Source: an uncultured Bacteroidia bacterium
GTDB lineage: Bacteria; Bacteroidota; Bacteroidia; Bacteroidales; Prolixibacteraceae
DNA: 64,000 nt
NCBI GenBank assembly: GCA_903923905.1
Contig: CAIXZH010000009.1
Location: 1-64,000 of the forward strand
Direction: 5' to 3'
Positions 1 to 64,000 of this stretch are shown here, piece after piece (within the stretch, counting starts at the first letter, position 1; every line of letters begins with the position of its first letter). The position numbers were made by a program, and so were the translations under genes. The notes beneath the pieces are model-generated. The model saw only the letters and a list, made by a program, of their open reading frames with translations, searched no databases and had not been told where the DNA came from.

Positions 1-133
1 CGATACCGGTATACCCAATGAAATAGTCATGCAATAAAATGTACCACGTTTTTTTCTGAACAAACGTTCCGCGGGAAGTGGTTGCCGGCTCCCTGAAATT
101 TAGTATCTGACTGACTACGCGTGCATTAAACAT
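1..133 (-). CDS. menC: o-succinylbenzoate synthase MenC, N-terminal part (cut by window edge)
   Basis: An ATG at 133 opens a frame that stays open for 44 codons to the left edge. It reads MFNARVVSQILNFREPATTS then RGTFVQKKTWYILLHDYFIG, which matches the start of enolase-superfamily MenC proteins (a first beta-strand, then the substrate-loop motif PATTSRG, then an aromatic-rich strand). MenC dehydrates SHCHC to o-succinylbenzoate in menaquinone synthesis. It starts 31 bases after the menA stop on the same strand, so it is very likely the next gene of the men operon. Only the capping-domain start is visible, so the catalytic lysines and metal ligands cannot be checked. Confidence 0.85.
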   Translation of the reverse strand, partial: MFNARVVSQILNFREPATTSRGTFVQKKTWYILLHDYFIGYTGI

Positions 134-164
134 ATCAAATCCGGATTAGATGATATAAAATAGT

Positions 165-1061
165 TCATAATATTAAACCGATCCCAAAAGTAACCGAGAA
201 TAAAAGGGTCGAAAGTGAAAGGTTACGCAGTTCCATATTAAGCTCAGAAGGAACCTTATTGCGTAAAACAACGACCATATTCCGAAGCAAAAAAGGGATG
301 GAAAGAATAAATAGGAGCTGGTAAATACTATGAAAATCCAGGCTCACATAAATTGATGCGGTAAGTATTGCGAAAAGAATAAGCGCTGCATGATAAATTC
401 TTCCCCATTTACCACCCATTTTCACCACCAGGGTATGCTTATGAGTCAGGATATCGGAGCGTTCATCCCGAAGATTGTTTAAATTAAGCACCCCGGTACT
501 AAGTAGTCCCAATGATATCGCCGGCAAAAACACCTCCATGTGGAGCACCTGGCCATGCAAAAAATAGGTTCCCACAACCGCTAAAAGACCGAAGAACAGG
601 AATACGAAAATATCACCAAATCCGCTGTATCCATAGGGATTCTTTCCAACCGTATAGTTGATGGCAGCCCCAATGGCAGCAAGCCCCAGGATCAGATAAA
701 CCAGTTTAAGAAACACATTTCCATCAGGAAAACCTTTGATGATTAAGAGTATGCCCGATACGAGTGCAAGCAGTGAGACAATCACGATAGCCCAAACCAT
801 TTGACGAGGCGTTATTGCCCCCGTTGAGACCATCCGGTCGGGACCAATCCGTTCGTGGTTGTCAGTTCCCCTGGTAAAATCACCGTAATCGTTGGCCAGG
901 TTGGAGAGCACCTGGAGCAGCAACGAAGTTAAAGCCGCCAAAAGGAAAATATTCCAGCGGAATACCCCATCTGCGGCGGCAAGTAAACTGCCCAGAATCG
1001 AGCCGGAGAGTGCCAGCGGCAAGGTGCGCAAACGTGCTGCATGAATCCAGGGTTTTATCAT
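165..1061 (-). CDS. menA: 1,4-dihydroxy-2-naphthoate polyprenyltransferase MenA
   Basis: A 298-residue integral membrane prenyltransferase of the UbiA family, which attaches the polyprenyl chain to DHNA to give demethylmenaquinone. The family's first Asp-rich motif is seen as NDYGDFTRGTDN near residues 56-67, and a second polar segment, NNLRDERSDILTHK, lies near residue 200. About eight hydrophobic segments follow the usual layout, and the length is normal. It starts IKPWIHAARLRTLPLALSGS, the typical MenA N-terminus. It sits between menB and menC on the minus strand. The 137-base gap before it holds a palindromic repeat. Confidence 0.95.
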   Translation of the reverse strand: MIKPWIHAARLRTLPLALSGSILGSLLAAADGVFRWNIFLLAALTSLLLQVLSNLANDYGDFTRGTDNHERIGPDRMVSTGAITPRQMVWAIVIVSLLALVSGILLIIKGFPDGNVFLKLVYLILGLAAIGAAINYTVGKNPYGYSGFGDIFVFLFFGLLAVVGTYFLHGQVLHMEVFLPAISLGLLSTGVLNLNNLRDERSDILTHKHTLVVKMGGKWGRIYHAALILFAILTASIYVSLDFHSIYQLLFILSIPFLLRNMVVVLRNKVPSELNMELRNLSLSTLLFSVTFGIGLIL

Positions 1062-1092
1062 TTGTATAGAAATTTACCATTGTTCACTCAAA

Positions 1093-1152
1093 GCGTCTTT
1101 GCGCCTTTGCGAGATCTTTCCTTTTTATCTCACGCAAAGTCGCCAAGGTCGC
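1093..1152. repeat. imperfect palindromic repeat between menB and menA
   Basis: The arms GCGTCTTTGCGCCTTTGCGA and (after a short spacer) TCTCACGCAAAGTCGCCAAG are near reverse complements, built from the unit CTTTGCG. It lies in the only sizeable gap of the men operon (1062-1198). It resembles extragenic palindromes seen in environmental Bacteroidota, and it may also act as an mRNA hairpin between menB and menA. No second copy was found in this window. Confidence 0.5.
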
Positions 1153-1198
1153 AAAAAGGTATAATGCGATATTATATTTTTATTATTACTTATAATAT

Positions 1199-2020
1199 TT
1201 ATGGGAACCGCGGAAACTTCTTAAAGTCAGGTTTGCGCTTTTCAAGGTAGGCCTTCTTCCCCTCCTGAGCCTCTTCGGTCATATAGTAAAGAAGCGTTGC
1301 ATTGCCTGCGAGCTCCTGAATACCTGCCTGCCCGTCCAGATCCGCATTTAATCCAACTTTGATCATCCGCAGTGCCAGCGGACTGTGCTGCATCATCTTC
1401 ATACACCATGCAACGGTGGTGTCTTCAAGCTGATCGAATGGCACAACTTTGTTGACCAGTCCCATATCGAGTGCTTCCTGTGCAGAGTATTGTTCACAAA
1501 GGAACCAGATTTCGCGGGCTTTCTTCTGACCAACTATTCTTGCAAGGTAAGATGAGCCGAAACCTGCATCAAAACTTCCTACGCGAGGGCCTGTCTGACC
1601 GAAAATGGCATTTTCAGAAGCAATTGAAAGATCACAAACAATATGAAGAACGTGACCTCCGCCAATTGCAAATCCGTTTACCATGGCCACAACCGGCTTA
1701 GGGATTGAGCGAATGAGTTTCTGCAGATCAAGAACGTTAAGCCGTGGTACGCCATCTTTACCGATGTACCCTCCTGAACTCTTCACATTCTGGTCTCCGC
1801 CGCTGCAAAAAGCTTTATCCCCTTCACCGGTAAGAATTACAGTGAAAATATCGGGATTCTCGCGACAAATTACCATAGCCGCAATCATCTCTTTGACAGT
1901 ATCCGGAGTAAAGGCGTTCCGGTACCGGGGACGGTTTATGGTGATCTTGGCAATCCCTTCAAAATATTCAAATCTGATCTCTTCAAACTCTTTAATGGTA
2001 CTCCAGGTTCTATCGCTCAT
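1199..2020 (-). CDS. menB: 1,4-dihydroxy-2-naphthoyl-CoA synthase MenB
   Basis: A 273-residue crotonase-fold enzyme that closes the ring of o-succinylbenzoyl-CoA to DHNA-CoA. The oxyanion-hole segments are visible as CSGGDQ near residue 73 and [20 protein letters not shown] near residue 117. The MenB-specific stretch [20 protein letters not shown] follows, and the C-terminus ends in the usual aromatic tail FKKFPRFP. Its ATG overlaps the menD TGA stop in an ATGA arrangement (2017-2020), which indicates translational coupling. Assignment is secure. Confidence 0.97.
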
Positions 2021-3702
2021 GGCAACTTAATTTGGTTATAATAATCTTTAAACACTGCGGTATTTATGGCTGAATCTGTCACAATTTCAAGTATATAAGG
2101 GTGGTCTGCCGGCTCAAGAAACCAATCCAGCAAACCGGGCAATTCCTCCGCAGACCGGCAAACTGCATGGCTTGCGCCAAAGGCTCCTGCAAGAAACTTA
2201 ATATTTACATGATGAGGCGTTTCGAGGAATTCATGGGCAGGAATCTCACCATCACCCGTATTAATAAGCCTGAATATATTACCCTCACCATTGTTGATCA
2301 CTACAATTTTAAAATTTCCGGCAAGATAATTATTCCACAAACCATTTGAGTCGTAGATAAAGGATATATCGCCAATAATCAAAATTGTAGGTTTTTGGGA
2401 GGCTACCGCATAACCGGCAGCAGTGGAAATGCAACCATCGATACCGGATGTTCCCCTGTTGCAATGGTATTGAATATCACCGCGGCCTTGGAAAAGCTGG
2501 GAATATCGAATTGGGGTACTATTGGCCAGGTGCAGGTTGGAATTCGACGGAATACGCTTCAGTATGGTATCGAAAATGACTAAATCAGAAAAAGGAAATG
2601 TGCGAAGGATTTCGCGATGTTTTGTTCTAAGGCTTATCTCCTTTTCCAAAAGTAATTCCCCGTATTTGGAGTCGGTGTTCACCCCATTTTCGGTAAACAC
2701 TCTCAGCAAAGCGCCCGGAGATGCAATAATCGAATGGGTAAGACCCTGGAAAGTATCAACGTATGAGGAAGTTGTCTGAATATGCCAGTGTTCGGCTGGG
2801 GGATGCTGCCTAAAATATTTTTTCAGCTGACCGGAAACGACAGAGTGTCCGACAGTAATCAGCAAATCGGGCCGAAACAAAGAACTTTCTGCCGCAGTAA
2901 GGGACGCAAAGAATCGCTCAGGTGAAGCAATGATATTTTCGTTTATGAGGTTTGAAATATTTTCAGCCACTATACCAACAGCAGGATCTTTCAATAACGT
3001 CGGAAGAGCCAGGTAAGAAGCCTCATTATTCTCATCTGCCCCAAAAACAATCAATTTTTTTGCACTGGTATTCCAAAGATCTTGAAGCTGAGCTAATTCC
3101 TCCAGGGATATCCCTAATGTTGGGGCTGAAGTTTGGATGATTTGTAATTCAATGCCGGGTTTAGGGAGCGGGGAATAAAGTGGTTCCCGCAGGGGGATGT
3201 TCAAATGAACCGGCCCCTTTGGTTCCTGGGAAGCCGAGTTTAAGGCTTCATTTACAGAGCGGTTAAAAAACCAGAGATCCGAATCTATTGCCGTCTCAGT
3301 TGGCATTTCATAGCTTTGCTTGATATAATTCCGATAAATTTCACGTTGGCGGATTGTTTGTCCGTCGGCCTGATCAATCCATTCTCCCGGCCGATCAGCG
3401 GTCATAATAATGAGTGGAACATTCTGATAAAAGGCTTCGGCAATGGCTGGGGCAAAATTGAGAGCAGCGGTTCCCGAAGTACAAATTAATCCTACCGGTT
3501 CCTGTGAGTGCAAAGCCAGACCCAGTGCAAAATAGGCAGCTGACCGCTCGTCGGTAATGCTAAGGCATTTCATCCTGCCATGACCGGTAAAGGAGAAGAT
3601 CAGCGGTGCATTCCTTGATCCTGGTGAGATGATCACATTACGCATGCCATGCCGGTAGCAAATCTCCGGAAGATCGCTAATTCCCTGTTTTGGAGAATTC
3701 AT
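2017..3702 (-). CDS. menD: SEPHCHC synthase MenD
   Basis: A 561-residue thiamine diphosphate enzyme joining 2-oxoglutarate to isochorismate. The N-terminal pyrimidine-binding domain carries SPGSRNAPL and the catalytic Glu in [15 protein letters not shown] (E52). The C-terminal diphosphate-binding motif is [14 protein letters not shown] near residue 443. Length is typical. It starts 6 bases after the menF stop and overlaps menB by 4 bases, so the three genes are tightly coupled. Confidence 0.97.
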
Positions 3703-3708
3703 AGGACT

Positions 3709-4863
3709 TTATTTTTTTTTAACGCTCGAAACAAAGGTGGAGAGGGTCATGATTTTTTGGGTGGTCTCGTCCCATTCGCGCCTGGCCACAGAACCCTTTG
3801 TGATTCCAGCACCTCCAAAAAGGGCAAATCCCTCCTTTACGACCTTCATACAACGCAAATTTACGAAAAGAGCTGTTTTATCTTCAATATTTACCGGGCC
3901 TAAAAATCCTGAATAGTATTCCCGATTATGCTTCTCTACGCTTAACAACAAATTCTTAGCTTCAGATTTTGGCAATCCACCCACTGAAGGAGTTGGCTGG
4001 AGAGCATCGACAAATTCACCCAGCAAGGGTTTAATTAATGAAGCTTCAAGAGTAAATTCAGTTTTTAGATGAACCAGATTTGCAGCCCGGTAACTGTATG
4101 GACCGCTTTTCTGAAAATTGGTCACTCCAAACGTCCTGAGAACATTTTCGATATAGCCTGTAACAATCTCCTGTTCATCAAGTTCCTTTGCTTTCCAAAC
4201 GACCTCCGATAACAAATTTTTCCACAAGACCTGGGTCCCGGCAATTGAGGTAGTTTTTGCAAGATTTCCCTCCACCAGAAGCAGAGGTTCAGGGGAAGCC
4301 CCCATCCAGCATCCGACTCCGGGAATTCGAAGCAGGTATACAAAAGCACCCGGGTACGATTGGCAAAGTGAGTTGAAAAGAGGAACCAGATCAACTCCTT
4401 CGCTGCAACGATCTACTCTTATTCGGGATAAAACCACTTTATTAATTATCCCTTCAGAGATTGTCTTTTTGATTGCCTCAACCTGTGCTGTAAACTCGGC
4501 CAGTGTTGCCTGATATATTGCATTTATAGCAGTTGTTTTTCCCTGTTTGGGAGAATATTTCTGCAGCGATTCAATAATTTCGTCTATCTCGCAATTTCCT
4601 GTGTGAATATAATCTGGTTCCAGAAGTACAGACGGAAAGGATTCATTATTATCAAACGGAGCAATCACAAACCCTTTAGCCCGGGTCAGATCATTCGATG
4701 ACAATAATCTACGTGGCGCTCCTTGGTACTGAATGAATGTGGTTATTGTCGATTCTCCCGGCATTTGGTAGGCAACACAGGGTATGTCTTTCTCAAGGCA
4801 AACCTGTAGTAGTTTATTGCACAATTTAATATTCTGAATTTCAAGATTATCTGATGCAATCAT
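3709..4863 (-). CDS. menF: isochorismate synthase (MenF/EntC family)
   Basis: A 384-residue chorismate-binding enzyme that converts chorismate to isochorismate, the first committed step to menaquinone. Family signatures are NKVVLSRIRV in the middle, PSVGGLPKSEA, REYYSGFLGPVNI and the C-terminal FGGAGITKGSVARREWDET with the Mg-binding Glu residues. It is shorter than E. coli MenF because the poorly conserved N-terminus is compact. It lies directly upstream of menD in the operon, which supports menaquinone rather than siderophore synthesis. Confidence 0.93.
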   Translation of the reverse strand: MIASDNLEIQNIKLCNKLLQVCLEKDIPCVAYQMPGESTITTFIQYQGAPRRLLSSNDLTRAKGFVIAPFDNNESFPSVLLEPDYIHTGNCEIDEIIESLQKYSPKQGKTTAINAIYQATLAEFTAQVEAIKKTISEGIINKVVLSRIRVDRCSEGVDLVPLFNSLCQSYPGAFVYLLRIPGVGCWMGASPEPLLLVEGNLAKTTSIAGTQVLWKNLLSEVVWKAKELDEQEIVTGYIENVLRTFGVTNFQKSGPYSYRAANLVHLKTEFTLEASLIKPLLGEFVDALQPTPSVGGLPKSEAKNLLLSVEKHNREYYSGFLGPVNIEDKTALFVNLRCMKVVKEGFALFGGAGITKGSVARREWDETTQKIMTLSTFVSSVKKK

Positions 4864-4906
4864 TTTTATCGGTTACATGAATATTTACTAAACAAACCCA
4901 ATCGCA

Positions 4907-5326
4907 CTATTGTTTTTTTGGCACAACCATAACAGTAACGCGTCCAATCATGATCTTACGGTTGGTTTCGTCCACAATCTCCACATTCCATACGTGGGTA
5001 CGTTCACCCTTGTGAGCAATTATAGCAGTGGCAATTACAAAACCGGAATTTGCGCTCCCTACATGGTTTCCGTTGACCTCAATTCCAACTACAGCTGAAT
5101 TGGAAAGGTCTACCAGTAATGCAGATCCTGCACTCGCCACTGTTTCAGCCAAAGCCAAAGATGCACCTCCATGCAATATTTTAAATGGTTGAATGGTTCT
5201 GGCATCAACCGGCATCTTCGCAACAACCTCCCCTTCTTTAGCCGAAAGAAATTCAATGCCGAGATTATCAATAAGCGTGTTCTTACATAAAGCATTCAAT
5301 TCTAATATTTTATGTGATCCATTCAT
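4907..5326 (-). CDS. hotdog-fold thioesterase, probable DHNA-CoA thioesterase (MenI type)
   Basis: A 139-residue single hotdog domain of the PaaI/YdiI class. The helix motif LHGGASLALAETVASAGS holds the expected catalytic Glu (in LAET), and the strand NGNHVGSANSGFV matches the family's substrate loop. As the first gene of the men operon, 43 bases before menF, it is best explained as the hydrolase that releases DHNA from DHNA-CoA. This role follows from context plus family knowledge of MenI/YdiI, since sequence alone cannot separate acyl-CoA substrates. Confidence 0.8.
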   Translation of the reverse strand: MNGSHKILELNALCKNTLIDNLGIEFLSAKEGEVVAKMPVDARTIQPFKILHGGASLALAETVASAGSALLVDLSNSAVVGIEVNGNHVGSANSGFVIATAIIAHKGERTHVWNVEIVDETNRKIMIGRVTVMVVPKKQ

Positions 5327-5506
5327 TTCTATTTTAACGTTTTAAAGAAGGACAAAGTATAACACGAATTAGCGTGCAAAATTAGTTTAAAACTAAGGAT
5401 TTCCAAGTCAAAAGTAAACTTCTGTGCCAAAGCTAATTCCTATTGGTTATTCGGGATTCCTGAAAGCGGACAGGGGTTATTGTTGGCCCATACTTAATGT
5501 TTACTT

Positions 5507-5543
5507 AATGCTAATTAGTTGCATTTATCAACTAATTAGCATT
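5507..5543. promoter_or_regulatory. perfect 15-bp inverted repeat, candidate MarR operator
   Basis: The arms AATGCTAATTAGTTG (5507-5521) and CAACTAATTAGCATT (5529-5543) are exact reverse complements around the 7-base loop CATTTAT. Each arm also contains the short palindrome CTAATTAG. It lies 26 bases before the marR start codon and between the divergent men and efflux operons, the usual place for a self-regulating MarR operator. A nearby TTTACTTAATG direct partial repeat precedes it. A transcription terminator is unlikely because no T-run follows and no gene ends here. Confidence 0.7.
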
Positions 5544-5569
5544 CTTTTGTGCAAAATTTAATTGAATAA

Positions 5570-6028
5570 ATGGGATCAGGGATACCATTGGGATATATGT
5601 TAAGCCGAAGCCGACGGGTATTCAAACACCAAATGGCTGCGGAATTCAGGAATAAGGAAATTGGCCTGTCGTTTGAACAATTCGTAATCCTGAAACTTTT
5701 AAATTCCAATGCTGAATTCATTCAACAAGATCTGGCTGACCTCTTACAAAAGGACAAATCAATCATTGTTCGACATATCAATTGCCTGTTAGATCATCAA
5801 TTTGTTGCCAGGCTTACCAATAAAGAGGACAAACGAAAAAAAAATCTTACACTGACAAACAATGGGATCGAAATCCTGAACCGAATGAATGAATTAGCTG
5901 TTGATGTATCAAATAAATTACTTTCAGGTGTAACAGAGAATGAACTTGAAATATTTAAGTATGTATTGACAAAGATTCAGGAAAATGGCGAATTCGGCGA
6001 AGAGATTTACAATTGCGGGAATAAATAG
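5570..6028 (+). CDS. MarR-family transcriptional regulator
   Basis: A 152-residue winged-helix protein with the MarR layout: an N-terminal dimer helix (MLSRSRRVFKHQMAAEFRNKEIG), the recognition helix region QQDLADLLQKDKSIIVRHINCLLDHQFVAR, and the wing NKEDKRKKNLTLTNNGIEIL. It opens the efflux operon and probably represses it until an inhibitor or lipophilic compound binds. The inverted repeat just upstream is its likely site. The start codon has no evident Shine-Dalgarno sequence. The ligand cannot be inferred. Confidence 0.88.
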   Translation: MGSGIPLGYMLSRSRRVFKHQMAAEFRNKEIGLSFEQFVILKLLNSNAEFIQQDLADLLQKDKSIIVRHINCLLDHQFVARLTNKEDKRKKNLTLTNNGIEILNRMNELAVDVSNKLLSGVTENELEIFKYVLTKIQENGEFGEEIYNCGNK

Positions 6029-6111
6029 AAATAAACGGGAATAAGAGAAATATATAGAAATAAATAGGAACTAAAGAAATATTTAGAATCATATAGAAAC
6101 GACAGAAACAA
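6014..6111 (+). repeat. purine-rich degenerate short repeats between marR and the efflux adaptor
   Basis: The gap and the last codons of marR are built of degenerate units such as GGGAATAAATAGAAATAAAC, GGGAATAAGAGAAATATATA and GAAATAAATAGGAACTAAAG, with almost no C or T-rich stretches on this strand. The unit length is irregular (about 10-20 bases). It may be a simple-sequence tract that changes length or an A/G-rich translation enhancer. It is not a terminator, since no stem is visible. Confidence 0.45.
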
Positions 6112-6146
6112 AAAAACAATTGAAACAAATAATACACACAATGGTA

Positions 6147-7334
6147 ATGAAGAATCAAATCAGGAGTTTTATAATCATATTGGCATCTCTGATCGCGGTT
6201 TCGTGTGCCGATCAGCCCAAAGGGGGGCAACCCGGAAGTGCAGGAAAAGTAAAAGAATATCCGGTTATCGCTGTAAAAGCTCAATCAACCCGTTTATTTA
6301 AAGATTACCCTACTAAACTTCAGGGTCAGCAGACCGTTGAAATCAGACCAAAGATTACTGGATATATCGAGAAGATACTGGTTGATGAAGGTGCCTTTGT
6401 AAAAAGAGGACAGATTTTATTTCGTCTGAATGCAGATGATATTCAGGCTACAGTACGATCAGCCGAAGCGATGGTGAAAGTTGCAGAGGCAGATGTCAAG
6501 ATTGCTCAGGTCAACGTCGAAAAGACCCGTCCACTGGTTGAAAAGAATATTATCAGTAAATTTGATCTGGAGTCCTTTGAATCGACTCAAAAATCAAAGG
6601 AAGCTCAGTTGGCCCAGGCCACTGCGAATCTGGAAAACGCCAGGGCAAATCTGCAGTATACTATAATAACCAGTCCTGCAGAAGGAACTATCGGGAATTT
6701 TCCATTCAGGGTGGGTAGTCTGGTAAGCAGTACAACCTCAGAACCACTGACAACAGTCTCAAATACCATAAATATGTATGCCTATTTTTCGTTTAACGAG
6801 AAAGAATTTCTAACTCTTACCAAAGGGTTGGAAGGGAAAAATCAGCAGGAGAAATTCAGCAAGTTACCCCCTGTCGCCCTGGTTCTTGCAGATAATTCGG
6901 TATACTCTGAAGCCGGTCGCATTGAGACTGCCAGCGGGTTAATCAATTCACAAACCGGAGCAGTAAATGTCCGGGCAAGTTTTCCCAATGGTGAAGGTAT
7001 TTTGAGAAGCGGAGGAAGTGGAACCGTACGTATCCCTCAACTGATTGATTCAGTTATTATTATTCCTCAGAAAACCTCTTATGAACTACAGGGAAAATAC
7101 TTTGTATTTGTGGTTGGTGCTGGAAATAAGGTCAGGAATACCGAAATCGAAGTATTGGAGGGGAATCTGAAAGACTCATACGTTGTAACAGGCGGACTTA
7201 AGGTTGGTGACCAGATTGTCTTTGAAGGAATCGCGACTTTACGTAACGATACTGAAATCAAACCGAAACTTTCGGAAATTGGTAATCTCTCCGAAAACAT
7301 GACTCCAGTAAAACCGGTTAAAAATTTAAATTAG
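6147..7334 (+). CDS. RND efflux periplasmic adaptor (membrane fusion lipoprotein)
   Basis: An HlyD/AcrA-type adaptor linking the inner-membrane pump to the outer-membrane channel. The N-terminus MKNQIRSFIIILASLIAVSC is a lipoprotein signal with Cys at the lipobox. Then come the barrel-sandwich half TVEIRPKITGYIEKILVDEG, the alpha-hairpin (about residues 95-160), the second lipoyl half ANLQYTIITSPAEGTIG, and a beta-barrel and membrane-proximal domain ending SYVVTGGLKVGDQIVFEGIA. I chose ATG 6147. ATG 6141 is equally possible, and a TTG at 6120 is less likely. The gene precedes the permease by 5 bases. Confidence 0.92.
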   Translation: MKNQIRSFIIILASLIAVSCADQPKGGQPGSAGKVKEYPVIAVKAQSTRLFKDYPTKLQGQQTVEIRPKITGYIEKILVDEGAFVKRGQILFRLNADDIQATVRSAEAMVKVAEADVKIAQVNVEKTRPLVEKNIISKFDLESFESTQKSKEAQLAQATANLENARANLQYTIITSPAEGTIGNFPFRVGSLVSSTTSEPLTTVSNTINMYAYFSFNEKEFLTLTKGLEGKNQQEKFSKLPPVALVLADNSVYSEAGRIETASGLINSQTGAVNVRASFPNGEGILRSGGSGTVRIPQLIDSVIIIPQKTSYELQGKYFVFVVGAGNKVRNTEIEVLEGNLKDSYVVTGGLKVGDQIVFEGIATLRNDTEIKPKLSEIGNLSENMTPVKPVKNLN

Positions 7335-7339
7335 GAAAC

Positions 7340-10300
7340 ATGTTCAGAAGATTTATAGAACGACCGATTCTTTCTGCTGTAATATCCATTATTATTGTAA
7401 TTCTGGGGGTTCTCGGGTTAGTTACCCTGCCGATCGAGCAATACCCTGACATAGCTCCTCCAACAATCCGGGTAACGGCATCCTACACCGGGGCCAATGC
7501 TGAAACTGTTTTAAAAAGTGTAGTTATTCCGCTTGAAGAACAAATTAACGGGGTCGAAAACATGACCTACATGACCTCCACGGCGAGCAATGACGGTTCA
7601 GCGACGATTGAAGTCTTCTTTAAACAGGGGATTAACGCAGACATGGCTGCGGTAAACGTACAAAACCGGGTGGCACGTGCCACCAGTTTACTTCCGGCTG
7701 AAGTGACCCGGGCAGGGGTAATCACTGCTAAGCGCCAAAACAGTATGTTACTCGTTTTTTCACTCCGAAGTGAAAATGGGGAATTCGATGAGACCTTCCT
7801 CCAAAACTACAGTAAAATCAACCTTCTTCCGCAAATACAACGGGTAAACGGTGTTGGGGAGGCGATGGTTTTTGGGATGAAAGATTACTCGATGCGTGTC
7901 TGGCTAAAACCCGATGTGATGACCTCGTTTGGATTGATGCCATCGGATGTTATTGCAGCACTGAATGAACAAAGTCTGGAAGCAGCTCCCGGCCGTCTTG
8001 GGGCATTAAATGAACAATCTTTTGAATACGTCCTAAAATACAAAGGGAGGCTCACCCAACCTGCAGAATTCGAAAATATCGTCATAAAAGCTGATAAAAA
8101 CGGCAATATACTGCGGCTAAAAGATGTTGCACGCATTGAACTGGGAGCAATGGACTACTCGATTGCAACCACCGCAATGGGTAAACCCGGTATTGCGATG
8201 GCTGTCTTCCAGGCCGCAGGGTCAAATGCACGGGATGTAATCATCAATGCTAAAAAAGTCCTTGAAGAATCTTCAAAGACTTTCCCTCCGGGTATTAAAT
8301 ACCAGATTCTGGTCGATGCGAATGACTTCCTCGACAGCTCAATAGAAAAGGTGCTTCATACCTTGCTTGAAGCATTTGTCCTTGTATTTATTGTCGTTTT
8401 TGTATTTCTTCAAAATTTCAGGGCAACCCTGATTCCGGCTATTTCAGTACCGGTTTCGATTATCGGAACTTTCTTCTTCCTGAATCTGTTTGGTTTTACC
8501 ATCAACTTACTGACCCTTTTTGCGCTGGTTCTTGCCATTGGGATTGTGGTGGATGATGCCATTGTGGTTGTGGAGGCCGTCCACGCCAAACTCGATCAGG
8601 GGGCAAAGAATGCCCGTGAAGCGGCCGTGTCGGCGATGAGCGAGATCTCGTCTGCGATTGTTGCGATCACACTGGTCATGGCAGCGGTATTTGTACCGGT
8701 AACCTTTATGAAAGGAACCACCGGCGTGTTTTACCGGCAGTTTGGGATAACCCTGGCAGTTGCGATCGTCATATCTGCCATTAATGCATTAACGCTGAGT
8801 CCTGCACTTTGTGCCATCTTCCTGAAACCACACTCCCAAAGTTCACTCCATAAAAAAGGGGTCATGCAGCGGTTCTATACTATTTTCAACAGTGTTTTCA
8901 GCACGATGACAATCCGTTATAAAAAGACAACCAACCTTTTAATCTCACATAGGTGGGCAGCAGGAGTGATTATTCTCCTTTTCTCGGGTGGATTATGGTA
9001 CCTGATGGAAACCACCCCGACCGGATTTGTGCCCACCGAAGATACCGGTCGTATGTTTATTGATATCAGTCTTCCTCCGGCTACTGCCATGGAACGCACC
9101 AAAAAAGTGGTTGAGTTAGTAGAAGGAATTGTGAAAAATATTCCAGAGGTTGAAGCCAGAACAGCAATTGTTGGTAACTCATTGATCAGCGGCAGAGGAA
9201 GTTCCTACGGGATGTTGATCTGTAGTCTTATACCTTTTGATCAGCGAAAGGAGAAAGGACAGGATATCAATACCATAATCGGAAAGCTTTATATGCTAAC
9301 CTCAAAGGTAAAAGATGCCAAAATCATCATTTTCACCCCCCCGATGGTCCCGGGATTCAGTATTTCAGGCGGATTTGAGTTGAAACTTGAAGATAAAACC
9401 GGGGGAGACATTAAACAGTTTGAACAAAATTCCCGGCAGTTTCTCGGTGCACTGAATCAGCGCCCGGAAATTCAATATGCCATGACCTCTTTCAATTCGA
9501 ATTTTCCACAATACCAGGTAGACGTCAATCCGGCAAGATGCAAACAATCAGGCATTACGGTAAGTTCGGTTTTATCAGCTTTGCAGGGTTACGTCGGCGG
9601 ATTTTATGCCTCCGATTTTAACCGGTTTGGAAAACAGTATCGTGTTATGGTTCAGGCAGAACCAAATTTCCGGGGAAATCCCCAGGATATGGACAATATT
9701 TTTGTCATGACCTCAAACGGAGAGATGGCTCCCATTACTGAATTCATCACGCTCAAAAGGGTTTTCGGTCCAGAAAACATTACCCGTTTTAACCTTTACA
9801 CTTCGATAGCGGTTAACGGTGCACCAAATTTCGGGTATAGCAGCGGGGATGCTATTAAAGCCGTTAAAGAGGTAGCCGCTCAGACTTTGCCTATCGGTTA
9901 TGGATATGAGTTTTCAGGATTAACGCGTGAAGAGACCTATTCAGGTGCCCAATCAATCATGATCTTTATTTTAAGTGTTATCTTTGTCTTCTTCCTCCTG
10001 GCTGCCCAATATGAAAGTTTTGTCTTGCCATTTTCAATCATCTTCTCACTTCCGATCGGAATTTCAGGGGCCTATATCTTCGCTAAAATAATGGGGGTTG
10101 AAAACAATATCTATCTCCAGATTTCGCTGATTATGCTGATCGGATTGCTCGCCAAGAATGCGATCCTGATTGTTGAATTTGCACTGCAGCGACGTCACCG
10201 CGGGATGTCGATTGTACAGGCTGCCATTGAAGGGGCAACTGCCCGTTTGAGACCTATTCTGATGACTTCATTTGCTTTTATTTTCGGACTGATTCCGCTT

Positions 10301-10492
10301 GTTATTGGAGGAGGTGTGGGAGCAAAGGGAAATCGTTCAATCGGAGTCGGCTCCGTTGGTGGGATGTTTATCGGAACCATGATTGGGATCCTGGTTATTC
10401 CAACCATGTTCGTGATTTTCCAGACCATTCAGGAAAAAATAAAGAAACCGGAAAGTCCCGAAGTTTCAGGGTTAGATGATATGGAAGAATAA
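7340..10492 (+). CDS. RND multidrug efflux permease (HAE1/AcrB type)
   Basis: A 1050-residue proton-driven transporter with the two-fold AcrB layout: an N-terminal helix MFRRFIERPILSAVISIIIV, a periplasmic porter domain, TM2-6, a second porter domain and TM8-12. The proton-relay Asp pair is visible in AIGIVVDDAIVVVEAV, and the relay Lys lies in LIGLLAKNAILIVEFA. Length is standard. It is in one operon with the adaptor and outer-membrane factor. The hydrophobe/amphiphile subfamily fits best, but actual substrates are unknown. Confidence 0.95.
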   Translation: MFRRFIERPILSAVISIIIVILGVLGLVTLPIEQYPDIAPPTIRVTASYTGANAETVLKSVVIPLEEQINGVENMTYMTSTASNDGSATIEVFFKQGINADMAAVNVQNRVARATSLLPAEVTRAGVITAKRQNSMLLVFSLRSENGEFDETFLQNYSKINLLPQIQRVNGVGEAMVFGMKDYSMRVWLKPDVMTSFGLMPSDVIAALNEQSLEAAPGRLGALNEQSFEYVLKYKGRLTQPAEFENIVIKADKNGNILRLKDVARIELGAMDYSIATTAMGKPGIAMAVFQAAGSNARDVIINAKKVLEESSKTFPPGIKYQILVDANDFLDSSIEKVLHTLLEAFVLVFIVVFVFLQNFRATLIPAISVPVSIIGTFFFLNLFGFTINLLTLFALVLAIGIVVDDAIVVVEAVHAKLDQGAKNAREAAVSAMSEISSAIVAITLVMAAVFVPVTFMKGTTGVFYRQFGITLAVAIVISAINALTLSPALCAIFLKPHSQSSLHKKGVMQRFYTIFNSVFSTMTIRYKKTTNLLISHRWAAGVIILLFSGGLWYLMETTPTGFVPTEDTGRMFIDISLPPATAMERTKKVVELVEGIVKNIPEVEARTAIVGNSLISGRGSSYGMLICSLIPFDQRKEKGQDINTIIGKLYMLTSKVKDAKIIIFTPPMVPGFSISGGFELKLEDKTGGDIKQFEQNSRQFLGALNQRPEIQYAMTSFNSNFPQYQVDVNPARCKQSGITVSSVLSALQGYVGGFYASDFNRFGKQYRVMVQAEPNFRGNPQDMDNIFVMTSNGEMAPITEFITLKRVFGPENITRFNLYTSIAVNGAPNFGYSSGDAIKAVKEVAAQTLPIGYGYEFSGLTREETYSGAQSIMIFILSVIFVFFLLAAQYESFVLPFSIIFSLPIGISGAYIFAKIMGVENNIYLQISLIMLIGLLAKNAILIVEFALQRRHRGMSIVQAAIEGATARLRPILMTSFAFIFGLIPLVIGGGVGAKGNRSIGVGSVGGMFIGTMIGILVIPTMFVIFQTIQEKIKKPESPEVSGLDDMEE

Positions 10493-10520
10493 TTTACCCG
10501 ATTTATCAGAAAAGTTTAAA

Positions 10521-11909
10521 ATGAAAAAAACAATAAAAAATACTATCCTGCTTTCCGGATTCTTCGTAGTGTTCTGGTCATGCACCACTCCCCAACATTT
10601 TCATCGTGAAAATGTGGATACTTCAGGACTTTACGGAAGCTATGCGACAGCTGATTCCGCTGCCTTAGCAGACAAACCCTGGCATGAGATTTTTGCAGAC
10701 TCTCACCTTCAGCAACTTATTCAGGAAGGATTGAAAAATAATCCTGATCTTCAACTAGCAATCCAAAAAGTTTCAGAGACTGAGGCCTATTTTAAGCAGA
10801 GTAGGGCATCGCTGTTACCCGATTTGTCATTATTGGCAAATGGTTCCTACACCCGAAATCCGGCAACGCTTTATCCTGTTGGTCCGTTTAATGTGGGCAC
10901 CTATGAGCTTGGAGCACAGGCAAGCTGGGAAATTGATATCTGGGGAAAGCTGCGCAGTTCAAAAAGGGCGGCTTATGCGAACCTGCTTGCCAGCGATGCA
11001 GGTAAAAAAGCAATACAAATACGATTAATTTCTGACATTTCAACAGCCTATTACGCCCTGATCGGATTAGATGCAAAATTAGGAATTACCCGTGAGACCG
11101 TTAAAGACGATGTTGAACAGGTTGAAACCATGAAAATACTCAAGGAAAGCGGCAAAGTAACCGGTGCTGCAATTGTACAAACTGAAGCTAATCGGTACGC
11201 GGCACAGGTAACCATCCCGGATCTGGAACAGCAAATCCGCGAAACGGAAGCCGTTATCTGTCTGTTAATTGGACGTGTTCCCGGAACCATCAATCGTGGC
11301 AAAATTGAAGAACAGATACTGCCAACTGTTTTAAAAACAGGAGTTCCCGCCCGTCTTCTGGATAATCGCCCTGACGTTTTGCAGGCCGAATACGGACTAA
11401 TGGCAGCCTATGAAACAACCAACAGTGCCCGTGCCAGCTTTTATCCGTCACTTACATTGACAGGTTCAATAGGATTTGTAGCTGCAGATTTAAACCACTT
11501 TTTTGATCCTACAACTTTTGCAGCGAATATTGTTGGTGGACTTGTGCAGCCTCTTTTTAACAAGAGAATCAATACAACACGCCTTAAAGTGGCAAAGGCA
11601 CAGCAGGAGGAAGCATTGATCAGTTTCAGAAACACTTTATTAAAAGCAGGCCAGGAGGTTTATAATGCATTAGGCTCCTATGAATGGTCAGTTCAAAAAA
11701 TTGCGCTGCGTAAGCTACAGATCGAATCGCTGGTCAAATCAGTTGATTACACTAAACAATTATTAACTTATGGTTCAGCAAATTACACTGAGGTTCTTAC
11801 AGCCCAGACAAGTCTGCTTTCTGCTCAACTGAGCAGCATCAATGACCGCTTACAACAGTTAAATGCGATTGTAACCTTTTACCGGGCAGTTGGCGGCGGG
11901 TTGAAATAA
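10521..11909 (+). CDS. outer-membrane efflux lipoprotein (TolC/OprM family)
   Basis: The outer-membrane channel of the efflux system. The start ATG 10521 gives a clean lipoprotein signal, MKKTIKNTILLSGFFVVFWS then Cys. An ATG at 10476 would overlap the permease and add 15 charged residues before the signal, so it is rejected. Two OEP repeats follow, each with the coiled-coil and strand pattern. The NodT-type motifs PWHEIFADSHLQQLIQEGL, WEIDIWGKLRSSKRAAYANL and LDNRPDVLQAEYGLMAAYE are present. The length of 463 residues is normal. A strong terminator lies 20 bases downstream, closing the operon. Confidence 0.93.
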   Translation: MKKTIKNTILLSGFFVVFWSCTTPQHFHRENVDTSGLYGSYATADSAALADKPWHEIFADSHLQQLIQEGLKNNPDLQLAIQKVSETEAYFKQSRASLLPDLSLLANGSYTRNPATLYPVGPFNVGTYELGAQASWEIDIWGKLRSSKRAAYANLLASDAGKKAIQIRLISDISTAYYALIGLDAKLGITRETVKDDVEQVETMKILKESGKVTGAAIVQTEANRYAAQVTIPDLEQQIRETEAVICLLIGRVPGTINRGKIEEQILPTVLKTGVPARLLDNRPDVLQAEYGLMAAYETTNSARASFYPSLTLTGSIGFVAADLNHFFDPTTFAANIVGGLVQPLFNKRINTTRLKVAKAQQEEALISFRNTLLKAGQEVYNALGSYEWSVQKIALRKLQIESLVKSVDYTKQLLTYGSANYTEVLTAQTSLLSAQLSSINDRLQQLNAIVTFYRAVGGGLK

Positions 11910-11928
11910 ATGAAGCTATGTTTATGAT

Positions 11929-11975
11929 TAAGAGGAGATTAGCTATGCAGTTGATCTCCTCTTATTATTTAATTC
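11929..11975 (+). terminator. intrinsic terminator of the efflux operon
   Basis: The arms TAAGAGGAGAT (11929-11939) and ATCTCCTCTTA (11954-11964) are perfectly complementary with a 14-base loop. They are followed by a T-rich stretch. The site lies just after the outer-membrane factor stop. Confidence 0.85.
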
Positions 11976-12359
11976 TGGTGTATTACACTTAAATGATGCC
12001 CTCCTTCTCACGAAAGAATAATTGCCAAAATTTTATACCTCTTTATTTATTTTATTGATGAATTATTAATAGCTTTGATCTTATTCAATCAGTATAGAAC
12101 TTATATTCCGCTTTATTTTAAATATTTCAGGAATAAACCGGACAGCTAAAACGAGCAGCCAATCGTTGATCCACCGAATTCAATTCTAAAATTTGTTTCC
12201 TTGAGTGAATCGGTTGATCCGAATTTAATCGAATGAAACCCTCATGAACTGGTAATCACAATATAGATTGTATAAAATCGATGAGGATTCATCAAGGATC
12301 AGGAATTTGATTATTAGTAAGTTAGTTTAATATTTTACATGTAAAAAACCCATTGGTTT
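11976..12359. other. non-coding gap before the hybrid histidine kinase
   Basis: An AT-rich stretch with no convincing gene on either strand. It holds TAGCTTTG at 12070-12077, which fits the Bacteroidota -7 consensus TAnnTTTG, but no good -33 TTTG lies 19 bases upstream, so I do not call a promoter. Confidence 0.5.
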
Positions 12360-15300
12360 ATGGAGGATGAACATTTGAAATATGCTGCTGATATGATAAC
12401 TGATGGCCTTTGGGATTGGAATTTTAACACTAATCAGGTTTTTTACTCAAAGCAGTGGAAAGAGATGCTTGGGTTTACCGATTCGGAAATCGGGGAGTCT
12501 GCTGAAGAATGGAGTAGCAGAATCCACCAGGAGGACCGGCCGGAAGTTTTAAATTTTGTGGATAACCCTTTACCTGGTGTACCGGAATTTTTCACCTCTG
12601 AATACCGCATGCTTTGTAAGGATGGGAGTTACAAATGGGTATTGTCGGAGGGGAGAATAGTATCCTACGATCCTGACGGGAATCCAATCCGGATGGCGGG
12701 AATCCAAAGAGATATAACAAAACTAAAAAATACCGAGTTTATCCTTGAGAAAAGGGTGAAAGAATTGAATTGCCACAACAGGATTTCCGAAATCCTAAGC
12801 GATGCAAATCTTAGCCTTGAAGAAGTGTTCGAAAGTGTTGTTCAGATTATTCCCGGTAGCTGGCAGTTTCCCGATATTGCCCGGGCTGCGGTTACAATCT
12901 ATGACAAAATCTATAAAACGACCGATTTTCAATCAAGTCCCTTTGCATTAAGTCAAGAAATAAAAGTCAACGAAAAGTATATCGGCAAGGTTGAGGTTAT
13001 TTATCCGGAAAGCAGCCATTTCCCGGCGACCCCAATTTTCCTGCCTGAAGAATCGGTATTGCTTTTTTCAATTGCTGTAAGGGTTGGTCATTTTATTGAA
13101 AAAAGCGAAAAGAATTTTGCGCTGCAGAAAAGCGAAGAGAGGTACCGAAATATCATTGAAAACATCAATGAGGTCATCTTTGAAATTGATGATCTGGGCA
13201 TTATTACTTTCATAAGTTCCCCGGTTATGAAAATATTTGGTTACTCTGCAGAGGAGATCAGGGGCAGGAATTTCATCCGGTTTGTTGGCGAGAATGGGCA
13301 GCTTCTTTTGAAAAGATTAAATGAACTCTGTGAAAAGATTGAATTAAAGAATGAATATCAGATCCGGACAAAAACAGGAGAATCCCGGTGGATACAGATG
13401 TCTACCAGAGCAGTACACTCTTCGGGAAACTTTAAAGGGGGTACTGGTACGATTATCGATATCACCCAACGAAAACTGGCAGAGCTTGAGTTCCAAAAAA
13501 GTGAATCTCTGTACCGGTCCGTCCTCAATGCATCACCAGACGCAATAACCATCGCCAATCTCGATGGAATTATCCTTTATTCCTCGCCCCGGATGTTGGA
13601 AATGTTTAGGTATACCGATACAAATGAAATAATTAACAGGCCGATATTTGATTTTATAAACAAATCTGACCATGAAAAGGCAAGATCTAATATTGAAAAG
13701 CTTTTTCAAAGAACTCTTTTGAATGCGGAAGAATATATTGGGATCCGGTCGGATGGCAGCCTGTTTTATATTGAAGTAAATTCTGAGATTATCAGGGATC
13801 CGGAGGGAAACCCGACAAGCATGCTTTTTGTAACCAGGGACATTTCTGAACGGAAACGGGTAGAAATAAAACTGAAGAAAAGTGAAGAGAAATACAAATA
13901 TATCTTTGATAATGCGATAGAAGGAATCTACAGGACATCAATAGAAGGAAAGGGTACATTGGCTAATCCCGCGCTGGCAAAAATGCTTGGATATGATTCG
14001 GCCGAAGAGTACCTGAGAGATATAAATGATTCTGCCCGTCAGGTTTGGTACAATGCGGAACAACGTTCAGAGTATATTGCCCTGCTTGAAAAATGCAGTA
14101 TAATACAAGGATACGAATGCCAATTAAAACGGAAAGATGGGACTCCGATTTGGGTATCGCTTAATTCAAAAATTGGGCAGGATGAAAATGGCAAAAGTAT
14201 TTTTTTAGAAGGATTTGTAGAGGAAATCAATGAACGAAAACTGGCGCTGGAGAAAATAGAGAAATTAAACCGGCTATATTCTCTAATCAGTCATGTAAGT
14301 CAGGCCATTGTTCATGTCCGGGATAAGTCGCAGCTCATGGATGAAGTTTGTCGCATTGCCATAGAATATGGAAATTTCAGAATGGCCTGGATCGGCTTAA
14401 TTGATGAAGAGACTAAAATTGTTAGGCCAGTTGCTAAAGCTGGCTTTGAGGACGGGTATCTCTCTGTTATCAGTCAAATTTCAGTGAGCGATGATATTCC
14501 GGAAGGAAGAGGGCCAACCGGAGCAGCCATCCGGAATTGCGATCATTTTATTTGTGACAATATTGAAACAAATCCTATTGTAGCACCCTGGAGAAGCGAG
14601 GCATTAAAACGGGGTTACCGCTCTTCCATAGCACTTCCTCTTACTCAAATGGGGAAAAATTTGGGAGCCTTTACCATATATTCATCCCAACCCAATTTCT
14701 TTGATCAGGAAGAAGTCCGGTTACTCGATGAATTTGTCAATGAAATTAGCTTCGCGCTCGAAAGCATTGAGACTGAAAACGAAAGGCAGAACGCTGAAAA
14801 ACAGCTAGGGAAACTTTACCGTGCGGTCGAACAAAGCCCCGTAAGTATCGTAATTGCCGATCTGGATGGTAATATTGAATATGCAAATCCAAAAGCTAAT
14901 TTAACAACCGGCTATACCTTCGATGAACTGATCGGAAAAAATCTACGAGTTCTTAAATCTGGCGAAACTCCTGATATTGAATACCAAAAACTTTGGGAAG
15001 ATATCACCTCCGGAAAGGAGTGGCACGGGATATTTCATAACAAGCGAAAAAACGGAGAACTGTATTGGGAGTCCTCATTAATTTCGCCAATTACGGACCA
15101 TTTCGGTAAAACAACCCATTTCCTGGCGATAAAAGAGGACATTACAGAACAACAACTGGCTGAACAGGAGATTTTAAAATTCCGGACTATTGCAGATCAG
15201 GCAAATTATGGATCAGCAATTACTTCGCTGGAAGGAAATATCCTTTACGTAAATGATACATTCGCCCGGATGCACAGTTATGAGATTAACGAACTGCTGG

Positions 15301-17069
15301 GAAAAAACCTGTTTATCTTCCATAATAATCAACAATTACCTTTGGTCAGTGAACTTATTAATCAGCTGAAAATTAACGGAAGTTTTTCCACGCAGGAGGT
15401 TTGGCATACCCGAAAAGATGGAACGGTATTTCCTACGCTGATGAACGCTTTAATAATATGTGATGCGAAAAAAGTTCCTCAATTCTTATCAGCTACTGCC
15501 ATTGATATCAGTGAACTTAAACAAAAAGAATTGGAATTGCAGCGAAGCGAGAATGAATTAAATAAAGCCCAGGAAATTGCGAGTATGGGGAGTTGGGAAC
15601 ACAATTTAATAACCGGTGAACTTGTGGGTTCAAAAAACTATTACCGGATGTTGGGATTGGACCGGATCAATGCCGGTATAAACCAGTATGATTATTTTCT
15701 CAGTATTGTTTATCCCGGTGATCTTCCGGTAATCAATTTTTTGCACAGTCATTCATATGCTGAAAATGAAATGCAAGTTGTTGACATTCGTATTCAGCTT
15801 CCCGGTGAGGATATAAGGTGTCTTCAAAACAATGTTTTACCAGTTTTCAAAGATGGTCATTTAGTGGCGCTCAGGGGAGTCAATGTTGATATTACTGAAA
15901 AAAAGAAAATTATAGAAGACCTGATAAAGGCTAAAATGAGTGCCGAAGAGAGTGACAAACTGAAAACCGCGTTTTTGAATAATATGTCACACGAAATACG
16001 AACTCCTTTTAACGCAATTCTTGGGTTTCTCTCCATGTTTCAATACGACGATCTCACTAAGGAAGAACAACTTGAATACATCGAAATGATCAATCAAAGC
16101 GCTGAAAGACTGATGAATACAATTAATGATATTGTCGAAATATCACAAATTCAGAGCGGACAAACAAAGATTGCCTTATGCCCGGTGGATATCAAAAGTG
16201 TTATTCAGAATCTTGAATCCCGTTTCAGAAGGGAAAGTGAATTTAAAGGCCTGGAATTCAATGTTATAATAGATGTTGACCAATCGTTAGCAATCATAAA
16301 TAGTGATCTTCACAAACTGACGACCATTCTTGCCCATCTGTTGGGAAATGCTGTAAAATTCACAAAATCAGGGCAAATTGACTTTACAATACAGACAAAA
16401 GGAACTAGTATGGAGTTTTGTATAAAAGACTCCGGTATTGGTGTTGCTAAAAATAAGCAACAATTTATTTTTGACCATTTCAGGCAGGCAGACAGTTCTA
16501 ACACCAGGCAATTTGAAGGCTCAGGGTTAGGTCTGGCAATCGCGAAAGCTTACACAGTAATGCTGAACGGAAAGATTTGGGTTGAAAGTCAGGAGGGTGA
16601 AGGTTCTTCATTTTATTTATTAATTCCACCCTATGAAACACCGGAAACCAATGCTCCGGTTCAAATTATTCAAACTGAAAATATACCGGAACTACAGACG
16701 AAGAAACTCAAAATATTAATCGCAGAAGACGATGAAGGTTCTGCAATTTATATTTCAATTGTGATCAAATCGTTTGGCAAAGAGATTATCATGGTTAGAA
16801 CTGGAACAGAAGCAGTAGAAGCCTGTCTTAATAATCCTGACATTGATCTGATTCTTATGGATATACAAATGCCGGAAATGGACGGATATGAAGCCACACG
16901 ACAAATCAGAACGTTCAATTCTGAAGTAGTAATTTTTGCTCAAACTGCTTATGCCCTTTCCGGGGATGATGAAAAGACAATCGCTGCAGGTTGCAATGAT
17001 TACCTGACTAAACCCATTAGGAAAGAAGAGTTGGTAGCGCTTATTCAGAAATACTTTCAGGAAGAATAG
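12360..17069 (+). CDS. hybrid sensor histidine kinase with seven PAS domains, a GAF domain and a receiver
   Basis: A 1569-residue cytoplasmic sensor. The approximate domain order is PAS 5-125, a weak GAF-like region 140-250, PAS 257-378, PAS 380-500, PAS 507-630, GAF 635-805, PAS 816-935, PAS 939-1060, PAS 1067-1185, HisKA, HATPase and receiver. The phospho-accepting His is H1211 in NNMSHEIRTPFNAIL. The N box is HLLGNAVKFT and the G boxes are KDSGIGV and GSGLGLAIAKAY. The receiver carries the acidic pair AEDD, the acceptor D1501 in LMDIQMPEMDGYEA and the Lys of YLTKPI. No transmembrane segment or output DNA-binding domain is present, so a partner protein must carry the output. Ligands are unknown. 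The PAS domain begins almost at the start codon, so a slightly longer N-terminus cannot be excluded. Confidence 0.93.
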   Translation: MEDEHLKYAADMITDGLWDWNFNTNQVFYSKQWKEMLGFTDSEIGESAEEWSSRIHQEDRPEVLNFVDNPLPGVPEFFTSEYRMLCKDGSYKWVLSEGRIVSYDPDGNPIRMAGIQRDITKLKNTEFILEKRVKELNCHNRISEILSDANLSLEEVFESVVQIIPGSWQFPDIARAAVTIYDKIYKTTDFQSSPFALSQEIKVNEKYIGKVEVIYPESSHFPATPIFLPEESVLLFSIAVRVGHFIEKSEKNFALQKSEERYRNIIENINEVIFEIDDLGIITFISSPVMKIFGYSAEEIRGRNFIRFVGENGQLLLKRLNELCEKIELKNEYQIRTKTGESRWIQMSTRAVHSSGNFKGGTGTIIDITQRKLAELEFQKSESLYRSVLNASPDAITIANLDGIILYSSPRMLEMFRYTDTNEIINRPIFDFINKSDHEKARSNIEKLFQRTLLNAEEYIGIRSDGSLFYIEVNSEIIRDPEGNPTSMLFVTRDISERKRVEIKLKKSEEKYKYIFDNAIEGIYRTSIEGKGTLANPALAKMLGYDSAEEYLRDINDSARQVWYNAEQRSEYIALLEKCSIIQGYECQLKRKDGTPIWVSLNSKIGQDENGKSIFLEGFVEEINERKLALEKIEKLNRLYSLISHVSQAIVHVRDKSQLMDEVCRIAIEYGNFRMAWIGLIDEETKIVRPVAKAGFEDGYLSVISQISVSDDIPEGRGPTGAAIRNCDHFICDNIETNPIVAPWRSEALKRGYRSSIALPLTQMGKNLGAFTIYSSQPNFFDQEEVRLLDEFVNEISFALESIETENERQNAEKQLGKLYRAVEQSPVSIVIADLDGNIEYANPKANLTTGYTFDELIGKNLRVLKSGETPDIEYQKLWEDITSGKEWHGIFHNKRKNGELYWESSLISPITDHFGKTTHFLAIKEDITEQQLAEQEILKFRTIADQANYGSAITSLEGNILYVNDTFARMHSYEINELLGKNLFIFHNNQQLPLVSELINQLKINGSFSTQEVWHTRKDGTVFPTLMNALIICDAKKVPQFLSATAIDISELKQKELELQRSENELNKAQEIASMGSWEHNLITGELVGSKNYYRMLGLDRINAGINQYDYFLSIVYPGDLPVINFLHSHSYAENEMQVVDIRIQLPGEDIRCLQNNVLPVFKDGHLVALRGVNVDITEKKKIIEDLIKAKMSAEESDKLKTAFLNNMSHEIRTPFNAILGFLSMFQYDDLTKEEQLEYIEMINQSAERLMNTINDIVEISQIQSGQTKIALCPVDIKSVIQNLESRFRRESEFKGLEFNVIIDVDQSLAIINSDLHKLTTILAHLLGNAVKFTKSGQIDFTIQTKGTSMEFCIKDSGIGVAKNKQQFIFDHFRQADSSNTRQFEGSGLGLAIAKAYTVMLNGKIWVESQEGEGSSFYLLIPPYETPETNAPVQIIQTENIPELQTKKLKILIAEDDEGSAIYISIVIKSFGKEIIMVRTGTEAVEACLNNPDIDLILMDIQMPEMDGYEATRQIRTFNSEVVIFAQTAYALSGDDEKTIAAGCNDYLTKPIRKEELVALIQKYFQEE

Positions 17070-17094
17070 AATAATTATTTAATAAAACTCAATT

Positions 17095-17226
17095 ACCCAA
17101 CCAAATCATTTCAACGATTTTATTCAAAGTCTTGGAGGAAATTTAATAGTGGAAAGCGAGGAAGGGAAAGGGTCTGCTTTCCGGTTTAATCTGCCATTAA
17201 AACCGAAGGATTTATCAACAGGCTAA
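17095..17226 (+). pseudogene. remnant 3' end of a second histidine kinase
   Basis: Codons 17134-17226 read GGNLIVESEEGKGSAFRFNL then PLKPKDLSTG and stop. This is the C-terminal end of a HATPase domain (the gG-x-I-x-V-x-S-E-x-G-x-G-S-x-F motif followed by the last strand). The frame extends back to about 17095 without recognisable homology and has no start codon of its own. It lies 65 bases after the hybrid kinase in the same direction. It is not an extension of that kinase, which already has its own G2 box and receiver. A deletion between two tandem kinases is the simplest explanation. Confidence 0.75.
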
Positions 17227-17354
17227 TTATCTGATACATATCCGAATTGTACTTTATGATGCATTCTTTTTTTGAAATTATTTTGGCACAGAATTTGATA
17301 CAAATTCGTCATAAAATATAGCTGAGACAATTAATTCCTTAATGCAGTAGAACC

Positions 17355-18458
17355 ATGAAAACAAAAATTATTTATTTGACCATGTTCCTGGCAGGACTTC
17401 TTTTTTGGAGCTGTAACAAATCAGCAACCAGTACATCACCATCAGTGCCGGCAGTATCGCTTAAATCAGCGCTCACACAGGGGGTACAGAATCTAACCAC
17501 TGCAGTAAATTCAATTTCCACTTCAACAGGCTATCAGGTTGTGACAGGACCAGCTGATCTGGTTACCAAAAGTGTTGAATTAACTCCGCTGGATACAGTT
17601 TCTCATAGTATTTTATTGGCAAATATTGCCGGGGTTTATGATTATAAGGCGACCTTCGTTAAAATTGGAAGGTTTTCTTTTATATCCCGCTTCTTTAATA
17701 AAACTGGGGATAGTACCCTGATGGTGGTCCGTTTGCCACAATCCAAGGTGGCCAATTCCCGGACCCTCCTGAAATATTCTCCAAGTGATACATTACTGGC
17801 TAATGATTATGTCATTACACTCTCCGATTATGATTTCACCTACAGATTACGGGGTGGTTATGATTACCGGATGGCTTCATCAACTGCAATCCAGGGTGTA
17901 GCAGCAGGAACTTATAAGATCCAATCCTCACACAATCATACCACAAATTCTCACTTCTCAGCAGAATATGATTTCCCTAATGGATACATTACCAAGATCA
18001 CCTATGCACCAGGCGATACGGCTGTTTCTGATTATTCAATTTCTGATGGGAAAAACGTACTTTATGAGGAAAAATATACATCGATTCGTAGTGATTCACT
18101 GCAACAAAGGAGAGAAACAAATTACTCCCTGACTATCGGGAATGTTGAGATAGTAAGACAATTGGGTCAGGGAAAGAGTAGTTTGGACAGCGCAAAGGTT
18201 TACGTGGGTGGTGTTCTTGAATCTAAGGCAAAAGTCGCTGTTGTTACTAATACCGCCGGGACAGTTGATAATACAGTTACCAGTAAGAAACGTGATTTAT
18301 TAATAACTTTTGATGATGGTACCACTGCAACAATCTCCTCACTTGCGAGTGCAGCTATACCTACTATAAGTGCTATGTTTACATCCTTACATCAGGCAAA
18401 TTTTGCAACTGCTATTGTAGATTGGATTGCCTGGGAGGTTTATTACACCAAGCCATAG
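17355..18458 (+). CDS. predicted lipoprotein of unknown function
   Basis: A 367-residue protein that I do not recognise. It has a lipoprotein signal, MKTKIIYLTMFLAGLLFWSC, followed by a Ser/Thr-rich linker. The rest is rich in short beta-strands with Tyr, Asp and Thr (for example YDFTYRLRGGYDYRM and VSDYSISDGKNVLYEEKYTS), suggesting an all-beta, LolA- or porin-associated-like fold exposed in the periplasm or on the surface. It stands alone, with a strong bidirectional terminator after it. Function cannot be assigned. Confidence 0.75.
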   Translation: MKTKIIYLTMFLAGLLFWSCNKSATSTSPSVPAVSLKSALTQGVQNLTTAVNSISTSTGYQVVTGPADLVTKSVELTPLDTVSHSILLANIAGVYDYKATFVKIGRFSFISRFFNKTGDSTLMVVRLPQSKVANSRTLLKYSPSDTLLANDYVITLSDYDFTYRLRGGYDYRMASSTAIQGVAAGTYKIQSSHNHTTNSHFSAEYDFPNGYITKITYAPGDTAVSDYSISDGKNVLYEEKYTSIRSDSLQQRRETNYSLTIGNVEIVRQLGQGKSSLDSAKVYVGGVLESKAKVAVVTNTAGTVDNTVTSKKRDLLITFDDGTTATISSLASAAIPTISAMFTSLHQANFATAIVDWIAWEVYYTKP

Positions 18459-18539
18459 AATACACATTATTAGGCAATCGCGCGATGTAATTGTTGATAG
18501 CCAGGATCACAAAAGAATAAATAGTATATCGCTTAAGCA

Positions 18540-18585
18540 AAATGAAAGAGGCTTTCTCAATAATAGGTGAAAGCCTCTTTCATTT
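18540..18585. terminator. bidirectional terminator between convergent genes
   Basis: A perfect 17-bp stem: AAATGAAAGAGGCTTTC (18540-18556) pairs with GAAAGCCTCTTTCATTT (18569-18585) around a 12-base loop. It lies between the converging lipoprotein gene and the DUF3857 pair, and T-rich sequence follows on the plus strand. Confidence 0.85.
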
Positions 18586-18623
18586 CTGTTTTACAGTTAA
18601 GATTCTTCAATATTTAGTTTCAT

Positions 18624-20423
18624 TTATTTAATAATCAACTGCTTAAATTTTTGAGTGCTCCATTTATCAATCAATTCCCTGAATTCAGAATAATCCTTTT
18701 TTGCTATGACCGGACTAAATATCCTAATCTTCCGGATCGCCTCAATAACGCTTCCCGATTGCTTCAGACTAATAATAACATGGCCAATTCCCGGTTTTAA
18801 AAACTCAATATTTACGGGATTAACAAGTTGCCAGTTTGCCGGTAAATTAATGGTATAATGATAAGATTCGTCAATCGGAGTGCCTAAGTAAAGTGCTGAA
18901 GTTCTTGTAAATGGCATTGAGACAAGGTGAAAAGAAGAGATCCCTGATTTACTTTCTTTCAAATCTAAAAATCTAAAATCTCCCCGGCTAAGCAGTTGAT
19001 CCATTTTTTCAACCTTAAAGGAAACATTTGCCTGATCAGCTGTCAGTTTCCCAGTTGAACCTGTAAAATCAGATAATAACGGAGGACATTTCCCCTGATT
19101 CCTGATTATCTCAAAATATGGGTTGAATCTACCCGAAAATTGTCCTGTTAGTTCTCCCTGTAATTTACCATCCCTGCTAATGATAAGCTTGCCTTCGACA
19201 TTGATAATGCCTGTCGGTTTGTTGACAGAAAATACCTTATGAGCCGCATTCAGCGTGAGAATTCTGAATGGGGGAATTCCCAAATCTAAATTCCCGGCAT
19301 TAAGTCTGTCCGCAGTCAGTAGCATGATTTCACCGTTTACATTATCTATTTTCACAATTGGTTCTGCAGCCAGCAATAAAGGGCGCTGCTCTTCTAGCAG
19401 ATCTTCCGGAATATTTAGACAGACATCAGCATTTAAACCTTCCAAACGGAGTAGATAAGATAGTAAAAACGCTTTTTCAAGAACTGTTCCGGAATTGGAT
19501 TTCCAAACCTCTTCTTCAGGCCTTGCCTGAAATGCCACAAGCGAAGCAGGAATGTGAAGTGTTTTAAGCTCATTCACAACTATTTTCTGAATGGCTAAGG
19601 CTTTCTCCTGTAAACTTTTCTTGTCTTTAATAGCAGTATCGACATACTTTTTGATCTCCTTATTGATTGAATTCGGAGAAGATTTCGATTTTAGAACCCA
19701 ATTTATTGCAGCAGATATATCCTTCTGAGTGGTAAAAAGCAAAGTTGGAATATCTTCACATACTGAAGCACTCCGGATCTCTTTGCGCCGTTGAGGCAGA
19801 TCCTGGAAATTCCAGGTGTAGGTATCAAAATCCTTTCCTTGATCAATTATTGGTTCAGAAGTTAGGTTAAGCAGTTTGTAATGAAGCTTCATCTTTGGTG
19901 GAACTTTGACAACAATCGTCAGATTATCGATAGGGCAATCGGCCTGAAGCTCCTCCATTCCCATCAGAAACGGAGTCTTACCTGAGGCAGTAGTAATGTT
20001 GTAGGTACATTTAATAACAGCATTTCGTTCCAGCCCCGTATGAGAAACGACCATCTCCCGAAGATTGCTGTATGCTTTTGAATCCTGGCAAAAGGTCGGC
20101 AATACCTCATTGTACCCATTTTCAGGTGTATTAATAGTTTGATTCTCTGCGTTTGTAGTATATGCTTCGCTGACAACAAGTTTCTGAATTTCCGGATTGT
20201 AAGGAATTCTTGTTTCACCATATAAACTTTGAAAAGCCCTGTAAGTGAATAACTTCTGCCTTTTCTCTACTGAATTAAGAACACTTCCATCTTTATTCAG
20301 AACAAATGTTTTTGTGAGACTCAGATAAACGGCATCAGCTTCAGGATAGCTCTTTTCTTTCGGAGCTTTGCACGAAAACAACATGAAAAACGATATTCCC
20401 CAGACAATCTGTATGATTTTCAT
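18624..20423 (-). CDS. DUF3857/transglutaminase-like lipoprotein lacking the catalytic triad
   Basis: A 599-residue lipoprotein (signal MKIIQIVWGISFFMLFSC) with an N-terminal DUF3857-like beta domain, a middle transglutaminase-like core, and a C-terminal beta domain. At the core, where the neighbour has GVCKDKAGMLVTMLRSAGF, this protein has GTVLEKAFLLSYLLRLEGL. The nucleophile Cys is replaced, and no His/Asp pair follows in the expected place. It is therefore probably a non-catalytic partner. It starts 10 bases after the stop of the catalytic paralogue, so the two are one operon and may act as a pair at the envelope. The substrate is unknown. Confidence 0.8.
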   Translation of the reverse strand: MKIIQIVWGISFFMLFSCKAPKEKSYPEADAVYLSLTKTFVLNKDGSVLNSVEKRQKLFTYRAFQSLYGETRIPYNPEIQKLVVSEAYTTNAENQTINTPENGYNEVLPTFCQDSKAYSNLREMVVSHTGLERNAVIKCTYNITTASGKTPFLMGMEELQADCPIDNLTIVVKVPPKMKLHYKLLNLTSEPIIDQGKDFDTYTWNFQDLPQRRKEIRSASVCEDIPTLLFTTQKDISAAINWVLKSKSSPNSINKEIKKYVDTAIKDKKSLQEKALAIQKIVVNELKTLHIPASLVAFQARPEEEVWKSNSGTVLEKAFLLSYLLRLEGLNADVCLNIPEDLLEEQRPLLLAAEPIVKIDNVNGEIMLLTADRLNAGNLDLGIPPFRILTLNAAHKVFSVNKPTGIINVEGKLIISRDGKLQGELTGQFSGRFNPYFEIIRNQGKCPPLLSDFTGSTGKLTADQANVSFKVEKMDQLLSRGDFRFLDLKESKSGISSFHLVSMPFTRTSALYLGTPIDESYHYTINLPANWQLVNPVNIEFLKPGIGHVIISLKQSGSVIEAIRKIRIFSPVIAKKDYSEFRELIDKWSTQKFKQLIIK

Positions 20424-20433
20424 AAGTTTAAGA

Positions 20434-22389
20434 TTAGAGAGTTAAAATAACCGGGTTTTCTGAAATTGCTTTCTGCATTTTCGCAGCATTTCTAAAAGAC
20501 GGCCAATCCTCAGGAGTGTAAATTCGTTTATAGTATTCAGCCTTTTCATTAAAAAAAAGCTGAGTCCCTTCCAATGAATAGGAGGCTTCAAAGCTTGCTC
20601 CGGTCCCCGTAGATTTCTCAATTTTAGGAGTCCACGATAATTTATATCCTGAAGGGAAAGTGGTTTTGTCAGTAATCTCAATACTTCTGGAACATGCGTC
20701 ATGAAAAGGGAAATGCCTGGTCTGAACCTTTAGGTCAATGGACAGGTTTCGCATTGCTCCTGAAAAAATACCGGAAGCAGCCAATGGAGTAAAGAGGATT
20801 GCACGGTCTATGACAGTAGCATAATCAGGTATCTCATAAGATATTCGCAGATCGATTGGCCCGGACATATAATTATAAGGGTCATCTCCATAGTTGATTT
20901 TAAGGATTTTAGCCTGAGGTGCGATCTTTAGCAATTCATTTTCCAGGTTCATCTTCCAGTTCGCCTTGAATGATCCGGTAAACATACGGCGGAGGCTCGC
21001 ATCCGATTGCCCTTCAGCAGTTACGGAGATTTCTCCGGTCAGGGTTCCCTCCTTGCTTAGCTGTGAACTGGCATTAATTTTAACAAAGTGATTTTTTGGT
21101 AAAGAAACAGGTGTTTCCAACAGATCGGAACCTTCAGGAATTCCGGGAAGATAGTTCTGCTGCTGTTCTGCACTTGACCATAACTCGCGCACAAAAGGGA
21201 CCCAGGTTGGATCGAGCAGATGAAGTTTCCCGTCTGAAAGTTTTACCACAACCACAGAATGGTTGAACTGGTCTGCCGGAATCCGGTCAATCCGTGAACC
21301 AGCCATCGTCATTGAAGGATATGCCTTAAATCCGGCTGAACGGAGCATAGTAACCAACATTCCTGCCTTGTCTTTGCAAACGCCGCAACGGTCAAGAAAA
21401 TCCATACTCCCCCTATGTAAGGTAAACCCTTCACCTTTACCCATTGACAGTCCGAGATATCTTAATTCATCAGCAACCCAATGAGTAAGTCTGCCAACTG
21501 AATCCAGTTCAGAAACTGAACCCCTTAGGATCTCTTTAACTTTCTGATCGATTTTCGGTGTCGATTTGAAGCTTCCATACTCTTCATTTACATTAAAAAA
21601 CCATTTCGATTTGGCCTGCCAGTTTGGTGCAGTTGAAATCAGTAGTTTTGGCGCCACATCGGATTGTGCAACCATGTTAGGTTCGGAAGCAAAAGGGTTG
21701 ATATTCGAAAGAGAAAATGTAAAAAGCGAATTTTCTGAACCTTTTTCTTTTCGGATATTTAGGTTTCCATTATACACATGATAATTCACAACCTTTGAAT
21801 TTGGGATTGCCAGCTGGTACACTTTTATCAATAGTGGGGCATCAGACCAAAACGGAACAATATCATAAAAATGACCTCTCATCGGAGGAATATATTTATC
21901 ATCCTCACTTTGAGCGTCCAGCAATGCATAGGCAAACCCTTTTTTATCTTCAAATACTTCGAATGCATCTCCGGGTTCAAGCCTTCCAAGCTCAGTCATT
22001 TTTTGTCGCGAACCCCAAAGGATAGTTCCAGCAGGAGCCGGATAATCTATTTCATCCTTTTGATTCAATTCCTTTTTTCCCCCACTTTTATAATAAACAA
22101 CAATCTTCCGGATCTCAACAGAGGCCGTCAGGGGATCATACTCCGATTTAAAAACATTAAAACTCTTTCCCCCCTCGGGAGTCAGAATTATAACCCGCTG
22201 GTGCTCCTGATAATAACTAAGTCCGCTCTCCATCATTTTCACTTTCGTACTGTCAAATAGCGTAACATACTCCGCAGTAGGAAATCTTTTAATCAACCCT
22301 TCAATTGAACTCAGATTGCGTATTGGATTGGCAAAAGTCAACGGAATAATTCCAATCCAAATCCAAAACATAAATAGGGACCTTTTCAT
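20434..22389 (-). CDS. DUF3857 and transglutaminase-domain protein, periplasmic
   Basis: A 651-residue exported protein (signal MKRSLFMFWIWIGIIPLTFA). DUF3857 covers about residues 50-220, the transglutaminase core about 280-400, and a C-terminal DUF3858-like beta domain follows. The papain-like triad is complete: C338 in RCGVCKDKAG, H377 in FNHSVVV and D393 in LLDPTW. Proteins of this kind are common in Bacteroidota, but their substrates are not established. They may crosslink or hydrolyse envelope proteins. It forms an operon with the triad-less homologue downstream. Confidence 0.88.
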   Translation of the reverse strand: MKRSLFMFWIWIGIIPLTFANPIRNLSSIEGLIKRFPTAEYVTLFDSTKVKMMESGLSYYQEHQRVIILTPEGGKSFNVFKSEYDPLTASVEIRKIVVYYKSGGKKELNQKDEIDYPAPAGTILWGSRQKMTELGRLEPGDAFEVFEDKKGFAYALLDAQSEDDKYIPPMRGHFYDIVPFWSDAPLLIKVYQLAIPNSKVVNYHVYNGNLNIRKEKGSENSLFTFSLSNINPFASEPNMVAQSDVAPKLLISTAPNWQAKSKWFFNVNEEYGSFKSTPKIDQKVKEILRGSVSELDSVGRLTHWVADELRYLGLSMGKGEGFTLHRGSMDFLDRCGVCKDKAGMLVTMLRSAGFKAYPSMTMAGSRIDRIPADQFNHSVVVVKLSDGKLHLLDPTWVPFVRELWSSAEQQQNYLPGIPEGSDLLETPVSLPKNHFVKINASSQLSKEGTLTGEISVTAEGQSDASLRRMFTGSFKANWKMNLENELLKIAPQAKILKINYGDDPYNYMSGPIDLRISYEIPDYATVIDRAILFTPLAASGIFSGAMRNLSIDLKVQTRHFPFHDACSRSIEITDKTTFPSGYKLSWTPKIEKSTGTGASFEASYSLEGTQLFFNEKAEYYKRIYTPEDWPSFRNAAKMQKAISENPVILTL

Positions 22390-22470
22390 AGCACAAAGTT
22401 TAAAAGTAAATTTTAAGCTGGTTTACTGTTCTGTATTTTTAGAGAAGATTTTATAAATTATTAATAGCTA

Positions 22471-22502
22471 AAAAGGTCGGTGTAAATTACGACCGACCTT
22501 TT
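22471..22502 (-). terminator. terminator after the DUF2723 gene
   Basis: A perfect 11-bp stem, AAAAGGTCGGT (22471-22481) with ACCGACCTTTT (22492-22502), has a 10-base loop. It sits 38 bases beyond the DUF2723 stop on the minus strand. Confidence 0.75.
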
Positions 22503-22540
22503 AGTGTGATTAACGGACTACCCCGTCTGAATTTCAAAAT

Positions 22541-25500
22541 CTACTTTCTTAATCTCTTACCTGCCAATTCAGGTTGATAAACAGAGAGTAAATTATTTAA
22601 CCTTTTGGAGATATCTTCGCTCAATTCCTTCTCTCCGTAGTGTTCTGAAAGATTGCTCAACTCCTGCATAATATAGAATGAACGTTGCAGCTCTTCCTGA
22701 ACGGATGCCCGGAAGCGTGGCTCAAGGGTGAAATAATATTTCAACTCCTCCTCGCAATTTCGGGCCATTACTTTCGCCACCTCATTCGCCTTCTTAGTGG
22801 CTGCAGGAAAGGTATTTACTTCGAGAGATAAACTGTCCAGGGTTGCGTTTTTTACCAGATTGTGGGCTGCCCTGTAATATGATTCAACCATCAGCAGGTT
22901 AAAGTAATTATAGGTCACCTTTGAATTTGGAACCAATTCGTTGCAACGATCGAGTACGGCAATGGCAGAATCTCGTTTCCCCTGATCGAGCAATCCATCG
23001 GCCAATCTGACAAAACTGTTCCGAACATTCATCGACATGCGAATATTGTTCTCATCCAGGTAAACCTTTGGATCGTTCATATTGCCCCATTTGAACTTAT
23101 TGATGATGTTATTGTACATCACATCGGTACGGATACCTCCAATTTGGCCGCTGCCGGTGGATGGTGTTTTAATTGGAACCAGGCGGTAGGCAAATCCTTC
23201 TACCTGAAAATAATCCTGCAAATTCAGGTATTTCTCCCGTCCGACGGTTATGGCAAAGTAGATTGGTCGTTTCCAGTTGTTGTTGGCAATTATATCCAGA
23301 ATCATCAACTCATCCTTGGTCACATAATTCCCGGTCAGCTTGATCTCCATCTGGGGAACAATCTTGCCGGCGTCTTTCGGGTCGATCACATTGTTGGCAA
23401 GAACAGCAGCCCTGTCAACCGGATAAAATAACTGTTTGGAGGGGATAAAAGAGGCATTTTCAGCCTGCTCCAGTTTGGTCCCCTGGTCATCGGACCGGAC
23501 AAAATCCATTGCTTCCTTCAGATTCACCGGACGTTTGATCTGATCCAGTACATAAATGACATCGCGGGTTCCCTGTACATACTGGTTGTGCTCAAATTTG
23601 ATGGGGAGAGGATCAGATTCAAAAGCCTTTCGCTTCATCTGATCAACATACCAGTCCGTCTGAAAGTAACTTAAATTACATACCCGCACATCCGTCCTGA
23701 CCCCTTCAACCATCTGGGCATACCATAAAGGGAAGGTATCGTTGTCACCATTGGTAAAGATAATGGCATTGGGGGCACACGACTCGAGATAGTCTCGCCC
23801 GAAATCGCGAGCAGTAAAACGACCGGAACGGTCATGATCATCCCAGTTCTGATTGGCCATAAGACATGGAACAGCAATAAGTGAAAGGGCTGTGGCTACA
23901 ATAGCGCTTGTTTTGGCAGGAGAGACCTTCATTAAAAGCTGGTATAACGAGAGGACTCCCAGGCCAATCCAGATGGCAAAGGCATAGAAGGACCCGACAT
24001 AGGCATAATCCCGCTCACGGGGCTGAAGCGGTTCCTGATTCAGGTATATAATGATAGCCATACCTGTCATTACGAATAGGGACACCAACACCCAGAAATC
24101 CTGTTTCCCCTTAGGTCCGGAATTAAATTGAAAAAACAAACCAAGTAACCCAAGAATTAAAGGGAGCATGTAATACTTATTCTTTCCTTTATTTTCGGCC
24201 AGTGCCTTTGGAAGGTGGCTCTGATCACCCAGCCGGATAGAGTCAAGGAAATTAAATCCGGTGATCCAGTTCCCGTTTAAAATATCGCCATAACCCTGGT
24301 TATCATTCTGACGTCCGGAAAAATTCCACATAAAATATCGCCAATACATCCAGTTGATCTGGTAAGAGAAGAAAAAGCTGAGATTCTCCATGAAAGTAGG
24401 CTTCATAATCCGTTGGGGCTCCCCTTCCCTGTTGGTAACCTGAATAGGGGTCCCTTTAATATTTGCCCAGTTCTGATACTCTTTGACATGATCCGGCGTA
24501 GAACTGAACATCCGGGGGAAGAAAGTCATAAACCGGCTATCATAATTTGCGGCCTGCTTATAATCTGATATTTCGTATCTGCCATTGCGTTCTACATAGT
24601 TTGCACTTCCCTTGGAGTATGGATTCTCTGTATTTAGAGGCGCATTGTAGTATTGACCATAAACGATTGGTTTAGCACCGTATTGTTCCCGATTCAGATA
24701 GGTTAGTAAAGAGAACGGGTTGTCAGGACTATTCTGGTTCATGGGAGGGTTAGCCATTGATCGGATAACGATTACAGCATACGAGGAGTAACCGATCAGC
24801 ATGACGGTAAAGCCAAGTATTATGGTATTGGCAAGTGCTTTTTTCTTTTGAATGGTATATCGCACACTCCAAACAATTAAGCCAATTAGCAGAAGAATAT
24901 AGATAATTGTACCGGTATTGTAAGGGGCACCAATACCATTCACAAATAACAGTTCAAACCATTGGGCAAGGATAACCACCCCAGGAATAAATCCGAAAAA
25001 CACGAATCCTACCAAAGCCATTGACAGTACTAATGCAATAACAACCCCTGCAGGAGTAGCAGGATATTTTTTAAAATAATAGACCAGTACAACTGCCGGG
25101 ATAGCCAATAGGTTAAGCAGGTGAACACCTATTGATAGCCCAATCACATAGCATATTAAGATAATCCAACGATTTGCAAATTTCTCATCTGCTTCGTTTT
25201 CCCATTTCAGGATACACCAGAATACAAAGGCAGTAAATACCGATGAAGTTCCGAAAACTACACCTTCGACAGCAGAAAACCAGGCAGTATCAGAGAAAGT
25301 ATAGGCCAATGCGCCAACAGCTCCCGCACCTAAAATAGCGATCATTTGTGGCAGGGAAGGATCAGAATCCCTCTCTCCCATTATTTTACGGGCCAAATGG
25401 GTAATTGTCCAAAAGAGGAACAAGACAGTAAAGGCACTTGCAAGGGCCGACATAATATTAGCCATAACTGCCACATGTAAAGTATCACTGGCAAACAAGG

Positions 25501-25699
25501 TAAATATATGCCCCATGAGCATGAAGAAAGGAGCGCCAGGGGGATGCCCAACCTGAAGACTAAAAGCATTTGTAATAAATTCCGGACAATCCCAAAAACT
25601 GGCAGTTGGCTCGATTGTACTCAGGTAAACGATTGCTGCGACAAGAAATATAACCCATCCCACAACGGTGTTATAAAACTTATACCCTTTTGTCTTCAT
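22541..25699 (-). CDS. DUF2723 multi-spanning membrane protein, GT-C-like, with C-terminal repeats
   Basis: A 1052-residue protein. The first 600 residues hold about 12-14 membrane helices with the DUF2723 hallmark WDCPEFITNAFSLQVGHPPG and APFFMLMGHIFTLFA in the first loop, the kind of acidic loop found in GT-C glycosyltransferases of the protein O-mannosyltransferase type. A soluble region follows with NGDNDTFPLWYAQMVEGVRTD, a conserved DUF2723 segment, and the last 200 residues look alpha-helical and TPR-like. A role in protein or lipid glycosylation using a lipid-linked sugar is an inference from fold, not shown. It is monocistronic, with a terminator behind it. Confidence 0.85.
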   Translation of the reverse strand: MKTKGYKFYNTVVGWVIFLVAAIVYLSTIEPTASFWDCPEFITNAFSLQVGHPPGAPFFMLMGHIFTLFASDTLHVAVMANIMSALASAFTVLFLFWTITHLARKIMGERDSDPSLPQMIAILGAGAVGALAYTFSDTAWFSAVEGVVFGTSSVFTAFVFWCILKWENEADEKFANRWIILICYVIGLSIGVHLLNLLAIPAVVLVYYFKKYPATPAGVVIALVLSMALVGFVFFGFIPGVVILAQWFELLFVNGIGAPYNTGTIIYILLLIGLIVWSVRYTIQKKKALANTIILGFTVMLIGYSSYAVIVIRSMANPPMNQNSPDNPFSLLTYLNREQYGAKPIVYGQYYNAPLNTENPYSKGSANYVERNGRYEISDYKQAANYDSRFMTFFPRMFSSTPDHVKEYQNWANIKGTPIQVTNREGEPQRIMKPTFMENLSFFFSYQINWMYWRYFMWNFSGRQNDNQGYGDILNGNWITGFNFLDSIRLGDQSHLPKALAENKGKNKYYMLPLILGLLGLFFQFNSGPKGKQDFWVLVSLFVMTGMAIIIYLNQEPLQPRERDYAYVGSFYAFAIWIGLGVLSLYQLLMKVSPAKTSAIVATALSLIAVPCLMANQNWDDHDRSGRFTARDFGRDYLESCAPNAIIFTNGDNDTFPLWYAQMVEGVRTDVRVCNLSYFQTDWYVDQMKRKAFESDPLPIKFEHNQYVQGTRDVIYVLDQIKRPVNLKEAMDFVRSDDQGTKLEQAENASFIPSKQLFYPVDRAAVLANNVIDPKDAGKIVPQMEIKLTGNYVTKDELMILDIIANNNWKRPIYFAITVGREKYLNLQDYFQVEGFAYRLVPIKTPSTGSGQIGGIRTDVMYNNIINKFKWGNMNDPKVYLDENNIRMSMNVRNSFVRLADGLLDQGKRDSAIAVLDRCNELVPNSKVTYNYFNLLMVESYYRAAHNLVKNATLDSLSLEVNTFPAATKKANEVAKVMARNCEEELKYYFTLEPRFRASVQEELQRSFYIMQELSNLSEHYGEKELSEDISKRLNNLLSVYQPELAGKRLRK

Positions 25700-25886
25700 A
25701 TCAATTTTAGTGTATATTATATTTTATGGCACTCCATTATCTTCTGTAATGAACAGAATCACAAAATTCAAGCGAAGATATTAATAATCTTTATAACCCA
25801 ACAATCAAAAGGCTTACAATGTCACAAATTAATTTCTTAGGTAATAAAACCCATGATTTAATGTAAATTATCGGTTGTGTTAAAAG

Positions 25887-25918
25887 AAAAAATCCCAAGG
25901 TTTATCTCAGGATTTTTT
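25887..25918 (-). terminator. possible terminator after the Cys/Met-rich protein gene
   Basis: A 9-bp AT-rich stem, AAAAAATCC (25887-25895) with GGATTTTTT (25910-25918), has a 14-base loop. It lies about 30 bases past the stop of the gene at 25951-26325 on the minus strand. It is weaker than the other stems in the window. Confidence 0.45.
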
Positions 25919-25950
25919 GGGTAAGTTCATTGGGTTTCCCCCGAAAACTT

Positions 25951-26325
25951 CTATTTCGGGCTGGGTATTTTAGGATTATCACCTACTGCATGCTTTGGAC
26001 AGGTTTTCATAATACTGTCATTTTTCATGCAGTTTTCCTTTTTCTCACCGGGGCCTTTGCACATGCCGGTAGGAGGTGGACAACACATACCGTCGTGCAT
26101 TCCACGACTACAACCTTTCATCATCATCTCCTGTTTACAACAAGGATGACCTGACTTATGACCATTAGTCTCGATGCAGATAACTCCAATGAAAAGGATG
26201 AAACCCACAACAATAAAGAACCAGGAAACAAAGGCAAAAATTTTGCCAAGCTCTTCTTTTCTGGTTTTTGCCAGTAACAATGTTCCGGCAAGGATTGCAA
26301 GTAATGAGATAGGTAATAATTGCAT
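25951..26325 (-). CDS. small two-helix membrane protein with Cys/Met/His-rich tail, candidate metal binder
   Basis: A 124-residue protein without a recognised family. Two hydrophobic helices span about residues 3-20 and 30-53. The tail after residue 60 carries eight Cys, about eight Met and several His in clusters such as HPCCKQEMMMKGC, MHDGMCCPPPTGMC and ENCMKNDSIMKTCPKH. Such spacing is typical of soft-metal (Cu(I), Ag, Zn) ligands. It is a lone gene between DUF2723 and the ETF genes, which gives no pathway clue. It could also be a low-complexity membrane protein without metal function. Confidence 0.7.
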   Translation of the reverse strand: MQLLPISLLAILAGTLLLAKTRKEELGKIFAFVSWFFIVVGFILFIGVICIETNGHKSGHPCCKQEMMMKGCSRGMHDGMCCPPPTGMCKGPGEKKENCMKNDSIMKTCPKHAVGDNPKIPSPK

Positions 26326-26427
26326 TATTTCAAGTATTAAAATCGACTACTCTTTTAACGGTTTTCGTCATCCCCGACGATCATAAATCCATTACGATAA
26401 TGAGTTCTAAATCAAGACAAATATATA

Positions 26428-28374
26428 TTAAATTTTCTTTTTTGGTTCAATACCGAAAGTGAACCCGGCTTTGACCCGTTCGATCAATTCCGGAAGAATA
26501 TCCTGGTAGTCGCCGACAATCCCAAAATCTGCATTGTTGAAAATGCTTGCCTTAGGATTATGATTCACAGCGATTACTTTACCTGACTCTTTCATTCCTG
26601 CAATGTGTTGAATTGCACCTGAGATGCCCACTGCTACATATACTTTAGGCCGAACAGTTTTGCCGGTCTGTCCGACCTGTCTTGCATACTCGGTAACACC
26701 TTCGTCCACTACAGGACGACTGCAAGCCCATTCCGCATTCACTCCCTGATTTTTCAGAGCCTCAGCAAGGGATTTTATAAGTGCTAAACTATCATTGGTT
26801 GTACCTCTGCCCCCTGAAACGATAATGTCAGCATCAAAAAGATTTTGCAATCCCCCTTCACCGCGGACGGTTTTGATAATTTCAACAACAAAATCTTTTT
26901 CGTCCAATACAGGGCTGAAACCTGATACAATACCCTTCCGATCTTTGATACGGGGCGGAACTTCAAATGTGCCGGCCCGGGCAGTTGAAACCTGCGGACA
27001 AACAAATCCAAGGATAGTAGCAAGTTTACTTTCTCCATAAGTAGGCCGGCGTGATTCCAGAATTGGTGTAATAATCACTTTTTGTTTCCGGTCAATATAC
27101 TCTCCGATTTCAAGTCCTGTGCAGTCAGCGGTGACTCCGCTACTGGTTCTCATCCCTATTCTGGGAGCCAATTCCCGTCCGGAAGTAGTTGCAGCAAAAA
27201 GAGCAATTTCAGGATTTCTTTCCTTAATGACTTGTGCGAAGATCGATGCAAACGGAAGAACCAGGTACTCCTCAAGCCTGTCATTTTCAACGCAGATAAC
27301 TTCATCTGAACCATGTTCAATCAGCGTCTGCGCCAATGCCTTGATATTTTTCCCGATCATCAGGGTCATTACCTTTGTCCCATGACCCAACTGAGTGGCC
27401 AGGTTTCTTGCGGGAGTTAACAATTCCAGAGAAGGTCTTGAGATATTCCCATTGGTTATTTCAGCCCAGGTAACAATTCCGCTTGCTCCGTTTCTAAAGT
27501 CTTTTTCGGGAAAGTCAGGGCGTTCGCTCTCCTTTTTAGCAGCTGTCTCTTTCTTTTCTAAAACATTTCCCCCTTTTTTCAGGTTAGCAATTAAACTATC
27601 AACCAATGACACTTCGTTGTGTCCTTCTGACAGGGTTATAGGTGGCCTTTCACTAACCATATTAACTACTTTTGCTACAATGGTTGGGGATCCGCTTATT
27701 CCGATTTTTTCGGTTCCTAAGCCAATATCATCAATTCCAAAAGTCGTAATTTTCAGGTTTCGGGCTTTGATTGCACCGCTCAATGAAGGTTTACGGGGAG
27801 GTATGCCAGTTGGAGTTAATGAAATAACGCAAGGCATAGGTAATTTCATCATTTGATATCCACCTTCAATAATCCTCTTTGCAATTACGCTGCTAGTCCC
27901 TTCTGATTTTACACTTTCAACAAAAGTGGCCTGTGGAATTCCCATATTTTCGGCCACCTGTGATGGAACGTGAGCAGTGTCGCCATCACTGGTTTGCCGG
28001 CCGGCTAAAATAATGAAAGGGTCTTTCGAGTTTTTTGAAAAACCAAGATGCTTAAGCATAGTTGAAATTGCCAGGCCTGTAGCATAAGTATCACTTCCTC
28101 CAAGTTTGCGGTCAGATAAAAGGTACGCTTCGTCATAACCCATGGAAATAGCCGTTTTTAAAGAGGCTTCAAACGATCCAGGTCCCATTGAACACACTAT
28201 TAACCGGGCATCCGGATGTTGTTTCCTGAGTTGTAATCCGGCTTCGAGTCCGAATTGACAATCTATATTAATAATTGATTTTGCTTTTGTGCGGTCCATC
28301 AACCCATCCTCACCCATTCTCATTTCGCTGGGGACCGGAACCTGCTTTATTAAACTGATTATTGTTAATGCCAT
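26428..28374 (-). CDS. electron transfer flavoprotein, EtfB-EtfA fusion
   Basis: A 648-residue single chain. Residues 1-260 are EtfB (VPVPSEMRMGEDGLMDRTKA; GRQTSDGDTAHVPSQVAENM near residue 125), then a Lys/Glu-rich linker near 265-295, then EtfA from about 297 to the end. The EtfA FAD domain shows SRPVVDEGVTEYARQVGQTG, AVGISGAIQHIAGM and AVNHNPKASIFNNADFGIVG. The two subunits are normally separate, and here no stop or ribosome site lies between them. It starts 21 bases after the ETF-QO stop, so it probably passes electrons from acyl-CoA dehydrogenases to that enzyme and then to menaquinone. The DGDT sequence in EtfB resembles the FixA/bifurcating type more than the mitochondrial type, but I cannot decide bifurcation from this. 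Confidence 0.9.
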   Translation of the reverse strand: MALTIISLIKQVPVPSEMRMGEDGLMDRTKAKSIINIDCQFGLEAGLQLRKQHPDARLIVCSMGPGSFEASLKTAISMGYDEAYLLSDRKLGGSDTYATGLAISTMLKHLGFSKNSKDPFIILAGRQTSDGDTAHVPSQVAENMGIPQATFVESVKSEGTSSVIAKRIIEGGYQMMKLPMPCVISLTPTGIPPRKPSLSGAIKARNLKITTFGIDDIGLGTEKIGISGSPTIVAKVVNMVSERPPITLSEGHNEVSLVDSLIANLKKGGNVLEKKETAAKKESERPDFPEKDFRNGASGIVTWAEITNGNISRPSLELLTPARNLATQLGHGTKVMTLMIGKNIKALAQTLIEHGSDEVICVENDRLEEYLVLPFASIFAQVIKERNPEIALFAATTSGRELAPRIGMRTSSGVTADCTGLEIGEYIDRKQKVIITPILESRRPTYGESKLATILGFVCPQVSTARAGTFEVPPRIKDRKGIVSGFSPVLDEKDFVVEIIKTVRGEGGLQNLFDADIIVSGGRGTTNDSLALIKSLAEALKNQGVNAEWACSRPVVDEGVTEYARQVGQTGKTVRPKVYVAVGISGAIQHIAGMKESGKVIAVNHNPKASIFNNADFGIVGDYQDILPELIERVKAGFTFGIEPKKKI

Positions 28375-28395
28375 TATTCCCTAATCTTTAAATTG

Positions 28396-30054
28396 TTACA
28401 TGTTTTGAAAATCCGGTCCGTTGCCACCGTTTGGTACTGCCCAGGTAATACCCAGTCCGGGGGATTTGATGTCACAAGTTCTGCAATGCATACAATTTTC
28501 AGCATGAATTCTGATCTCCTTTTCTCCTGACTTATTGGTATGGAGTTCATATACTTCAGAGGAACAATAAAATTGCTCAGGAGCCCCATATTGATCGATA
28601 TTAACTTTCTTATACTTTTCGGGGTCATTAATCCGGACATGCACCACCTGCTGTTCATCGTGGTATACTCCAGAATAATAGACATCAGTTACCTTATCAA
28701 ATGTCAGTACTTTATCGAATTCGAGCTTTCCCTTAAACCGTTCTTTAAAAGGCTTCTTCTTAAAATCTTTGAGTTTTTTTGTAGTCTTATAGTCTGGAAT
28801 TGATCTTAGCCGGCCAAAGAAACCTGCACCACCCGTGATTAATTGGGTCCCAAAATGAAATCCTCCGGCAAATAGTCCTTTTTCAAACCCCTGCCTGAAA
28901 TTACGGACTTTGAACATCTCTTTATGAATAGTACCGCTTTTTACACTGGTTTCATAATGTTTAAGCGTATTTTCAGAAGTGTCATTTTTTGAAAGTGCCT
29001 CTGTTATAGTTTGTGCTGCCAGTATACCAGATTTAACCGATAAATGGATCCCTTTCAAGGTAGGCATTGCTACCAATCCTGCACCGTCTCCAACAATTAA
29101 GGCATTGTCAACGTATAATTTAGGAATAGCATAATAACCTCCTTCAGGAAGTGTTTTAGCACCATATTCTACCAATTTACCTCCCTTTAGGATTTTAGAA
29201 ACAAATGAGGAAGTCTTCCACACCTGCATGGCATCATGGACATCGAATGTGGGATCCTTATAATCCAGACCGACAACAATTCCAACGGCTACTTTATTGT
29301 CGTTTAGCCCGTAAATAAAACCTCCGCCAAATTCATCATTCTGAAGAGGATAACCAAGGGTATGATAAATCTCACCCGGTTCGATATTCCCTTGCGGAAC
29401 GGACCATAACTCTTTGCAACCCAAAGAGTATACTTGTTCGTTTCGCCCTTCGGTGAGATTAAACTTATTAATGAGCATTTTAGTTAAAGGGCCTCTTGGC
29501 CCCTCCGCGAAAACGGTAATTTTAGCCTCAATCCGTGTGCCTTGCTGAAAATTCTCCAACTGATTTCCGTGGTGATCCAAACCCGTATCTTTAGTTTTGG
29601 CGCCAATTACTTTTCCGTCTTTGTACAGGATCTCATCTACTGCAAAACCGGTATATATTTCAACCCCCTTTTGCTGGGCCTTTACGGCTAGATACTTACA
29701 TAACTGACCCAATGAGGCGGTATAATAACCTTTGTTACTCATATAGGGAGCATGAAACGGCAGTTTTATATGACTATGTTCCCCTAACAAAACCATACTG
29801 TCTTTAGTTACCCGGGCATTGAAAGGAATTTCTGAAAATTCCACATCAGGCAATAACTCCTTAAAAACATCAGGTTTAATAACTGCTCCTGAAAGAATAT
29901 GGCTCCCGATGGAATTGCCCTTATCGATCAGCAGTATTCGATTGTTCAGCCCTTTTTGTTTTAACCTATCCGCCAAATAAATCGCGGTAGCCAAGCCAGA
30001 TGGACCACCTCCGATTATAAGCACATCTGTTGATACTGTATCAACATTATCCAT
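28396..30054 (-). CDS. electron transfer flavoprotein-quinone oxidoreductase (ETF-QO)
   Basis: A 552-residue FAD and 4Fe-4S enzyme that oxidises reduced ETF and reduces quinone at the membrane. The FAD Rossmann motif is DVLIIGGGPSGLATAIYLA near residue 10, and the second FAD motif is DNALIVGDGAGLVAMPTLKG. The cluster ligands are C497 (FYCSSE), C521, C524 and C527 (NCMHCRTCDIKSPG), the same spacing as in the mitochondrial enzyme. The C-terminus has the usual GGNGPDFQNM ending. Since the men operon is present, the quinone is probably menaquinone. It is the first gene of a two-gene operon with EtfBA and has the clearest Shine-Dalgarno sequence in the region. Confidence 0.92.
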   Translation of the reverse strand: MDNVDTVSTDVLIIGGGPSGLATAIYLADRLKQKGLNNRILLIDKGNSIGSHILSGAVIKPDVFKELLPDVEFSEIPFNARVTKDSMVLLGEHSHIKLPFHAPYMSNKGYYTASLGQLCKYLAVKAQQKGVEIYTGFAVDEILYKDGKVIGAKTKDTGLDHHGNQLENFQQGTRIEAKITVFAEGPRGPLTKMLINKFNLTEGRNEQVYSLGCKELWSVPQGNIEPGEIYHTLGYPLQNDEFGGGFIYGLNDNKVAVGIVVGLDYKDPTFDVHDAMQVWKTSSFVSKILKGGKLVEYGAKTLPEGGYYAIPKLYVDNALIVGDGAGLVAMPTLKGIHLSVKSGILAAQTITEALSKNDTSENTLKHYETSVKSGTIHKEMFKVRNFRQGFEKGLFAGGFHFGTQLITGGAGFFGRLRSIPDYKTTKKLKDFKKKPFKERFKGKLEFDKVLTFDKVTDVYYSGVYHDEQQVVHVRINDPEKYKKVNIDQYGAPEQFYCSSEVYELHTNKSGEKEIRIHAENCMHCRTCDIKSPGLGITWAVPNGGNGPDFQNM

Positions 30055-30061
30055 AGTTAAT

Positions 30062-30067
30062 ACCTCC
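30062..30067 (-). promoter_or_regulatory. strong Shine-Dalgarno sequence for ETF-QO
   Basis: On the minus strand AAAGGAGGTATTAACTATG reads a full GGAGGT seven bases before the ATG at 30054. Most genes in this window lack such a site, so it fixes the start and suggests strong translation. Confidence 0.8.
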
Positions 30068-30117
30068 TTTATTAGTTTTGGTGAGTTGAGAGAAACATTT
30101 TTTCAATTTAAGTCAGC

Positions 30118-30149
30118 CTTTAAAAATCCGGTTTCGGTATTTTTAAAGG
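30118..30149 (-). terminator. terminator between fmt and the ETF operon
   Basis: CTTTAAAAATCCG pairs with CGGTATTTTTAAAG with a single bulge and a short loop. It lies in the 235-base gap between the ETF-QO start and the fmt stop, about 140 bases beyond the fmt stop on the minus strand. It might equally be a leader hairpin of the ETF operon. Confidence 0.45.
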
Positions 30150-30289
30150 TTATGTAAACATACAAAATAGTTACTTGCGAGTCAGGAAAATTCATAAAAA
30201 TGTTCATTTAATTTTTGAGTAAAGTAATAATTTGAATATAAGTTGCATTAGATACCAACATTTTATTCTGCCCATTACTTATTTGAAAA

Positions 30290-31255
30290 TCAAAGTGCCT
30301 TATAATTGGTAGGGTTCGGAAAGCCGCGGAGAAACGGAGCTATTTCAAGTCGTTTTTTGCCGGCAAGCTGCAAATCCCTGATATGTAAAAATCCGTCAGC
30401 ACATGCGATTTTGAGGTAATTTTTGTTGTCACTTAAGATTTCCCCGGGTTGATAATTATGACTTATGTTTTCTGGTGCGACTTTGAAGATTTTTACCCCT
30501 GTTTCTGATCCGCTGCCCACGAAGCTGGTCCAGGCTGCCGGGTATGGACTTAATCCTCTGACCAGGTGATGAATAGAATCAGCCGTTTTTTGCCAGTTGA
30601 TTTTACAGGTTTCCTTGAAGATCTTTGGGGCATGAAGGCGCTCCGGGTCTATTTTTAGTGAGGATTGAGGAAGTGGTTTAACGTTACCATCGGCCAATGC
30701 ATTAACTGTTTTTATCACAAGATTTGCCCCAATGACCATAAGCTTGTCGTGAAGTTCCCCAAAGGTCTCCTCGGGTCCGATCTGAACTTCCTCCCGGAAA
30801 AGTATATTTCCGGTGTCTATTTCCTGTTTTAAAAGAAAGGTGGTTACTCCGGTTTCATGATCTCCGTTTATTATAGCCCAGTTTAAGGGCGCTGCACCAC
30901 GATAACGGGGGAGAAGCGATCCATGAAGATTAAAGGTGCCAAGAGGAGCCATATTCCAAACTACCTCAGGAAGCATTCTGAATGCCACTATAACCTGTAG
31001 GTCTACCTGTAAGGATTTTAATTCCCTCAGAAAATTTTCGTCTTTCAGCTTTTCAGGCTGAAGCACGGGTAAGCCGTAGCTTTCAGCATATCGTTTTACA
31101 TCTGATTGGTGCAATTGCAGTCCCCGACCCGATGGCCTGTCTGGGGCAGTTACAACACCCACTACATTATAGCCATTTTCAACGAGCGATTTCAGACTTG
31201 TGACAGCAAATTCAGGGGTTCCCATGAATACAATGCGCAGTTGTTTCCCATTCAT
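30290..31255 (-). CDS. fmt: methionyl-tRNA formyltransferase
   Basis: A 321-residue enzyme that formylates initiator Met-tRNA. The N-terminal folate-binding domain has VFMGTPEFAV and the active-site segment FNLHGSLLPRYRGAAPLNWA with the Asn/His/Asp set (ETGVTTF following). The C-terminal OB-like tRNA-binding domain runs from about residue 205 (INWQKTADSIHHLVRGLSPY). Length is normal. It lies 46 bases after the DUF5522 gene in the same direction. Confidence 0.96.
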   Translation of the reverse strand: MNGKQLRIVFMGTPEFAVTSLKSLVENGYNVVGVVTAPDRPSGRGLQLHQSDVKRYAESYGLPVLQPEKLKDENFLRELKSLQVDLQVIVAFRMLPEVVWNMAPLGTFNLHGSLLPRYRGAAPLNWAIINGDHETGVTTFLLKQEIDTGNILFREEVQIGPEETFGELHDKLMVIGANLVIKTVNALADGNVKPLPQSSLKIDPERLHAPKIFKETCKINWQKTADSIHHLVRGLSPYPAAWTSFVGSGSETGVKIFKVAPENISHNYQPGEILSDNKNYLKIACADGFLHIRDLQLAGKKRLEIAPFLRGFPNPTNYKAL

Positions 31256-31301
31256 CAGTTAAGGATTTGAAGATTATACCTGTAAATATCTCTCGAATTG
31301 C

Positions 31302-31502
31302 TTACCGCAGGTTTGTGTTCCCTTTAGTTGCCTTTGGGAAGTAAGGACAGTTTTGACAGCCATTACCGCAACAATAACCACGTTTAATCAGAAAGCTTTC
31401 AGTCATAATTCGGTACCCATCTTTTGATAAATGATAGTCTACCCCTTCTACCTGATCATAGTCATAATCACTTCTATATTCAATATTATCAGCCATATAC
31501 AA
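31302..31502 (-). CDS. DUF5522 family small cysteine protein
   Basis: A 66-residue protein (or 64 residues if the second ATG at 31496 is used). The pattern DYHLSKDGYRIMTESFLIKR then GYCCGNGCQNCPYFP is the conserved core of the DUF5522 family in Bacteroidota. The four cysteines (CC...C..C) suggest a structural metal or cluster site. Function unknown. It lies 12 bases after ribBA and is probably co-transcribed with ribBA and fmt. Confidence 0.8.
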   Translation of the reverse strand: MYMADNIEYRSDYDYDQVEGVDYHLSKDGYRIMTESFLIKRGYCCGNGCQNCPYFPKATKGNTNLR

Positions 31503-31514
31503 GTTTTTGAGATT

Positions 31515-32720
31515 TTACAGGGAATGCCCCATCCGATCGCGTTTTGTTTTCATATAAACCTCGTTGTACGGATTTGATTTGATTACAATAGGGATTGATT
31601 CCACCACTTTTAAACCATATCCTTCAAGCCCAACCCGTTTCACCGGATTGTTGGTGAGAAGTCGCATCTTCCGGACTCCCAGACTACATAATATTTGAGC
31701 GCCCACACCATAATCACGTTCGTCTGGATCGAAACCGAGATGGATATTGGCGTCAACAGTATCAATCCCTTGTTCCTGAAGCTTATAGGCCTTAATCTTA
31801 TTCATAAGGCCAATGCCTCGTCCTTCCTGCTGAATATATACGATTACCCCTTTCCCCTGTTTGTCAATAAGTTCCATGGCTTTATGAAGCTGATCACCAC
31901 ATTCGCACCGCAGGGATCCAAAAATATCTCCCGTAGCGCACGAAGAGTGAACCCTTACCAGTACTGCATCGTCAGGTTCCCATTCCCCTTTAATCAGGGC
32001 AATGTGTTCTACTCCGTTTGATTTCTGCAGAAATGGGATTAATCTGAATTTTCCGTAAGCAGTAGGCAATTGAACTTCCTCGCCTCTTTCAATAAGACTT
32101 TCTTTATCGATTTTATAGGCAATAAGATCTTCGATTGACACCAATTTAAGATCAAATTTTCTGGCAATTTTAAATAGTTCGGGAAGCCTGGCCATTGAAC
32201 CATCGGGATTCATGATCTCAACCAAGACCCCTGCAGGTTCAAGCCCTGCAAGACGCGCAAGATCCACAGCTGCTTCAGTGTGTCCTGCCCTGCGAAGAAC
32301 GCCACGACTCCTGGCACGTAAAGGGAATATATGGCCCGGACGTCCAAGTTCATTTGGTTTTGTTGCCGGATCGGCAAGCATGCGAATAGTAACGGCACGG
32401 TCGTGTGCAGAAATACCTGTTGAAACATTATCCCCAACGGCATCAACAGATACTGTAAATGGAGTCTCATGGAGCGAAGTATTCGTCCCAACCATCATAC
32501 CAAGATCCAGTTCTTCGCAGCGCTCCTCTGTAATTGGCACACAAATCAATCCTCTTCCTTCAGTCACCATAAAGTTGACCATTTCAGGGGTGATTTTTTC
32601 GGCAGCAGCTATAAAATCACCTTCATTTTCACGGTCCTCGTCGTCGACAACGATGATTAATTTTCCATTGCGGAGATCTTCAACAGCCTCATCAATGGTA
32701 TTCATTTTTATGCGGTTCAT
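31515..32720 (-). CDS. ribBA: bifunctional DHBP synthase / GTP cyclohydrolase II (RibBA)
   Basis: A riboflavin pathway enzyme. The N-terminal DHBP synthase has [18 protein letters not shown] and [20 protein letters not shown]. The C-terminal GTP cyclohydrolase II has the zinc site [19 protein letters not shown] and the GTP-binding [21 protein letters not shown] place the start at ATG 32720 ([16 protein letters not shown]), which aligns with the usual RibBA N-terminus. An upstream ATG at 32810 would add 30 unlike residues and overlap the LptF/G gene by 74 bases. The gene then begins 16 bases after that upstream gene. Confidence 0.95.
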
Positions 32721-32736
32721 TCTAAAAAATATTAAG

Positions 32737-34209
32737 CTATTTGTCTTGTTTTGCCTCCTCTTTTTTTCCCAGACGTCTGAAAATTTTCCTGAAGAATTCA
32801 GAATAGGCATTTATATTAAATACAACCGAATCGTTGGCTGCTTTGTAGGTTAAAAACACCCCGGCAGGGAGAAATATAAAAGTTGCTAACCAAACACCCT
32901 CCCAGACTGAAGTTACACCTTCACGGGAGAATTTTTCACCGGTAGTTGTAATAATCCAATAGAAAATAAAGAGTATTACAGAAATCACCAACGGCATTCC
33001 CAGCCCACCTTTCCGGATGATTGCTCCGAGAGGAGCCCCAATAAACAGAAAAACCAGGCATGCGATCGCAAAGGTGTATTTTTTATGCCACTCAATCCCA
33101 AACCGGTTCAGATTTCTGTTTGTTGCCACAAGCATTTCCTCGGCCTGCTGAATGGTCCTTGCATTATTGCGGGCATTATTAAGTGCTGTGCTCAGCGCTC
33201 CGGATCTGACAGGGAATGACGCTTTGGTCATTACAGAATCGATATTGACATATTTGACCATTTTAAGTGGCTTAGAGACTGAAACATCTTTCCGTGCCAG
33301 TTTGACCACATTTATGGATAAAGGCGATAAGTAAGTGAGAGTCAATGCGTGATCTATCCTCCTCTTTTCCAATGTTTTGCCTATTGAATCAAGAAAATAA
33401 ACAATTTGTGCATTATTAAGTGCCCTGTTTTGGTTCTTAAAAATACTCTCATCTTTGCGTTCAAGTTCCATCCCTTGCAAAACTGTAAAAATAGATTGTT
33501 TGGTAAATTTATCCGTTCTGGCCGGATAGGTCAATTTTTTCCGGTCATTGGGTTGCATTTCAGAATGAGTTTGGCCGGAAAAGAGATTAAGGATCATATA
33601 TTTTTTATCCTTGGTAATCTTCATCGTTCCTGAATCAGCAACTGTGACTGTTACATTTCCCTTTTCTTCAGTATGATCATAGATCATGATATCATAAAGC
33701 ATTTCTCCGTTTTGAGATTTTTTGCCAACTTTAATTGAGTAATTATCAATATCGTTGGAAAAGACGCCTTCTTTAACAATGATCTCAGGACGGAGCTGCC
33801 TGATACTTGACATGAGCGCTATCAGCTTTTTATAGGATACAGGTATCACCTGATTATAGAAGTAGAAAGATCCGATACTGAGCAGAATGCTAAGTACGAT
33901 CACTGGCTTCATTATCCTGTAAAGGGAAATGCCCGCCGCCTTCATCGCCAGCAATTCGTTATTTTCCCCGAGGTCTCCAAAGGTCATAATGGATGCCAGT
34001 AACATGGCCAAAGGCAAAGCATTCGTCATTAACATGGCCATAGTGTAAACAATAAACTCAAGTATTACACTGAAATCCAATCCTTTGCCAACAAGTTCGT
34101 CAAGATAGACCCATAAAAACTGCATAAGCAGTACGAAAAGGGAGATAATCAGCGTGACAAAAAAGGGCCCTATAAAACTTTTAATTATATACAGATGTAG
34201 TCGCTTCAT
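32737..34209 (-). CDS. LptF/LptG family permease (lipopolysaccharide export)
   Basis: A 490-residue protein of the YjgP/YjgQ family, part of the Lpt ABC transporter that moves LPS from the inner membrane. It begins [20 protein letters not shown], has three helices before a large periplasmic beta-jellyroll insert (about residues 125-380) and three after it. The cytoplasmic coupling region [20 protein letters not shown] and the C-terminal [20 protein letters not shown] are family hallmarks. One protein of this size is common in Bacteroidota, and I cannot say whether it is LptF or LptG. Confidence 0.9.
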
Positions 34210-34272
34210 GCAATGGGTTTCTGAAACGAACGCAAAGTTACATCTTTTTTGGAATTTGGGGGTATCTTAAAT

Positions 34273-34644
34273 CTAGGAGCCAATCATATGTTTTAATTTG
34301 GCAACCTGAGAAATCCAAAGATTACGGGCATCCTCTGCATCGTCTTCCTCGATATTGTCGGAAACAATTAAAGCCACATCACCAGTTAGTTCATCCTGAA
34401 TAATATTGAAACCAAATTCAGTGGAAAGTTCCCCATCCAGCCATCGGAAGTTAATCATTACGTTTGGAATCATTGTCAGAATCTCAGCCTGCTGTTCTGT
34501 CTCTCCCCAGAAAAAAGTAAATATTTTCCCTTCAACTTTCACATTGTCGGCAAACCATTCCGCCAGTCCGGACGGCGTACTAATCCGGCTAAACAACACG
34601 GTGGGCGATGTTTTAAGGAAGAATTCTAATCGGATCTCTTTCAC
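34273..34644 (-). CDS. START-like (SRPBCC) domain protein
   Basis: A 123-residue helix-grip protein with the pattern PTVLFSRISTPSGLAEWFAD, a central FFWGETEQQAEILTMIPN, and a C-terminal helix NLWISQVAKLKHMIGS, as in AHSA1/START-like proteins of Bacteroidota. It may bind a hydrophobic ligand or act as a small chaperone. There is no direct evidence of function. It lies 63 bases upstream of the LptF/G gene in the same direction. Confidence 0.8.
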   Translation of the reverse strand: MKEIRLEFFLKTSPTVLFSRISTPSGLAEWFADNVKVEGKIFTFFWGETEQQAEILTMIPNVMINFRWLDGELSTEFGFNIIQDELTGDVALIVSDNIEEDDAEDARNLWISQVAKLKHMIGS

Positions 34645-34906
34645 TCTTGAATATCTTAATTAATATTTAAAAATTTATATTGATGCTGAATTTCCGGCCA
34701 ACAGGAATATAACTTTAAAAATGTTATAACCCTTCTGTTGTCCTTATCAAATGCAATGAATTTAAACATGATAACTTCAATGAAACTCCCATTAAATCAC
34801 AAATGTAAGTTTATTCTTTTCTTCAGTCGCAAAATAGTTAATTATTTATAAAATTCAATACTTTAAATTAGACAGGTGATCAAAAATTAAAAAAATAAAC
34901 GAATGG

Positions 34907-34937
34907 GTTGTCATAAATCAGAAAGGTATTATCTTTG
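34907..34937 (+). promoter_or_regulatory. promoter of tRNA-Met
   Basis: GTTG at 34907-34910 and TATCTTTG at 34930-34937 are separated by exactly 19 bases, matching the Bacteroidota housekeeping promoter TTTG-N19-TAnnTTTG (one mismatch at the -33 box). Transcription would begin about 34944, roughly 95 bases before the tRNA. The rest of the 34645-35038 gap shows no gene. Confidence 0.75.
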
Positions 34938-35038
34938 CACCCTCAAACGGTAAAAAAGGGCACCGGCTTATGACCGATTTTCGGATTATTTCCGGGGTTT
35001 AAGATAGGGATCAGGATATTGAGAAATTTTGAGATTAT

Positions 35039-35112
35039 GGCGAGGTAGCTCAGTTGGTTAGAGCGCATGATTCATAATCATGAGGTCACCGGATCATCCC
35101 CGGTTCTCGCTA
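35039..35112 (+). tRNA. tRNA-Met (CAT anticodon) with unusual T loop
   Basis: A cloverleaf of 74 bases. The acceptor GGCGAGG pairs with TCTCGCT (two G-U ends), the D arm is GCTC/GAGC, and the anticodon stem CATGA/TCATG has loop TTCATAA (CAT). The T stem ACCGG/CCGGT is intact, and the discriminator is A, without an encoded CCA. The stem pattern fits elongator Met rather than initiator. The T loop reads ATCATCC instead of the nearly universal TTCRAnn, so the T54-A58 pair is not normal. A phage-type integrase gene follows 250 bases downstream, consistent with this tRNA being an insertion target. Confidence 0.85.
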
Positions 35113-35134
35113 CAACAGAAAGTGCTGATAATCA

Positions 35135-35176
35135 AGGGTAAAATCAAAAATATTTTGGTTTTACCCTCTTTTTTTT
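35135..35176 (+). terminator. terminator of tRNA-Met
   Basis: AGGGTAAAATCAAAA (35135-35149) pairs with TTTTGGTTTTACCCT (35153-35167) with one wobble and a 3-base loop. It is followed by C and eight T. Confidence 0.88.
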
Positions 35177-35361
35177 GCCAAAAAAATTGTTTGTACAGAC
35201 ATAAAATGTACATTGCAGTACGAAATGTTTGCAAATAGTTTTCAGAATTATTTAACAATATATTTCAAAAACACCTGTTTTTATTAGACTTCTACGCAAA
35301 TTCACAAAAAAATTGTTTCTGAATTGTCCTGAAATATACTTAACAATATAATCTAAAAGCA

Positions 35362-36672
35362 ATGGCAACTCTAAAACCTATCATTTTGCACCATCAGTCA
35401 AAGAAGGCTGGCGAATGTAATATCTATATTCGGGTCACTGCACACCGTACTGTAGTGAATATCAAGACAGATATTTTTGTTTTACCGGATAACTTCCGTG
35501 ACTCAAAAGTCATTGGAGGCAAAAATGGAGACCGTAATGCTCAAATCAAGAATATCCGTATTTCGGAGATTATGACGAAATACGAACGTGAAATTCTTGA
35601 TAATCCTACAAAAACGGATCAGCTCGACGCTTTGGCTCTGAAAAATTTTTTAATTGCAGGGCCAGAAAGGTACATTACCGATTTTTTTAAGTTTACCGAA
35701 GCCCGGTTGGAACAGCTTAAGAAATCCGACAAAAAAAGTACAATAGCATTTTTGTATAATACTCTGTAACGAGTAAAAGAATTCCATAAGCGTCCAACTT
35801 TAAATTTCTCCGAGATTACCCCTGATTTTTTAGAGCAATTTTGTGCTTATTATTTAAGAAAGAATTATAAACTTAATTCGGTAGCGATTTATTGCAGGTA
35901 TATCCGAACCATGTTTAACCTGGCAATTGACGAATACAACGTCAATATTGCCAGTCCTGTGATCCTAAACTATCCCTTCCGTAAATTTAAAATTGCAACG
36001 GAGCCCACCCAAAACAGAAACTTGTCAATCGATATAATTAGGGCAATCCGGGATTTTAAGACGATTTCAAAACGTGAAGAGATTACAAGAGATATTTTCA
36101 TGTTGCAAATGTTTTTGGCTGGTATTAATATTAAGGATCTGTTTTATCTGAAACCTTCAGCAGTTATTGATGACCGGTTGCAATTCAGCCGGTTTAAAAC
36201 CGGGCGCTTTTACAATATTAAAATTGAACCTGAAGCACAGGAAATCATTAATAAGTACAAGGGTGAAAAATATCTGTTCTGGTTTGCTGATTACTGTTTG
36301 GAAGAGCGAAGCGGAAATTCAGTAAAGCATAGCCACAAAACTGAATTTCAATATGCAAATCAGGTCGCATTTAATAAGATGTTAAATGTACAGCTTAAAA
36401 CAGTGGAAGATCGTCTAAAGCTAAAACTGGCATCACCTTTGACGACCTACTGGGCCCGTCACTCATTTGCTACAGTGATGCGTGAAATTGGGATCTCCAA
36501 AGATGATATCTCATTGTGCCTTGGCCACATCAACCCGGAACAAAACCTGCGAACATCAGGCATTTATATCAAGGAAGATTTCTTAAGAATGGACGTTGCC
36601 AACCGCAAATTAATTGATTTTATCATTAAAGACATAGAACAAGACCAAGCCTTGAATCAAAATATTCAATAA
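35362..36672 (+). pseudogene. tyrosine recombinase (phage-type integrase) broken by one in-frame stop
   Basis: Codons before and after a TAA at 35767-35769 are in the same frame, and together they give a 436-codon integrase. The N-terminal part (to KSTIAFLYNTL) is the arm-binding and SAM-like region. The sequence then resumes RVKEFHKRPTLNFSEITPDF. The catalytic domain shows LAGINIKDLFYLKPSAV (the first Arg replaced by Ile, as in some Bacteroidota members), TTYWARHSFATVM (box II Arg-His), LGHINPEQNLRTSG and the nucleophile Tyr in GIYIKEDF. A single A-to-T or C-to-T change of an ordinary codon explains the stop. A shorter product starting at ATG 35911 would lack the DNA-arm region. It sits next to tRNA-Met as the first gene of a prophage-like remnant. 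Confidence 0.85.
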
Positions 36673-36695
36673 TCTATACACAGCAGGTTTGTATT

Positions 36696-36720
36696 GTAAA
36701 GAAAATTTGAAAATCTTTAC
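36696..36720. promoter_or_regulatory. palindromic operator 1 upstream of fic
   Basis: GTAAAGA (36696-36702) and TCTTTAC (36714-36720) are reverse complements flanking AAATTTGAAAA. The central TTTG is also the -33 element of the promoter described at 36706. The same 11-base centre and arm layout recur in operator 2, 41 bases downstream. Confidence 0.75.
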
Positions 36721-36737
36721 ACAATAGATTATCTTTG
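36706..36737 (+). promoter_or_regulatory. fic promoter (TTTG-N20-TATCTTTG)
   Basis: TTTG at 36706-36709 and TATCTTTG at 36730-36737 match the Bacteroidota promoter with a 20-base spacer. The -33 box lies inside operator 1, and the last base of the -7 box is the first base of operator 2. Transcription would begin inside operator 2, giving a leader of about 20 bases. Confidence 0.7.
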
Positions 36738-36761
36738 TATAGAAAATTTGAAAATCTATAC
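36737..36761. promoter_or_regulatory. palindromic operator 2 upstream of fic
   Basis: GTATAGA (36737-36743) and TCTATAC (36755-36761) are reverse complements flanking the same AAATTTGAAAA centre as operator 1. It ends 3 bases before the fic ATG. A lone TCTATAC half-site at 36673-36679 is exactly 41 bases before the matching half of operator 1 (36714), which is itself 41 before 36755. Confidence 0.75.
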
Positions 36762-36764
36762 ATT

Positions 36765-37844
36765 ATGAGCGTCCAAGAAAAATGGGAACTAATGGAGTTA
36801 CCTCTAAAAATTGACTTAGAGACAAGGCAAATTTTAAAAAGTTTACCTTCTGCTCATGCTGCTTTGGCTGAATTGAAAGGGATTGCTTCAACAATACCAA
36901 ACCAGAATATTTTAATTAATACACTCGGTTTGCAAGAAGCAAAAGACAGTTCTGCAATTGAAAACATTATCACGACACACGATGATTTATATAAATCAGA
37001 ACTGAACCTGGATACATTTAAGCCATTAAATGCTAAAGAGGTTCAGAATTATATTTCAGCTTTAAAAAAAGGATATGAACTGACTTCGCAAAGCGGCTTA
37101 TTGACAAACAGGATAATTTTGGAAATTCAGGAAGTCCTGGAAGAGAATACTGCAGGATTTCGAAAACTGCCAGGAACAGCATTAAAAAATGCGGCAACCG
37201 GCGAGACAATTTATACTCCGCCACAGGATTTTGATACGATTAACCGCCTGATGGCAAATCTTGAGAATTTTATGAATGACCCCGCGATTTGTGATTACGA
37301 TCCTTTAATTAAAATGGCGATTATTCATTTTCAATTCGAAAGTATTCATCCATTTTACGATGGGAATGGCCGGACTGGCAGGATTATTAATATTCTTTAT
37401 CTGATTCTCGAAAAGCTTCAGACGTTGCCAATCTTATATCTTAGCAGTTACATTATAAATCACAAATCGGATTATTATCGGCTATTACAGGAGGTGAGGG
37501 AAAAAAATTTCTGGGAAGAGTGGGTCCTATTTATGGTTCATGGAATCGAGAAAACCTCCAGGGAAACGATTGATCTGATCATTAAAATCAGGGAACTAAT
37601 GATGATTTATAAATACAAATTACGTGACAATTATAAGTTTTACAGTCAGGATTTGTTGAACAATTTATTTAAGCATCCATACACCAAGATTGAATTTGTT
37701 GTCAATGATCTTAATGTTTCACGGATTACTGCTGCGAATTATTTAAATAAATTGGCGGAGGATGGTTTGCTCAAAAAAGAAAAACTCGGAACCGGGAATT
37801 ATTACATCAATGTTCCTTTGGTTGAGTTATTGACCAGGCGATAG
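36765..37844 (+). CDS. fic: Fic family protein (class II) with C-terminal winged HTH
   Basis: A 359-residue enzyme that usually transfers AMP from ATP to Ser/Thr/Tyr of target proteins. An N-terminal Fic_N region carries the inhibitory motif SSAIEN (Glu near residue 66), which blocks ATP binding in class II Fic proteins. The full catalytic motif HPFYDGNGRTGR begins at H195. The last 70 residues form a winged helix-turn-helix (VVNDLNVSRITAANYLNKLA then EDGLLKKEKLGTGNYY). I start at ATG 36765 because it follows the operators. An ATG at 36735 would lie inside the promoter. The HTH and operators suggest autoregulation. The target protein is unknown. Confidence 0.92.
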   Translation: MSVQEKWELMELPLKIDLETRQILKSLPSAHAALAELKGIASTIPNQNILINTLGLQEAKDSSAIENIITTHDDLYKSELNLDTFKPLNAKEVQNYISALKKGYELTSQSGLLTNRIILEIQEVLEENTAGFRKLPGTALKNAATGETIYTPPQDFDTINRLMANLENFMNDPAICDYDPLIKMAIIHFQFESIHPFYDGNGRTGRIINILYLILEKLQTLPILYLSSYIINHKSDYYRLLQEVREKNFWEEWVLFMVHGIEKTSRETIDLIIKIRELMMIYKYKLRDNYKFYSQDLLNNLFKHPYTKIEFVVNDLNVSRITAANYLNKLAEDGLLKKEKLGTGNYYINVPLVELLTRR

Positions 37845-37885
37845 AACTATTCTTTCCGGGATGATTCCCGCCAGCATGACAAAAA

Positions 37886-37912
37886 AATCCCCGACATCTT
37901 CTGCCGGGGATT
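37886..37912 (-). terminator. terminator after the small lipoprotein gene
   Basis: AATCCCCG (37886-37893) pairs with CGGGGATT (37905-37912), with an 11-base loop. Read on the minus strand it is followed by TTTTTTTGTC. It separates the converging fic and lipoprotein genes. Confidence 0.8.
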
Positions 37913-37952
37913 AATTCGACTAACCAAACTATTGAAGGAAAACCAGGACCTA

Positions 37953-38330
37953 CTACTTATTACTTATCGAAAACTGACCTCCGCTACTGGATTTATCTGG
38001 AACAAACCATGTCAGCAGTTTATATAAGTTTCCCAGTATAGAAATACTCTTGGAAGTGGGCATTTTCAACGCCAGAAATTCATAAACCAGGAGTAAAACT
38101 CCGGATATGGTGGACCAAAAATTCTCATCTACCCATTTAATTGGTACCGGCGTTTCCGGTGCCGGCTGGGCTGTTTGGTCAACAGCATTCATTACCGGGA
38201 CCTGTAACTGAACATCTGCAACCTGCACAAACTGAGTTTGGGCGCTTACAGGTTTCATTTTTTCGGCAGGAGAACTGCATCCGACAATAAACAACCCGAT
38301 CATAAAAACGATAAGCAATAAATTTTTCAT
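37953..38330 (-). CDS. small lipoprotein of the phage-like lysis cassette
   Basis: A 125-residue protein with signal MKNLLLIVFMIGLFIVGC ending in a lipobox Cys. A Pro/Gln-rich middle (QTAQPAPETPVPIKW) follows, and a hydrophobic segment (STISGVLLLVYEFLALKMP) lies near residue 85. I do not recognise a family. Its place next to an endolysin suggests a spanin-like (Rz1-type) role, which is an inference. It has its own promoter at 38363-38393 and a terminator behind it. Confidence 0.65.
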   Translation of the reverse strand: MKNLLLIVFMIGLFIVGCSSPAEKMKPVSAQTQFVQVADVQLQVPVMNAVDQTAQPAPETPVPIKWVDENFWSTISGVLLLVYEFLALKMPTSKSISILGNLYKLLTWFVPDKSSSGGQFSISNK

Positions 38331-38362
38331 AATTTAATTTTTTGGGTTTATAATAAACTGAC

Positions 38363-38393
38363 CAAATTTCATCAACAACCGCTGGTCGCTAAA
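38363..38393 (-). promoter_or_regulatory. promoter of the small lipoprotein gene
   Basis: On the minus strand TTTA (38390-38393), 19 bases and GAAATTTG (38363-38370) approximate the Bacteroidota promoter. The upstream 13 bases TTTGTCCTTTAGC (38388-38400) are identical to those of the promoter at 39404-39434. Confidence 0.55.
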
Positions 38394-38412
38394 GGACAAA
38401 TTTTACTCTTAA

Positions 38413-38694
38413 CTAACCGCTCTCTTTTTTATCCTTGCGTTCCCGGATTCTGGCCACCCGCCGTAAAAGCCTTGCTACTTTTCTATCTTCCCGCGTTGAT
38501 GGCTCAACGGAACCTTCGGTAGATTCATGATCCATCGTAACATTGGCCGAGTTTCCCTGGCCGCGTAGTTTTAACTTTCCGATACTGGTATTGTCGTTGA
38601 TTACCGTTTCGGGTCCGTCCAATTTCAAAAAGATTACCAGTCCGGCGATGATGCCGGCAAACAGGGTTGACAGGTAGGTCCAAATGTTTTTCAT
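38413..38694 (-). CDS. small membrane protein of the lysis cassette
   Basis: A 93-residue protein with one N-terminal helix (TYLSTLFAGIIAGLVIFLKL) and a soluble tail ending in a strongly basic stretch (REDRKVARLLRRVARIRERK). No family recognised. It starts 2 bases after the endolysin stop on the minus strand. A holin- or antiholin-like role is possible from context only. Confidence 0.6.
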   Translation of the reverse strand: MKNIWTYLSTLFAGIIAGLVIFLKLDGPETVINDNTSIGKLKLRGQGNSANVTMDHESTEGSVEPSTREDRKVARLLRRVARIRERKDKKESG

Positions 38695-38696
38695 CC

Positions 38697-39053
38697 TTAA
38701 ATTTCATTTCGTTGAAAATGCGGCGTATCAATAAATCCACTCCAATTGCCACCCCATTTATTTTGGGGGGTTAATGTTTCCCACCAATCACCCAATGGTT
38801 GAATATCTGCCTTATTATAGGTCAGTTCCAAGGCTCCGGAGGAACCCTTTTTGAAGAAATTCAGATCAATGGCCATTCGATCCTGGTGCAGGCTATGGCG
38901 TAATTTCGATTTTCCGGAGGCGAAATGAAGATCCTGTTGCTCCTGTGTCCGGAAGAGCTCTCCGCCCGTAATGGTCAATCCAAACAGCGGAGCCTGCTCA
39001 ATTAGCTTTGCTGCATCCTGCAGAAAAGCGGCTTGTTGTTCAACTTTACTCAT
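38697..39053 (-). CDS. M15-type peptidoglycan peptidase (phage endolysin)
   Basis: A 118-residue single-domain enzyme of the VanY/L-alanyl-D-glutamate peptidase type found in phage. The zinc site is seen as H56 and D63 in SLHQDRMAIDLNFF and H112 in DTPHFQ. The segment GLTITGGELFRTQEQQDLHF matches the family's N-terminal half (it has the usual R-x3-Q-x3 pattern). No signal peptide is present, so it needs a holin to reach the wall. It overlaps the upstream gene by 8 bases. Confidence 0.85.
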   Translation of the reverse strand: MSKVEQQAAFLQDAAKLIEQAPLFGLTITGGELFRTQEQQDLHFASGKSKLRHSLHQDRMAIDLNFFKKGSSGALELTYNKADIQPLGDWWETLTPQNKWGGNWSGFIDTPHFQRNEI

Positions 39054-39396
39054 TGGTTGAATTTTTTTTATTGAAAATTTTAAGTTGATTGATTAGTTTG
39101 CGGTTTTCTTCTTCCAGCAGGTGCATCTTTTTGCGAAGCGTTTCGTTTTCCTGGACCACGTTTTTGACCTGTTGCTCCAAATCGCAATTGTCCCTACGCA
39201 GCTGGTCAATCTCTTCCTTGAATCGTTTTTCCATCCCCTCGCTCAATTCCCGCCACATCAAAACAATCTTGGCGGTGTTATCCAACTCTTTTGAATTTGC
39301 TTCAGCTGCTCTTTTTCGCATGGCAAATAACCAGGTTGCAAATGAAGCCGCCAGGGGTCCAATAATCAGCATTACTGTCTCATTCATTTTCTGCAA
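39046..39396 (-). CDS. holin-like membrane protein with coiled coil
   Basis: A 116-residue protein. One helix near residues 7-26 (VMLIIGPLAASFATWLFAMR) is followed by a long coiled coil (about 45-110, MEKRFKEEIDQLRRDNCDLE). It resembles small phage proteins encoded just before endolysins, so a holin or spanin-type role is likely, though no family is recognised. ATG 39387 is an alternative start. It is the first gene of the cassette and overlaps the endolysin gene. Confidence 0.65.
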   Translation of the reverse strand: MQKMNETVMLIIGPLAASFATWLFAMRKRAAEANSKELDNTAKIVLMWRELSEGMEKRFKEEIDQLRRDNCDLEQQVKNVVQENETLRKKMHLLEEENRKLINQLKIFNKKNSTNE

Positions 39397-39403
39397 TTTT
39401 TCC

Positions 39404-39434
39404 CAAACTTAAATTTTAGACCGGTGCGGCTAAA
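39404..39434 (-). promoter_or_regulatory. promoter of the lysis cassette
   Basis: On the minus strand TTTA (39431-39434), exactly 19 bases, then TAAGTTTG (39404-39411) fit TTTG-N19-TAnnTTTG with one mismatch. The -33 region TTTGTCCTTTAGC (39429-39441) is identical to that of the promoter at 38363. Confidence 0.65.
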
Positions 39435-39441
39435 GGACAAA

Positions 39442-39475
39442 AACCCCTGGAACATCGCAGAATATTCCGGGGGTT
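39442..39475 (-). terminator. terminator just upstream of the lysis promoter
   Basis: AACCCCTGGAA (39442-39452) pairs with TTCCGGGGGTT (39465-39475) with one wobble and a 12-base loop. On the minus strand the stem runs directly into TTTTTGTCC, the -33 region of the lysis promoter, so it blocks read-through from the glycoside hydrolase side. Confidence 0.8.
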
Positions 39476-39511
39476 CTTTTGCATCTTGCAGATAGATTTT
39501 CACACGAGTAA

Positions 39512-39584
39512 TTAGTCCCTATGTTTGAAAAATAAATAGAATAGCATAAGCCAATGAGCGTTATTTTTCAAACATAGGGACTAA
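39512..39584. repeat. perfect 24-bp inverted repeat at the edge of the phage-like region
   Basis: The left arm (39512-39535) begins TTAGTCCCTATGTTTGAAAA, and the right arm (39561-39584) is its exact reverse complement, with a 25-base centre. No T-run typical of a terminator follows on either side. It lies between the lysis cassette and the glycoside hydrolase locus and may be an element end, a recombination site or a regulatory hairpin. The rest of 39585-39730 shows no gene. Confidence 0.75.
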
Positions 39585-39730
39585 ATAGAATTTCATAATG
39601 AATTATACCCTAACGCATCTTGATATTTAAGAAATTGAACCCCTAAATTGACAAATGTTCTTCCTATTTGAGCGGATTAAGAGTTTTTAAAATCAGTGTT
39701 GTAGCATCAATAATATGATGCGAACAAAAA

Positions 39731-39767
39731 AAGAAGCCGTCTCAAAAGTGAAATGAAACGGATTCTT
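39731..39767 (-). terminator. terminator of the glycoside hydrolase locus
   Basis: AAGAAGCCGT (39731-39740) pairs with ACGGATTCTT (39758-39767) with one mismatch. On the minus strand it is followed by a T-run. It sits 43 bases past the GH2 stop. Confidence 0.75.
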
Positions 39768-39809
39768 ATCTTTTATTGAGTAACTTAATCCTGCAAATCA
39801 ATTAACTCA

Positions 39810-42212
39810 TCACCAGACTGTTATAATTCCGTTTCCCGGCCCCAGAGAGTCAGAGGATGCAGTCACTTTAATTATACCCGGTTTTGTTGGTCTGATAATC
39901 GCCAATACTCTTCCCTCATAAGCATTCCGGTTGTCTGTTTTATATTGCTCGTGACTGAACTGGTTGCCTGAATCGAGCCCGATTAAATCTCCTGTGCCCT
40001 CAACTGTTAACCTGATATTATTGGTGGAAAGGGGACATCTGTTCCCATTTTTGTCTGTTACCTCTACCGGAATATACACTAATTCACTTTTTGACCATTC
40101 AACCGTATCCTTCTCCGGATTCAAACTGAGGTGATCAGGATTACCGGCGGTATGGAGAATATGTTCGGCGATTAATTTGGAATGGTTAAAAGCCACCGCC
40201 TTCAAAGTACCTTCCTTGTAATTTACCTGATAAATGGCCTGATAGGTATCTTTATTGACCTCCTTACGCCCAAGGCTTTTATTATTCAGAAACAGTTCAA
40301 CCTGTTCACAATTACTGTAAACAAATACGGTATCTACATCCTCTTTTTGAAAATTCCAATGAGATGCCACAGTGAAGCGTTGCCATTGAAATTTACCCTT
40401 CTTTTTAACATTCACTGCAATATGAACCATCGGATTCTCAGACCAATAGCTTTGACGGATATAATAGGTTGTTTTTTCGAAGCCGGCCAGATCAATCAGT
40501 CCCCATTCCCAACCTTTTCGGGGCCAGTTAACCGCTTCACCCTGATAGTCGATACCCACCCATAGAAATTCTCCGGTAACATATCGGTTATCTCGAATGG
40601 ATAACCAGTTTTTCAGGTCTGCAAAGGTTTCAGTTCCCAGAAAAATCCGGTTAGGATAGGTTTTATGCTCGTCGGTATACAAACCGGGAAAATATCGATC
40701 GATGTAATTATACCCGGCAATATCCATCGTGTCCATAAACCCGGATCGATTTGCAAAAGGTGACCAGTCACAAGCTGCAACTACCGGTCGAGTAGAATCC
40801 ACCTCTTTCACCCATGACTTAAGTTGTGACAATTTTGCAACTCCCTCAGGAATTCGCTGATCAGGAACCTCATTACCAACAGAATATATAAATACAGAGG
40901 GATGGTTTCTGTCGCGGTAAACCATCGTTTTTAAATCTGTTTCAGCCCACTGATTAAAGAACAGGTGATAACTATAAGGTCTCTTGCCTTCCGGATTTTC
41001 AGAATAGCCCCACTGCCAGGTTGTATTCCATTCATCGAATGCCTCAGCCATCATGTAAAATCCCAATTCATCGCATATTTCAATAAATACGGGGTCGACT
41101 GGTCCATGGGTACGAATGGCATTGCACCCCATAGCTTTTAATTTCTGAAGACGATAACGCCACATATCCTTTGGGACAGCTGTACCAAAAGAGCCTGCAT
41201 CCTTATGAAGGCATACACCTTTAATAATGGTCTTTCTCCCGTTGACCAACATCCCATCTTTCGCATTAAATTCAATTTTTCGGATACCCACCCTGATTGT
41301 TTCTTCATCAATCAATTTTCCATCAATCAGAAGCTGATTTACAAGTTTATAGAGATAAGGGGATGAATCGGACCAAAGTTGCGGATTTTTAACCTCCATA
41401 TTCAAATTGCCTGTCAGTGAACTGTAATCGGATAAAGTTGCTGAAGTCTCAGCGCTACCCTGAATATCACCCTCATTATCTATTAGTTGTGAAATAATCT
41501 GGCACTGTTTGACAATGTGCAGGATACTATCGGGATATGCCTGAAAAGCAATGGTCTTACTTTCATGGAAATTATGTGAAATAATATCAAAACTCACTTT
41601 CACCTTTGCAAGATGCTCAGAAATTTCGGATGTCGTAAAAAATATCCCATTTGATTTAAAATGTTGCTGGGGTTTGACCAATAGAAACACACTCCTGTTA
41701 ATTCCGGAGCCAGTATACCAGCGGCAACTGGGTTGCAATGAATGGTCCACTTTTACAGCCAGTACATTTTGCTGATCGCCATATTTTAAATTTGGGGTCA
41801 GATCATATTCGAAAGTACTAAAACCATAGGGGCGGTTTCCAAGATAAACACCATTGAGATAAACGGTGCTGTTCATATAAACGCCATCAAAACGGATCGA
41901 GATACGTTTCCCCTTCAGATCTGCCGGCAACTTAAACGATTTGCGGTAACAACCAATCCCGTTTGGGAGGAATCCCCCCGACTCGTCAGCGGGATTTGCC
42001 TGATCAAATTCCCCCTCTATTGACCAGTCATGGGGCAATTCAACGCCCCGCCATGAGAGAGCATCAAAATCTGGCACCATGAATCCCGGAACTTCACCTA
42101 AATGAAATTTCCAGTCTGAGTTAAATTTATTGGTTCTTCCGAAATCCGGTTGATTGGCATACCCATATTCAGCAAGGAAAAAGATGAGGATTAGGAAGGA
42201 AATTCTTTTCAT
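39810..42212 (-). CDS. glycoside hydrolase family 2 (beta-galactosidase-like)
   Basis: An 800-residue exported enzyme (signal MKRISFLILIFFLAEYGYAN). The GH2 sugar-binding domain (about 30-185), an immunoglobulin-like domain (190-315), the TIM barrel (315-620) and C-terminal beta domains are in the standard order. The acid/base is E448 in SVGNEVPDQR and the nucleophile E528 in LGTETFADL. It removes terminal beta-linked galactose or glucuronate from the outside of a polymer. The exact sugar cannot be told. It is the last gene of the locus and has a terminator behind it. Confidence 0.92.
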   Translation of the reverse strand: MKRISFLILIFFLAEYGYANQPDFGRTNKFNSDWKFHLGEVPGFMVPDFDALSWRGVELPHDWSIEGEFDQANPADESGGFLPNGIGCYRKSFKLPADLKGKRISIRFDGVYMNSTVYLNGVYLGNRPYGFSTFEYDLTPNLKYGDQQNVLAVKVDHSLQPSCRWYTGSGINRSVFLLVKPQQHFKSNGIFFTTSEISEHLAKVKVSFDIISHNFHESKTIAFQAYPDSILHIVKQCQIISQLIDNEGDIQGSAETSATLSDYSSLTGNLNMEVKNPQLWSDSSPYLYKLVNQLLIDGKLIDEETIRVGIRKIEFNAKDGMLVNGRKTIIKGVCLHKDAGSFGTAVPKDMWRYRLQKLKAMGCNAIRTHGPVDPVFIEICDELGFYMMAEAFDEWNTTWQWGYSENPEGKRPYSYHLFFNQWAETDLKTMVYRDRNHPSVFIYSVGNEVPDQRIPEGVAKLSQLKSWVKEVDSTRPVVAACDWSPFANRSGFMDTMDIAGYNYIDRYFPGLYTDEHKTYPNRIFLGTETFADLKNWLSIRDNRYVTGEFLWVGIDYQGEAVNWPRKGWEWGLIDLAGFEKTTYYIRQSYWSENPMVHIAVNVKKKGKFQWQRFTVASHWNFQKEDVDTVFVYSNCEQVELFLNNKSLGRKEVNKDTYQAIYQVNYKEGTLKAVAFNHSKLIAEHILHTAGNPDHLSLNPEKDTVEWSKSELVYIPVEVTDKNGNRCPLSTNNIRLTVEGTGDLIGLDSGNQFSHEQYKTDNRNAYEGRVLAIIRPTKPGIIKVTASSDSLGPGNGIITVW

Positions 42213-42263
42213 TGAATAACTTAATTAATTAAATTATAGCACATCACTTAATATTTTGACAAT

Positions 42264-45170
42264 CTAAATCAGAATGGATTGGAACGTGTAATTACCTGAT
42301 CCAACTTCAAATATGGTTTTGCCATTTTCTTCGCCTAAATATTGTAACCCATCGGCTTGATTAGCAGGTAGTCCTGACTCCAGGATTTGTGATCCCGGTT
42401 TTGCGGTCACATATATTGTAGCGGATGCATTGACCGGAATGGAGACCTCCATCGTAAGTTTTCTGTTTTCCCTTTTCCAGGAACTTTTTATCCTCCCGTA
42501 AAGGCAATCGTGATAACCATTTACAAAGCTAAGGTCACCTACAATTGAAGGATTGATAATAAAATGCTTAAAACCTGGTGCATTCCGATCAATCTGAATT
42601 CCTGCCAGGTATTGGTAAAAATACGCGCTGATCAGACAAAACGGGGTATGATTGCGCGAATCGTATCCGTCCCAGCTTTCCCACATCGAGTTGGCCCCCT
42701 GTTCAATCATATAACCCCAACCCGGGTAATTTTTCTGAGTGGTAATTTTAAAGGCCAATTCAGGATTTACCTCTGGAAGATATTCCATAAGGGCTGAAGT
42801 ACCCAAAAAACCTGTACTAAGCCGGTCTCCCCAGCCATGAATATCCTGAACCAGGTTTGCAAGAACGGCCTCCTGATTTTCTTTAGGTACCAACCCGTAT
42901 TCCAGCGGAACGATATTCGCTGATTGCCTGTATTTGGTGGGTTTATCGCCATGATAGGTCAACGAATTTGCATCGTAAAATTCATGATTAAAGCTTGTGG
43001 CTATCCGGTTGGCCCACTCCACCATTTCAAGTGCTTCTTTCTCCCGACCAAACAGATGATTAAATTCAGATAATCTCTTCACAATCAAATAATGTGATGC
43101 AGTTCCATAAAGGGTGAATCCTTCGGGTGGGGCCATGGTATTGTTCCGAATGGTATCATTGATATTCATCAGCGGAGCAATCCAGTCACCAAGCACATCA
43201 GTAATGATTTCCGGTTTTCCTGCCACCTGTCGTCGCATGCTACTTTTGGCAAACCGAAGCATGACCTCATAATTTTTCCTGATGGGTAGCGTATCGGCAT
43301 AAAATCCGAGTACTTCCCAGGGAATAAAAACGATAGCAGCTGGCCACACCGTTGAGCCATTCATATCATAATTTGTGGCCGGTGCCACCGTAGCCAAGCC
43401 ACCCACACTACTTTGAGTCCCCGCCAGATCGCTCATCCATTTGGTATAGAAACCTGCCATATTAAAATTATACATCGCGGCTTTGGCGGCCATATAATTA
43501 TCAGCAGTCCATCCCTGTTTCTCACGATGAGGACAGTCAGTGGCAATGCTATGGTAGTTATTAAGCAGGCTGTTCACCGCATTTTTCTGGGTCTGATTGA
43601 TCTCAGCGTTGGAGCAGGTAAAATCACCGGCCAGCTCAACGTCTGTATGAACAGGGACACCTGAAACCTGATCAACGGTCACACCATCATCGACAGTGAC
43701 CCGTATAAACTGGAAACCTTTGTATGAAAAGTGACATTCGAAACTCTCCACACCACAACCTTTAAGAATATATCCGTTTTGTTGCCTAACATTGAGGCCC
43801 TTGTCGTAAAATGCTGCATATTGTTTATCCCTGATGTTATAGTTGAATCTTGATGGTGTAAGGTTCGGAATAAGTTCCCGGTCTGAGGGTGTTTCACAAT
43901 ATTCCACCAATACCTTGGCACCTGCAGATCCCCTCACTTTCAACCTGGCCCATCCTGAAATATTTTTCCCGATATCGTAAACCGAAATCCCTTGCCCCTT
44001 TTGATAGGTTTTTACCGGAGCCAAAGGTGATAAACACCTGACAGGTGGCATCATCTGTGATTCCAGCCTAGCATCCCACTGAACAACTGAAGCTCCCCTC
44101 CAGCCATCATTTTTAAATGAAGCCGATGACCACCCCTTCTGCTCCAGCCTCGCATCGTAGAGTTCACCGTGTCGGGTATCATCATAAACAACAGGGCCAC
44201 CGGTAGTTTTCCAGCTGTTGTCTGAAATCACATTTGATTTGGTGCCATCAGCATATTCCAGACTCAGCATTACGATTACCTTGGGTTGGTCAATCCATGA
44301 AGAGACACTTAAACCCCATATGTCATTACAAAGCGGATTGTATTGTCCCCTTCCAAGCATCACTCCAATAGCGTTTGTCCCCACATTCAATTGATTGGTG
44401 ACATCATAAGTGACGTACATCGAGCGTTGGTCAAAATTTGTCCAGGCCGGATCAAGAACATGATCGCCGACCTTTTTCCCGTTCAAAAAAGCTTCATAAT
44501 ATCCTAAACCACAAATAAAAAGGTTCGCAGAACTGATTTTTTTATTCAACTGAAACTCTTTCCGGAACAATGGTGACGGATCATATTTGGGTTTAGCCAT
44601 TTCATAAAGGGTAAAGATGGTACTGTCTTTTCCGGTCTTCCAGGGCCAGGAAGTATTGGGCCATGAAACCGGTTTTAGATTTACCAGTTCATTATCCTTA
44701 TGTTGCTTCCACTCTTTTTTCCATTGTTCACCATCTTTAAATGCAATCCATTGTGCCTTTTGCCAATCCTGCCGGGAGAGCAGTCCCATAGACCACGAGG
44801 CTGGCTTGCTCCATTCGGTGGCTCTGTTATCAACATCCCAAACTCTTACTTTCCAGTAATATTTCGAATTTGAGTGCAAGGGTTTGCCCTTGTATTCCAA
44901 TTGTACAGACTGACCCAGGTCAAGTCTTCCGGTATTCCACATGTCACCTGAGTTGTTTGCCAGGTTTTCGGAGGTGGAAGATACCATAATCTGAAATGCC
45001 CGTTGCATATCTCCCCGTTTTGAAGAGCTGATTTGCCAGCTTAAACGGGGTGAAATTGCGTCAACACCGATGGGATTGACCAGATATTCACAACGAAGGT
45101 GATCTACCTCAGCAGCCTGAGCCAGGGTGTGGGAAAAAAGGAGGATCAAAATTGCAGCACATTTATTCAT
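42264..45170 (-). CDS. GH78 alpha-L-rhamnosidase (full-length)
   Basis: A 968-residue exported enzyme (signal ending HTLAQAA). The N-terminal domain begins with the family pattern LRCEYLVNPIGVDAISPRLS, followed by beta domains, the six-hairpin (alpha/alpha)6 catalytic domain and a C-terminal beta domain. The catalytic loop is DCPHREKQGWTADNYMA near residue 545, and the later MWESWDGYDSRNHTPFC is the second conserved acidic segment. It should release alpha-L-rhamnose from plant-type polysaccharides or glycosides. It starts 2 bases after the GH127 stop. Confidence 0.94.
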   Translation of the reverse strand: MNKCAAILILLFSHTLAQAAEVDHLRCEYLVNPIGVDAISPRLSWQISSSKRGDMQRAFQIMVSSTSENLANNSGDMWNTGRLDLGQSVQLEYKGKPLHSNSKYYWKVRVWDVDNRATEWSKPASWSMGLLSRQDWQKAQWIAFKDGEQWKKEWKQHKDNELVNLKPVSWPNTSWPWKTGKDSTIFTLYEMAKPKYDPSPLFRKEFQLNKKISSANLFICGLGYYEAFLNGKKVGDHVLDPAWTNFDQRSMYVTYDVTNQLNVGTNAIGVMLGRGQYNPLCNDIWGLSVSSWIDQPKVIVMLSLEYADGTKSNVISDNSWKTTGGPVVYDDTRHGELYDARLEQKGWSSASFKNDGWRGASVVQWDARLESQMMPPVRCLSPLAPVKTYQKGQGISVYDIGKNISGWARLKVRGSAGAKVLVEYCETPSDRELIPNLTPSRFNYNIRDKQYAAFYDKGLNVRQQNGYILKGCGVESFECHFSYKGFQFIRVTVDDGVTVDQVSGVPVHTDVELAGDFTCSNAEINQTQKNAVNSLLNNYHSIATDCPHREKQGWTADNYMAAKAAMYNFNMAGFYTKWMSDLAGTQSSVGGLATVAPATNYDMNGSTVWPAAIVFIPWEVLGFYADTLPIRKNYEVMLRFAKSSMRRQVAGKPEIITDVLGDWIAPLMNINDTIRNNTMAPPEGFTLYGTASHYLIVKRLSEFNHLFGREKEALEMVEWANRIATSFNHEFYDANSLTYHGDKPTKYRQSANIVPLEYGLVPKENQEAVLANLVQDIHGWGDRLSTGFLGTSALMEYLPEVNPELAFKITTQKNYPGWGYMIEQGANSMWESWDGYDSRNHTPFCLISAYFYQYLAGIQIDRNAPGFKHFIINPSIVGDLSFVNGYHDCLYGRIKSSWKRENRKLTMEVSIPVNASATIYVTAKPGSQILESGLPANQADGLQYLGEENGKTIFEVGSGNYTFQSILI

Positions 45171-45172
45171 AA

Positions 45173-47200
45173 TTATTTTTTTTGAGGTATTTCTGGTCGT
45201 GAGATCCCTTCACGGTAAAGAATCCGCCAGGTATTTTCAGGGAAAATGTCATTCATAAACAGTGGTTGTGGAAGCCATACACGGAAAAGATTTTTCGAAC
45301 TGTATTGGTTACCTGCAGATGCGTAATCACACATAACCAGGTTGATCTGTTTGTGGTCGAAGAAGTGGGTATACCGGTAAAGGAAAGGAACCTCGAATGC
45401 CATCCATACCTCAGCAGGTTTTGATGCAGCCGCAACTAAATCGACATACTGATCCGGGGAGTTTGCAGTTCGGGTTGGCGCTGGCAAAACATATTTCAAA
45501 CCGCCCAGCTCCCCTTTCTTCTCCCATTTTGTATCCAGGGGAAGAAGCCACAGGTTGTAATTTTCATTTTTTACCATGCGGTTATCGAGTGCCAGAACGA
45601 TTGGTCCCCTCATTACAGCCAGCTCATTGACACTTCCGGGCGCCCGGATAATCCGCCCCCGAAGATCCAATTCCAACCGTATCTGATCCCCTTTTTTCCA
45701 ATTCCGTTCAATCCGGGCATAAGAACCTGGAGTACATGTGATCACCTCTTCATTGACCATAAGGGTCGTATTCCGGCTCCAGGAAGGTATTCGAAGGGTG
45801 AGGGTAAAACGTTCTGGTTGTGGCAAATCCACACGAATCATGATCTCCTTATTCACGGGATAATCAGTCTCCTGTGCCAGTTTGATTTCAGTTCCACTCC
45901 CAAGTTTCTGGGTCCAGGTTCCCTGATTGTAAAGATTAATCACAGGTCCCGATTTCCCCTTCATGACTGACCACCCCGGAGTAATCAGCATTCCTCTTGG
46001 ACCATTGGCAACACAGCAACTCGACTCGCAAACCGGGACCTGCATTGGGGAAGGCATTCTTTCTCCGGTAAGGGGTGAGAAATAGGCCCACCATTTACCT
46101 TCGTCAGCCATGGCACCCAAAAGGGCATTGTAGAGTGAGACCTCCATTTGATCGGCCCAAACGGGATCACCCGTCAACCGCAATAACTGATAACATAGCT
46201 TCATCCATGTCACGGTAACACAAGTTTCCATGGGCTGCTCGAGCATTTCAGACTGGCGGTTGGCGCCATCGCACCACAATTCGCCACTTGACCCGGAACC
46301 AACGATCATGATTTCCTTTTTGAGGAGGCTTTTACCAAACTTTACGACCGCATCCAAAAGACGTTGCTCACCTGTGACACGGTATAACTCGCACAAACCT
46401 TCGTAACACGACATCATCTCATATCCTTTTGGAGCGGCAATGAGAATTGGGTCCACACCTGCGAGGGCATCTTCGATCAGGTGTAGACCTTTGGGATTAT
46501 AATCATTCGGTTCGCTCCACAATTTTACAAGATACTTAGCAAAATCAAGGTATTTTTTTTCGCCAGAGCGCTCGTAGACCAAAACTACCGGTTCAAGTAT
46601 CGAGCAGGATGACAACGATCCGATGATCTGAAGCCCGGTCTCGGTTAGTTTTTTCTTCCCCGGACCTGCAATATCAATCAGGGCATCGGTAGCACGGCAG
46701 GCTGCTTTTAACGACTCCTTATCGCCCGTCTGATCGTAATGTGCGATCAACCCTAATAGGGCATATTTCCTTCCCCAGATATCCCAGTAACCAAAATCAT
46801 TTTCTCTTGAATAGCTGCTGAGACGTCCATCGGATTCCTGTCCCTTAAGCAATTCATATACAGCATGGTCCAGAATGTCGCGGGAAGTGGATGAAGGTTG
46901 CCATGCGTAGGCCATGGCCGCAGAGGTAAACCACTTCCCCCAGAATTCACCCGCAAAACCACCTCCATTGTCCAGCTTGTTTTTGAAAGGTAAGGAATAG
47001 AGCGAATGGTTTTTATCCATTACTCCGTTTACCACACAATTTCTCATCTTTTGCCCGATTACACCCTCAATTTTGGCAGACGAAAAAACTCCGGGTGAAA
47101 AAACATCGCGCTGAGCGTTCACCAAAACCGGAGGAAAAATGGTACAAAAACCGAATATCCCCATTAAAAACAGTGTACGTTTAATAAGCATAGGATTCAT
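45173..47200 (-). CDS. GH127 beta-L-arabinofuranosidase family (DUF1680)
   Basis: A 675-residue exported (alpha/alpha)6 enzyme. The zinc-thiolate site of the family is visible: E325 and C327 in METCVTVTW, and C395 and C396 in CESSCCVANGPRG, matching the Glu and Cys ligands of known GH127 enzymes. YEMMSCYEGLCELYRVTG lies before it. Family members release beta-L-arabinofuranose from extensin-like or arabinan side chains, and some act on other furanosides in rhamnogalacturonan II. It is translationally close to GH78 (2-base gap). Confidence 0.92.
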   Translation of the reverse strand: MNPMLIKRTLFLMGIFGFCTIFPPVLVNAQRDVFSPGVFSSAKIEGVIGQKMRNCVVNGVMDKNHSLYSLPFKNKLDNGGGFAGEFWGKWFTSAAMAYAWQPSSTSRDILDHAVYELLKGQESDGRLSSYSRENDFGYWDIWGRKYALLGLIAHYDQTGDKESLKAACRATDALIDIAGPGKKKLTETGLQIIGSLSSCSILEPVVLVYERSGEKKYLDFAKYLVKLWSEPNDYNPKGLHLIEDALAGVDPILIAAPKGYEMMSCYEGLCELYRVTGEQRLLDAVVKFGKSLLKKEIMIVGSGSSGELWCDGANRQSEMLEQPMETCVTVTWMKLCYQLLRLTGDPVWADQMEVSLYNALLGAMADEGKWWAYFSPLTGERMPSPMQVPVCESSCCVANGPRGMLITPGWSVMKGKSGPVINLYNQGTWTQKLGSGTEIKLAQETDYPVNKEIMIRVDLPQPERFTLTLRIPSWSRNTTLMVNEEVITCTPGSYARIERNWKKGDQIRLELDLRGRIIRAPGSVNELAVMRGPIVLALDNRMVKNENYNLWLLPLDTKWEKKGELGGLKYVLPAPTRTANSPDQYVDLVAAASKPAEVWMAFEVPFLYRYTHFFDHKQINLVMCDYASAGNQYSSKNLFRVWLPQPLFMNDIFPENTWRILYREGISRPEIPQKK

Positions 47201-47335
47201 TTTTTGATAATATTGAATGCAGAATTAAAATCATAGAATAGGGAACCTTTAAATTTAAAACTTTCTTAGAAAATTAAAATTATTGACTAAGAAATTTAAT
47301 GTGCGACGATATCCCATACTCTCGATCTGACCAAT

Positions 47336-47638
47336 TTACCTGCCGGACCTTCTGTCTTCATAAAAGTCGATAAAAACAAAATCTACCCCTGCATAGGCTA
47401 GCCACTCGCCATGTTGTCGGATAATGCTTCTATTATTCGAAGCATATTGACCAAGTTCAGGTGTTCCCCAATAGTTACCCGACCATATGGGTTGATGCCA
47501 GGTGGTATAAGCCAATCCAACTTTTTTGGCTGAATCCAGCCTGATGACCGAATAATCAGCAACAGATGATTTATCCTTCTGACATCCCGGGAAAATGGTT
47601 ATTATAAGGATTGTAAGTATATTAAAGAATTTATTCAT
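47336..47638 (-). pseudogene. truncated GH71/99-like gene (N-terminal fragment)
   Basis: A 100-residue lipoprotein start (MNKFFNILTILIITIFPGC) is followed by a first barrel strand VGLAYTTWHQPIWSGNYWGT, then RQHGEWLAYAGVDFVFIDFY and a stop at 47336. The two full homologues in this locus have the same order (IFYITWH..., LADAGVDAVFFDCTN...) and continue for another 450 or more residues. No continuation is found in any frame of the 135 bases before GH127, so the 3' part has been deleted. Confidence 0.75.
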
Positions 47639-47812
47639 AATAGAATCAGGATTTCTTTTTCATCTGACAAATCGGAAAATCTGTTGTAATCAGGATTTTT
47701 AAGAAAAGAGAAGAGATCGCGTCTGATTGAAATCTTATTCATATATATTAAATAGTAATTGATGTTTGGTGGTGGACAGTCAAATCCCGATTCCGGGCCA
47801 ATCAATTTTCAT

Positions 47813-47916
47813 CGCCATGAAAGGGTGATAATTTAATAACCGTGGGTGCAAACCCACGGATGAGATAACTCGCATATCTTCAGCCCAGAAGTGGGATGAA
47901 CAATTATGCAGATAAT
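47813..47916. repeat. REP-like extragenic palindrome
   Basis: The 305-base gap 47639-47943 has no gene. It contains CCGTGGGT (47840-47847), loop GCAA and ACCCACGG (47852-47859), a perfect 8-bp stem with a GNRA tetraloop. The stem is flanked by TGAAAGGGTG upstream and CAGCCCAGAAGTGGG downstream. This arrangement resembles mobile REP-type palindromes of environmental Bacteroidota. A related hairpin is at 50017. Confidence 0.6.
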
Positions 47917-47943
47917 ACAACCACTTCACAAATCAATTGATGT

Positions 47944-48186
47944 TCAAAATATTATCTTTTGTGAAAATAGAATAGTTCCTTCCTGAACTACCTTCCATGG
48001 TTCGACGCTGTTCCTGAATTCATTATTAGAACTGAGTTTTCGCTTGAAAAAAATTCCTTTAGGTTCTAGCCTTGTCCTAAAATCAAATGAATTCAATATT
48101 TCACTATAGTTCAATCTTATGGCTTCGATTGAATCCGGCTCAGCATATTCCATTTGAAAAAACCGATCAAGTATTAGAATATTCAT
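47944..48186 (-). CDS. small protein of unknown function, start abutting the GH78-like stop
   Basis: An 80-residue reading frame (MNILILDRFFQMEYAEPDSI at the start) that I do not recognise. The TAG stop of the upstream GH78-like gene is immediately followed by this ATG in the same frame, with no base between. It could be a coupled small gene, or leftover coding sequence of a decayed gene. No signal peptide or motif is visible. Confidence 0.35.
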   Translation of the reverse strand: MNILILDRFFQMEYAEPDSIEAIRLNYSEILNSFDFRTRLEPKGIFFKRKLSSNNEFRNSVEPWKVVQEGTILFSQKIIF

Positions 48187-49953
48187 CTATTTAGTCAATA
48201 TCTTAACTTCTTTAGGTGCTACAAATGAAGTCTTTACCGTTCCGTCAGCCATTTTTTTGTGTTCAATTTTTACGACTCCAAACGGAGTTGGGAAGGTCCC
48301 TTTCACCCAGAGCAAATCGCCCAGATGGGGTTCAATACAGATCACTTTACACCCCGGAACAATCACCTTAACTCCGAGGACATTTTCGGATAACCACGAT
48401 GTTGGTCCCGAAGACCAGCCATGACATAAACTGTGGCGTAAACTTTTATAGCAATACCCACCATAAGAGGAATGAACGTCAATTTTCCCTTCCGGGACAA
48501 TTTCGTCAATTCTGGCGCCATTCTTCAGCCAGTTGATATCAAAATCTTCCCAGAATGTGGTGGCGCCGAGGTCGAGCATACCGCCCCAATATTGCCGTAT
48601 ATTGTCTATTGCTCCCTGGTAATCCCCGGCCTTTGCACGGGCTTTAAGCATATAATATCCGTAGAAAGTCGACATTTTATGAACGCTGTCACGAGCCAGG
48701 ATTTTGGTATTGGCATTTTCAGCTGTCACTAATCCTGCAAGAGAAAGCAGTGCCGCGGCCTGTTTGGATTCGGCCATTCCCGGAATATGCCTTTTGAGTT
48801 TTCCACTGCTTTTCAGGCAGATTTCAGCAGTTTCGGGATCACCTAAAATTTTGCAGAGTTCTTCTCCTGCCTGAAAGGTCAATACCATCATCGATTGCAA
48901 ACCGGCATGGATGGCCTCAATATTCGCATTGGATGGCCAATCCAAGAAACGGGTCCCATCAAGAATCTCTTTCCCATTTGGATCAATTTTTGTAGCCAGC
49001 AGCCGCAATAATGCGCAGAGGTAAACCTTCTGTTGTTTAAGGTAATCCAGATTTCCCTGGTAATGGTACCAGTCGCGATGGATAAGAATCCACCACATCG
49101 AATAGGAGCTGATGCCGTTCATCCAGTTGGGAAGTGGGGTAATATCACGAACAAGATCAAGGCTTTTCGGCACTATACCTATGTTTCCGAAGACTGAAAT
49201 TATGGTCATGACCTCAGGGTGCATATCGCCGATCCAGACCAGCCGGTCACGTTTAATACCATCCCAAAGGTAATCCTGCATATTCAGATGAACAGTGTAA
49301 GCGCCTGTCATCCAAATTTTATTGAGAAGCTCATCATTACAACTGAACGAGCCCAGGTAGGGAATATCCCGGTAGGTAAAGATAGCGCTGACTTCTTTGA
49401 ACTCCACCTTGGTATCAGGGTCAACTATCTGAATGCTTGCAAAACGAAACCCTGAATTGCCAATTTCCAGACGGCCAAGCCAGGGTAATACCACAATAAA
49501 ATCGCGCATCGCATGGTCGTTGGTTGCCCCATCCTTTGAAATATTACTCAACGTTTCACTCACCGATTCGCCAAGACGGATACGGACTTTACCTGCAGGA
49601 TTGCTGTTATTAATGGTTGTTACCAGCTCAATGCCACCTTGAATCTCTCTTCCAAAATCAAGTATAATACCCGGTTTGGATTCTTTATCACTGATCAGGG
49701 TTAGATAAGTACCGCTGTTCAGGTCTGCCTGTCCAATACCTGGTTTAAGGATGCTCTCTGCGTTCAGCACTTGTTTGCTGGAGTGATTATCGAAAACCGA
49801 GACAATGCGGGTCGGCGTGAGGAATGTCTGCTTTAATGCTGTCGATCGTCCACGAATACCGTCATTCGCGAATACAGGGGGAAGCTGTGCAGATAATGTC
49901 TCTGAAACCATAAAAAGTAGGATTCCCAATAATTTTCGATAAGAAATTTTCAT
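48187..49953 (-). CDS. GH78-like alpha-L-rhamnosidase (short form)
   Basis: A 588-residue exported protein when started at ATG 49953, which gives the signal MKISYRKLLGILLFMVSETL. An ATG at 50004 would add 17 residues before the signal and is rejected. After a beta domain with the ligand-type strand GIILDFGREIQGGIELVTTI, the six-hairpin catalytic domain carries WDGIKRDRLVWIGDMHPEVM (the general acid region) and the late segment SLCHGWSSGPTSWLSENVLG. The C-terminal beta domain has VEPHLGD-type IEPHLGDLLWVKGTFPTPFG. It forms a pair with the GH71/99-like gene upstream. Confidence 0.88.
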   Translation of the reverse strand: MKISYRKLLGILLFMVSETLSAQLPPVFANDGIRGRSTALKQTFLTPTRIVSVFDNHSSKQVLNAESILKPGIGQADLNSGTYLTLISDKESKPGIILDFGREIQGGIELVTTINNSNPAGKVRIRLGESVSETLSNISKDGATNDHAMRDFIVVLPWLGRLEIGNSGFRFASIQIVDPDTKVEFKEVSAIFTYRDIPYLGSFSCNDELLNKIWMTGAYTVHLNMQDYLWDGIKRDRLVWIGDMHPEVMTIISVFGNIGIVPKSLDLVRDITPLPNWMNGISSYSMWWILIHRDWYHYQGNLDYLKQQKVYLCALLRLLATKIDPNGKEILDGTRFLDWPSNANIEAIHAGLQSMMVLTFQAGEELCKILGDPETAEICLKSSGKLKRHIPGMAESKQAAALLSLAGLVTAENANTKILARDSVHKMSTFYGYYMLKARAKAGDYQGAIDNIRQYWGGMLDLGATTFWEDFDINWLKNGARIDEIVPEGKIDVHSSYGGYCYKSLRHSLCHGWSSGPTSWLSENVLGVKVIVPGCKVICIEPHLGDLLWVKGTFPTPFGVVKIEHKKMADGTVKTSFVAPKEVKILTK

Positions 49954-50016
49954 TATAATAAATTTATTGATATAATTATGAATGGGATTACCCCTGAAAT
50001 GCATCCTAACCGTGCT

Positions 50017-50036
50017 ACCCGGTTTGTAAACCAGGT
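50017..50036. repeat. hairpin related to the REP-like element
   Basis: ACCCGGTTT and AAACCAGGT form a stem with one mismatch in the 185-base gap 50005-50189. The flanks (CCCCTGAAAT before, CCCACTG after) resemble those of the palindrome at 47813. Confidence 0.45.
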
Positions 50037-50189
50037 TGTCCCACTGTTCGTTGTTCCAATCTTCGATTGACCTCAGAGCGTTTTATCACTATTTCGCTAT
50101 GATTTGATTAATATTCAGCCGTTTATTCTCCATGCAAAAAAAATATATAGTCAGCTGCCTATAGGATTTTGGATATCCAACACTCCCAT

Positions 50190-52283
50190 TTAGCGAATGT
50201 TTTCTTCCCAGATGAAACGGTAGTTAAATCTCCTGTTTGGAGCTGTGTCTCCATCTGTACATAATGAAATCGGTGTTTTAAGGTCAGAAGCATTATCGCT
50301 CCATTTAAAGTCAAATAAGAATTTGGTTCCGGTTAGTCCAAGTAATTTTCGAGGAACAGACACCTCCAGTTTGTTACCAGCATAACTAAACGCTAAATCA
50401 GCCACTTTAATCCATGGATTTTCAGAATGCGCGGGGTCAAAACGCATTAAGGTTGACGTCTTTTCGTCCTTAATGTTTTTATTAATAATGAAATCATAGC
50501 CATACCATCCCGTTTCAGGGTTGTTGTCTGCGTCAATTAACAGCAACATCCAATTATTTCCTTTACAGGAGGTTAGTTTCTCTGCAGTTTCAGCATAAAA
50601 GGAGATGTTTTGCTTGTCGACTGCCACTTTGCCGGTAACAATATCATTTCTTCCCGATTCATTCTTATAATGCAATCCGCCGTACCCATTATGGTCCCGA
50701 TGCAAAACATCTCCCCTGGTATCCCTAAACTCATTAATTACTGTTTCCCAGTCACTAAATTGTCCGTCAATCTGAATTGGATGGATTCCTTTCTGTACCG
50801 TGACTGGCCTTATTCCTTTGTATCGCCTGATATTCTGAGCCATCTGCATGTAATAGTTATCGGTATATCCATCCTTCATGGGCTGAATGCACCGATTGAA
50901 TTCAGCGTTGTACTGATCGACAAAAAAGAAAGGACTTTTACGCTGCATAAACAGATAATTCTCCTGCTGATATTTTCCCGCTGTCCATTCATTCCAGTCA
51001 TTGATATAGAGCATTTCCGGATCACTTTTTAGCGCTTCATTCCATCTGTCCTGAAAATAGATTCCATACCCTTCGGGATTTTTAACAATTTTATTCAACC
51101 AGGGGACATAGGCGGAATCCGGAAGATCATATTGATTGAGTTGCGGCTCACCGGTTTCGCGGCGCCATGATTTACCCACCAGGCTTGATGGGTGTTGTGC
51201 CGGCGTAACGGCAGCCTCTTCCTTTATCCCGTTATGATTTGAAACCAGATCATCCGGATTCATCACTGACACATTTTTATTGCCCAGGTCATAACCAAAA
51301 CTCCAGTTATCTTCTGTTCCAACAAAGCGGTTGCCTGCCCACATGTAGTAACCCCACCACATCGTCCGTTTAGTAAAGAAGTTCTTCACTTCATTGGTAT
51401 AATCGGTATAGAATTCCTCAGTATAGTCGGGATTACCATAATGGGGATTATTGACATCGGTTTTTGCCGTAGCGTCAAAATGTGGATTTGGCTGTTTGAC
51501 GTCCTGCCCATTGGCATCAAACTTAGGGGTACCATTATACAACATCAATGGCTTACCATCCCAGTAAAACCAGAGATCAGGAAACTTGTTGACCTTGTAA
51601 ATCTTATCATAAAGGTCCTGTACAACGGTAACTACCGGACCATTAAATGCCCAGAAACAGAATTTTGGCACCTTATCCCCTTCAGCTTTCATCTTCTGCA
51701 TTGTTTTAAAAAGGACTTCCCATTCATCCCAATACCTGACAGCATTGGTGACATCCATGATCAGTACATCAACACCTGCATCGGAGAGCATCGACATATC
51801 CTTGCGGATCACATACTCATCCTGACTCAGGAAATATCCCATCTCTGGCTCACCCCAATGATACGAACCTTCGGTCCATAGCGGATGTTTGGCATCCAGG
51901 CGCGCAGCAGGATCCACCGTATAAATTTTAGATACATCGGCAGAATAGGGGGCTTTGAAATTTTTATAATTATCCTGCGTGTGCCATGTGATATAAAAAA
52001 TACTCACGACCCGTCTTTTGCCAGATTTGACAGGTCCCACTTCGTTGAGACCCGGCATTTGCCGACCGAGTGCATCCGATGCTACCCAAGTATCGGAGTA
52101 AAGATCCCTGAAAGAATCTTGTGTTTTAGCTGTATCGGATCCTTGCCTTACTTTAAAACCCGGCTCAATGGAATTCCCTTTATTTCCCTTTTCAATCCCA
52201 AATACCGAAGGTAAACCAACCAATTGAAAAACGACCAGAAAAAGTACTTGAATATTCAGATAATATAATTTACCATTCTTCAT
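50190..52283 (-). CDS. GH71/99-like glycoside hydrolase with C-terminal CBM9-like domain
   Basis: A 697-residue exported protein. A long N-terminal region is followed by WVASDALGRQMPGLNEVG, which introduces a TIM-barrel domain (VSIFYITWHTQDN; DMSMLSDAGVDVLIMDVTN; FCFWAFNGP; WFYWDGKPLMLYNG; ending INDWNEWTAGKYQQE near residue 445). A C-terminal domain (about 505-690: IQIDGQFSDWETVI, HRDHNGYGGLHYKN, GWYGYDFIINK) is like CBM9. The barrel recalls endo-acting GH99 and GH71 families, but the assignment is by pattern only. It is about 60% identical by eye to the second copy at 58138-59955 in the C-terminal domain. Confidence 0.75.
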   Translation of the reverse strand: MKNGKLYYLNIQVLFLVVFQLVGLPSVFGIEKGNKGNSIEPGFKVRQGSDTAKTQDSFRDLYSDTWVASDALGRQMPGLNEVGPVKSGKRRVVSIFYITWHTQDNYKNFKAPYSADVSKIYTVDPAARLDAKHPLWTEGSYHWGEPEMGYFLSQDEYVIRKDMSMLSDAGVDVLIMDVTNAVRYWDEWEVLFKTMQKMKAEGDKVPKFCFWAFNGPVVTVVQDLYDKIYKVNKFPDLWFYWDGKPLMLYNGTPKFDANGQDVKQPNPHFDATAKTDVNNPHYGNPDYTEEFYTDYTNEVKNFFTKRTMWWGYYMWAGNRFVGTEDNWSFGYDLGNKNVSVMNPDDLVSNHNGIKEEAAVTPAQHPSSLVGKSWRRETGEPQLNQYDLPDSAYVPWLNKIVKNPEGYGIYFQDRWNEALKSDPEMLYINDWNEWTAGKYQQENYLFMQRKSPFFFVDQYNAEFNRCIQPMKDGYTDNYYMQMAQNIRRYKGIRPVTVQKGIHPIQIDGQFSDWETVINEFRDTRGDVLHRDHNGYGGLHYKNESGRNDIVTGKVAVDKQNISFYAETAEKLTSCKGNNWMLLLIDADNNPETGWYGYDFIINKNIKDEKTSTLMRFDPAHSENPWIKVADLAFSYAGNKLEVSVPRKLLGLTGTKFLFDFKWSDNASDLKTPISLCTDGDTAPNRRFNYRFIWEENIR

Positions 52284-52294
52284 TGTTTAACTAT

Positions 52295-55200
52295 TTAGTA
52301 TTTTACACTTAATACCTTGACAGGCCCCAACAAACCGGAAGTCTGCAATGTATTGGTAGGGGTATATGGATTTACTGGACACCAGGTATTCCTTTGACCA
52401 ATGGGTTGTTTACTATCGCCAATCAATCGGTTCACCCAGGTGTTAACCACCTCTATCTTTAATATATTTACACCTGTTTTTACCTGATTTGTGATATCGA
52501 GTATATATGGTGCAGTCCATAAGCCCCCGGCATAAGAACCATTCAGGGTGACCTTGGCCATAGCGGTTACACTGCCAATATTTATCATAATCCTTTCCCC
52601 TGCAGGCAATTTATCCAGATTGAATTTGCAAGTATAGAAGGCTGTTCCTGAATAGTATTTGATCAGGTCATCCTGCGAAGCAGTCCAGTCTTGTAGCGTT
52701 TCGTAAATAACCGGTTCCAGGGGACCCCTTTGTGAAGCATTGAAATTGACGGTCCAGGGACCTTTGATATCAGCAAGGAGCAAGGAAACCGGATAATTGG
52801 ATTTAATGCCATTAACTGATGCTTTGCCTGCAGATTTACGGAAGACCACGAAGACACTTTCATAAGGTTCAAGTTTTAAAGGAACTGAAGTGGTATTGTC
52901 TTGTTGCACAAAGGCGGGAAGCGTTCGGATATTCCCTGTGGTGGCTTCCCAAAGTTCAGGCTGTAGTCCTTTAACTCTGAATTCAGGAGTAACAATCTGA
53001 GGCTCGGCTGTCTGATTTGATATAAAATAAATTTCGCTCTCACCATGTGTTCGGTGTCCGAAATGAATTGAAAGATCTTTGGGCAGCTTGCAGTCAGGGA
53101 CACATTTGATTAGCGAAAAAGCCTCATCCATTGTCAATCCATTAATAATCAATCCCTTTCCGTATTTTCGAGATTTTATTGTTACGCCATTCACTTCTCC
53201 CCATATATCAGAAGCCATCAACCGCACCTGATTATCAGCAGTAGGCTGGTTCTGTAAACTGGGTGATTTGTTTGGAGCAGGACCCATAACCACTGCACCA
53301 TCATTGACCAGTTGTTTGATTTTAGCCAGCAGTTCCGGACGCATAGTTTCGAGTTTTGGAAGTACCAATATCCGGTATTGGGTTCCATGAGGCAATGTAA
53401 TCAATCCATCCTTAACGGTCATGTATTTTTCAATGACCTCTGCATTCATATAATCAAACTGGTACCCTACCGGAAGAGCAGGATCGGTTACACCAGTCAT
53501 TTTAGGGGTATCTTCGCCAATAAAATAAGCAGCATCAGCAACGTTAAGTCCCTGCTGGAGCATGTAATTAGTTCGTTTCAAATATTGCGTGTAGACATCT
53601 ATCTGCGAAAACCAGGTATTTTTGCGGTTGAATTCATTTCCAAAACCGGCGTTCATACCCGGGTTTTTATCTTCATAGGGTTGGCTTATATAAACATGTA
53701 ACAGCGTATTATTGATTCCTTCGGCAAAAAAGCGATCCCCGCGTTGTTTGATTGTAGCCGGATAGCGACTAAAAGCACGACCTCCACAGGTATTTGATTC
53801 GGCTGATATTTTTGTTTTCCCATAAATATGTCCACAAGATGTTGCCGCACGGTTTTCGATGTCTCCAAGTTCCCCTTCGCTCCAGAACTCACCTCCTATT
53901 TCGTCCGATTGCCCACCATACATTAAAAATTCACTTGGAAAACCCCAATGGCCATAACACTCAAGCCAGGTACTCAGCCCAAATTTATGACTGATATCCC
54001 TTAGTCCACCTACATAATCATAGGCTACCTTGTCGGCAACCATGCGTCGTATGTCCCAGAGGAAACGGTCTGATTCCTCTTCGCTGTTTACGACAAACCC
54101 CCGGTAAACTGGCAGGTAAGGAATGGGATCATATCCGAATTTCAATTTGAACTCTGTCAAAAATCCATCAGTAAAATTCTGTCCTCCGGTTTCGTAACTA
54201 TCCTGAACAACAACCTTAAAGCACTTTCTGTCAGCTTCGGGAATCCGTTTCAGAATCTCACCCATAAAGGCATAGAAATGTTTTTCAATATGTTTTTTAC
54301 TCATCTTATCAGCCTCATAACCTGTTGCTTCAGGTGAAGCAGGGCCATTTACTGTGCCAGTTGGGGTCATTCCGGCACGGAGGATTACCCATTCTCCTTC
54401 GGGTACATCCCATTTAAGTGTCCCGTCAGCAGTGAGGTATTTTGTGATATCCAGAACTCTGGATGCGTCAATTACGGTAGCTTTATCATCCGGTTCAGAT
54501 TGTTTAGCCCACTGATAATCACGCCAATATGGCAGAGGTGTCGGGTGCATTTTGGCAAGAGTCTTTTCGCTGAAACGCTCCACGCGTGGAGCAGCTGCCA
54601 ATGTAACCTCAGCAAGTCCACACCCAGGTTTAGTATTTTTAATAATCAGGCGAAATCCTGTTGACCTGGTAGCAGGAAAAGAGACCACAACAGGGGCATA
54701 AGGATCAAATCCAACATTCAGTGCCGGGTTGGAACGGTTAATTTGAAATTCGGAGAGGTTCCGATAGGTTCCGTCCATTTCCTTTACCTGAAAGGTGGCC
54801 ATTACCAACATGGGTTTTTCAGTCGGACGTACTGAGAGACTACGTGCAGTAAATGGTTTTTCTGCTTCGAAATTAAGTGTAAATTCATCTCCGACAGGAA
54901 AAGTGATTCCGGTTTTTTTATTCCCATCAGTGAGTGAAGCAAGGTTAGAAACCACAGGAGACGAAGTAATTTTTCCGTTTTGATTATTTAATACCAGTTG
55001 ATCATCTTTGGGAACCGGATACGCGATAATCCTGACATCCTGGAAGATGTCTGTTGGTTTGTCTAATTTCTTCGAAAGTTTCTGTGGTCCTTTGACATGC
55101 AGTTCCGAGGCAGCTAAATAGCGCATCGACTCTTCTGGCTTTATCCACGGACCGCCTGACTGGCTCCAGCCCGGGGAGTTGAAGATCCCGATCTCAATAT

Positions 55201-55537
55201 TTAGTTTAGTAGCCGTTTTAAGCGCCTCATGCAGAATATCCCACCATTCGTCACTGAGCATTTTTACTTTCCCGTAAGGGACATCACTCAAACCGATATT
55301 CCCGATAAATGCCCGGTTAATCCCAGCCGCTTTCATCGAATAGAGATCTTTGATCACACCTTCCCTGGATATATTATCGGAGATCCAGTACCAGTATACG
55401 CTGATTTGCATCGAATCAGCGGGGGAAACAAAGCCACTTTCAAATTTTTCATCCGAAACTTTTTTGCTATAATTTACACAAGCCGCATTAATAAATAAAA
55501 TTGCAAGCCAACTAAATAGAATTAATAATTTTTTCAT
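52295..55537 (-). CDS. GH106 alpha-L-rhamnosidase
   Basis: A 1080-residue lipoprotein when started at ATG 55537 (MKKLLILFSWLAILFINAAC, lipobox Cys). An ATG at 55627 would add 30 polar residues before the signal. The Glyco_hydro_106 barrel begins VYWYWISDNISREGVIKDLY, with IEIGIFNSPGWSQSGGPWI, FKVVVQDSYETGGQNFTDGF and ISAESNTCGGRAFSRYPATI as conserved segments. The C-terminus holds a galactose-binding-like domain (LNGSYAGGLWTAPYILDITN). It should release alpha-L-rhamnose. In Bacteroides, GH106 enzymes act on rhamnogalacturonan II. It lies between the two GH71/99-GH78 cassettes. Confidence 0.9.
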   Translation of the reverse strand: MKKLLILFSWLAILFINAACVNYSKKVSDEKFESGFVSPADSMQISVYWYWISDNISREGVIKDLYSMKAAGINRAFIGNIGLSDVPYGKVKMLSDEWWDILHEALKTATKLNIEIGIFNSPGWSQSGGPWIKPEESMRYLAASELHVKGPQKLSKKLDKPTDIFQDVRIIAYPVPKDDQLVLNNQNGKITSSPVVSNLASLTDGNKKTGITFPVGDEFTLNFEAEKPFTARSLSVRPTEKPMLVMATFQVKEMDGTYRNLSEFQINRSNPALNVGFDPYAPVVVSFPATRSTGFRLIIKNTKPGCGLAEVTLAAAPRVERFSEKTLAKMHPTPLPYWRDYQWAKQSEPDDKATVIDASRVLDITKYLTADGTLKWDVPEGEWVILRAGMTPTGTVNGPASPEATGYEADKMSKKHIEKHFYAFMGEILKRIPEADRKCFKVVVQDSYETGGQNFTDGFLTEFKLKFGYDPIPYLPVYRGFVVNSEEESDRFLWDIRRMVADKVAYDYVGGLRDISHKFGLSTWLECYGHWGFPSEFLMYGGQSDEIGGEFWSEGELGDIENRAATSCGHIYGKTKISAESNTCGGRAFSRYPATIKQRGDRFFAEGINNTLLHVYISQPYEDKNPGMNAGFGNEFNRKNTWFSQIDVYTQYLKRTNYMLQQGLNVADAAYFIGEDTPKMTGVTDPALPVGYQFDYMNAEVIEKYMTVKDGLITLPHGTQYRILVLPKLETMRPELLAKIKQLVNDGAVVMGPAPNKSPSLQNQPTADNQVRLMASDIWGEVNGVTIKSRKYGKGLIINGLTMDEAFSLIKCVPDCKLPKDLSIHFGHRTHGESEIYFISNQTAEPQIVTPEFRVKGLQPELWEATTGNIRTLPAFVQQDNTTSVPLKLEPYESVFVVFRKSAGKASVNGIKSNYPVSLLLADIKGPWTVNFNASQRGPLEPVIYETLQDWTASQDDLIKYYSGTAFYTCKFNLDKLPAGERIMINIGSVTAMAKVTLNGSYAGGLWTAPYILDITNQVKTGVNILKIEVVNTWVNRLIGDSKQPIGQRNTWCPVNPYTPTNTLQTSGLLGPVKVLSVKY

Positions 55538-55657
55538 GTCTGAAAAGATCAATTTTATTAAAACATTTTGGACTTTTCTCGGAATGTTCCCATTCGCCTT
55601 TGAATCGGGTGAGATTTCTGTCTTCATAGTATTGATTTATAGATATTAATATACTCG

Positions 55658-58138
55658 CTAATCGATAAAAAGAGCGGAGAGAGACGCATTTCTACCCCGG
55701 ATCTGGTTAATCCTCAATCGGATACTCCTGTCAACCCGTAATACCAAATATTTCCCGTTTTGATAATCTTTGATCTGTTGTACCGGCATAAGCAATTCCT
55801 TATTATTTAAATCAAAAACTTCAAGTGCCGAACGTCGCGCTTCTCCTTCCCAGTCAACCATATAAAGGGCAATCTGATAGGACTGGTTCGTTATACAATG
55901 AATATCGATGGTCATGGTCTGAAGACAAGGAGAAGGATCCTGGGTTACAATGGCACCTAATTTGCGCTCGTTTCCCTGGAGTGACATCAATGCCCGGAGA
56001 TCTGGAGTTGTGCCGGTTAAATGGACATTCCCGTTTAGTCTGAAATCTATTCCATCCATAAAATCGGGCAACTTTTTACAGTTACCGTTGATACTGTCAT
56101 AGTTGCAAAGAATATAACCTTTACTTCCATATTTACTTTTCCAATTTCCACGGGTAATTGAATCCTCTGTAGCCGGTTGAAGATTATAGGTTAATGCCTC
56201 CCGGGTTAACAAAGCGATTGTTGCCCTGGGTTGAAATTTTATGGTATAAAGACCGCAAGGCAGGTTTTCGATAAAGACATAATTTTGGTCATCTGATATC
56301 TGGGTAGCTTTTTTACCGTTCACCAGGATGTTTCCGATCTTATACGCTGTCTTTGGGATACCTACTTTTGCGATGGTTTTACCTGGTACTTTCAACTTTA
56401 TTTCGCCGATTTTCTTATTAAACGAAAGCTCTATAATGCCTTGAAGTGTCGGAACAGCACCATTAACCCAATCAATTTCCGAAGATAGATTGGGTTTCAC
56501 AATGAAGGTCGAAAAACCCGGGGTAGTAGGCTTAATTCCCATCATCTCTTCTGTCAGCCATTTGGTAATCCCTGCGCTCCAGGGGTGCGCCAGACTGGTA
56601 TATCCGCACTGATTGTTTACAGGAGCGCCATTGCGGCCAATTGCATCATTCCAGGATGGCCGGTAAACTTCAAAAAATGAAGTGCCTCCATAGCGTAACT
56701 GACCGCCCCAACAATCATTAATAGTAGTTAATGCCTCTTCATATTTCCCCATTTTGGCCATCGCCTGGACAATAAACAACTGATTAAATGGCGAGTAGGA
56801 TAATCGCTGCAGTCTGTCGATAAACAAGTTTTTCCAAAACATCTCCTCTTCTTCACGATTGGCAACACCTGAATTTAGAAGATTGGATGCCGCATGGATG
56901 CCCAGATTTTTAACCCGGCCTTTTGTCCTACGCAATTGAGACATCTTTTCACTCACAAACCGTTCATATTTTTCCGCCAGATCGTTTCGCCCTTTCCATT
57001 TCATCAATTGGCCAAATTTTTCCCATGCCTGAATTATAAGTGTTTGATAAACAAATTGTGACTCCAAACAATCCGGGTTCTCAAATCCGGCGCCCAATCT
57101 TTCGTCCCAGCCATTAAAGGCTAATCCTTTAGTTTGGTCAAAATGGGTATATGCGGTGTCCAATTTCTGGCAGGCATTTTCTGTAAGCTCGCTGAGTGTA
57201 CCCTGGTCCCCAGTATAGTTGGAGTAATCAATCAGGCTAAGTACCCAATATATGGGGTAGCTTGCGATACTATTCGACTGGGTTGAGGTGTGAAAAAGGT
57301 TTTTCCTTACAAAGTCATAATTACCGAAAGCTACCATTGATGCCGCCTGGGAAGGGTAGGCATCACCTGTCCAGGAAAAGCGATCACTACGTTCCATCAG
57401 GATGGCTCCGAAAAAATCTTTTTGGAGGTTAAGTTTTACGGTATAAGCTCCTGTATACCAAATTCGGTTCAAAAGAGGATTGCTACACGAAAAACTTCCC
57501 TGGTAATTCGTAGGTTTCACCTGGCAAACTAACCGAACATCGTTTATATTAAAAGGTCTGTTGACTGTTTTAATATGAATCCATCCAAACCGGACTCCTT
57601 CGTACAATTCATCATTCAGTTCCAAACGATAGGTCGACCCGTGTCTGATTGGCACCAGCGTCTTAATAGGATGATGAGCTCCTGCATTTAAAATGGCTGG
57701 TTCGCGGTATTCGCTGATACTCATCTCAATTTTTCCGCCAGGATTATCTGAATCAAACTCCAGCCATCCGGCATTCTCTCTCCCGAAATCAAAAAATAAA
57801 TCACACGGACCATTAATTTTGATCGGCAGGTTATTGTCATTGCCAAATTTTACCTGACCTGGCTGATTGCACGTAATCGATTTTGGATGCAAAACATAGA
57901 TCTCCAGACCGTCATTAGCAGAGCTCTTTCCCCATTTGTATCCAACCAGCGGGTCAGGAGATTCCGGGATTTCCTTGCCGGAAAATTTGCCCGAAATAAA
58001 AGGAAATGGTTCCACCATTTTTGACTGCACAGTTAAGCTTCGGCTCAAGTGCTGACCCATTAAAAATCCTTGAACCTGAAGAAGTAAAACGCTAATAATT
58101 AAAATCTTTCCCATTCTTAAACTCGTCGATGAATCCAT
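55658..58138 (-). CDS. GH78-like alpha-L-rhamnosidase with extra C-terminal domain
   Basis: An 826-residue exported protein. The GH78-type catalytic region carries ILMERSDRFSWTGDAYPSQA and ends AHPWSAGITKWLTEEMMGIK, followed by the beta domain IVKPNLSSEIDWVNGAVPTL. A further domain of about 170 residues (from ITRGNWKSKYGSKGYI to the end) is absent from the short paralogue at 48187. Its ATG shares one base with the upstream stop (TAATG), indicating coupling. A second ATG at 58114 (MGKILIISVLLLQVQG) gives the better signal peptide, so either start may be used. Confidence 0.87.
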   Translation of the reverse strand: MDSSTSLRMGKILIISVLLLQVQGFLMGQHLSRSLTVQSKMVEPFPFISGKFSGKEIPESPDPLVGYKWGKSSANDGLEIYVLHPKSITCNQPGQVKFGNDNNLPIKINGPCDLFFDFGRENAGWLEFDSDNPGGKIEMSISEYREPAILNAGAHHPIKTLVPIRHGSTYRLELNDELYEGVRFGWIHIKTVNRPFNINDVRLVCQVKPTNYQGSFSCSNPLLNRIWYTGAYTVKLNLQKDFFGAILMERSDRFSWTGDAYPSQAASMVAFGNYDFVRKNLFHTSTQSNSIASYPIYWVLSLIDYSNYTGDQGTLSELTENACQKLDTAYTHFDQTKGLAFNGWDERLGAGFENPDCLESQFVYQTLIIQAWEKFGQLMKWKGRNDLAEKYERFVSEKMSQLRRTKGRVKNLGIHAASNLLNSGVANREEEEMFWKNLFIDRLQRLSYSPFNQLFIVQAMAKMGKYEEALTTINDCWGGQLRYGGTSFFEVYRPSWNDAIGRNGAPVNNQCGYTSLAHPWSAGITKWLTEEMMGIKPTTPGFSTFIVKPNLSSEIDWVNGAVPTLQGIIELSFNKKIGEIKLKVPGKTIAKVGIPKTAYKIGNILVNGKKATQISDDQNYVFIENLPCGLYTIKFQPRATIALLTREALTYNLQPATEDSITRGNWKSKYGSKGYILCNYDSINGNCKKLPDFMDGIDFRLNGNVHLTGTTPDLRALMSLQGNERKLGAIVTQDPSPCLQTMTIDIHCITNQSYQIALYMVDWEGEARRSALEVFDLNNKELLMPVQQIKDYQNGKYLVLRVDRSIRLRINQIRGRNASLSALFID

Positions 58139-59955
58139 TAATGTTCAGAATAAACAAAATTAAAACGACCCCCGGGAGCAGTATCTCCATTGACATAGAA
58201 GTCCATAATATTCCCGTTCTCCTGCATATTGTCGTTCCATTTAAACTCGATACTGATATCTTTTCCAATCAGATTCAGGATATCGCGACTGATTTCCAGT
58301 TCGAGTTTATTATTACGGACTGCATAGTTTGTCTCTGCCACCGGTTCCCACTCCCATCGTCCGGCAACATTTCTCTCAACAATCACCTTGTTCCCTTTAG
58401 GACTTAAACGATTCACAATAAAATCATATCCATTCCATCCAGTCGATTTATTTCGGTCAATATCAATGAATAACATCATCCAATTGCGGTCGGTTATCGG
58501 AGTAAGCTTTTCGGCAGTTTCCGCATAGAAATATATCTTCTCACCATCGCGCGCTACCTTTGCCCCGACAATATCATTCCGGCCTGAATTGTTTTTATAA
58601 TATTGGTCATAGCGTCCGGGGTGATCGCGATGCATGGTATTTCCTTTATAATGTTTGTATTCCGGTAATACATCGGCCCAGTCGCTTGTTTTTCCGATTT
58701 TTATTGTTTTTGGCGCTGATGTCTTTACAGGTGCATCCATCCCCTTGAATCTCCGAACATTAGCGACCAACTGCATGTAATAGGAATCCCCCTTATCACC
58801 CCATCCCTTATTGGGTTCAATATCACGACTATGATTCCAGTCGAACTGATCCACGAAGGAAAAAGGGTCACCGGTCCAGCTATCTCTGGGCAACCATTGA
58901 CCGGCGATATATTCATTCCATCCGGTAATGAAAACCAACTCTGGATCAACTTCGAAGGCACGGTCCCATTGTTCCTGGAAGTTCCATCCATAGAGGTAGC
59001 CGTCAACCCTTGGATCAAAGCCATTTCTCTGACTAAAGTTTCTGCCAAAAGATCCCGGCAGATTAAAAGCACTGCAATGGCCATTGGTTGCCGGGCAGGC
59101 ATTTTGAGCTACTCCGACAGTAACCTGTTCGAATTTGCCATTTTCACTCTTAACATAACCATGTTGTGGATAATTCTCAAGCCATCCCCACTGGTCATTC
59201 CGTTTGGGTCCGTTTACATAGTCGGGTTGTCCTGGGCGGAAAGTGAAAAATCCGGCTATCTCCCGGTCTTCTGCCGAATCGGTAAGTTTGTCTGGATATC
59301 CCATGATGCAAGGTTTACCTTTCCAAAAGAACCAGAGATTTTTATACCTGCCAGGTTGATAGAGATCATGGTAAAGTTGCCGAAGTGAAACCAACGCATT
59401 TTCAGAGGGACCGAAAGGAAGCATTGAGGCAATTTTAGGAACTTTCACTCCATCTTTTTGAGCCTTATCCCATGCGTTTAGCAATGCTTCATATGAATCC
59501 TGCCAGGTAATGGTTCCGTTGGTACAGTCAAAAAAGACAGCGTCAACACCGGCGTCGGCTAGCAATTCTGCGTGTTTACGTAAAACCCATGCATCGGTGG
59601 TTTTATAATATCCAAAAAGGGGCTGCTCCCAATAGAAAAACCCAGGCTGTGTGGTTCCCCATGCCGGATGATGGTAATCTTTCATCGCTTCGGGGTATTT
59701 TCTTACAATTTCGGTGATATTTTTCACCTGATAGGTTGTATCATCATCCCCCTGATGCCATGTCCAGTAGAAAATGGCAACAAACTTGTCCTTCCTTGTA
59801 GCTCCCACTTCAGTCTCACCGGGCAACCTGCGTCCAAGACCATCAGTTGCAGCCCATTGATCACTGCTGATACGACTGTTTTGGGAATTCCCGGGTAGCA
59901 TTGAAAAAACCAGAATCACCATGGATATAAGCATTATTCTTAAAATCTGTCTCAT
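58138..59955 (-). CDS. GH71/99-like glycoside hydrolase with C-terminal CBM9-like domain (second copy)
   Basis: A 605-residue exported protein (signal MRQILRIMLISMVILVFSML). The same layout as the 50190-52283 product is seen: AATDGLGRRLPGETEVGATR, barrel strands VAIFYWTWHQGDD and LADAGVDAVFFDCTNGTI, WFFWKGKPCIMGYPDK, and ITGWNEYIAGQWLP near residue 340. A CBM9-like domain follows with SDWADVLPEYKHYKG, NNSGRNDIVGAKV and STGWNGYDFIVNR. It lacks the extra 90-residue N-terminal part of the other copy. Coupled to the GH78-like gene downstream, it probably attacks the same polymer. Confidence 0.77.
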   Translation of the reverse strand: MRQILRIMLISMVILVFSMLPGNSQNSRISSDQWAATDGLGRRLPGETEVGATRKDKFVAIFYWTWHQGDDDTTYQVKNITEIVRKYPEAMKDYHHPAWGTTQPGFFYWEQPLFGYYKTTDAWVLRKHAELLADAGVDAVFFDCTNGTITWQDSYEALLNAWDKAQKDGVKVPKIASMLPFGPSENALVSLRQLYHDLYQPGRYKNLWFFWKGKPCIMGYPDKLTDSAEDREIAGFFTFRPGQPDYVNGPKRNDQWGWLENYPQHGYVKSENGKFEQVTVGVAQNACPATNGHCSAFNLPGSFGRNFSQRNGFDPRVDGYLYGWNFQEQWDRAFEVDPELVFITGWNEYIAGQWLPRDSWTGDPFSFVDQFDWNHSRDIEPNKGWGDKGDSYYMQLVANVRRFKGMDAPVKTSAPKTIKIGKTSDWADVLPEYKHYKGNTMHRDHPGRYDQYYKNNSGRNDIVGAKVARDGEKIYFYAETAEKLTPITDRNWMMLFIDIDRNKSTGWNGYDFIVNRLSPKGNKVIVERNVAGRWEWEPVAETNYAVRNNKLELEISRDILNLIGKDISIEFKWNDNMQENGNIMDFYVNGDTAPGGRFNFVYSEH

Positions 59956-59988
59956 TATTGCAAGGAATAAGTATTTAACATTAAAATT

Positions 59989-60327
59989 TTAAAGTGAAAT
60001 ATTTTGATTTTCTGTTATCTGCAAAGGCACTTTTGCAATTTCATCAAACCCTGATTTTGAAAGCGGGTAACAGCTCTTCAGCTTATTTCCATTTTTTGAT
60101 ATTGCTTTTCTATTTGTCCTGACCTTGAATCCAACCAAAGTATAATCAAGGCCCTGTGGTTTGAGGCTAATCCTGCAGCGTAAATCATCCAAAATAACAT
60201 TGCGATTTTCCTGTGCCAAAAGAGAAAAAACGATTATCAGGCTGATGTTAAAACAGATAAAGAAACCTATAGATACTACGTTCATGTATTTAAAATTTAT
60301 TTCCTTTCCCCTAAATACAAATGTCAT
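59989..60327 (-). CDS. small exported protein, possibly a decayed GH78 N-terminus
   Basis: A 112-residue frame. ATG 60285 (MNVVSIGFFICFNISLIIVF) would give a signal-like hydrophobic start. The following DDLRCRISLKPQGLDYTLVG faintly resembles the LRCEYLVNPIGVD opening of GH78 enzymes, but the rest does not continue the family. It ends 33 bases before the GH71/99-like gene and starts 2 bases after the DUF5722 stop. It is either a small secreted protein or a gene remnant. Confidence 0.4.
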   Translation of the reverse strand: MTFVFRGKEINFKYMNVVSIGFFICFNISLIIVFSLLAQENRNVILDDLRCRISLKPQGLDYTLVGFKVRTNRKAISKNGNKLKSCYPLSKSGFDEIAKVPLQITENQNISL

Positions 60328-60329
60328 TC

Positions 60330-62660
60330 CTATTGAATTGGAGTGGTATAAACGACTTCACTCCAGTTTAGAATTCCGATCACTGATTTATAGATGTCAA
60401 AAACGGTATCCTCCTGAGTTGTTCCTGCTGCCTGATAAGCATACCAAACAGGTTTCCTTCCACCCGGATCTGTATTGTCATCAGGGAATCGGCGCAAACC
60501 AATATGTAATCCACCCTCGTCTCTGTTATCAATCCAGTTATGCCACTGAAAAGCATCAATACCATCGAGTGTTTCCAGTTTTTTCCAGGTATAGGCAAAC
60601 CCGGCTGCCTGCTCCTTTAAATCCTGATCGCTATAAGTTTTTGAATTAGTGCCATTCTCTGAGAGCCAAACTGTTCGCTTGATGCTCCCCTTGTAAAGAT
60701 TTTCAGACTTCTTAATCCAGGTATTCAACACTTCCAGGTTTTTAAATGTGATCAATGGAGTGTTCAAGCTAAAGATGGCATCTATATCGTTCCAGGTTTT
60801 TGGCTCAAAAAGGTCTTCCGGATAAGCATGATAGGCCAGTCCCCATTGGAAATCACCCTCCGCTCCCGAATAATCCACTAGTGTTTTCAGCATACTTTTG
60901 GAAGTATACATTGGCGTCTCTACTGAATTCGCCCAAGAGTGGGTGAAGGAGGCAAATACCTCGCTGTTTTCATCATAATTGCGGGCAATATTATAGCACA
61001 TCCGCATTGATTTGATATAGGTATCCATGTATACCAGCATTGGTTTATCGCCCATATTGGTCCAGGACATTCCGGCATCCACTTCATTATGCATGATCCA
61101 GTGGTGTATACGACCGTAGGAATTGTCATCGCGACAATACCGGCTGGCGAGAAAATCGAGCGCTGCTGCATAGCAATTTACACTCTCCGGATTGGTCATA
61201 TTGGGCATTGTAAAAATGCCTTCAGAGGTGAAACTCGGATGCTGCAGCAAGCGACCAATCTCAGGATCTGCACATTGTGAAGCCGGCTGAATCAGAATAA
61301 TCGCAGCTACAACGATATTCCGGGAATAAGCAGCTTTCATTGTCCGATCCAGTTCCTCCACCTGAGCCTGATCAAAATAGTAGGTTTTATCTCCATAAGT
61401 ATGCGCAAAGGCATTGCCATGCAATTGCGTATACATAAAACTTGTTGGGGTAATATTCACCGTAACACTCGATATATTCAAATCATCCAGGTCTGACTCA
61501 AATCCTCTGCTAATCGAATATCCGCCTAAACCCTTTTTACTGACCGGCCTTTGTGAAGCCATTGTTTGCACAGGAGTAATCTTTCCGGCATATCTGGCAT
61601 ACGAAACTACCTCATCAGCTGTAGCTCCAATTTTTGCAATCACCCATTTCGACAAAAGCCGGTCGTATTTAAAACCATTACGGGTGATAAAACGATCCAT
61701 GTCCGTTGAGAAAACAGGAGCACTTAATCCAACTTTATTTACAAATTTAGTGATTTGGGTCAGATGATCACAAGGAGTAATTTCGCATAGACTGAATTCG
61801 CCGGACCCGGAATAGTTACCTTTTATATTAATTGATGAAACACCAACATTCACTTCACTTATCAGGGAACTGAATGAAGTAGTGAGGTATTTATTAAGAT
61901 TGGATTCGAGTGACAAATCGTTTTTGATCAATTCGGCACGGGCCGACGCTGCAGCCTTTTCTGCCGCATTTAGGCCTCTCAAATAAATGTTCCGGATTTG
62001 AATCGTTAAACCCATCTGATTCCCAAAATCCATTCGTAAAAAATCACCTGCACTTCCCCAGCTGAGCAGCTTAATTTCGTCACTTAAATCGATCGAATAT
62101 GAACTCCAACCAGTTGATGCAGGGACTAATTCCGTTTTAACTGAACGTGCTTCCGTAATTGGGGAGGCCAGAAAGATTTGCATAACACCAATATCAGCAG
62201 AGCTCTGATATTCAAAGGTAAGCACTAAAGAATCAGAAGGGTTGGAAGCTATGAGAGGATCCAAATACAGGTAAGGATCTGTACCCGTGGTGTTCAGTTC
62301 GTATTGGTAAGTAGTTTTCTGGCTTATTTGAATTTGATTACCTGATGTCAGTACAATATTTTGATACTTCACCGAATCTGTTGGTTTCACAACAGGTACC
62401 ACCGGCTTAATTACCGCGCTCTTCTTGCAAGTGATGAACATTAACGTTGCTGTAAGAAACAACAAAATCATAACGGAATATCGCAAAAGAGGACCTAATT
62501 TCACAGATATAATGTTCCGTAAAATAGTATCGGGACATTCGGTTGTATTATGGTTTAATGTCATTCGTTTGAACATTTTTTTATCGTTATTTTCATTCTT
62601 AAATATCTGTTGATCAATCGATTCACTGTTTACAACATTGTTTTTGAGGATATTGAGCAC
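60330..62660 (-). CDS. DUF5722-like putative clan GH-A glycoside hydrolase, lipoprotein
   Basis: A protein of up to 776 residues. The lipobox (LLRYSVMILLFLTATLMFIT then Cys) lies near residue 78, so the true start is probably internal. After a Pro/Val-rich linker, a CBM-like beta domain spans about 100-225. The C-terminal barrel (about 275-770) contains GYSISRGFESDLDDLNISSV, HHWIMHNEVDAGMSWTNMGD (E526 as likely acid/base after Asn) and RTVWLSENGTNSK (E668 as likely nucleophile). The Asn-Glu and later strand-end Glu are what clan GH-A retaining enzymes show. I recall this layout from DUF5722 proteins, whose activity is not established to my knowledge. Confidence 0.7.
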   Translation of the reverse strand: MLNILKNNVVNSESIDQQIFKNENNDKKMFKRMTLNHNTTECPDTILRNIISVKLGPLLRYSVMILLFLTATLMFITCKKSAVIKPVVPVVKPTDSVKYQNIVLTSGNQIQISQKTTYQYELNTTGTDPYLYLDPLIASNPSDSLVLTFEYQSSADIGVMQIFLASPITEARSVKTELVPASTGWSSYSIDLSDEIKLLSWGSAGDFLRMDFGNQMGLTIQIRNIYLRGLNAAEKAAASARAELIKNDLSLESNLNKYLTTSFSSLISEVNVGVSSINIKGNYSGSGEFSLCEITPCDHLTQITKFVNKVGLSAPVFSTDMDRFITRNGFKYDRLLSKWVIAKIGATADEVVSYARYAGKITPVQTMASQRPVSKKGLGGYSISRGFESDLDDLNISSVTVNITPTSFMYTQLHGNAFAHTYGDKTYYFDQAQVEELDRTMKAAYSRNIVVAAIILIQPASQCADPEIGRLLQHPSFTSEGIFTMPNMTNPESVNCYAAALDFLASRYCRDDNSYGRIHHWIMHNEVDAGMSWTNMGDKPMLVYMDTYIKSMRMCYNIARNYDENSEVFASFTHSWANSVETPMYTSKSMLKTLVDYSGAEGDFQWGLAYHAYPEDLFEPKTWNDIDAIFSLNTPLITFKNLEVLNTWIKKSENLYKGSIKRTVWLSENGTNSKTYSDQDLKEQAAGFAYTWKKLETLDGIDAFQWHNWIDNRDEGGLHIGLRRFPDDNTDPGGRKPVWYAYQAAGTTQEDTVFDIYKSVIGILNWSEVVYTTPIQ

Positions 62661-62737
62661 GGGCTTTTAGAAAAAAAACCAAAGAACAAAATTTTAATAA
62701 TCAGTTTATTAGCGCTTAATAAATATGATCTCATATC

Positions 62738-64000
62738 TCAAGGGTTAAAGGTTAACGGATGCCAGGCTGTTTTCCAGTTTGCCCAATTCGGACCATAGGC
62801 ATAAGAGATAAATTGTTGTTTTCCAGGATTAATATGACCTGATTCATCACCACTCCAGCCACAATTATGAAGAAAGGGGTTCAGTTTGTCACGCATCTCT
62901 GCCACTTTTTTAAAATTGATCCCATCAGCAGATTCCCACAGGACAATATAACTTGAAGAGGTCATCCTCGATGCAGTATGTATTGCCTGAAATTTCTGAA
63001 TATCGTCTCTGTATTTTATATCGCAATGATCTGCTCCTGCAATAGATGTCTTATTGATAACGGTACCTTGATCTTTTAGCTTTAAAGGCCAGTTCACTTC
63101 AGTTGCTAAAACAGTCGAAAGCCTTGTTGTTATAGCATTTGCAGCATCGGAATTCCATGAATAAAAAAAGAAGAGGGTATCATTCTTTACAACCATACAT
63201 GGTTCACCAGCTCCAAAAAAGTCAGGACTGCCGGTATAGGTGATTACAGGTTGCGGATTGCCGCCCCAACCAGTTCCGTTCCATTTATCCCACGGTCCGG
63301 AAGGAGATAATGATCTGCAAACATAGACCTGGTTGTCAGTCCCCCTGACGTCTTCTGTTGAAGTATATCCCAGGTAATAATATCCGCTCCACTTTGCCAC
63401 TCCCGGGTCGCATACCGAAAACTGATCACGACTATATTCTGTGGGTTTGAGTACCATCTGGTCATCACTCCAGGTAACTCCATTATCTAAAGAGCGGCGA
63501 TAGGCCACCTGATCCCAGTAGCTGGTGCCCGATGATTTATTGATTAACATCCAGGATGAATAATTACCGTCGACAACTTCATTATTAAAAAAGTTGGTTA
63601 CGCCGCTTTTTATGCCTGTTTTTTTCCATACTCCGGCTGAGCCTGATGGATTACTCAATACCCACAAATAATCACCGGCAGGAAATTTGTTTTCGTTACT
63701 TATTGAAAGATTTTGATTATCAATATAATTAACAAAAGGTACAGTTGAAATAACAGGACTGGCTACAGTTGAATTATAATCAGATTTCCATTGATATAAA
63801 CTCAACGTCAAACGGCTATTGGTTGTTGCCCAGTTTGGGCAGGTTACCTGAATGGCGTAAAATGATTCTGTCGCTGAAAATTTCTGGGCTGCGGTATCCG
63901 GGGTTGAAAGACTAATTGCCACCTGGGGATCCAGATCGTTATAGTTTTTAATTTTATCCCCAAAAAAATCTCCGGGAGCTGCAAACCAGGCGTCAATGGA
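62738..64000 (-). CDS. GH43-like five-bladed beta-propeller protein (N-terminus beyond window)
   Basis: The frame is open to the right edge. A GTG at 63922 is not a convincing start because 26 further in-frame codons lie upstream without a stop. Visible blades include SSWMLINKSSGTSYWDQVAY, FSVCDPGVAKWSGYYYLGYT, DFFGAGEPCMVVKNDTLFFF and GADHCDIKYRDDIQKFQAIH, with acidic residues at the propeller centre as in GH43/GH32-type folds. It probably binds or cleaves furanosides or pyranosides of the target glycan. Family assignment within the propeller clan is uncertain. Confidence 0.65.
   Translation of the reverse strand, partial: SIDAWFAAPGDFFGDKIKNYNDLDPQVAISLSTPDTAAQKFSATESFYAIQVTCPNWATTNSRLTLSLYQWKSDYNSTVASPVISTVPFVNYIDNQNLSISNENKFPAGDYLWVLSNPSGSAGVWKKTGIKSGVTNFFNNEVVDGNYSSWMLINKSSGTSYWDQVAYRRSLDNGVTWSDDQMVLKPTEYSRDQFSVCDPGVAKWSGYYYLGYTSTEDVRGTDNQVYVCRSLSPSGPWDKWNGTGWGGNPQPVITYTGSPDFFGAGEPCMVVKNDTLFFFYSWNSDAANAITTRLSTVLATEVNWPLKLKDQGTVINKTSIAGADHCDIKYRDDIQKFQAIHTASRMTSSSYIVLWESADGINFKKVAEMRDKLNPFLHNCGWSGDESGHINPGKQQFISYAYGPNWANWKTAWHPLTFNP

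What the first reader, a model, noticed from the sequence alone, without database searches (positions are those of the whole stretch)
36673..36761. Two palindromic operators at 41-bp spacing embedded in a fic promoter
Seen directly: palindromes GTAAAGA/TCTTTAC and GTATAGA/TCTATAC share the centre AAATTTGAAAA. The half-sites start at 36714 and 36755, with a further TCTATAC half-site at 36673, each 41 bases apart (about four helical turns). The promoter -33 TTTG lies in the centre of the first palindrome, and the -7 TATCTTTG ends at the first base of the second. Fic proteins often carry a C-terminal HTH, and this one does. Inference: Fic, perhaps controlled by its own AMPylation state or inhibitory helix, represses itself cooperatively from one face of the DNA.
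Basis: partly seen in the sequence, partly recalled or inferred. Interest (0 to 1): 0.75.

Follow-up and report, generated by a model that had tools for sequence, protein, structure and literature searches.

The report
Phased self-repression sites before fic
A bacterial gene for a toxin-like enzyme (a SoFic-type Fic protein) is preceded by a regular row of DNA docking sites, about four helix turns apart, that recurs before many of its relatives and that the enzyme itself most likely binds to keep its own production low.

Summary
They are the only exact copies in the 5.4-Mb genome. The protein is a SoFic-type class II Fic enzyme with a C-terminal winged helix. Of 80 homologues at >=74% identity, 76 have such a palindrome upstream (13 in shuffles); half-sites repeat at 19, 22, 41 and 82 bp. 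In 149 genomes (own included) the two-operator pattern occurs in 15: 14 just before fic, one at a contig end. Several remoter clades and most of 12 proteobacterial/cyanobacterial plasmid homologues keep a 39-42 bp repeat with other half-sites; others, including one clade and both cyanobacteria, do not. The half-site tracks the recognition helix. Best reading: Fic represses itself from a phased operator array. Fic autorepression is known (CccR); this geometry I did not find in print. Control by AMPylation is untested.

The parts
36673..36680 (-). TCTATACA, right half-site of the third (upstream) operator; its left partner is absent in the window
   Evidence: same register at <=1 mismatch in 30 of 80 homologues, left half in 14 of 80
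36695..36721 (.). operator 2: TGTAAAGA-N11-TCTTTACA, around the proposed -33
   Evidence: arms at <=1 mismatch in 75 and 73 of 80 homologues
36736..36762 (.). operator 1: TGTATAGA-N11-TCTATACA, from the -7 box to 2 bp before the start codon
   Evidence: arms at <=1 mismatch in 73 and 77 of 80 homologues
36706..36709 (+). TTTG, possible -33 element (20 bp before the -7 box), inside operator 2
   Evidence: sequence; poorly conserved: 9 of 77
36730..36737 (+). TATCTTTG, -7 element of the Bacteroidota promoter type; its last TG is the start of operator 1
   Evidence: TAnnTTTG at this register in 63 of 77 homologues; promoter type recalled, not from a call
36765..37844 (+). fic: SoFic-type class II Fic protein (359 aa); ATG 36765 is the likely start, not TTG 36735
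   Evidence: Pfam Fic_N, Fic, SoFic-like_C; PADLOC SoFic E=2.2e-117; ATG/GTG 1-2 nt after operator 1 in 73 of 77 homologues
36948..36965 (+). SSAIEN, N-terminal inhibitory-helix motif (compare SARIEG in PMC9755527, TSAIEG in PMC10628234; the general pattern [S/T]xxxE[G/N] is recalled)
   Evidence: sequence; S62, S63, E66, N67 invariant in 29 sequences
37347..37382 (+). HPFYDGNGRTGR, complete catalytic Fic motif
   Evidence: sequence; 11 of its 12 columns invariant in 29 sequences, the twelfth nearly
37647..37808 (+). C-terminal winged helix (residues 295-348; recognition helix 320-332)
   Evidence: Pfam SoFic-like_C; AlphaFold2 model with H295-303, H309-316, H320-332 and strands 337-341, 344-348, mean pLDDT 83.2

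Best explanation
The array is the operator of an autoregulated SoFic-type AMPylase. Fic binds the TGTAWAGA half-sites through its C-terminal winged helix; molecules on two or three operators repeated every 41 bp (half-sites alternating 19 and 22 bp apart) sit in similar helical phase and probably contact one another, forming a short row over the -33 region, the -7 box and the start of the message, so RNA polymerase is shut out once Fic has accumulated. This keeps a potentially toxic solitary enzyme scarce without a partner antitoxin. Shown here: the sites, their conservation, spacing, placement and tie to fic. Inferred: that Fic is the protein that binds, that it represses, and that binding is cooperative.
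For: N11 palindrome (>=7 of 8 pairs) in 76 of 80 close homologues against 13 of 80 shuffles. Spacing counts: left-to-right 19 bp 150, right-to-left 22 bp 108, same orientation 41 bp 91 and 106, 82 bp 23 and 34. Motif-free test (fractional counts; shuffle means in brackets): best self-match lag 39-42 in 70.8 of 80 (6.5), 23.0 of 33 (2.7), 6.3 of 15 (0.7), 5.0 of 12 (0.5), 3.0 of 5 (0.6), 3.3 of 8 (0.2), 2.0 of 4 (0.3), plasmid homologues 8.0 of 12 (1.0), failing clade 1 0.6 of 12 (1.7); coding-region control 7.8 of 169. Specificity: two-operator pattern (<=3 mismatches) in 15 of 149 genomes, own included; reversed control in 0 of 149; in 14 the match lies within 64 bp upstream of the fic hit, in the fifteenth the contig ends inside the array. 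TAnnTTTG overlapping operator 1 in 63 of 77, start codon 1-2 nt after the last half-site in 73 of 77. Half-site follows recognition helix: TGTAWA array in 101 of 130 with [ST]RxTA, 0 of 14 ERKAA, 0 of 8 TPKTV, 0 of 4 SLNT[AV]. Precedent: CccR, a Fic-wHTH protein, represses its own promoter through an inverted repeat near -35 and -10 and needs its dimer (PMC9755527, passages).
Against: No binding or expression data exist for this protein; PMC10628234 states that DNA binding by SoFic had not been shown. The helix-to-site link rests on few clades and is partly confounded by descent: 29 of 130 [ST]RxTA proteins lack the TGTAWA array by the criterion, and three of four clade-3 members outside its core, two of them with a clade-1-like ERKAA helix, show no repeated word. 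TGTAWAGA half-sites are absent upstream in 10 of 40 homologues at 55-74% and 22 of 49 below 55%. Clade 1 (12 sequences) shows single palindromes without the 41-bp repeat; neither cyanobacterial homologue shows an array, and of the ten proteobacterial ones Acetobacter and Sulfitobacter do not have their best lag at 40-42. A/T covariation does not single out the N11 pair as the binding unit (phi 0.25-0.47 against 0.17-0.42 for other pairs).
Confidence: 0.82

Rival explanations
1. The sites belong to another, local or global regulator that controls fic; Fic's own winged helix does something else.
For: No binding data; the sites alone do not name their reader.
Against: In 149 genomes the two-operator pattern was found only at fic loci or, once, at a contig end; no downstream ORF family is shared by more than 2 of 74 loci (upstream neighbours other than the recombinase were not compared); the half-site changes with the recognition helix of Fic.
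Confidence: 0.1
2. The repeats are accessory or attachment sites of the adjoining tyrosine recombinase (35362-36672), not operators of fic.
For: The recombinase gene ends at the upstream half-site, and tyrosine recombinases use repeated arm sites (recalled).
Against: A match (E<=1e-5) to either piece of this recombinase occurs in 1 of 74 homologous loci of at least 3.9 kb, the window itself. Its reading frame is also interrupted by an in-frame stop.
Confidence: 0.02
3. The palindromes act in RNA, as a hairpin, attenuator or riboswitch leader.
For: Inverted repeats just before a start codon.
Against: If the -7 box is at 36730-36737, most of the array lies upstream of the transcript; the 41-bp repeat continues to the third site; no Rfam family reached its gathering score in 36400-37000. 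RNA folding itself was not run.
Confidence: 0.03
4. Each operator is bound independently by a Fic dimer; the 41-bp spacing merely reflects the promoter's layout and there is no cooperative row.
For: Operators 1 and 2 flank the -7 box, so the promoter could fix their distance; the third operator is kept in a minority only (right half 30 of 80); clade 1 manages with one palindrome.
Against: Where present, the upstream operator keeps the 41-bp register though outside the core promoter (82-bp counts 23 and 34); clades 3 and 12 change one spacing by a whole turn (14 or 24, 12 or 22 bp).
Confidence: 0.25

Closest known systems
CccR of Yersinia pseudotuberculosis (Nat Commun 2022, PMC9755527; passages seen)
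   Same: Class II Fic enzyme with C-terminal HTH that represses its own gene by binding an inverted repeat near -35 and -10; needs its dimer.
   Different: One inverted repeat of 10-bp arms with a 26-bp spacer, against two operators plus a half-site with 8-bp arms, 11-bp spacer and 41-bp repeat here; CccR is also a secreted effector, for which nothing was tested here.
SoFic / EcSofic (PMC12249575: abstract to section 2.2 and passages seen; PDB 3eqx, 3zcn, 9tc4 and others)
   Same: Homologous over residues 16-357 (eight SoFic-like chains at E 1e-79 to 6e-76), same domains, PADLOC SoFic model.
   Different: NCBIfam SoFic equivalog cut-off missed (364 of 550 bits). EcSofic has a 47-residue antitoxin AS1 downstream; no shared downstream ORF here. 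The one E. coli SoFic upstream region examined has perfect palindromes of other sequence 70 bp apart and no 41-bp peak.
CbFic2 (Commun Biol 2023, PMC10628234; passages seen)
   Same: Fic plus wHTH; binds DNA through the HTH; 20 bp of DNA proposed to span both monomers.
   Different: No specific operator known, studied with random DNA; DNA shifts it to a dimer and towards deAMPylation, untested here.
Inverted-repeat autoregulation in toxin-antitoxin systems, e.g. AbiE (PMC7319586, PMC3985639; search listing and start of abstract only)
   Same: Inverted repeats before a toxic module, bound with cooperativity (positive in S. agalactiae, negative in the M. tuberculosis case, by title and abstract).
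   Different: There the antitoxin binds; here the enzyme itself carries the DNA-binding domain.

Membership tests
SoFic-type class II Fic proteins | Fic_N + Fic + SoFic-like C-terminal domain | tested here: met
   all three above gathering scores
SoFic-type class II Fic proteins | intact catalytic Fic motif and N-terminal inhibitory motif | tested here: met
   HPFYDGNGRTGR and SSAIEN in the sequence; 11 of 12 motif columns and S62, S63, E66, N67 invariant in 29
SoFic-type class II Fic proteins | NCBIfam SoFic equivalog cut-off (550 bits) | tested here: not met
   364.3 bits: a relative, not the named equivalog
SoFic-type class II Fic proteins | anti-phage activity / AMPylation | not testable with these tools
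   needs experiment
CccR-type autorepressed Fic | C-terminal wHTH and inverted repeat over its own (predicted) promoter | tested here: met
CccR-type autorepressed Fic | single inverted repeat with 26-bp spacer | tested here: not met
   two operators plus half-site, 11-bp spacer, 41-bp repeat
CccR-type autorepressed Fic | binding and repression shown | not testable with these tools
   needs EMSA and reporter
Two-gene Fic toxin-antitoxin module (AS1, Phd/Doc, FicTA type) | conserved small partner gene | tested here: not met
   largest family of ATG-started ORFs of at least 30 aa within 500 bp downstream: 2 of 74 loci; upstream partners, other start codons and shorter ORFs not tested

The most novel reading that the evidence does not exclude
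The array is more than an operator: it is a DNA scaffold that acts as the enzyme's antitoxin. Lining up Fic along the phased half-sites holds it as dimers or a short filament in the inhibited or deAMPylating state while silencing its gene; when phage attack destroys or unloads the scaffold, or nucleotide binding swings the winged helix away, the enzyme is released and its gene derepressed together. The recurrence of the lattice before SoFic-type genes of several phyla would then reflect selection for the assembly, not only for repression.
Probability: 0.13. Interest if true: 0.87.

Novelty: new variant of a known kind. Interest (0 to 1): 0.6.

Why it matters
SoFic is counted as a one-gene anti-phage system; the mechanisms regulating its toxicity 'remain elusive' and wild-type protein appears toxic when it leaks (PMC12249575, parts seen). 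A conserved self-operator with fixed phasing would explain how a solitary AMPylase is kept low without a partner, gives predicted specific DNA sites by clade, and makes two open questions directly testable: whether DNA occupancy sets AMPylase versus deAMPylase state, and what signal lifts repression. The clade-specific helix-to-half-site pairs are ready material for reading the recognition code.

Tried and rejected
Rejected: recombinase sites (1 of 74 loci); RNA family (no Rfam match); shared centre AAATTTGAAAA as the conserved element (the arms are); a strictly conserved -33 TTTG (9 of 77); start at TTG 36735.

No verdict: whether one dimer grips the N11 pair or the neighbouring N14 pair. In clades 3 and 12 the right-to-left spacing is steady (17 bp: 16 counts; 18 bp: 10) while left-to-right shifts by about one turn (14: 14 and 24: 9; 22: 6 and 12: 4), favouring the N14-type pair as the rigid unit; in the main clade the last right half-site is kept (77 of 80) without a regular downstream partner, favouring N11; A/T covariation is undecided.

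Other: the sigma-70 scan found 2 sites against 1.8 in shuffles; the terminator scan found 2 minus-strand sites (36640-36654, 36545-36561, inside the recombinase gene) against 0.2, not followed. The phage collection gave 5 records, best 57% identity; the upstream of that one shows no TGTAWA array by eye, though its best lag is 40 (17 of 27). The E. coli test used 1 of 9 matching genomes and lags only to 62. Passages of PMC12894286, PMC2701414 and PMC3667792 added nothing beyond CccR. Structural comparison with the PDB could not be run.

Rows dropped: of 192 loci with a match, 1 for a late match start, 2 for short upstream, 20 for identical upstream, leaving 169; 3 of 80 from the column alignment; 1 short protein from clustering. 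Four hits were never fetched: 1, 2, 1. The genome samples overlap, and one search kept the best 80 of 391, so close relatives are over-represented. The register is off by one operator in some rows, which shifts counts a little and creates the F0/R0 hits.

Full report
What is there. Between an interrupted tyrosine recombinase gene and a fic gene lie three TCTWTAC half-sites at 36673, 36714 and 36755, exactly 41 bp apart; the last two are right arms of the palindromes TGTAAAGA-N11-TCTTTACA (36695-36721) and TGTATAGA-N11-TCTATACA (36736-36762). TATCTTTG (36730-36737) overlaps the first two bases of the second palindrome, and the likely start codon ATG 36765 follows it by 2 bp. The pattern has no other exact match in the window or the 5.4-Mb genome.

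The protein. The 359-residue product has Fic_N, Fic and SoFic-like_C domains, matches eight solved SoFic-like chains over residues 16-357 (E 1e-79 to 6e-76) and PADLOC's SoFic model, but stays below NCBIfam's SoFic equivalog cut-off (364 of 550 bits). Catalytic motif HPFYDGNGRTGR and inhibitory motif SSAIEN are intact. An AlphaFold2 model from 29 sequences (mean pLDDT 83.2, weak at 1-4, 64-89 and 134-136) puts a winged helix at 295-348 with recognition helix 320-332. The next best match in the genome has 27% identity.

Conservation close by. Of 192 loci with a match, 169 remained after removing one late match, two short and 20 identical upstream regions. Among 80 at >=74% identity, an N11 palindrome with at least 7 of 8 arm pairs occurs in 76, against 13 in dinucleotide shuffles. 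Half-site distances are almost fixed: 19 bp within a palindrome (150 counts), 22 bp to the next (108), 41 bp repeat (91 and 106), 82 bp (23 and 34). By register, the four proximal half-sites occur (<=1 mismatch) in 75, 73, 73 and 77 of 80; the third operator's right half in 30 and left half in 14; a fourth operator in 0. Arms carry 1.60-1.64 bits per column, spacers 0.74 and 0.93, the gap holding the -7 box 0.96, the third operator's arms 0.82 and 0.40 (77 of 80 rows). TAnnTTTG stands at the same place in 63 of 77 and the start codon 1-2 nt after the array in 73 of 77.

Specific to fic. The 68-bp two-operator pattern (up to 3 mismatches) is in 15 of 149 genomes (own included); the reversed pattern is in none. 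In 14 the place lies within 64 bp upstream of the fic hit; in the fifteenth (G011) the contig ends inside the array. Of the 15 genomes whose fic is at least 76% identical, 14 have the pattern; the other (G042, L008) has a gap one base longer. A match to the window's recombinase pieces is found in 1 of 74 loci, the window's own, and the largest downstream ORF family has 2 of 74.

Further afield. Clustering 168 proteins gave six clades of three or more and 14 in smaller ones. Upstream self-match peaks: 41 (113 sequences), 41 and 31 (12), 41 (5), 30 and 40 (8), 39-40 (4, weak), and 20, 50, 40 in clade 1 (12). Half-sites differ: TGTAWAGA; TCATGTAWA; ATGTAAAGA; CGAGTGTAA; TTTGACA; and TGTACCAAA in clade 1, where 8 pairs form a single 18-bp-spaced palindrome. 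A motif-free fractional count of sequences whose best repeat lag is 39-42 gives 70.8 of 80, 23.0 of 33, 6.3 of 15, 5.0 of 12, 3.0 of 5, 3.3 of 8, 2.0 of 4 and (clade 1) 0.6 of 12, with shuffle means 6.5, 2.7, 0.7, 0.5, 0.6, 0.2, 0.3 and 1.7; fic coding sequence as control gives 7.8 of 169. TGTAWAGA half-sites themselves are absent in 10 of 40 homologues at 55-74% and 22 of 49 below 55%.

Other phyla. Of 261 plasmid records with a homologue, 40 were listed and I fetched 12 of those, chosen outside Bacteroidota: 4 Gammaproteobacteria, 6 Alphaproteobacteria, 2 Cyanobacteria. Best lag 39-42: 8.0 of 12 against 1.0 in shuffles. In the per-record view Psychrobacter 40, two Azotobacter 42, Marinobacter 41, Asticcacaulis 41, Peteryoungia 40 and Sphingobium 41 peak there; Croceibacterium only ties; Acetobacter, Sulfitobacter and both Cyanobacteria do not. 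One E. coli SoFic upstream region carries perfect palindromes of another sequence 70 bp apart, without a 41-bp peak. So a row of phased inverted sites before the gene is common in this protein group, 41 bp being the prevailing repeat but not universal.

Who binds. The half-site follows the recognition helix: the TGTAWA array (criterion) is present in 101 of 130 sequences with helix [ST]RxTA, 0 of 14 with ERKAA, 0 of 8 with TPKTV, 0 of 4 with SLNT[AV], 0 of 2 with SRTTL; two single variants (CRLTA, SRITV) have it and eight other singletons do not. The TCATGTAWA members are no closer to the main clade in the catalytic part than clade 1 is (53% each) but share more of the recognition helix (65% against 50%) and the ATGTAWA core. 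Against: 29 of 130 lack the array, and three of the four clade-3 members outside its core, two of them with a clade-1-like ERKAA helix, show no repeated word.

How it probably works. Fic on operators 1 and 2 would cover the -33 region, the -7 box and the transcript start: plain steric autorepression. The 41-bp repeat is within about 1 bp of four turns, so neighbours would share nearly the same face (30-31 bp is near three turns; 39 bp fits less well); contact between them is inference. Alternating 19 and 22 bp spacings are compatible with the proposal for CbFic2 that about 20 bp of DNA spans two monomers (PMC10628234, passages). Which pair one dimer grips is open (see Tried and rejected); half-sites kept without a partner at either end suggest contacts on both sides, i.e. 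a row rather than separate dimers.

What is known. CccR, a Fic-wHTH protein, represses its own promoter through AGATAATCAT-N26-ATGATAATCT and needs its dimer to do so (PMC9755527, passages). CbFic2 binds DNA through its HTH and is switched by it (PMC10628234, passages). [quoted passage not shown] In the passages of the 2025 EcSofic paper that I saw, DNA appears only in cloning, defence and reference contexts, and HTH or transcription not at all; it reports the downstream antitoxin AS1. Searches of the open-licence library listed no report of phased operator arrays before fic genes; only the listed top papers were seen, and most subscription papers and all bioRxiv preprints are outside it.

Verdict. 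It is a new variant of a known kind: autoregulated Fic, with a distinctive and widely conserved operator lattice.

Noticed in passing
window 35362-36672: Tyrosine recombinase (Arm-DNA-bind_5; Phage_integrase below its cut-off) whose frame is interrupted by an in-frame TAA at 35767-35769; the second piece lies in the same frame. Probably an inactive mobile-element remnant.
   Followed up: partly
L200 and L208 (Azotobacter plasmids), L205 (Acetobacter), L202 (Geminocystis): SoFic-type fic lies between a class I DNA methyltransferase gene and a restriction subunit S gene in the two Azotobacter plasmids, and beside methylation or restriction genes in the other two.
   Followed up: no
L211, within 120 bp upstream of fic: E. 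coli SoFic has two perfect palindromes (ATCGACATATGATGACTATATGTCGAT and TCGACATGTTTGGACTACATGTCGA) 70 bp apart within a longer direct repeat.
   Followed up: partly
L057 and L180, upstream of fic: Two main-clade relatives mix TGTAAAGA half-sites with TGATAAGA/TCTTATCA half-sites in the same lattice (by eye), a possible specificity switch in progress.
   Followed up: no
L162, L170, L171, L172 (clade 3), upstream of fic: Half-site spacings run 14/17/24/17/14, symmetrical about the middle operator; by eye an in-frame ATG lies inside the last half-site (ACATGA) in L162.
   Followed up: partly
window 38413-39396, - strand: Cluster of small ORFs, one resembling a peptidoglycan peptidase (38697-39053); may be a phage lysis remnant (by eye, not searched).
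   Followed up: no
G000:C2:17155, C60:24286, C41:2555: Three other distant Fic-like matches in the same genome (26-37% identity), not examined for operators.
   Followed up: no
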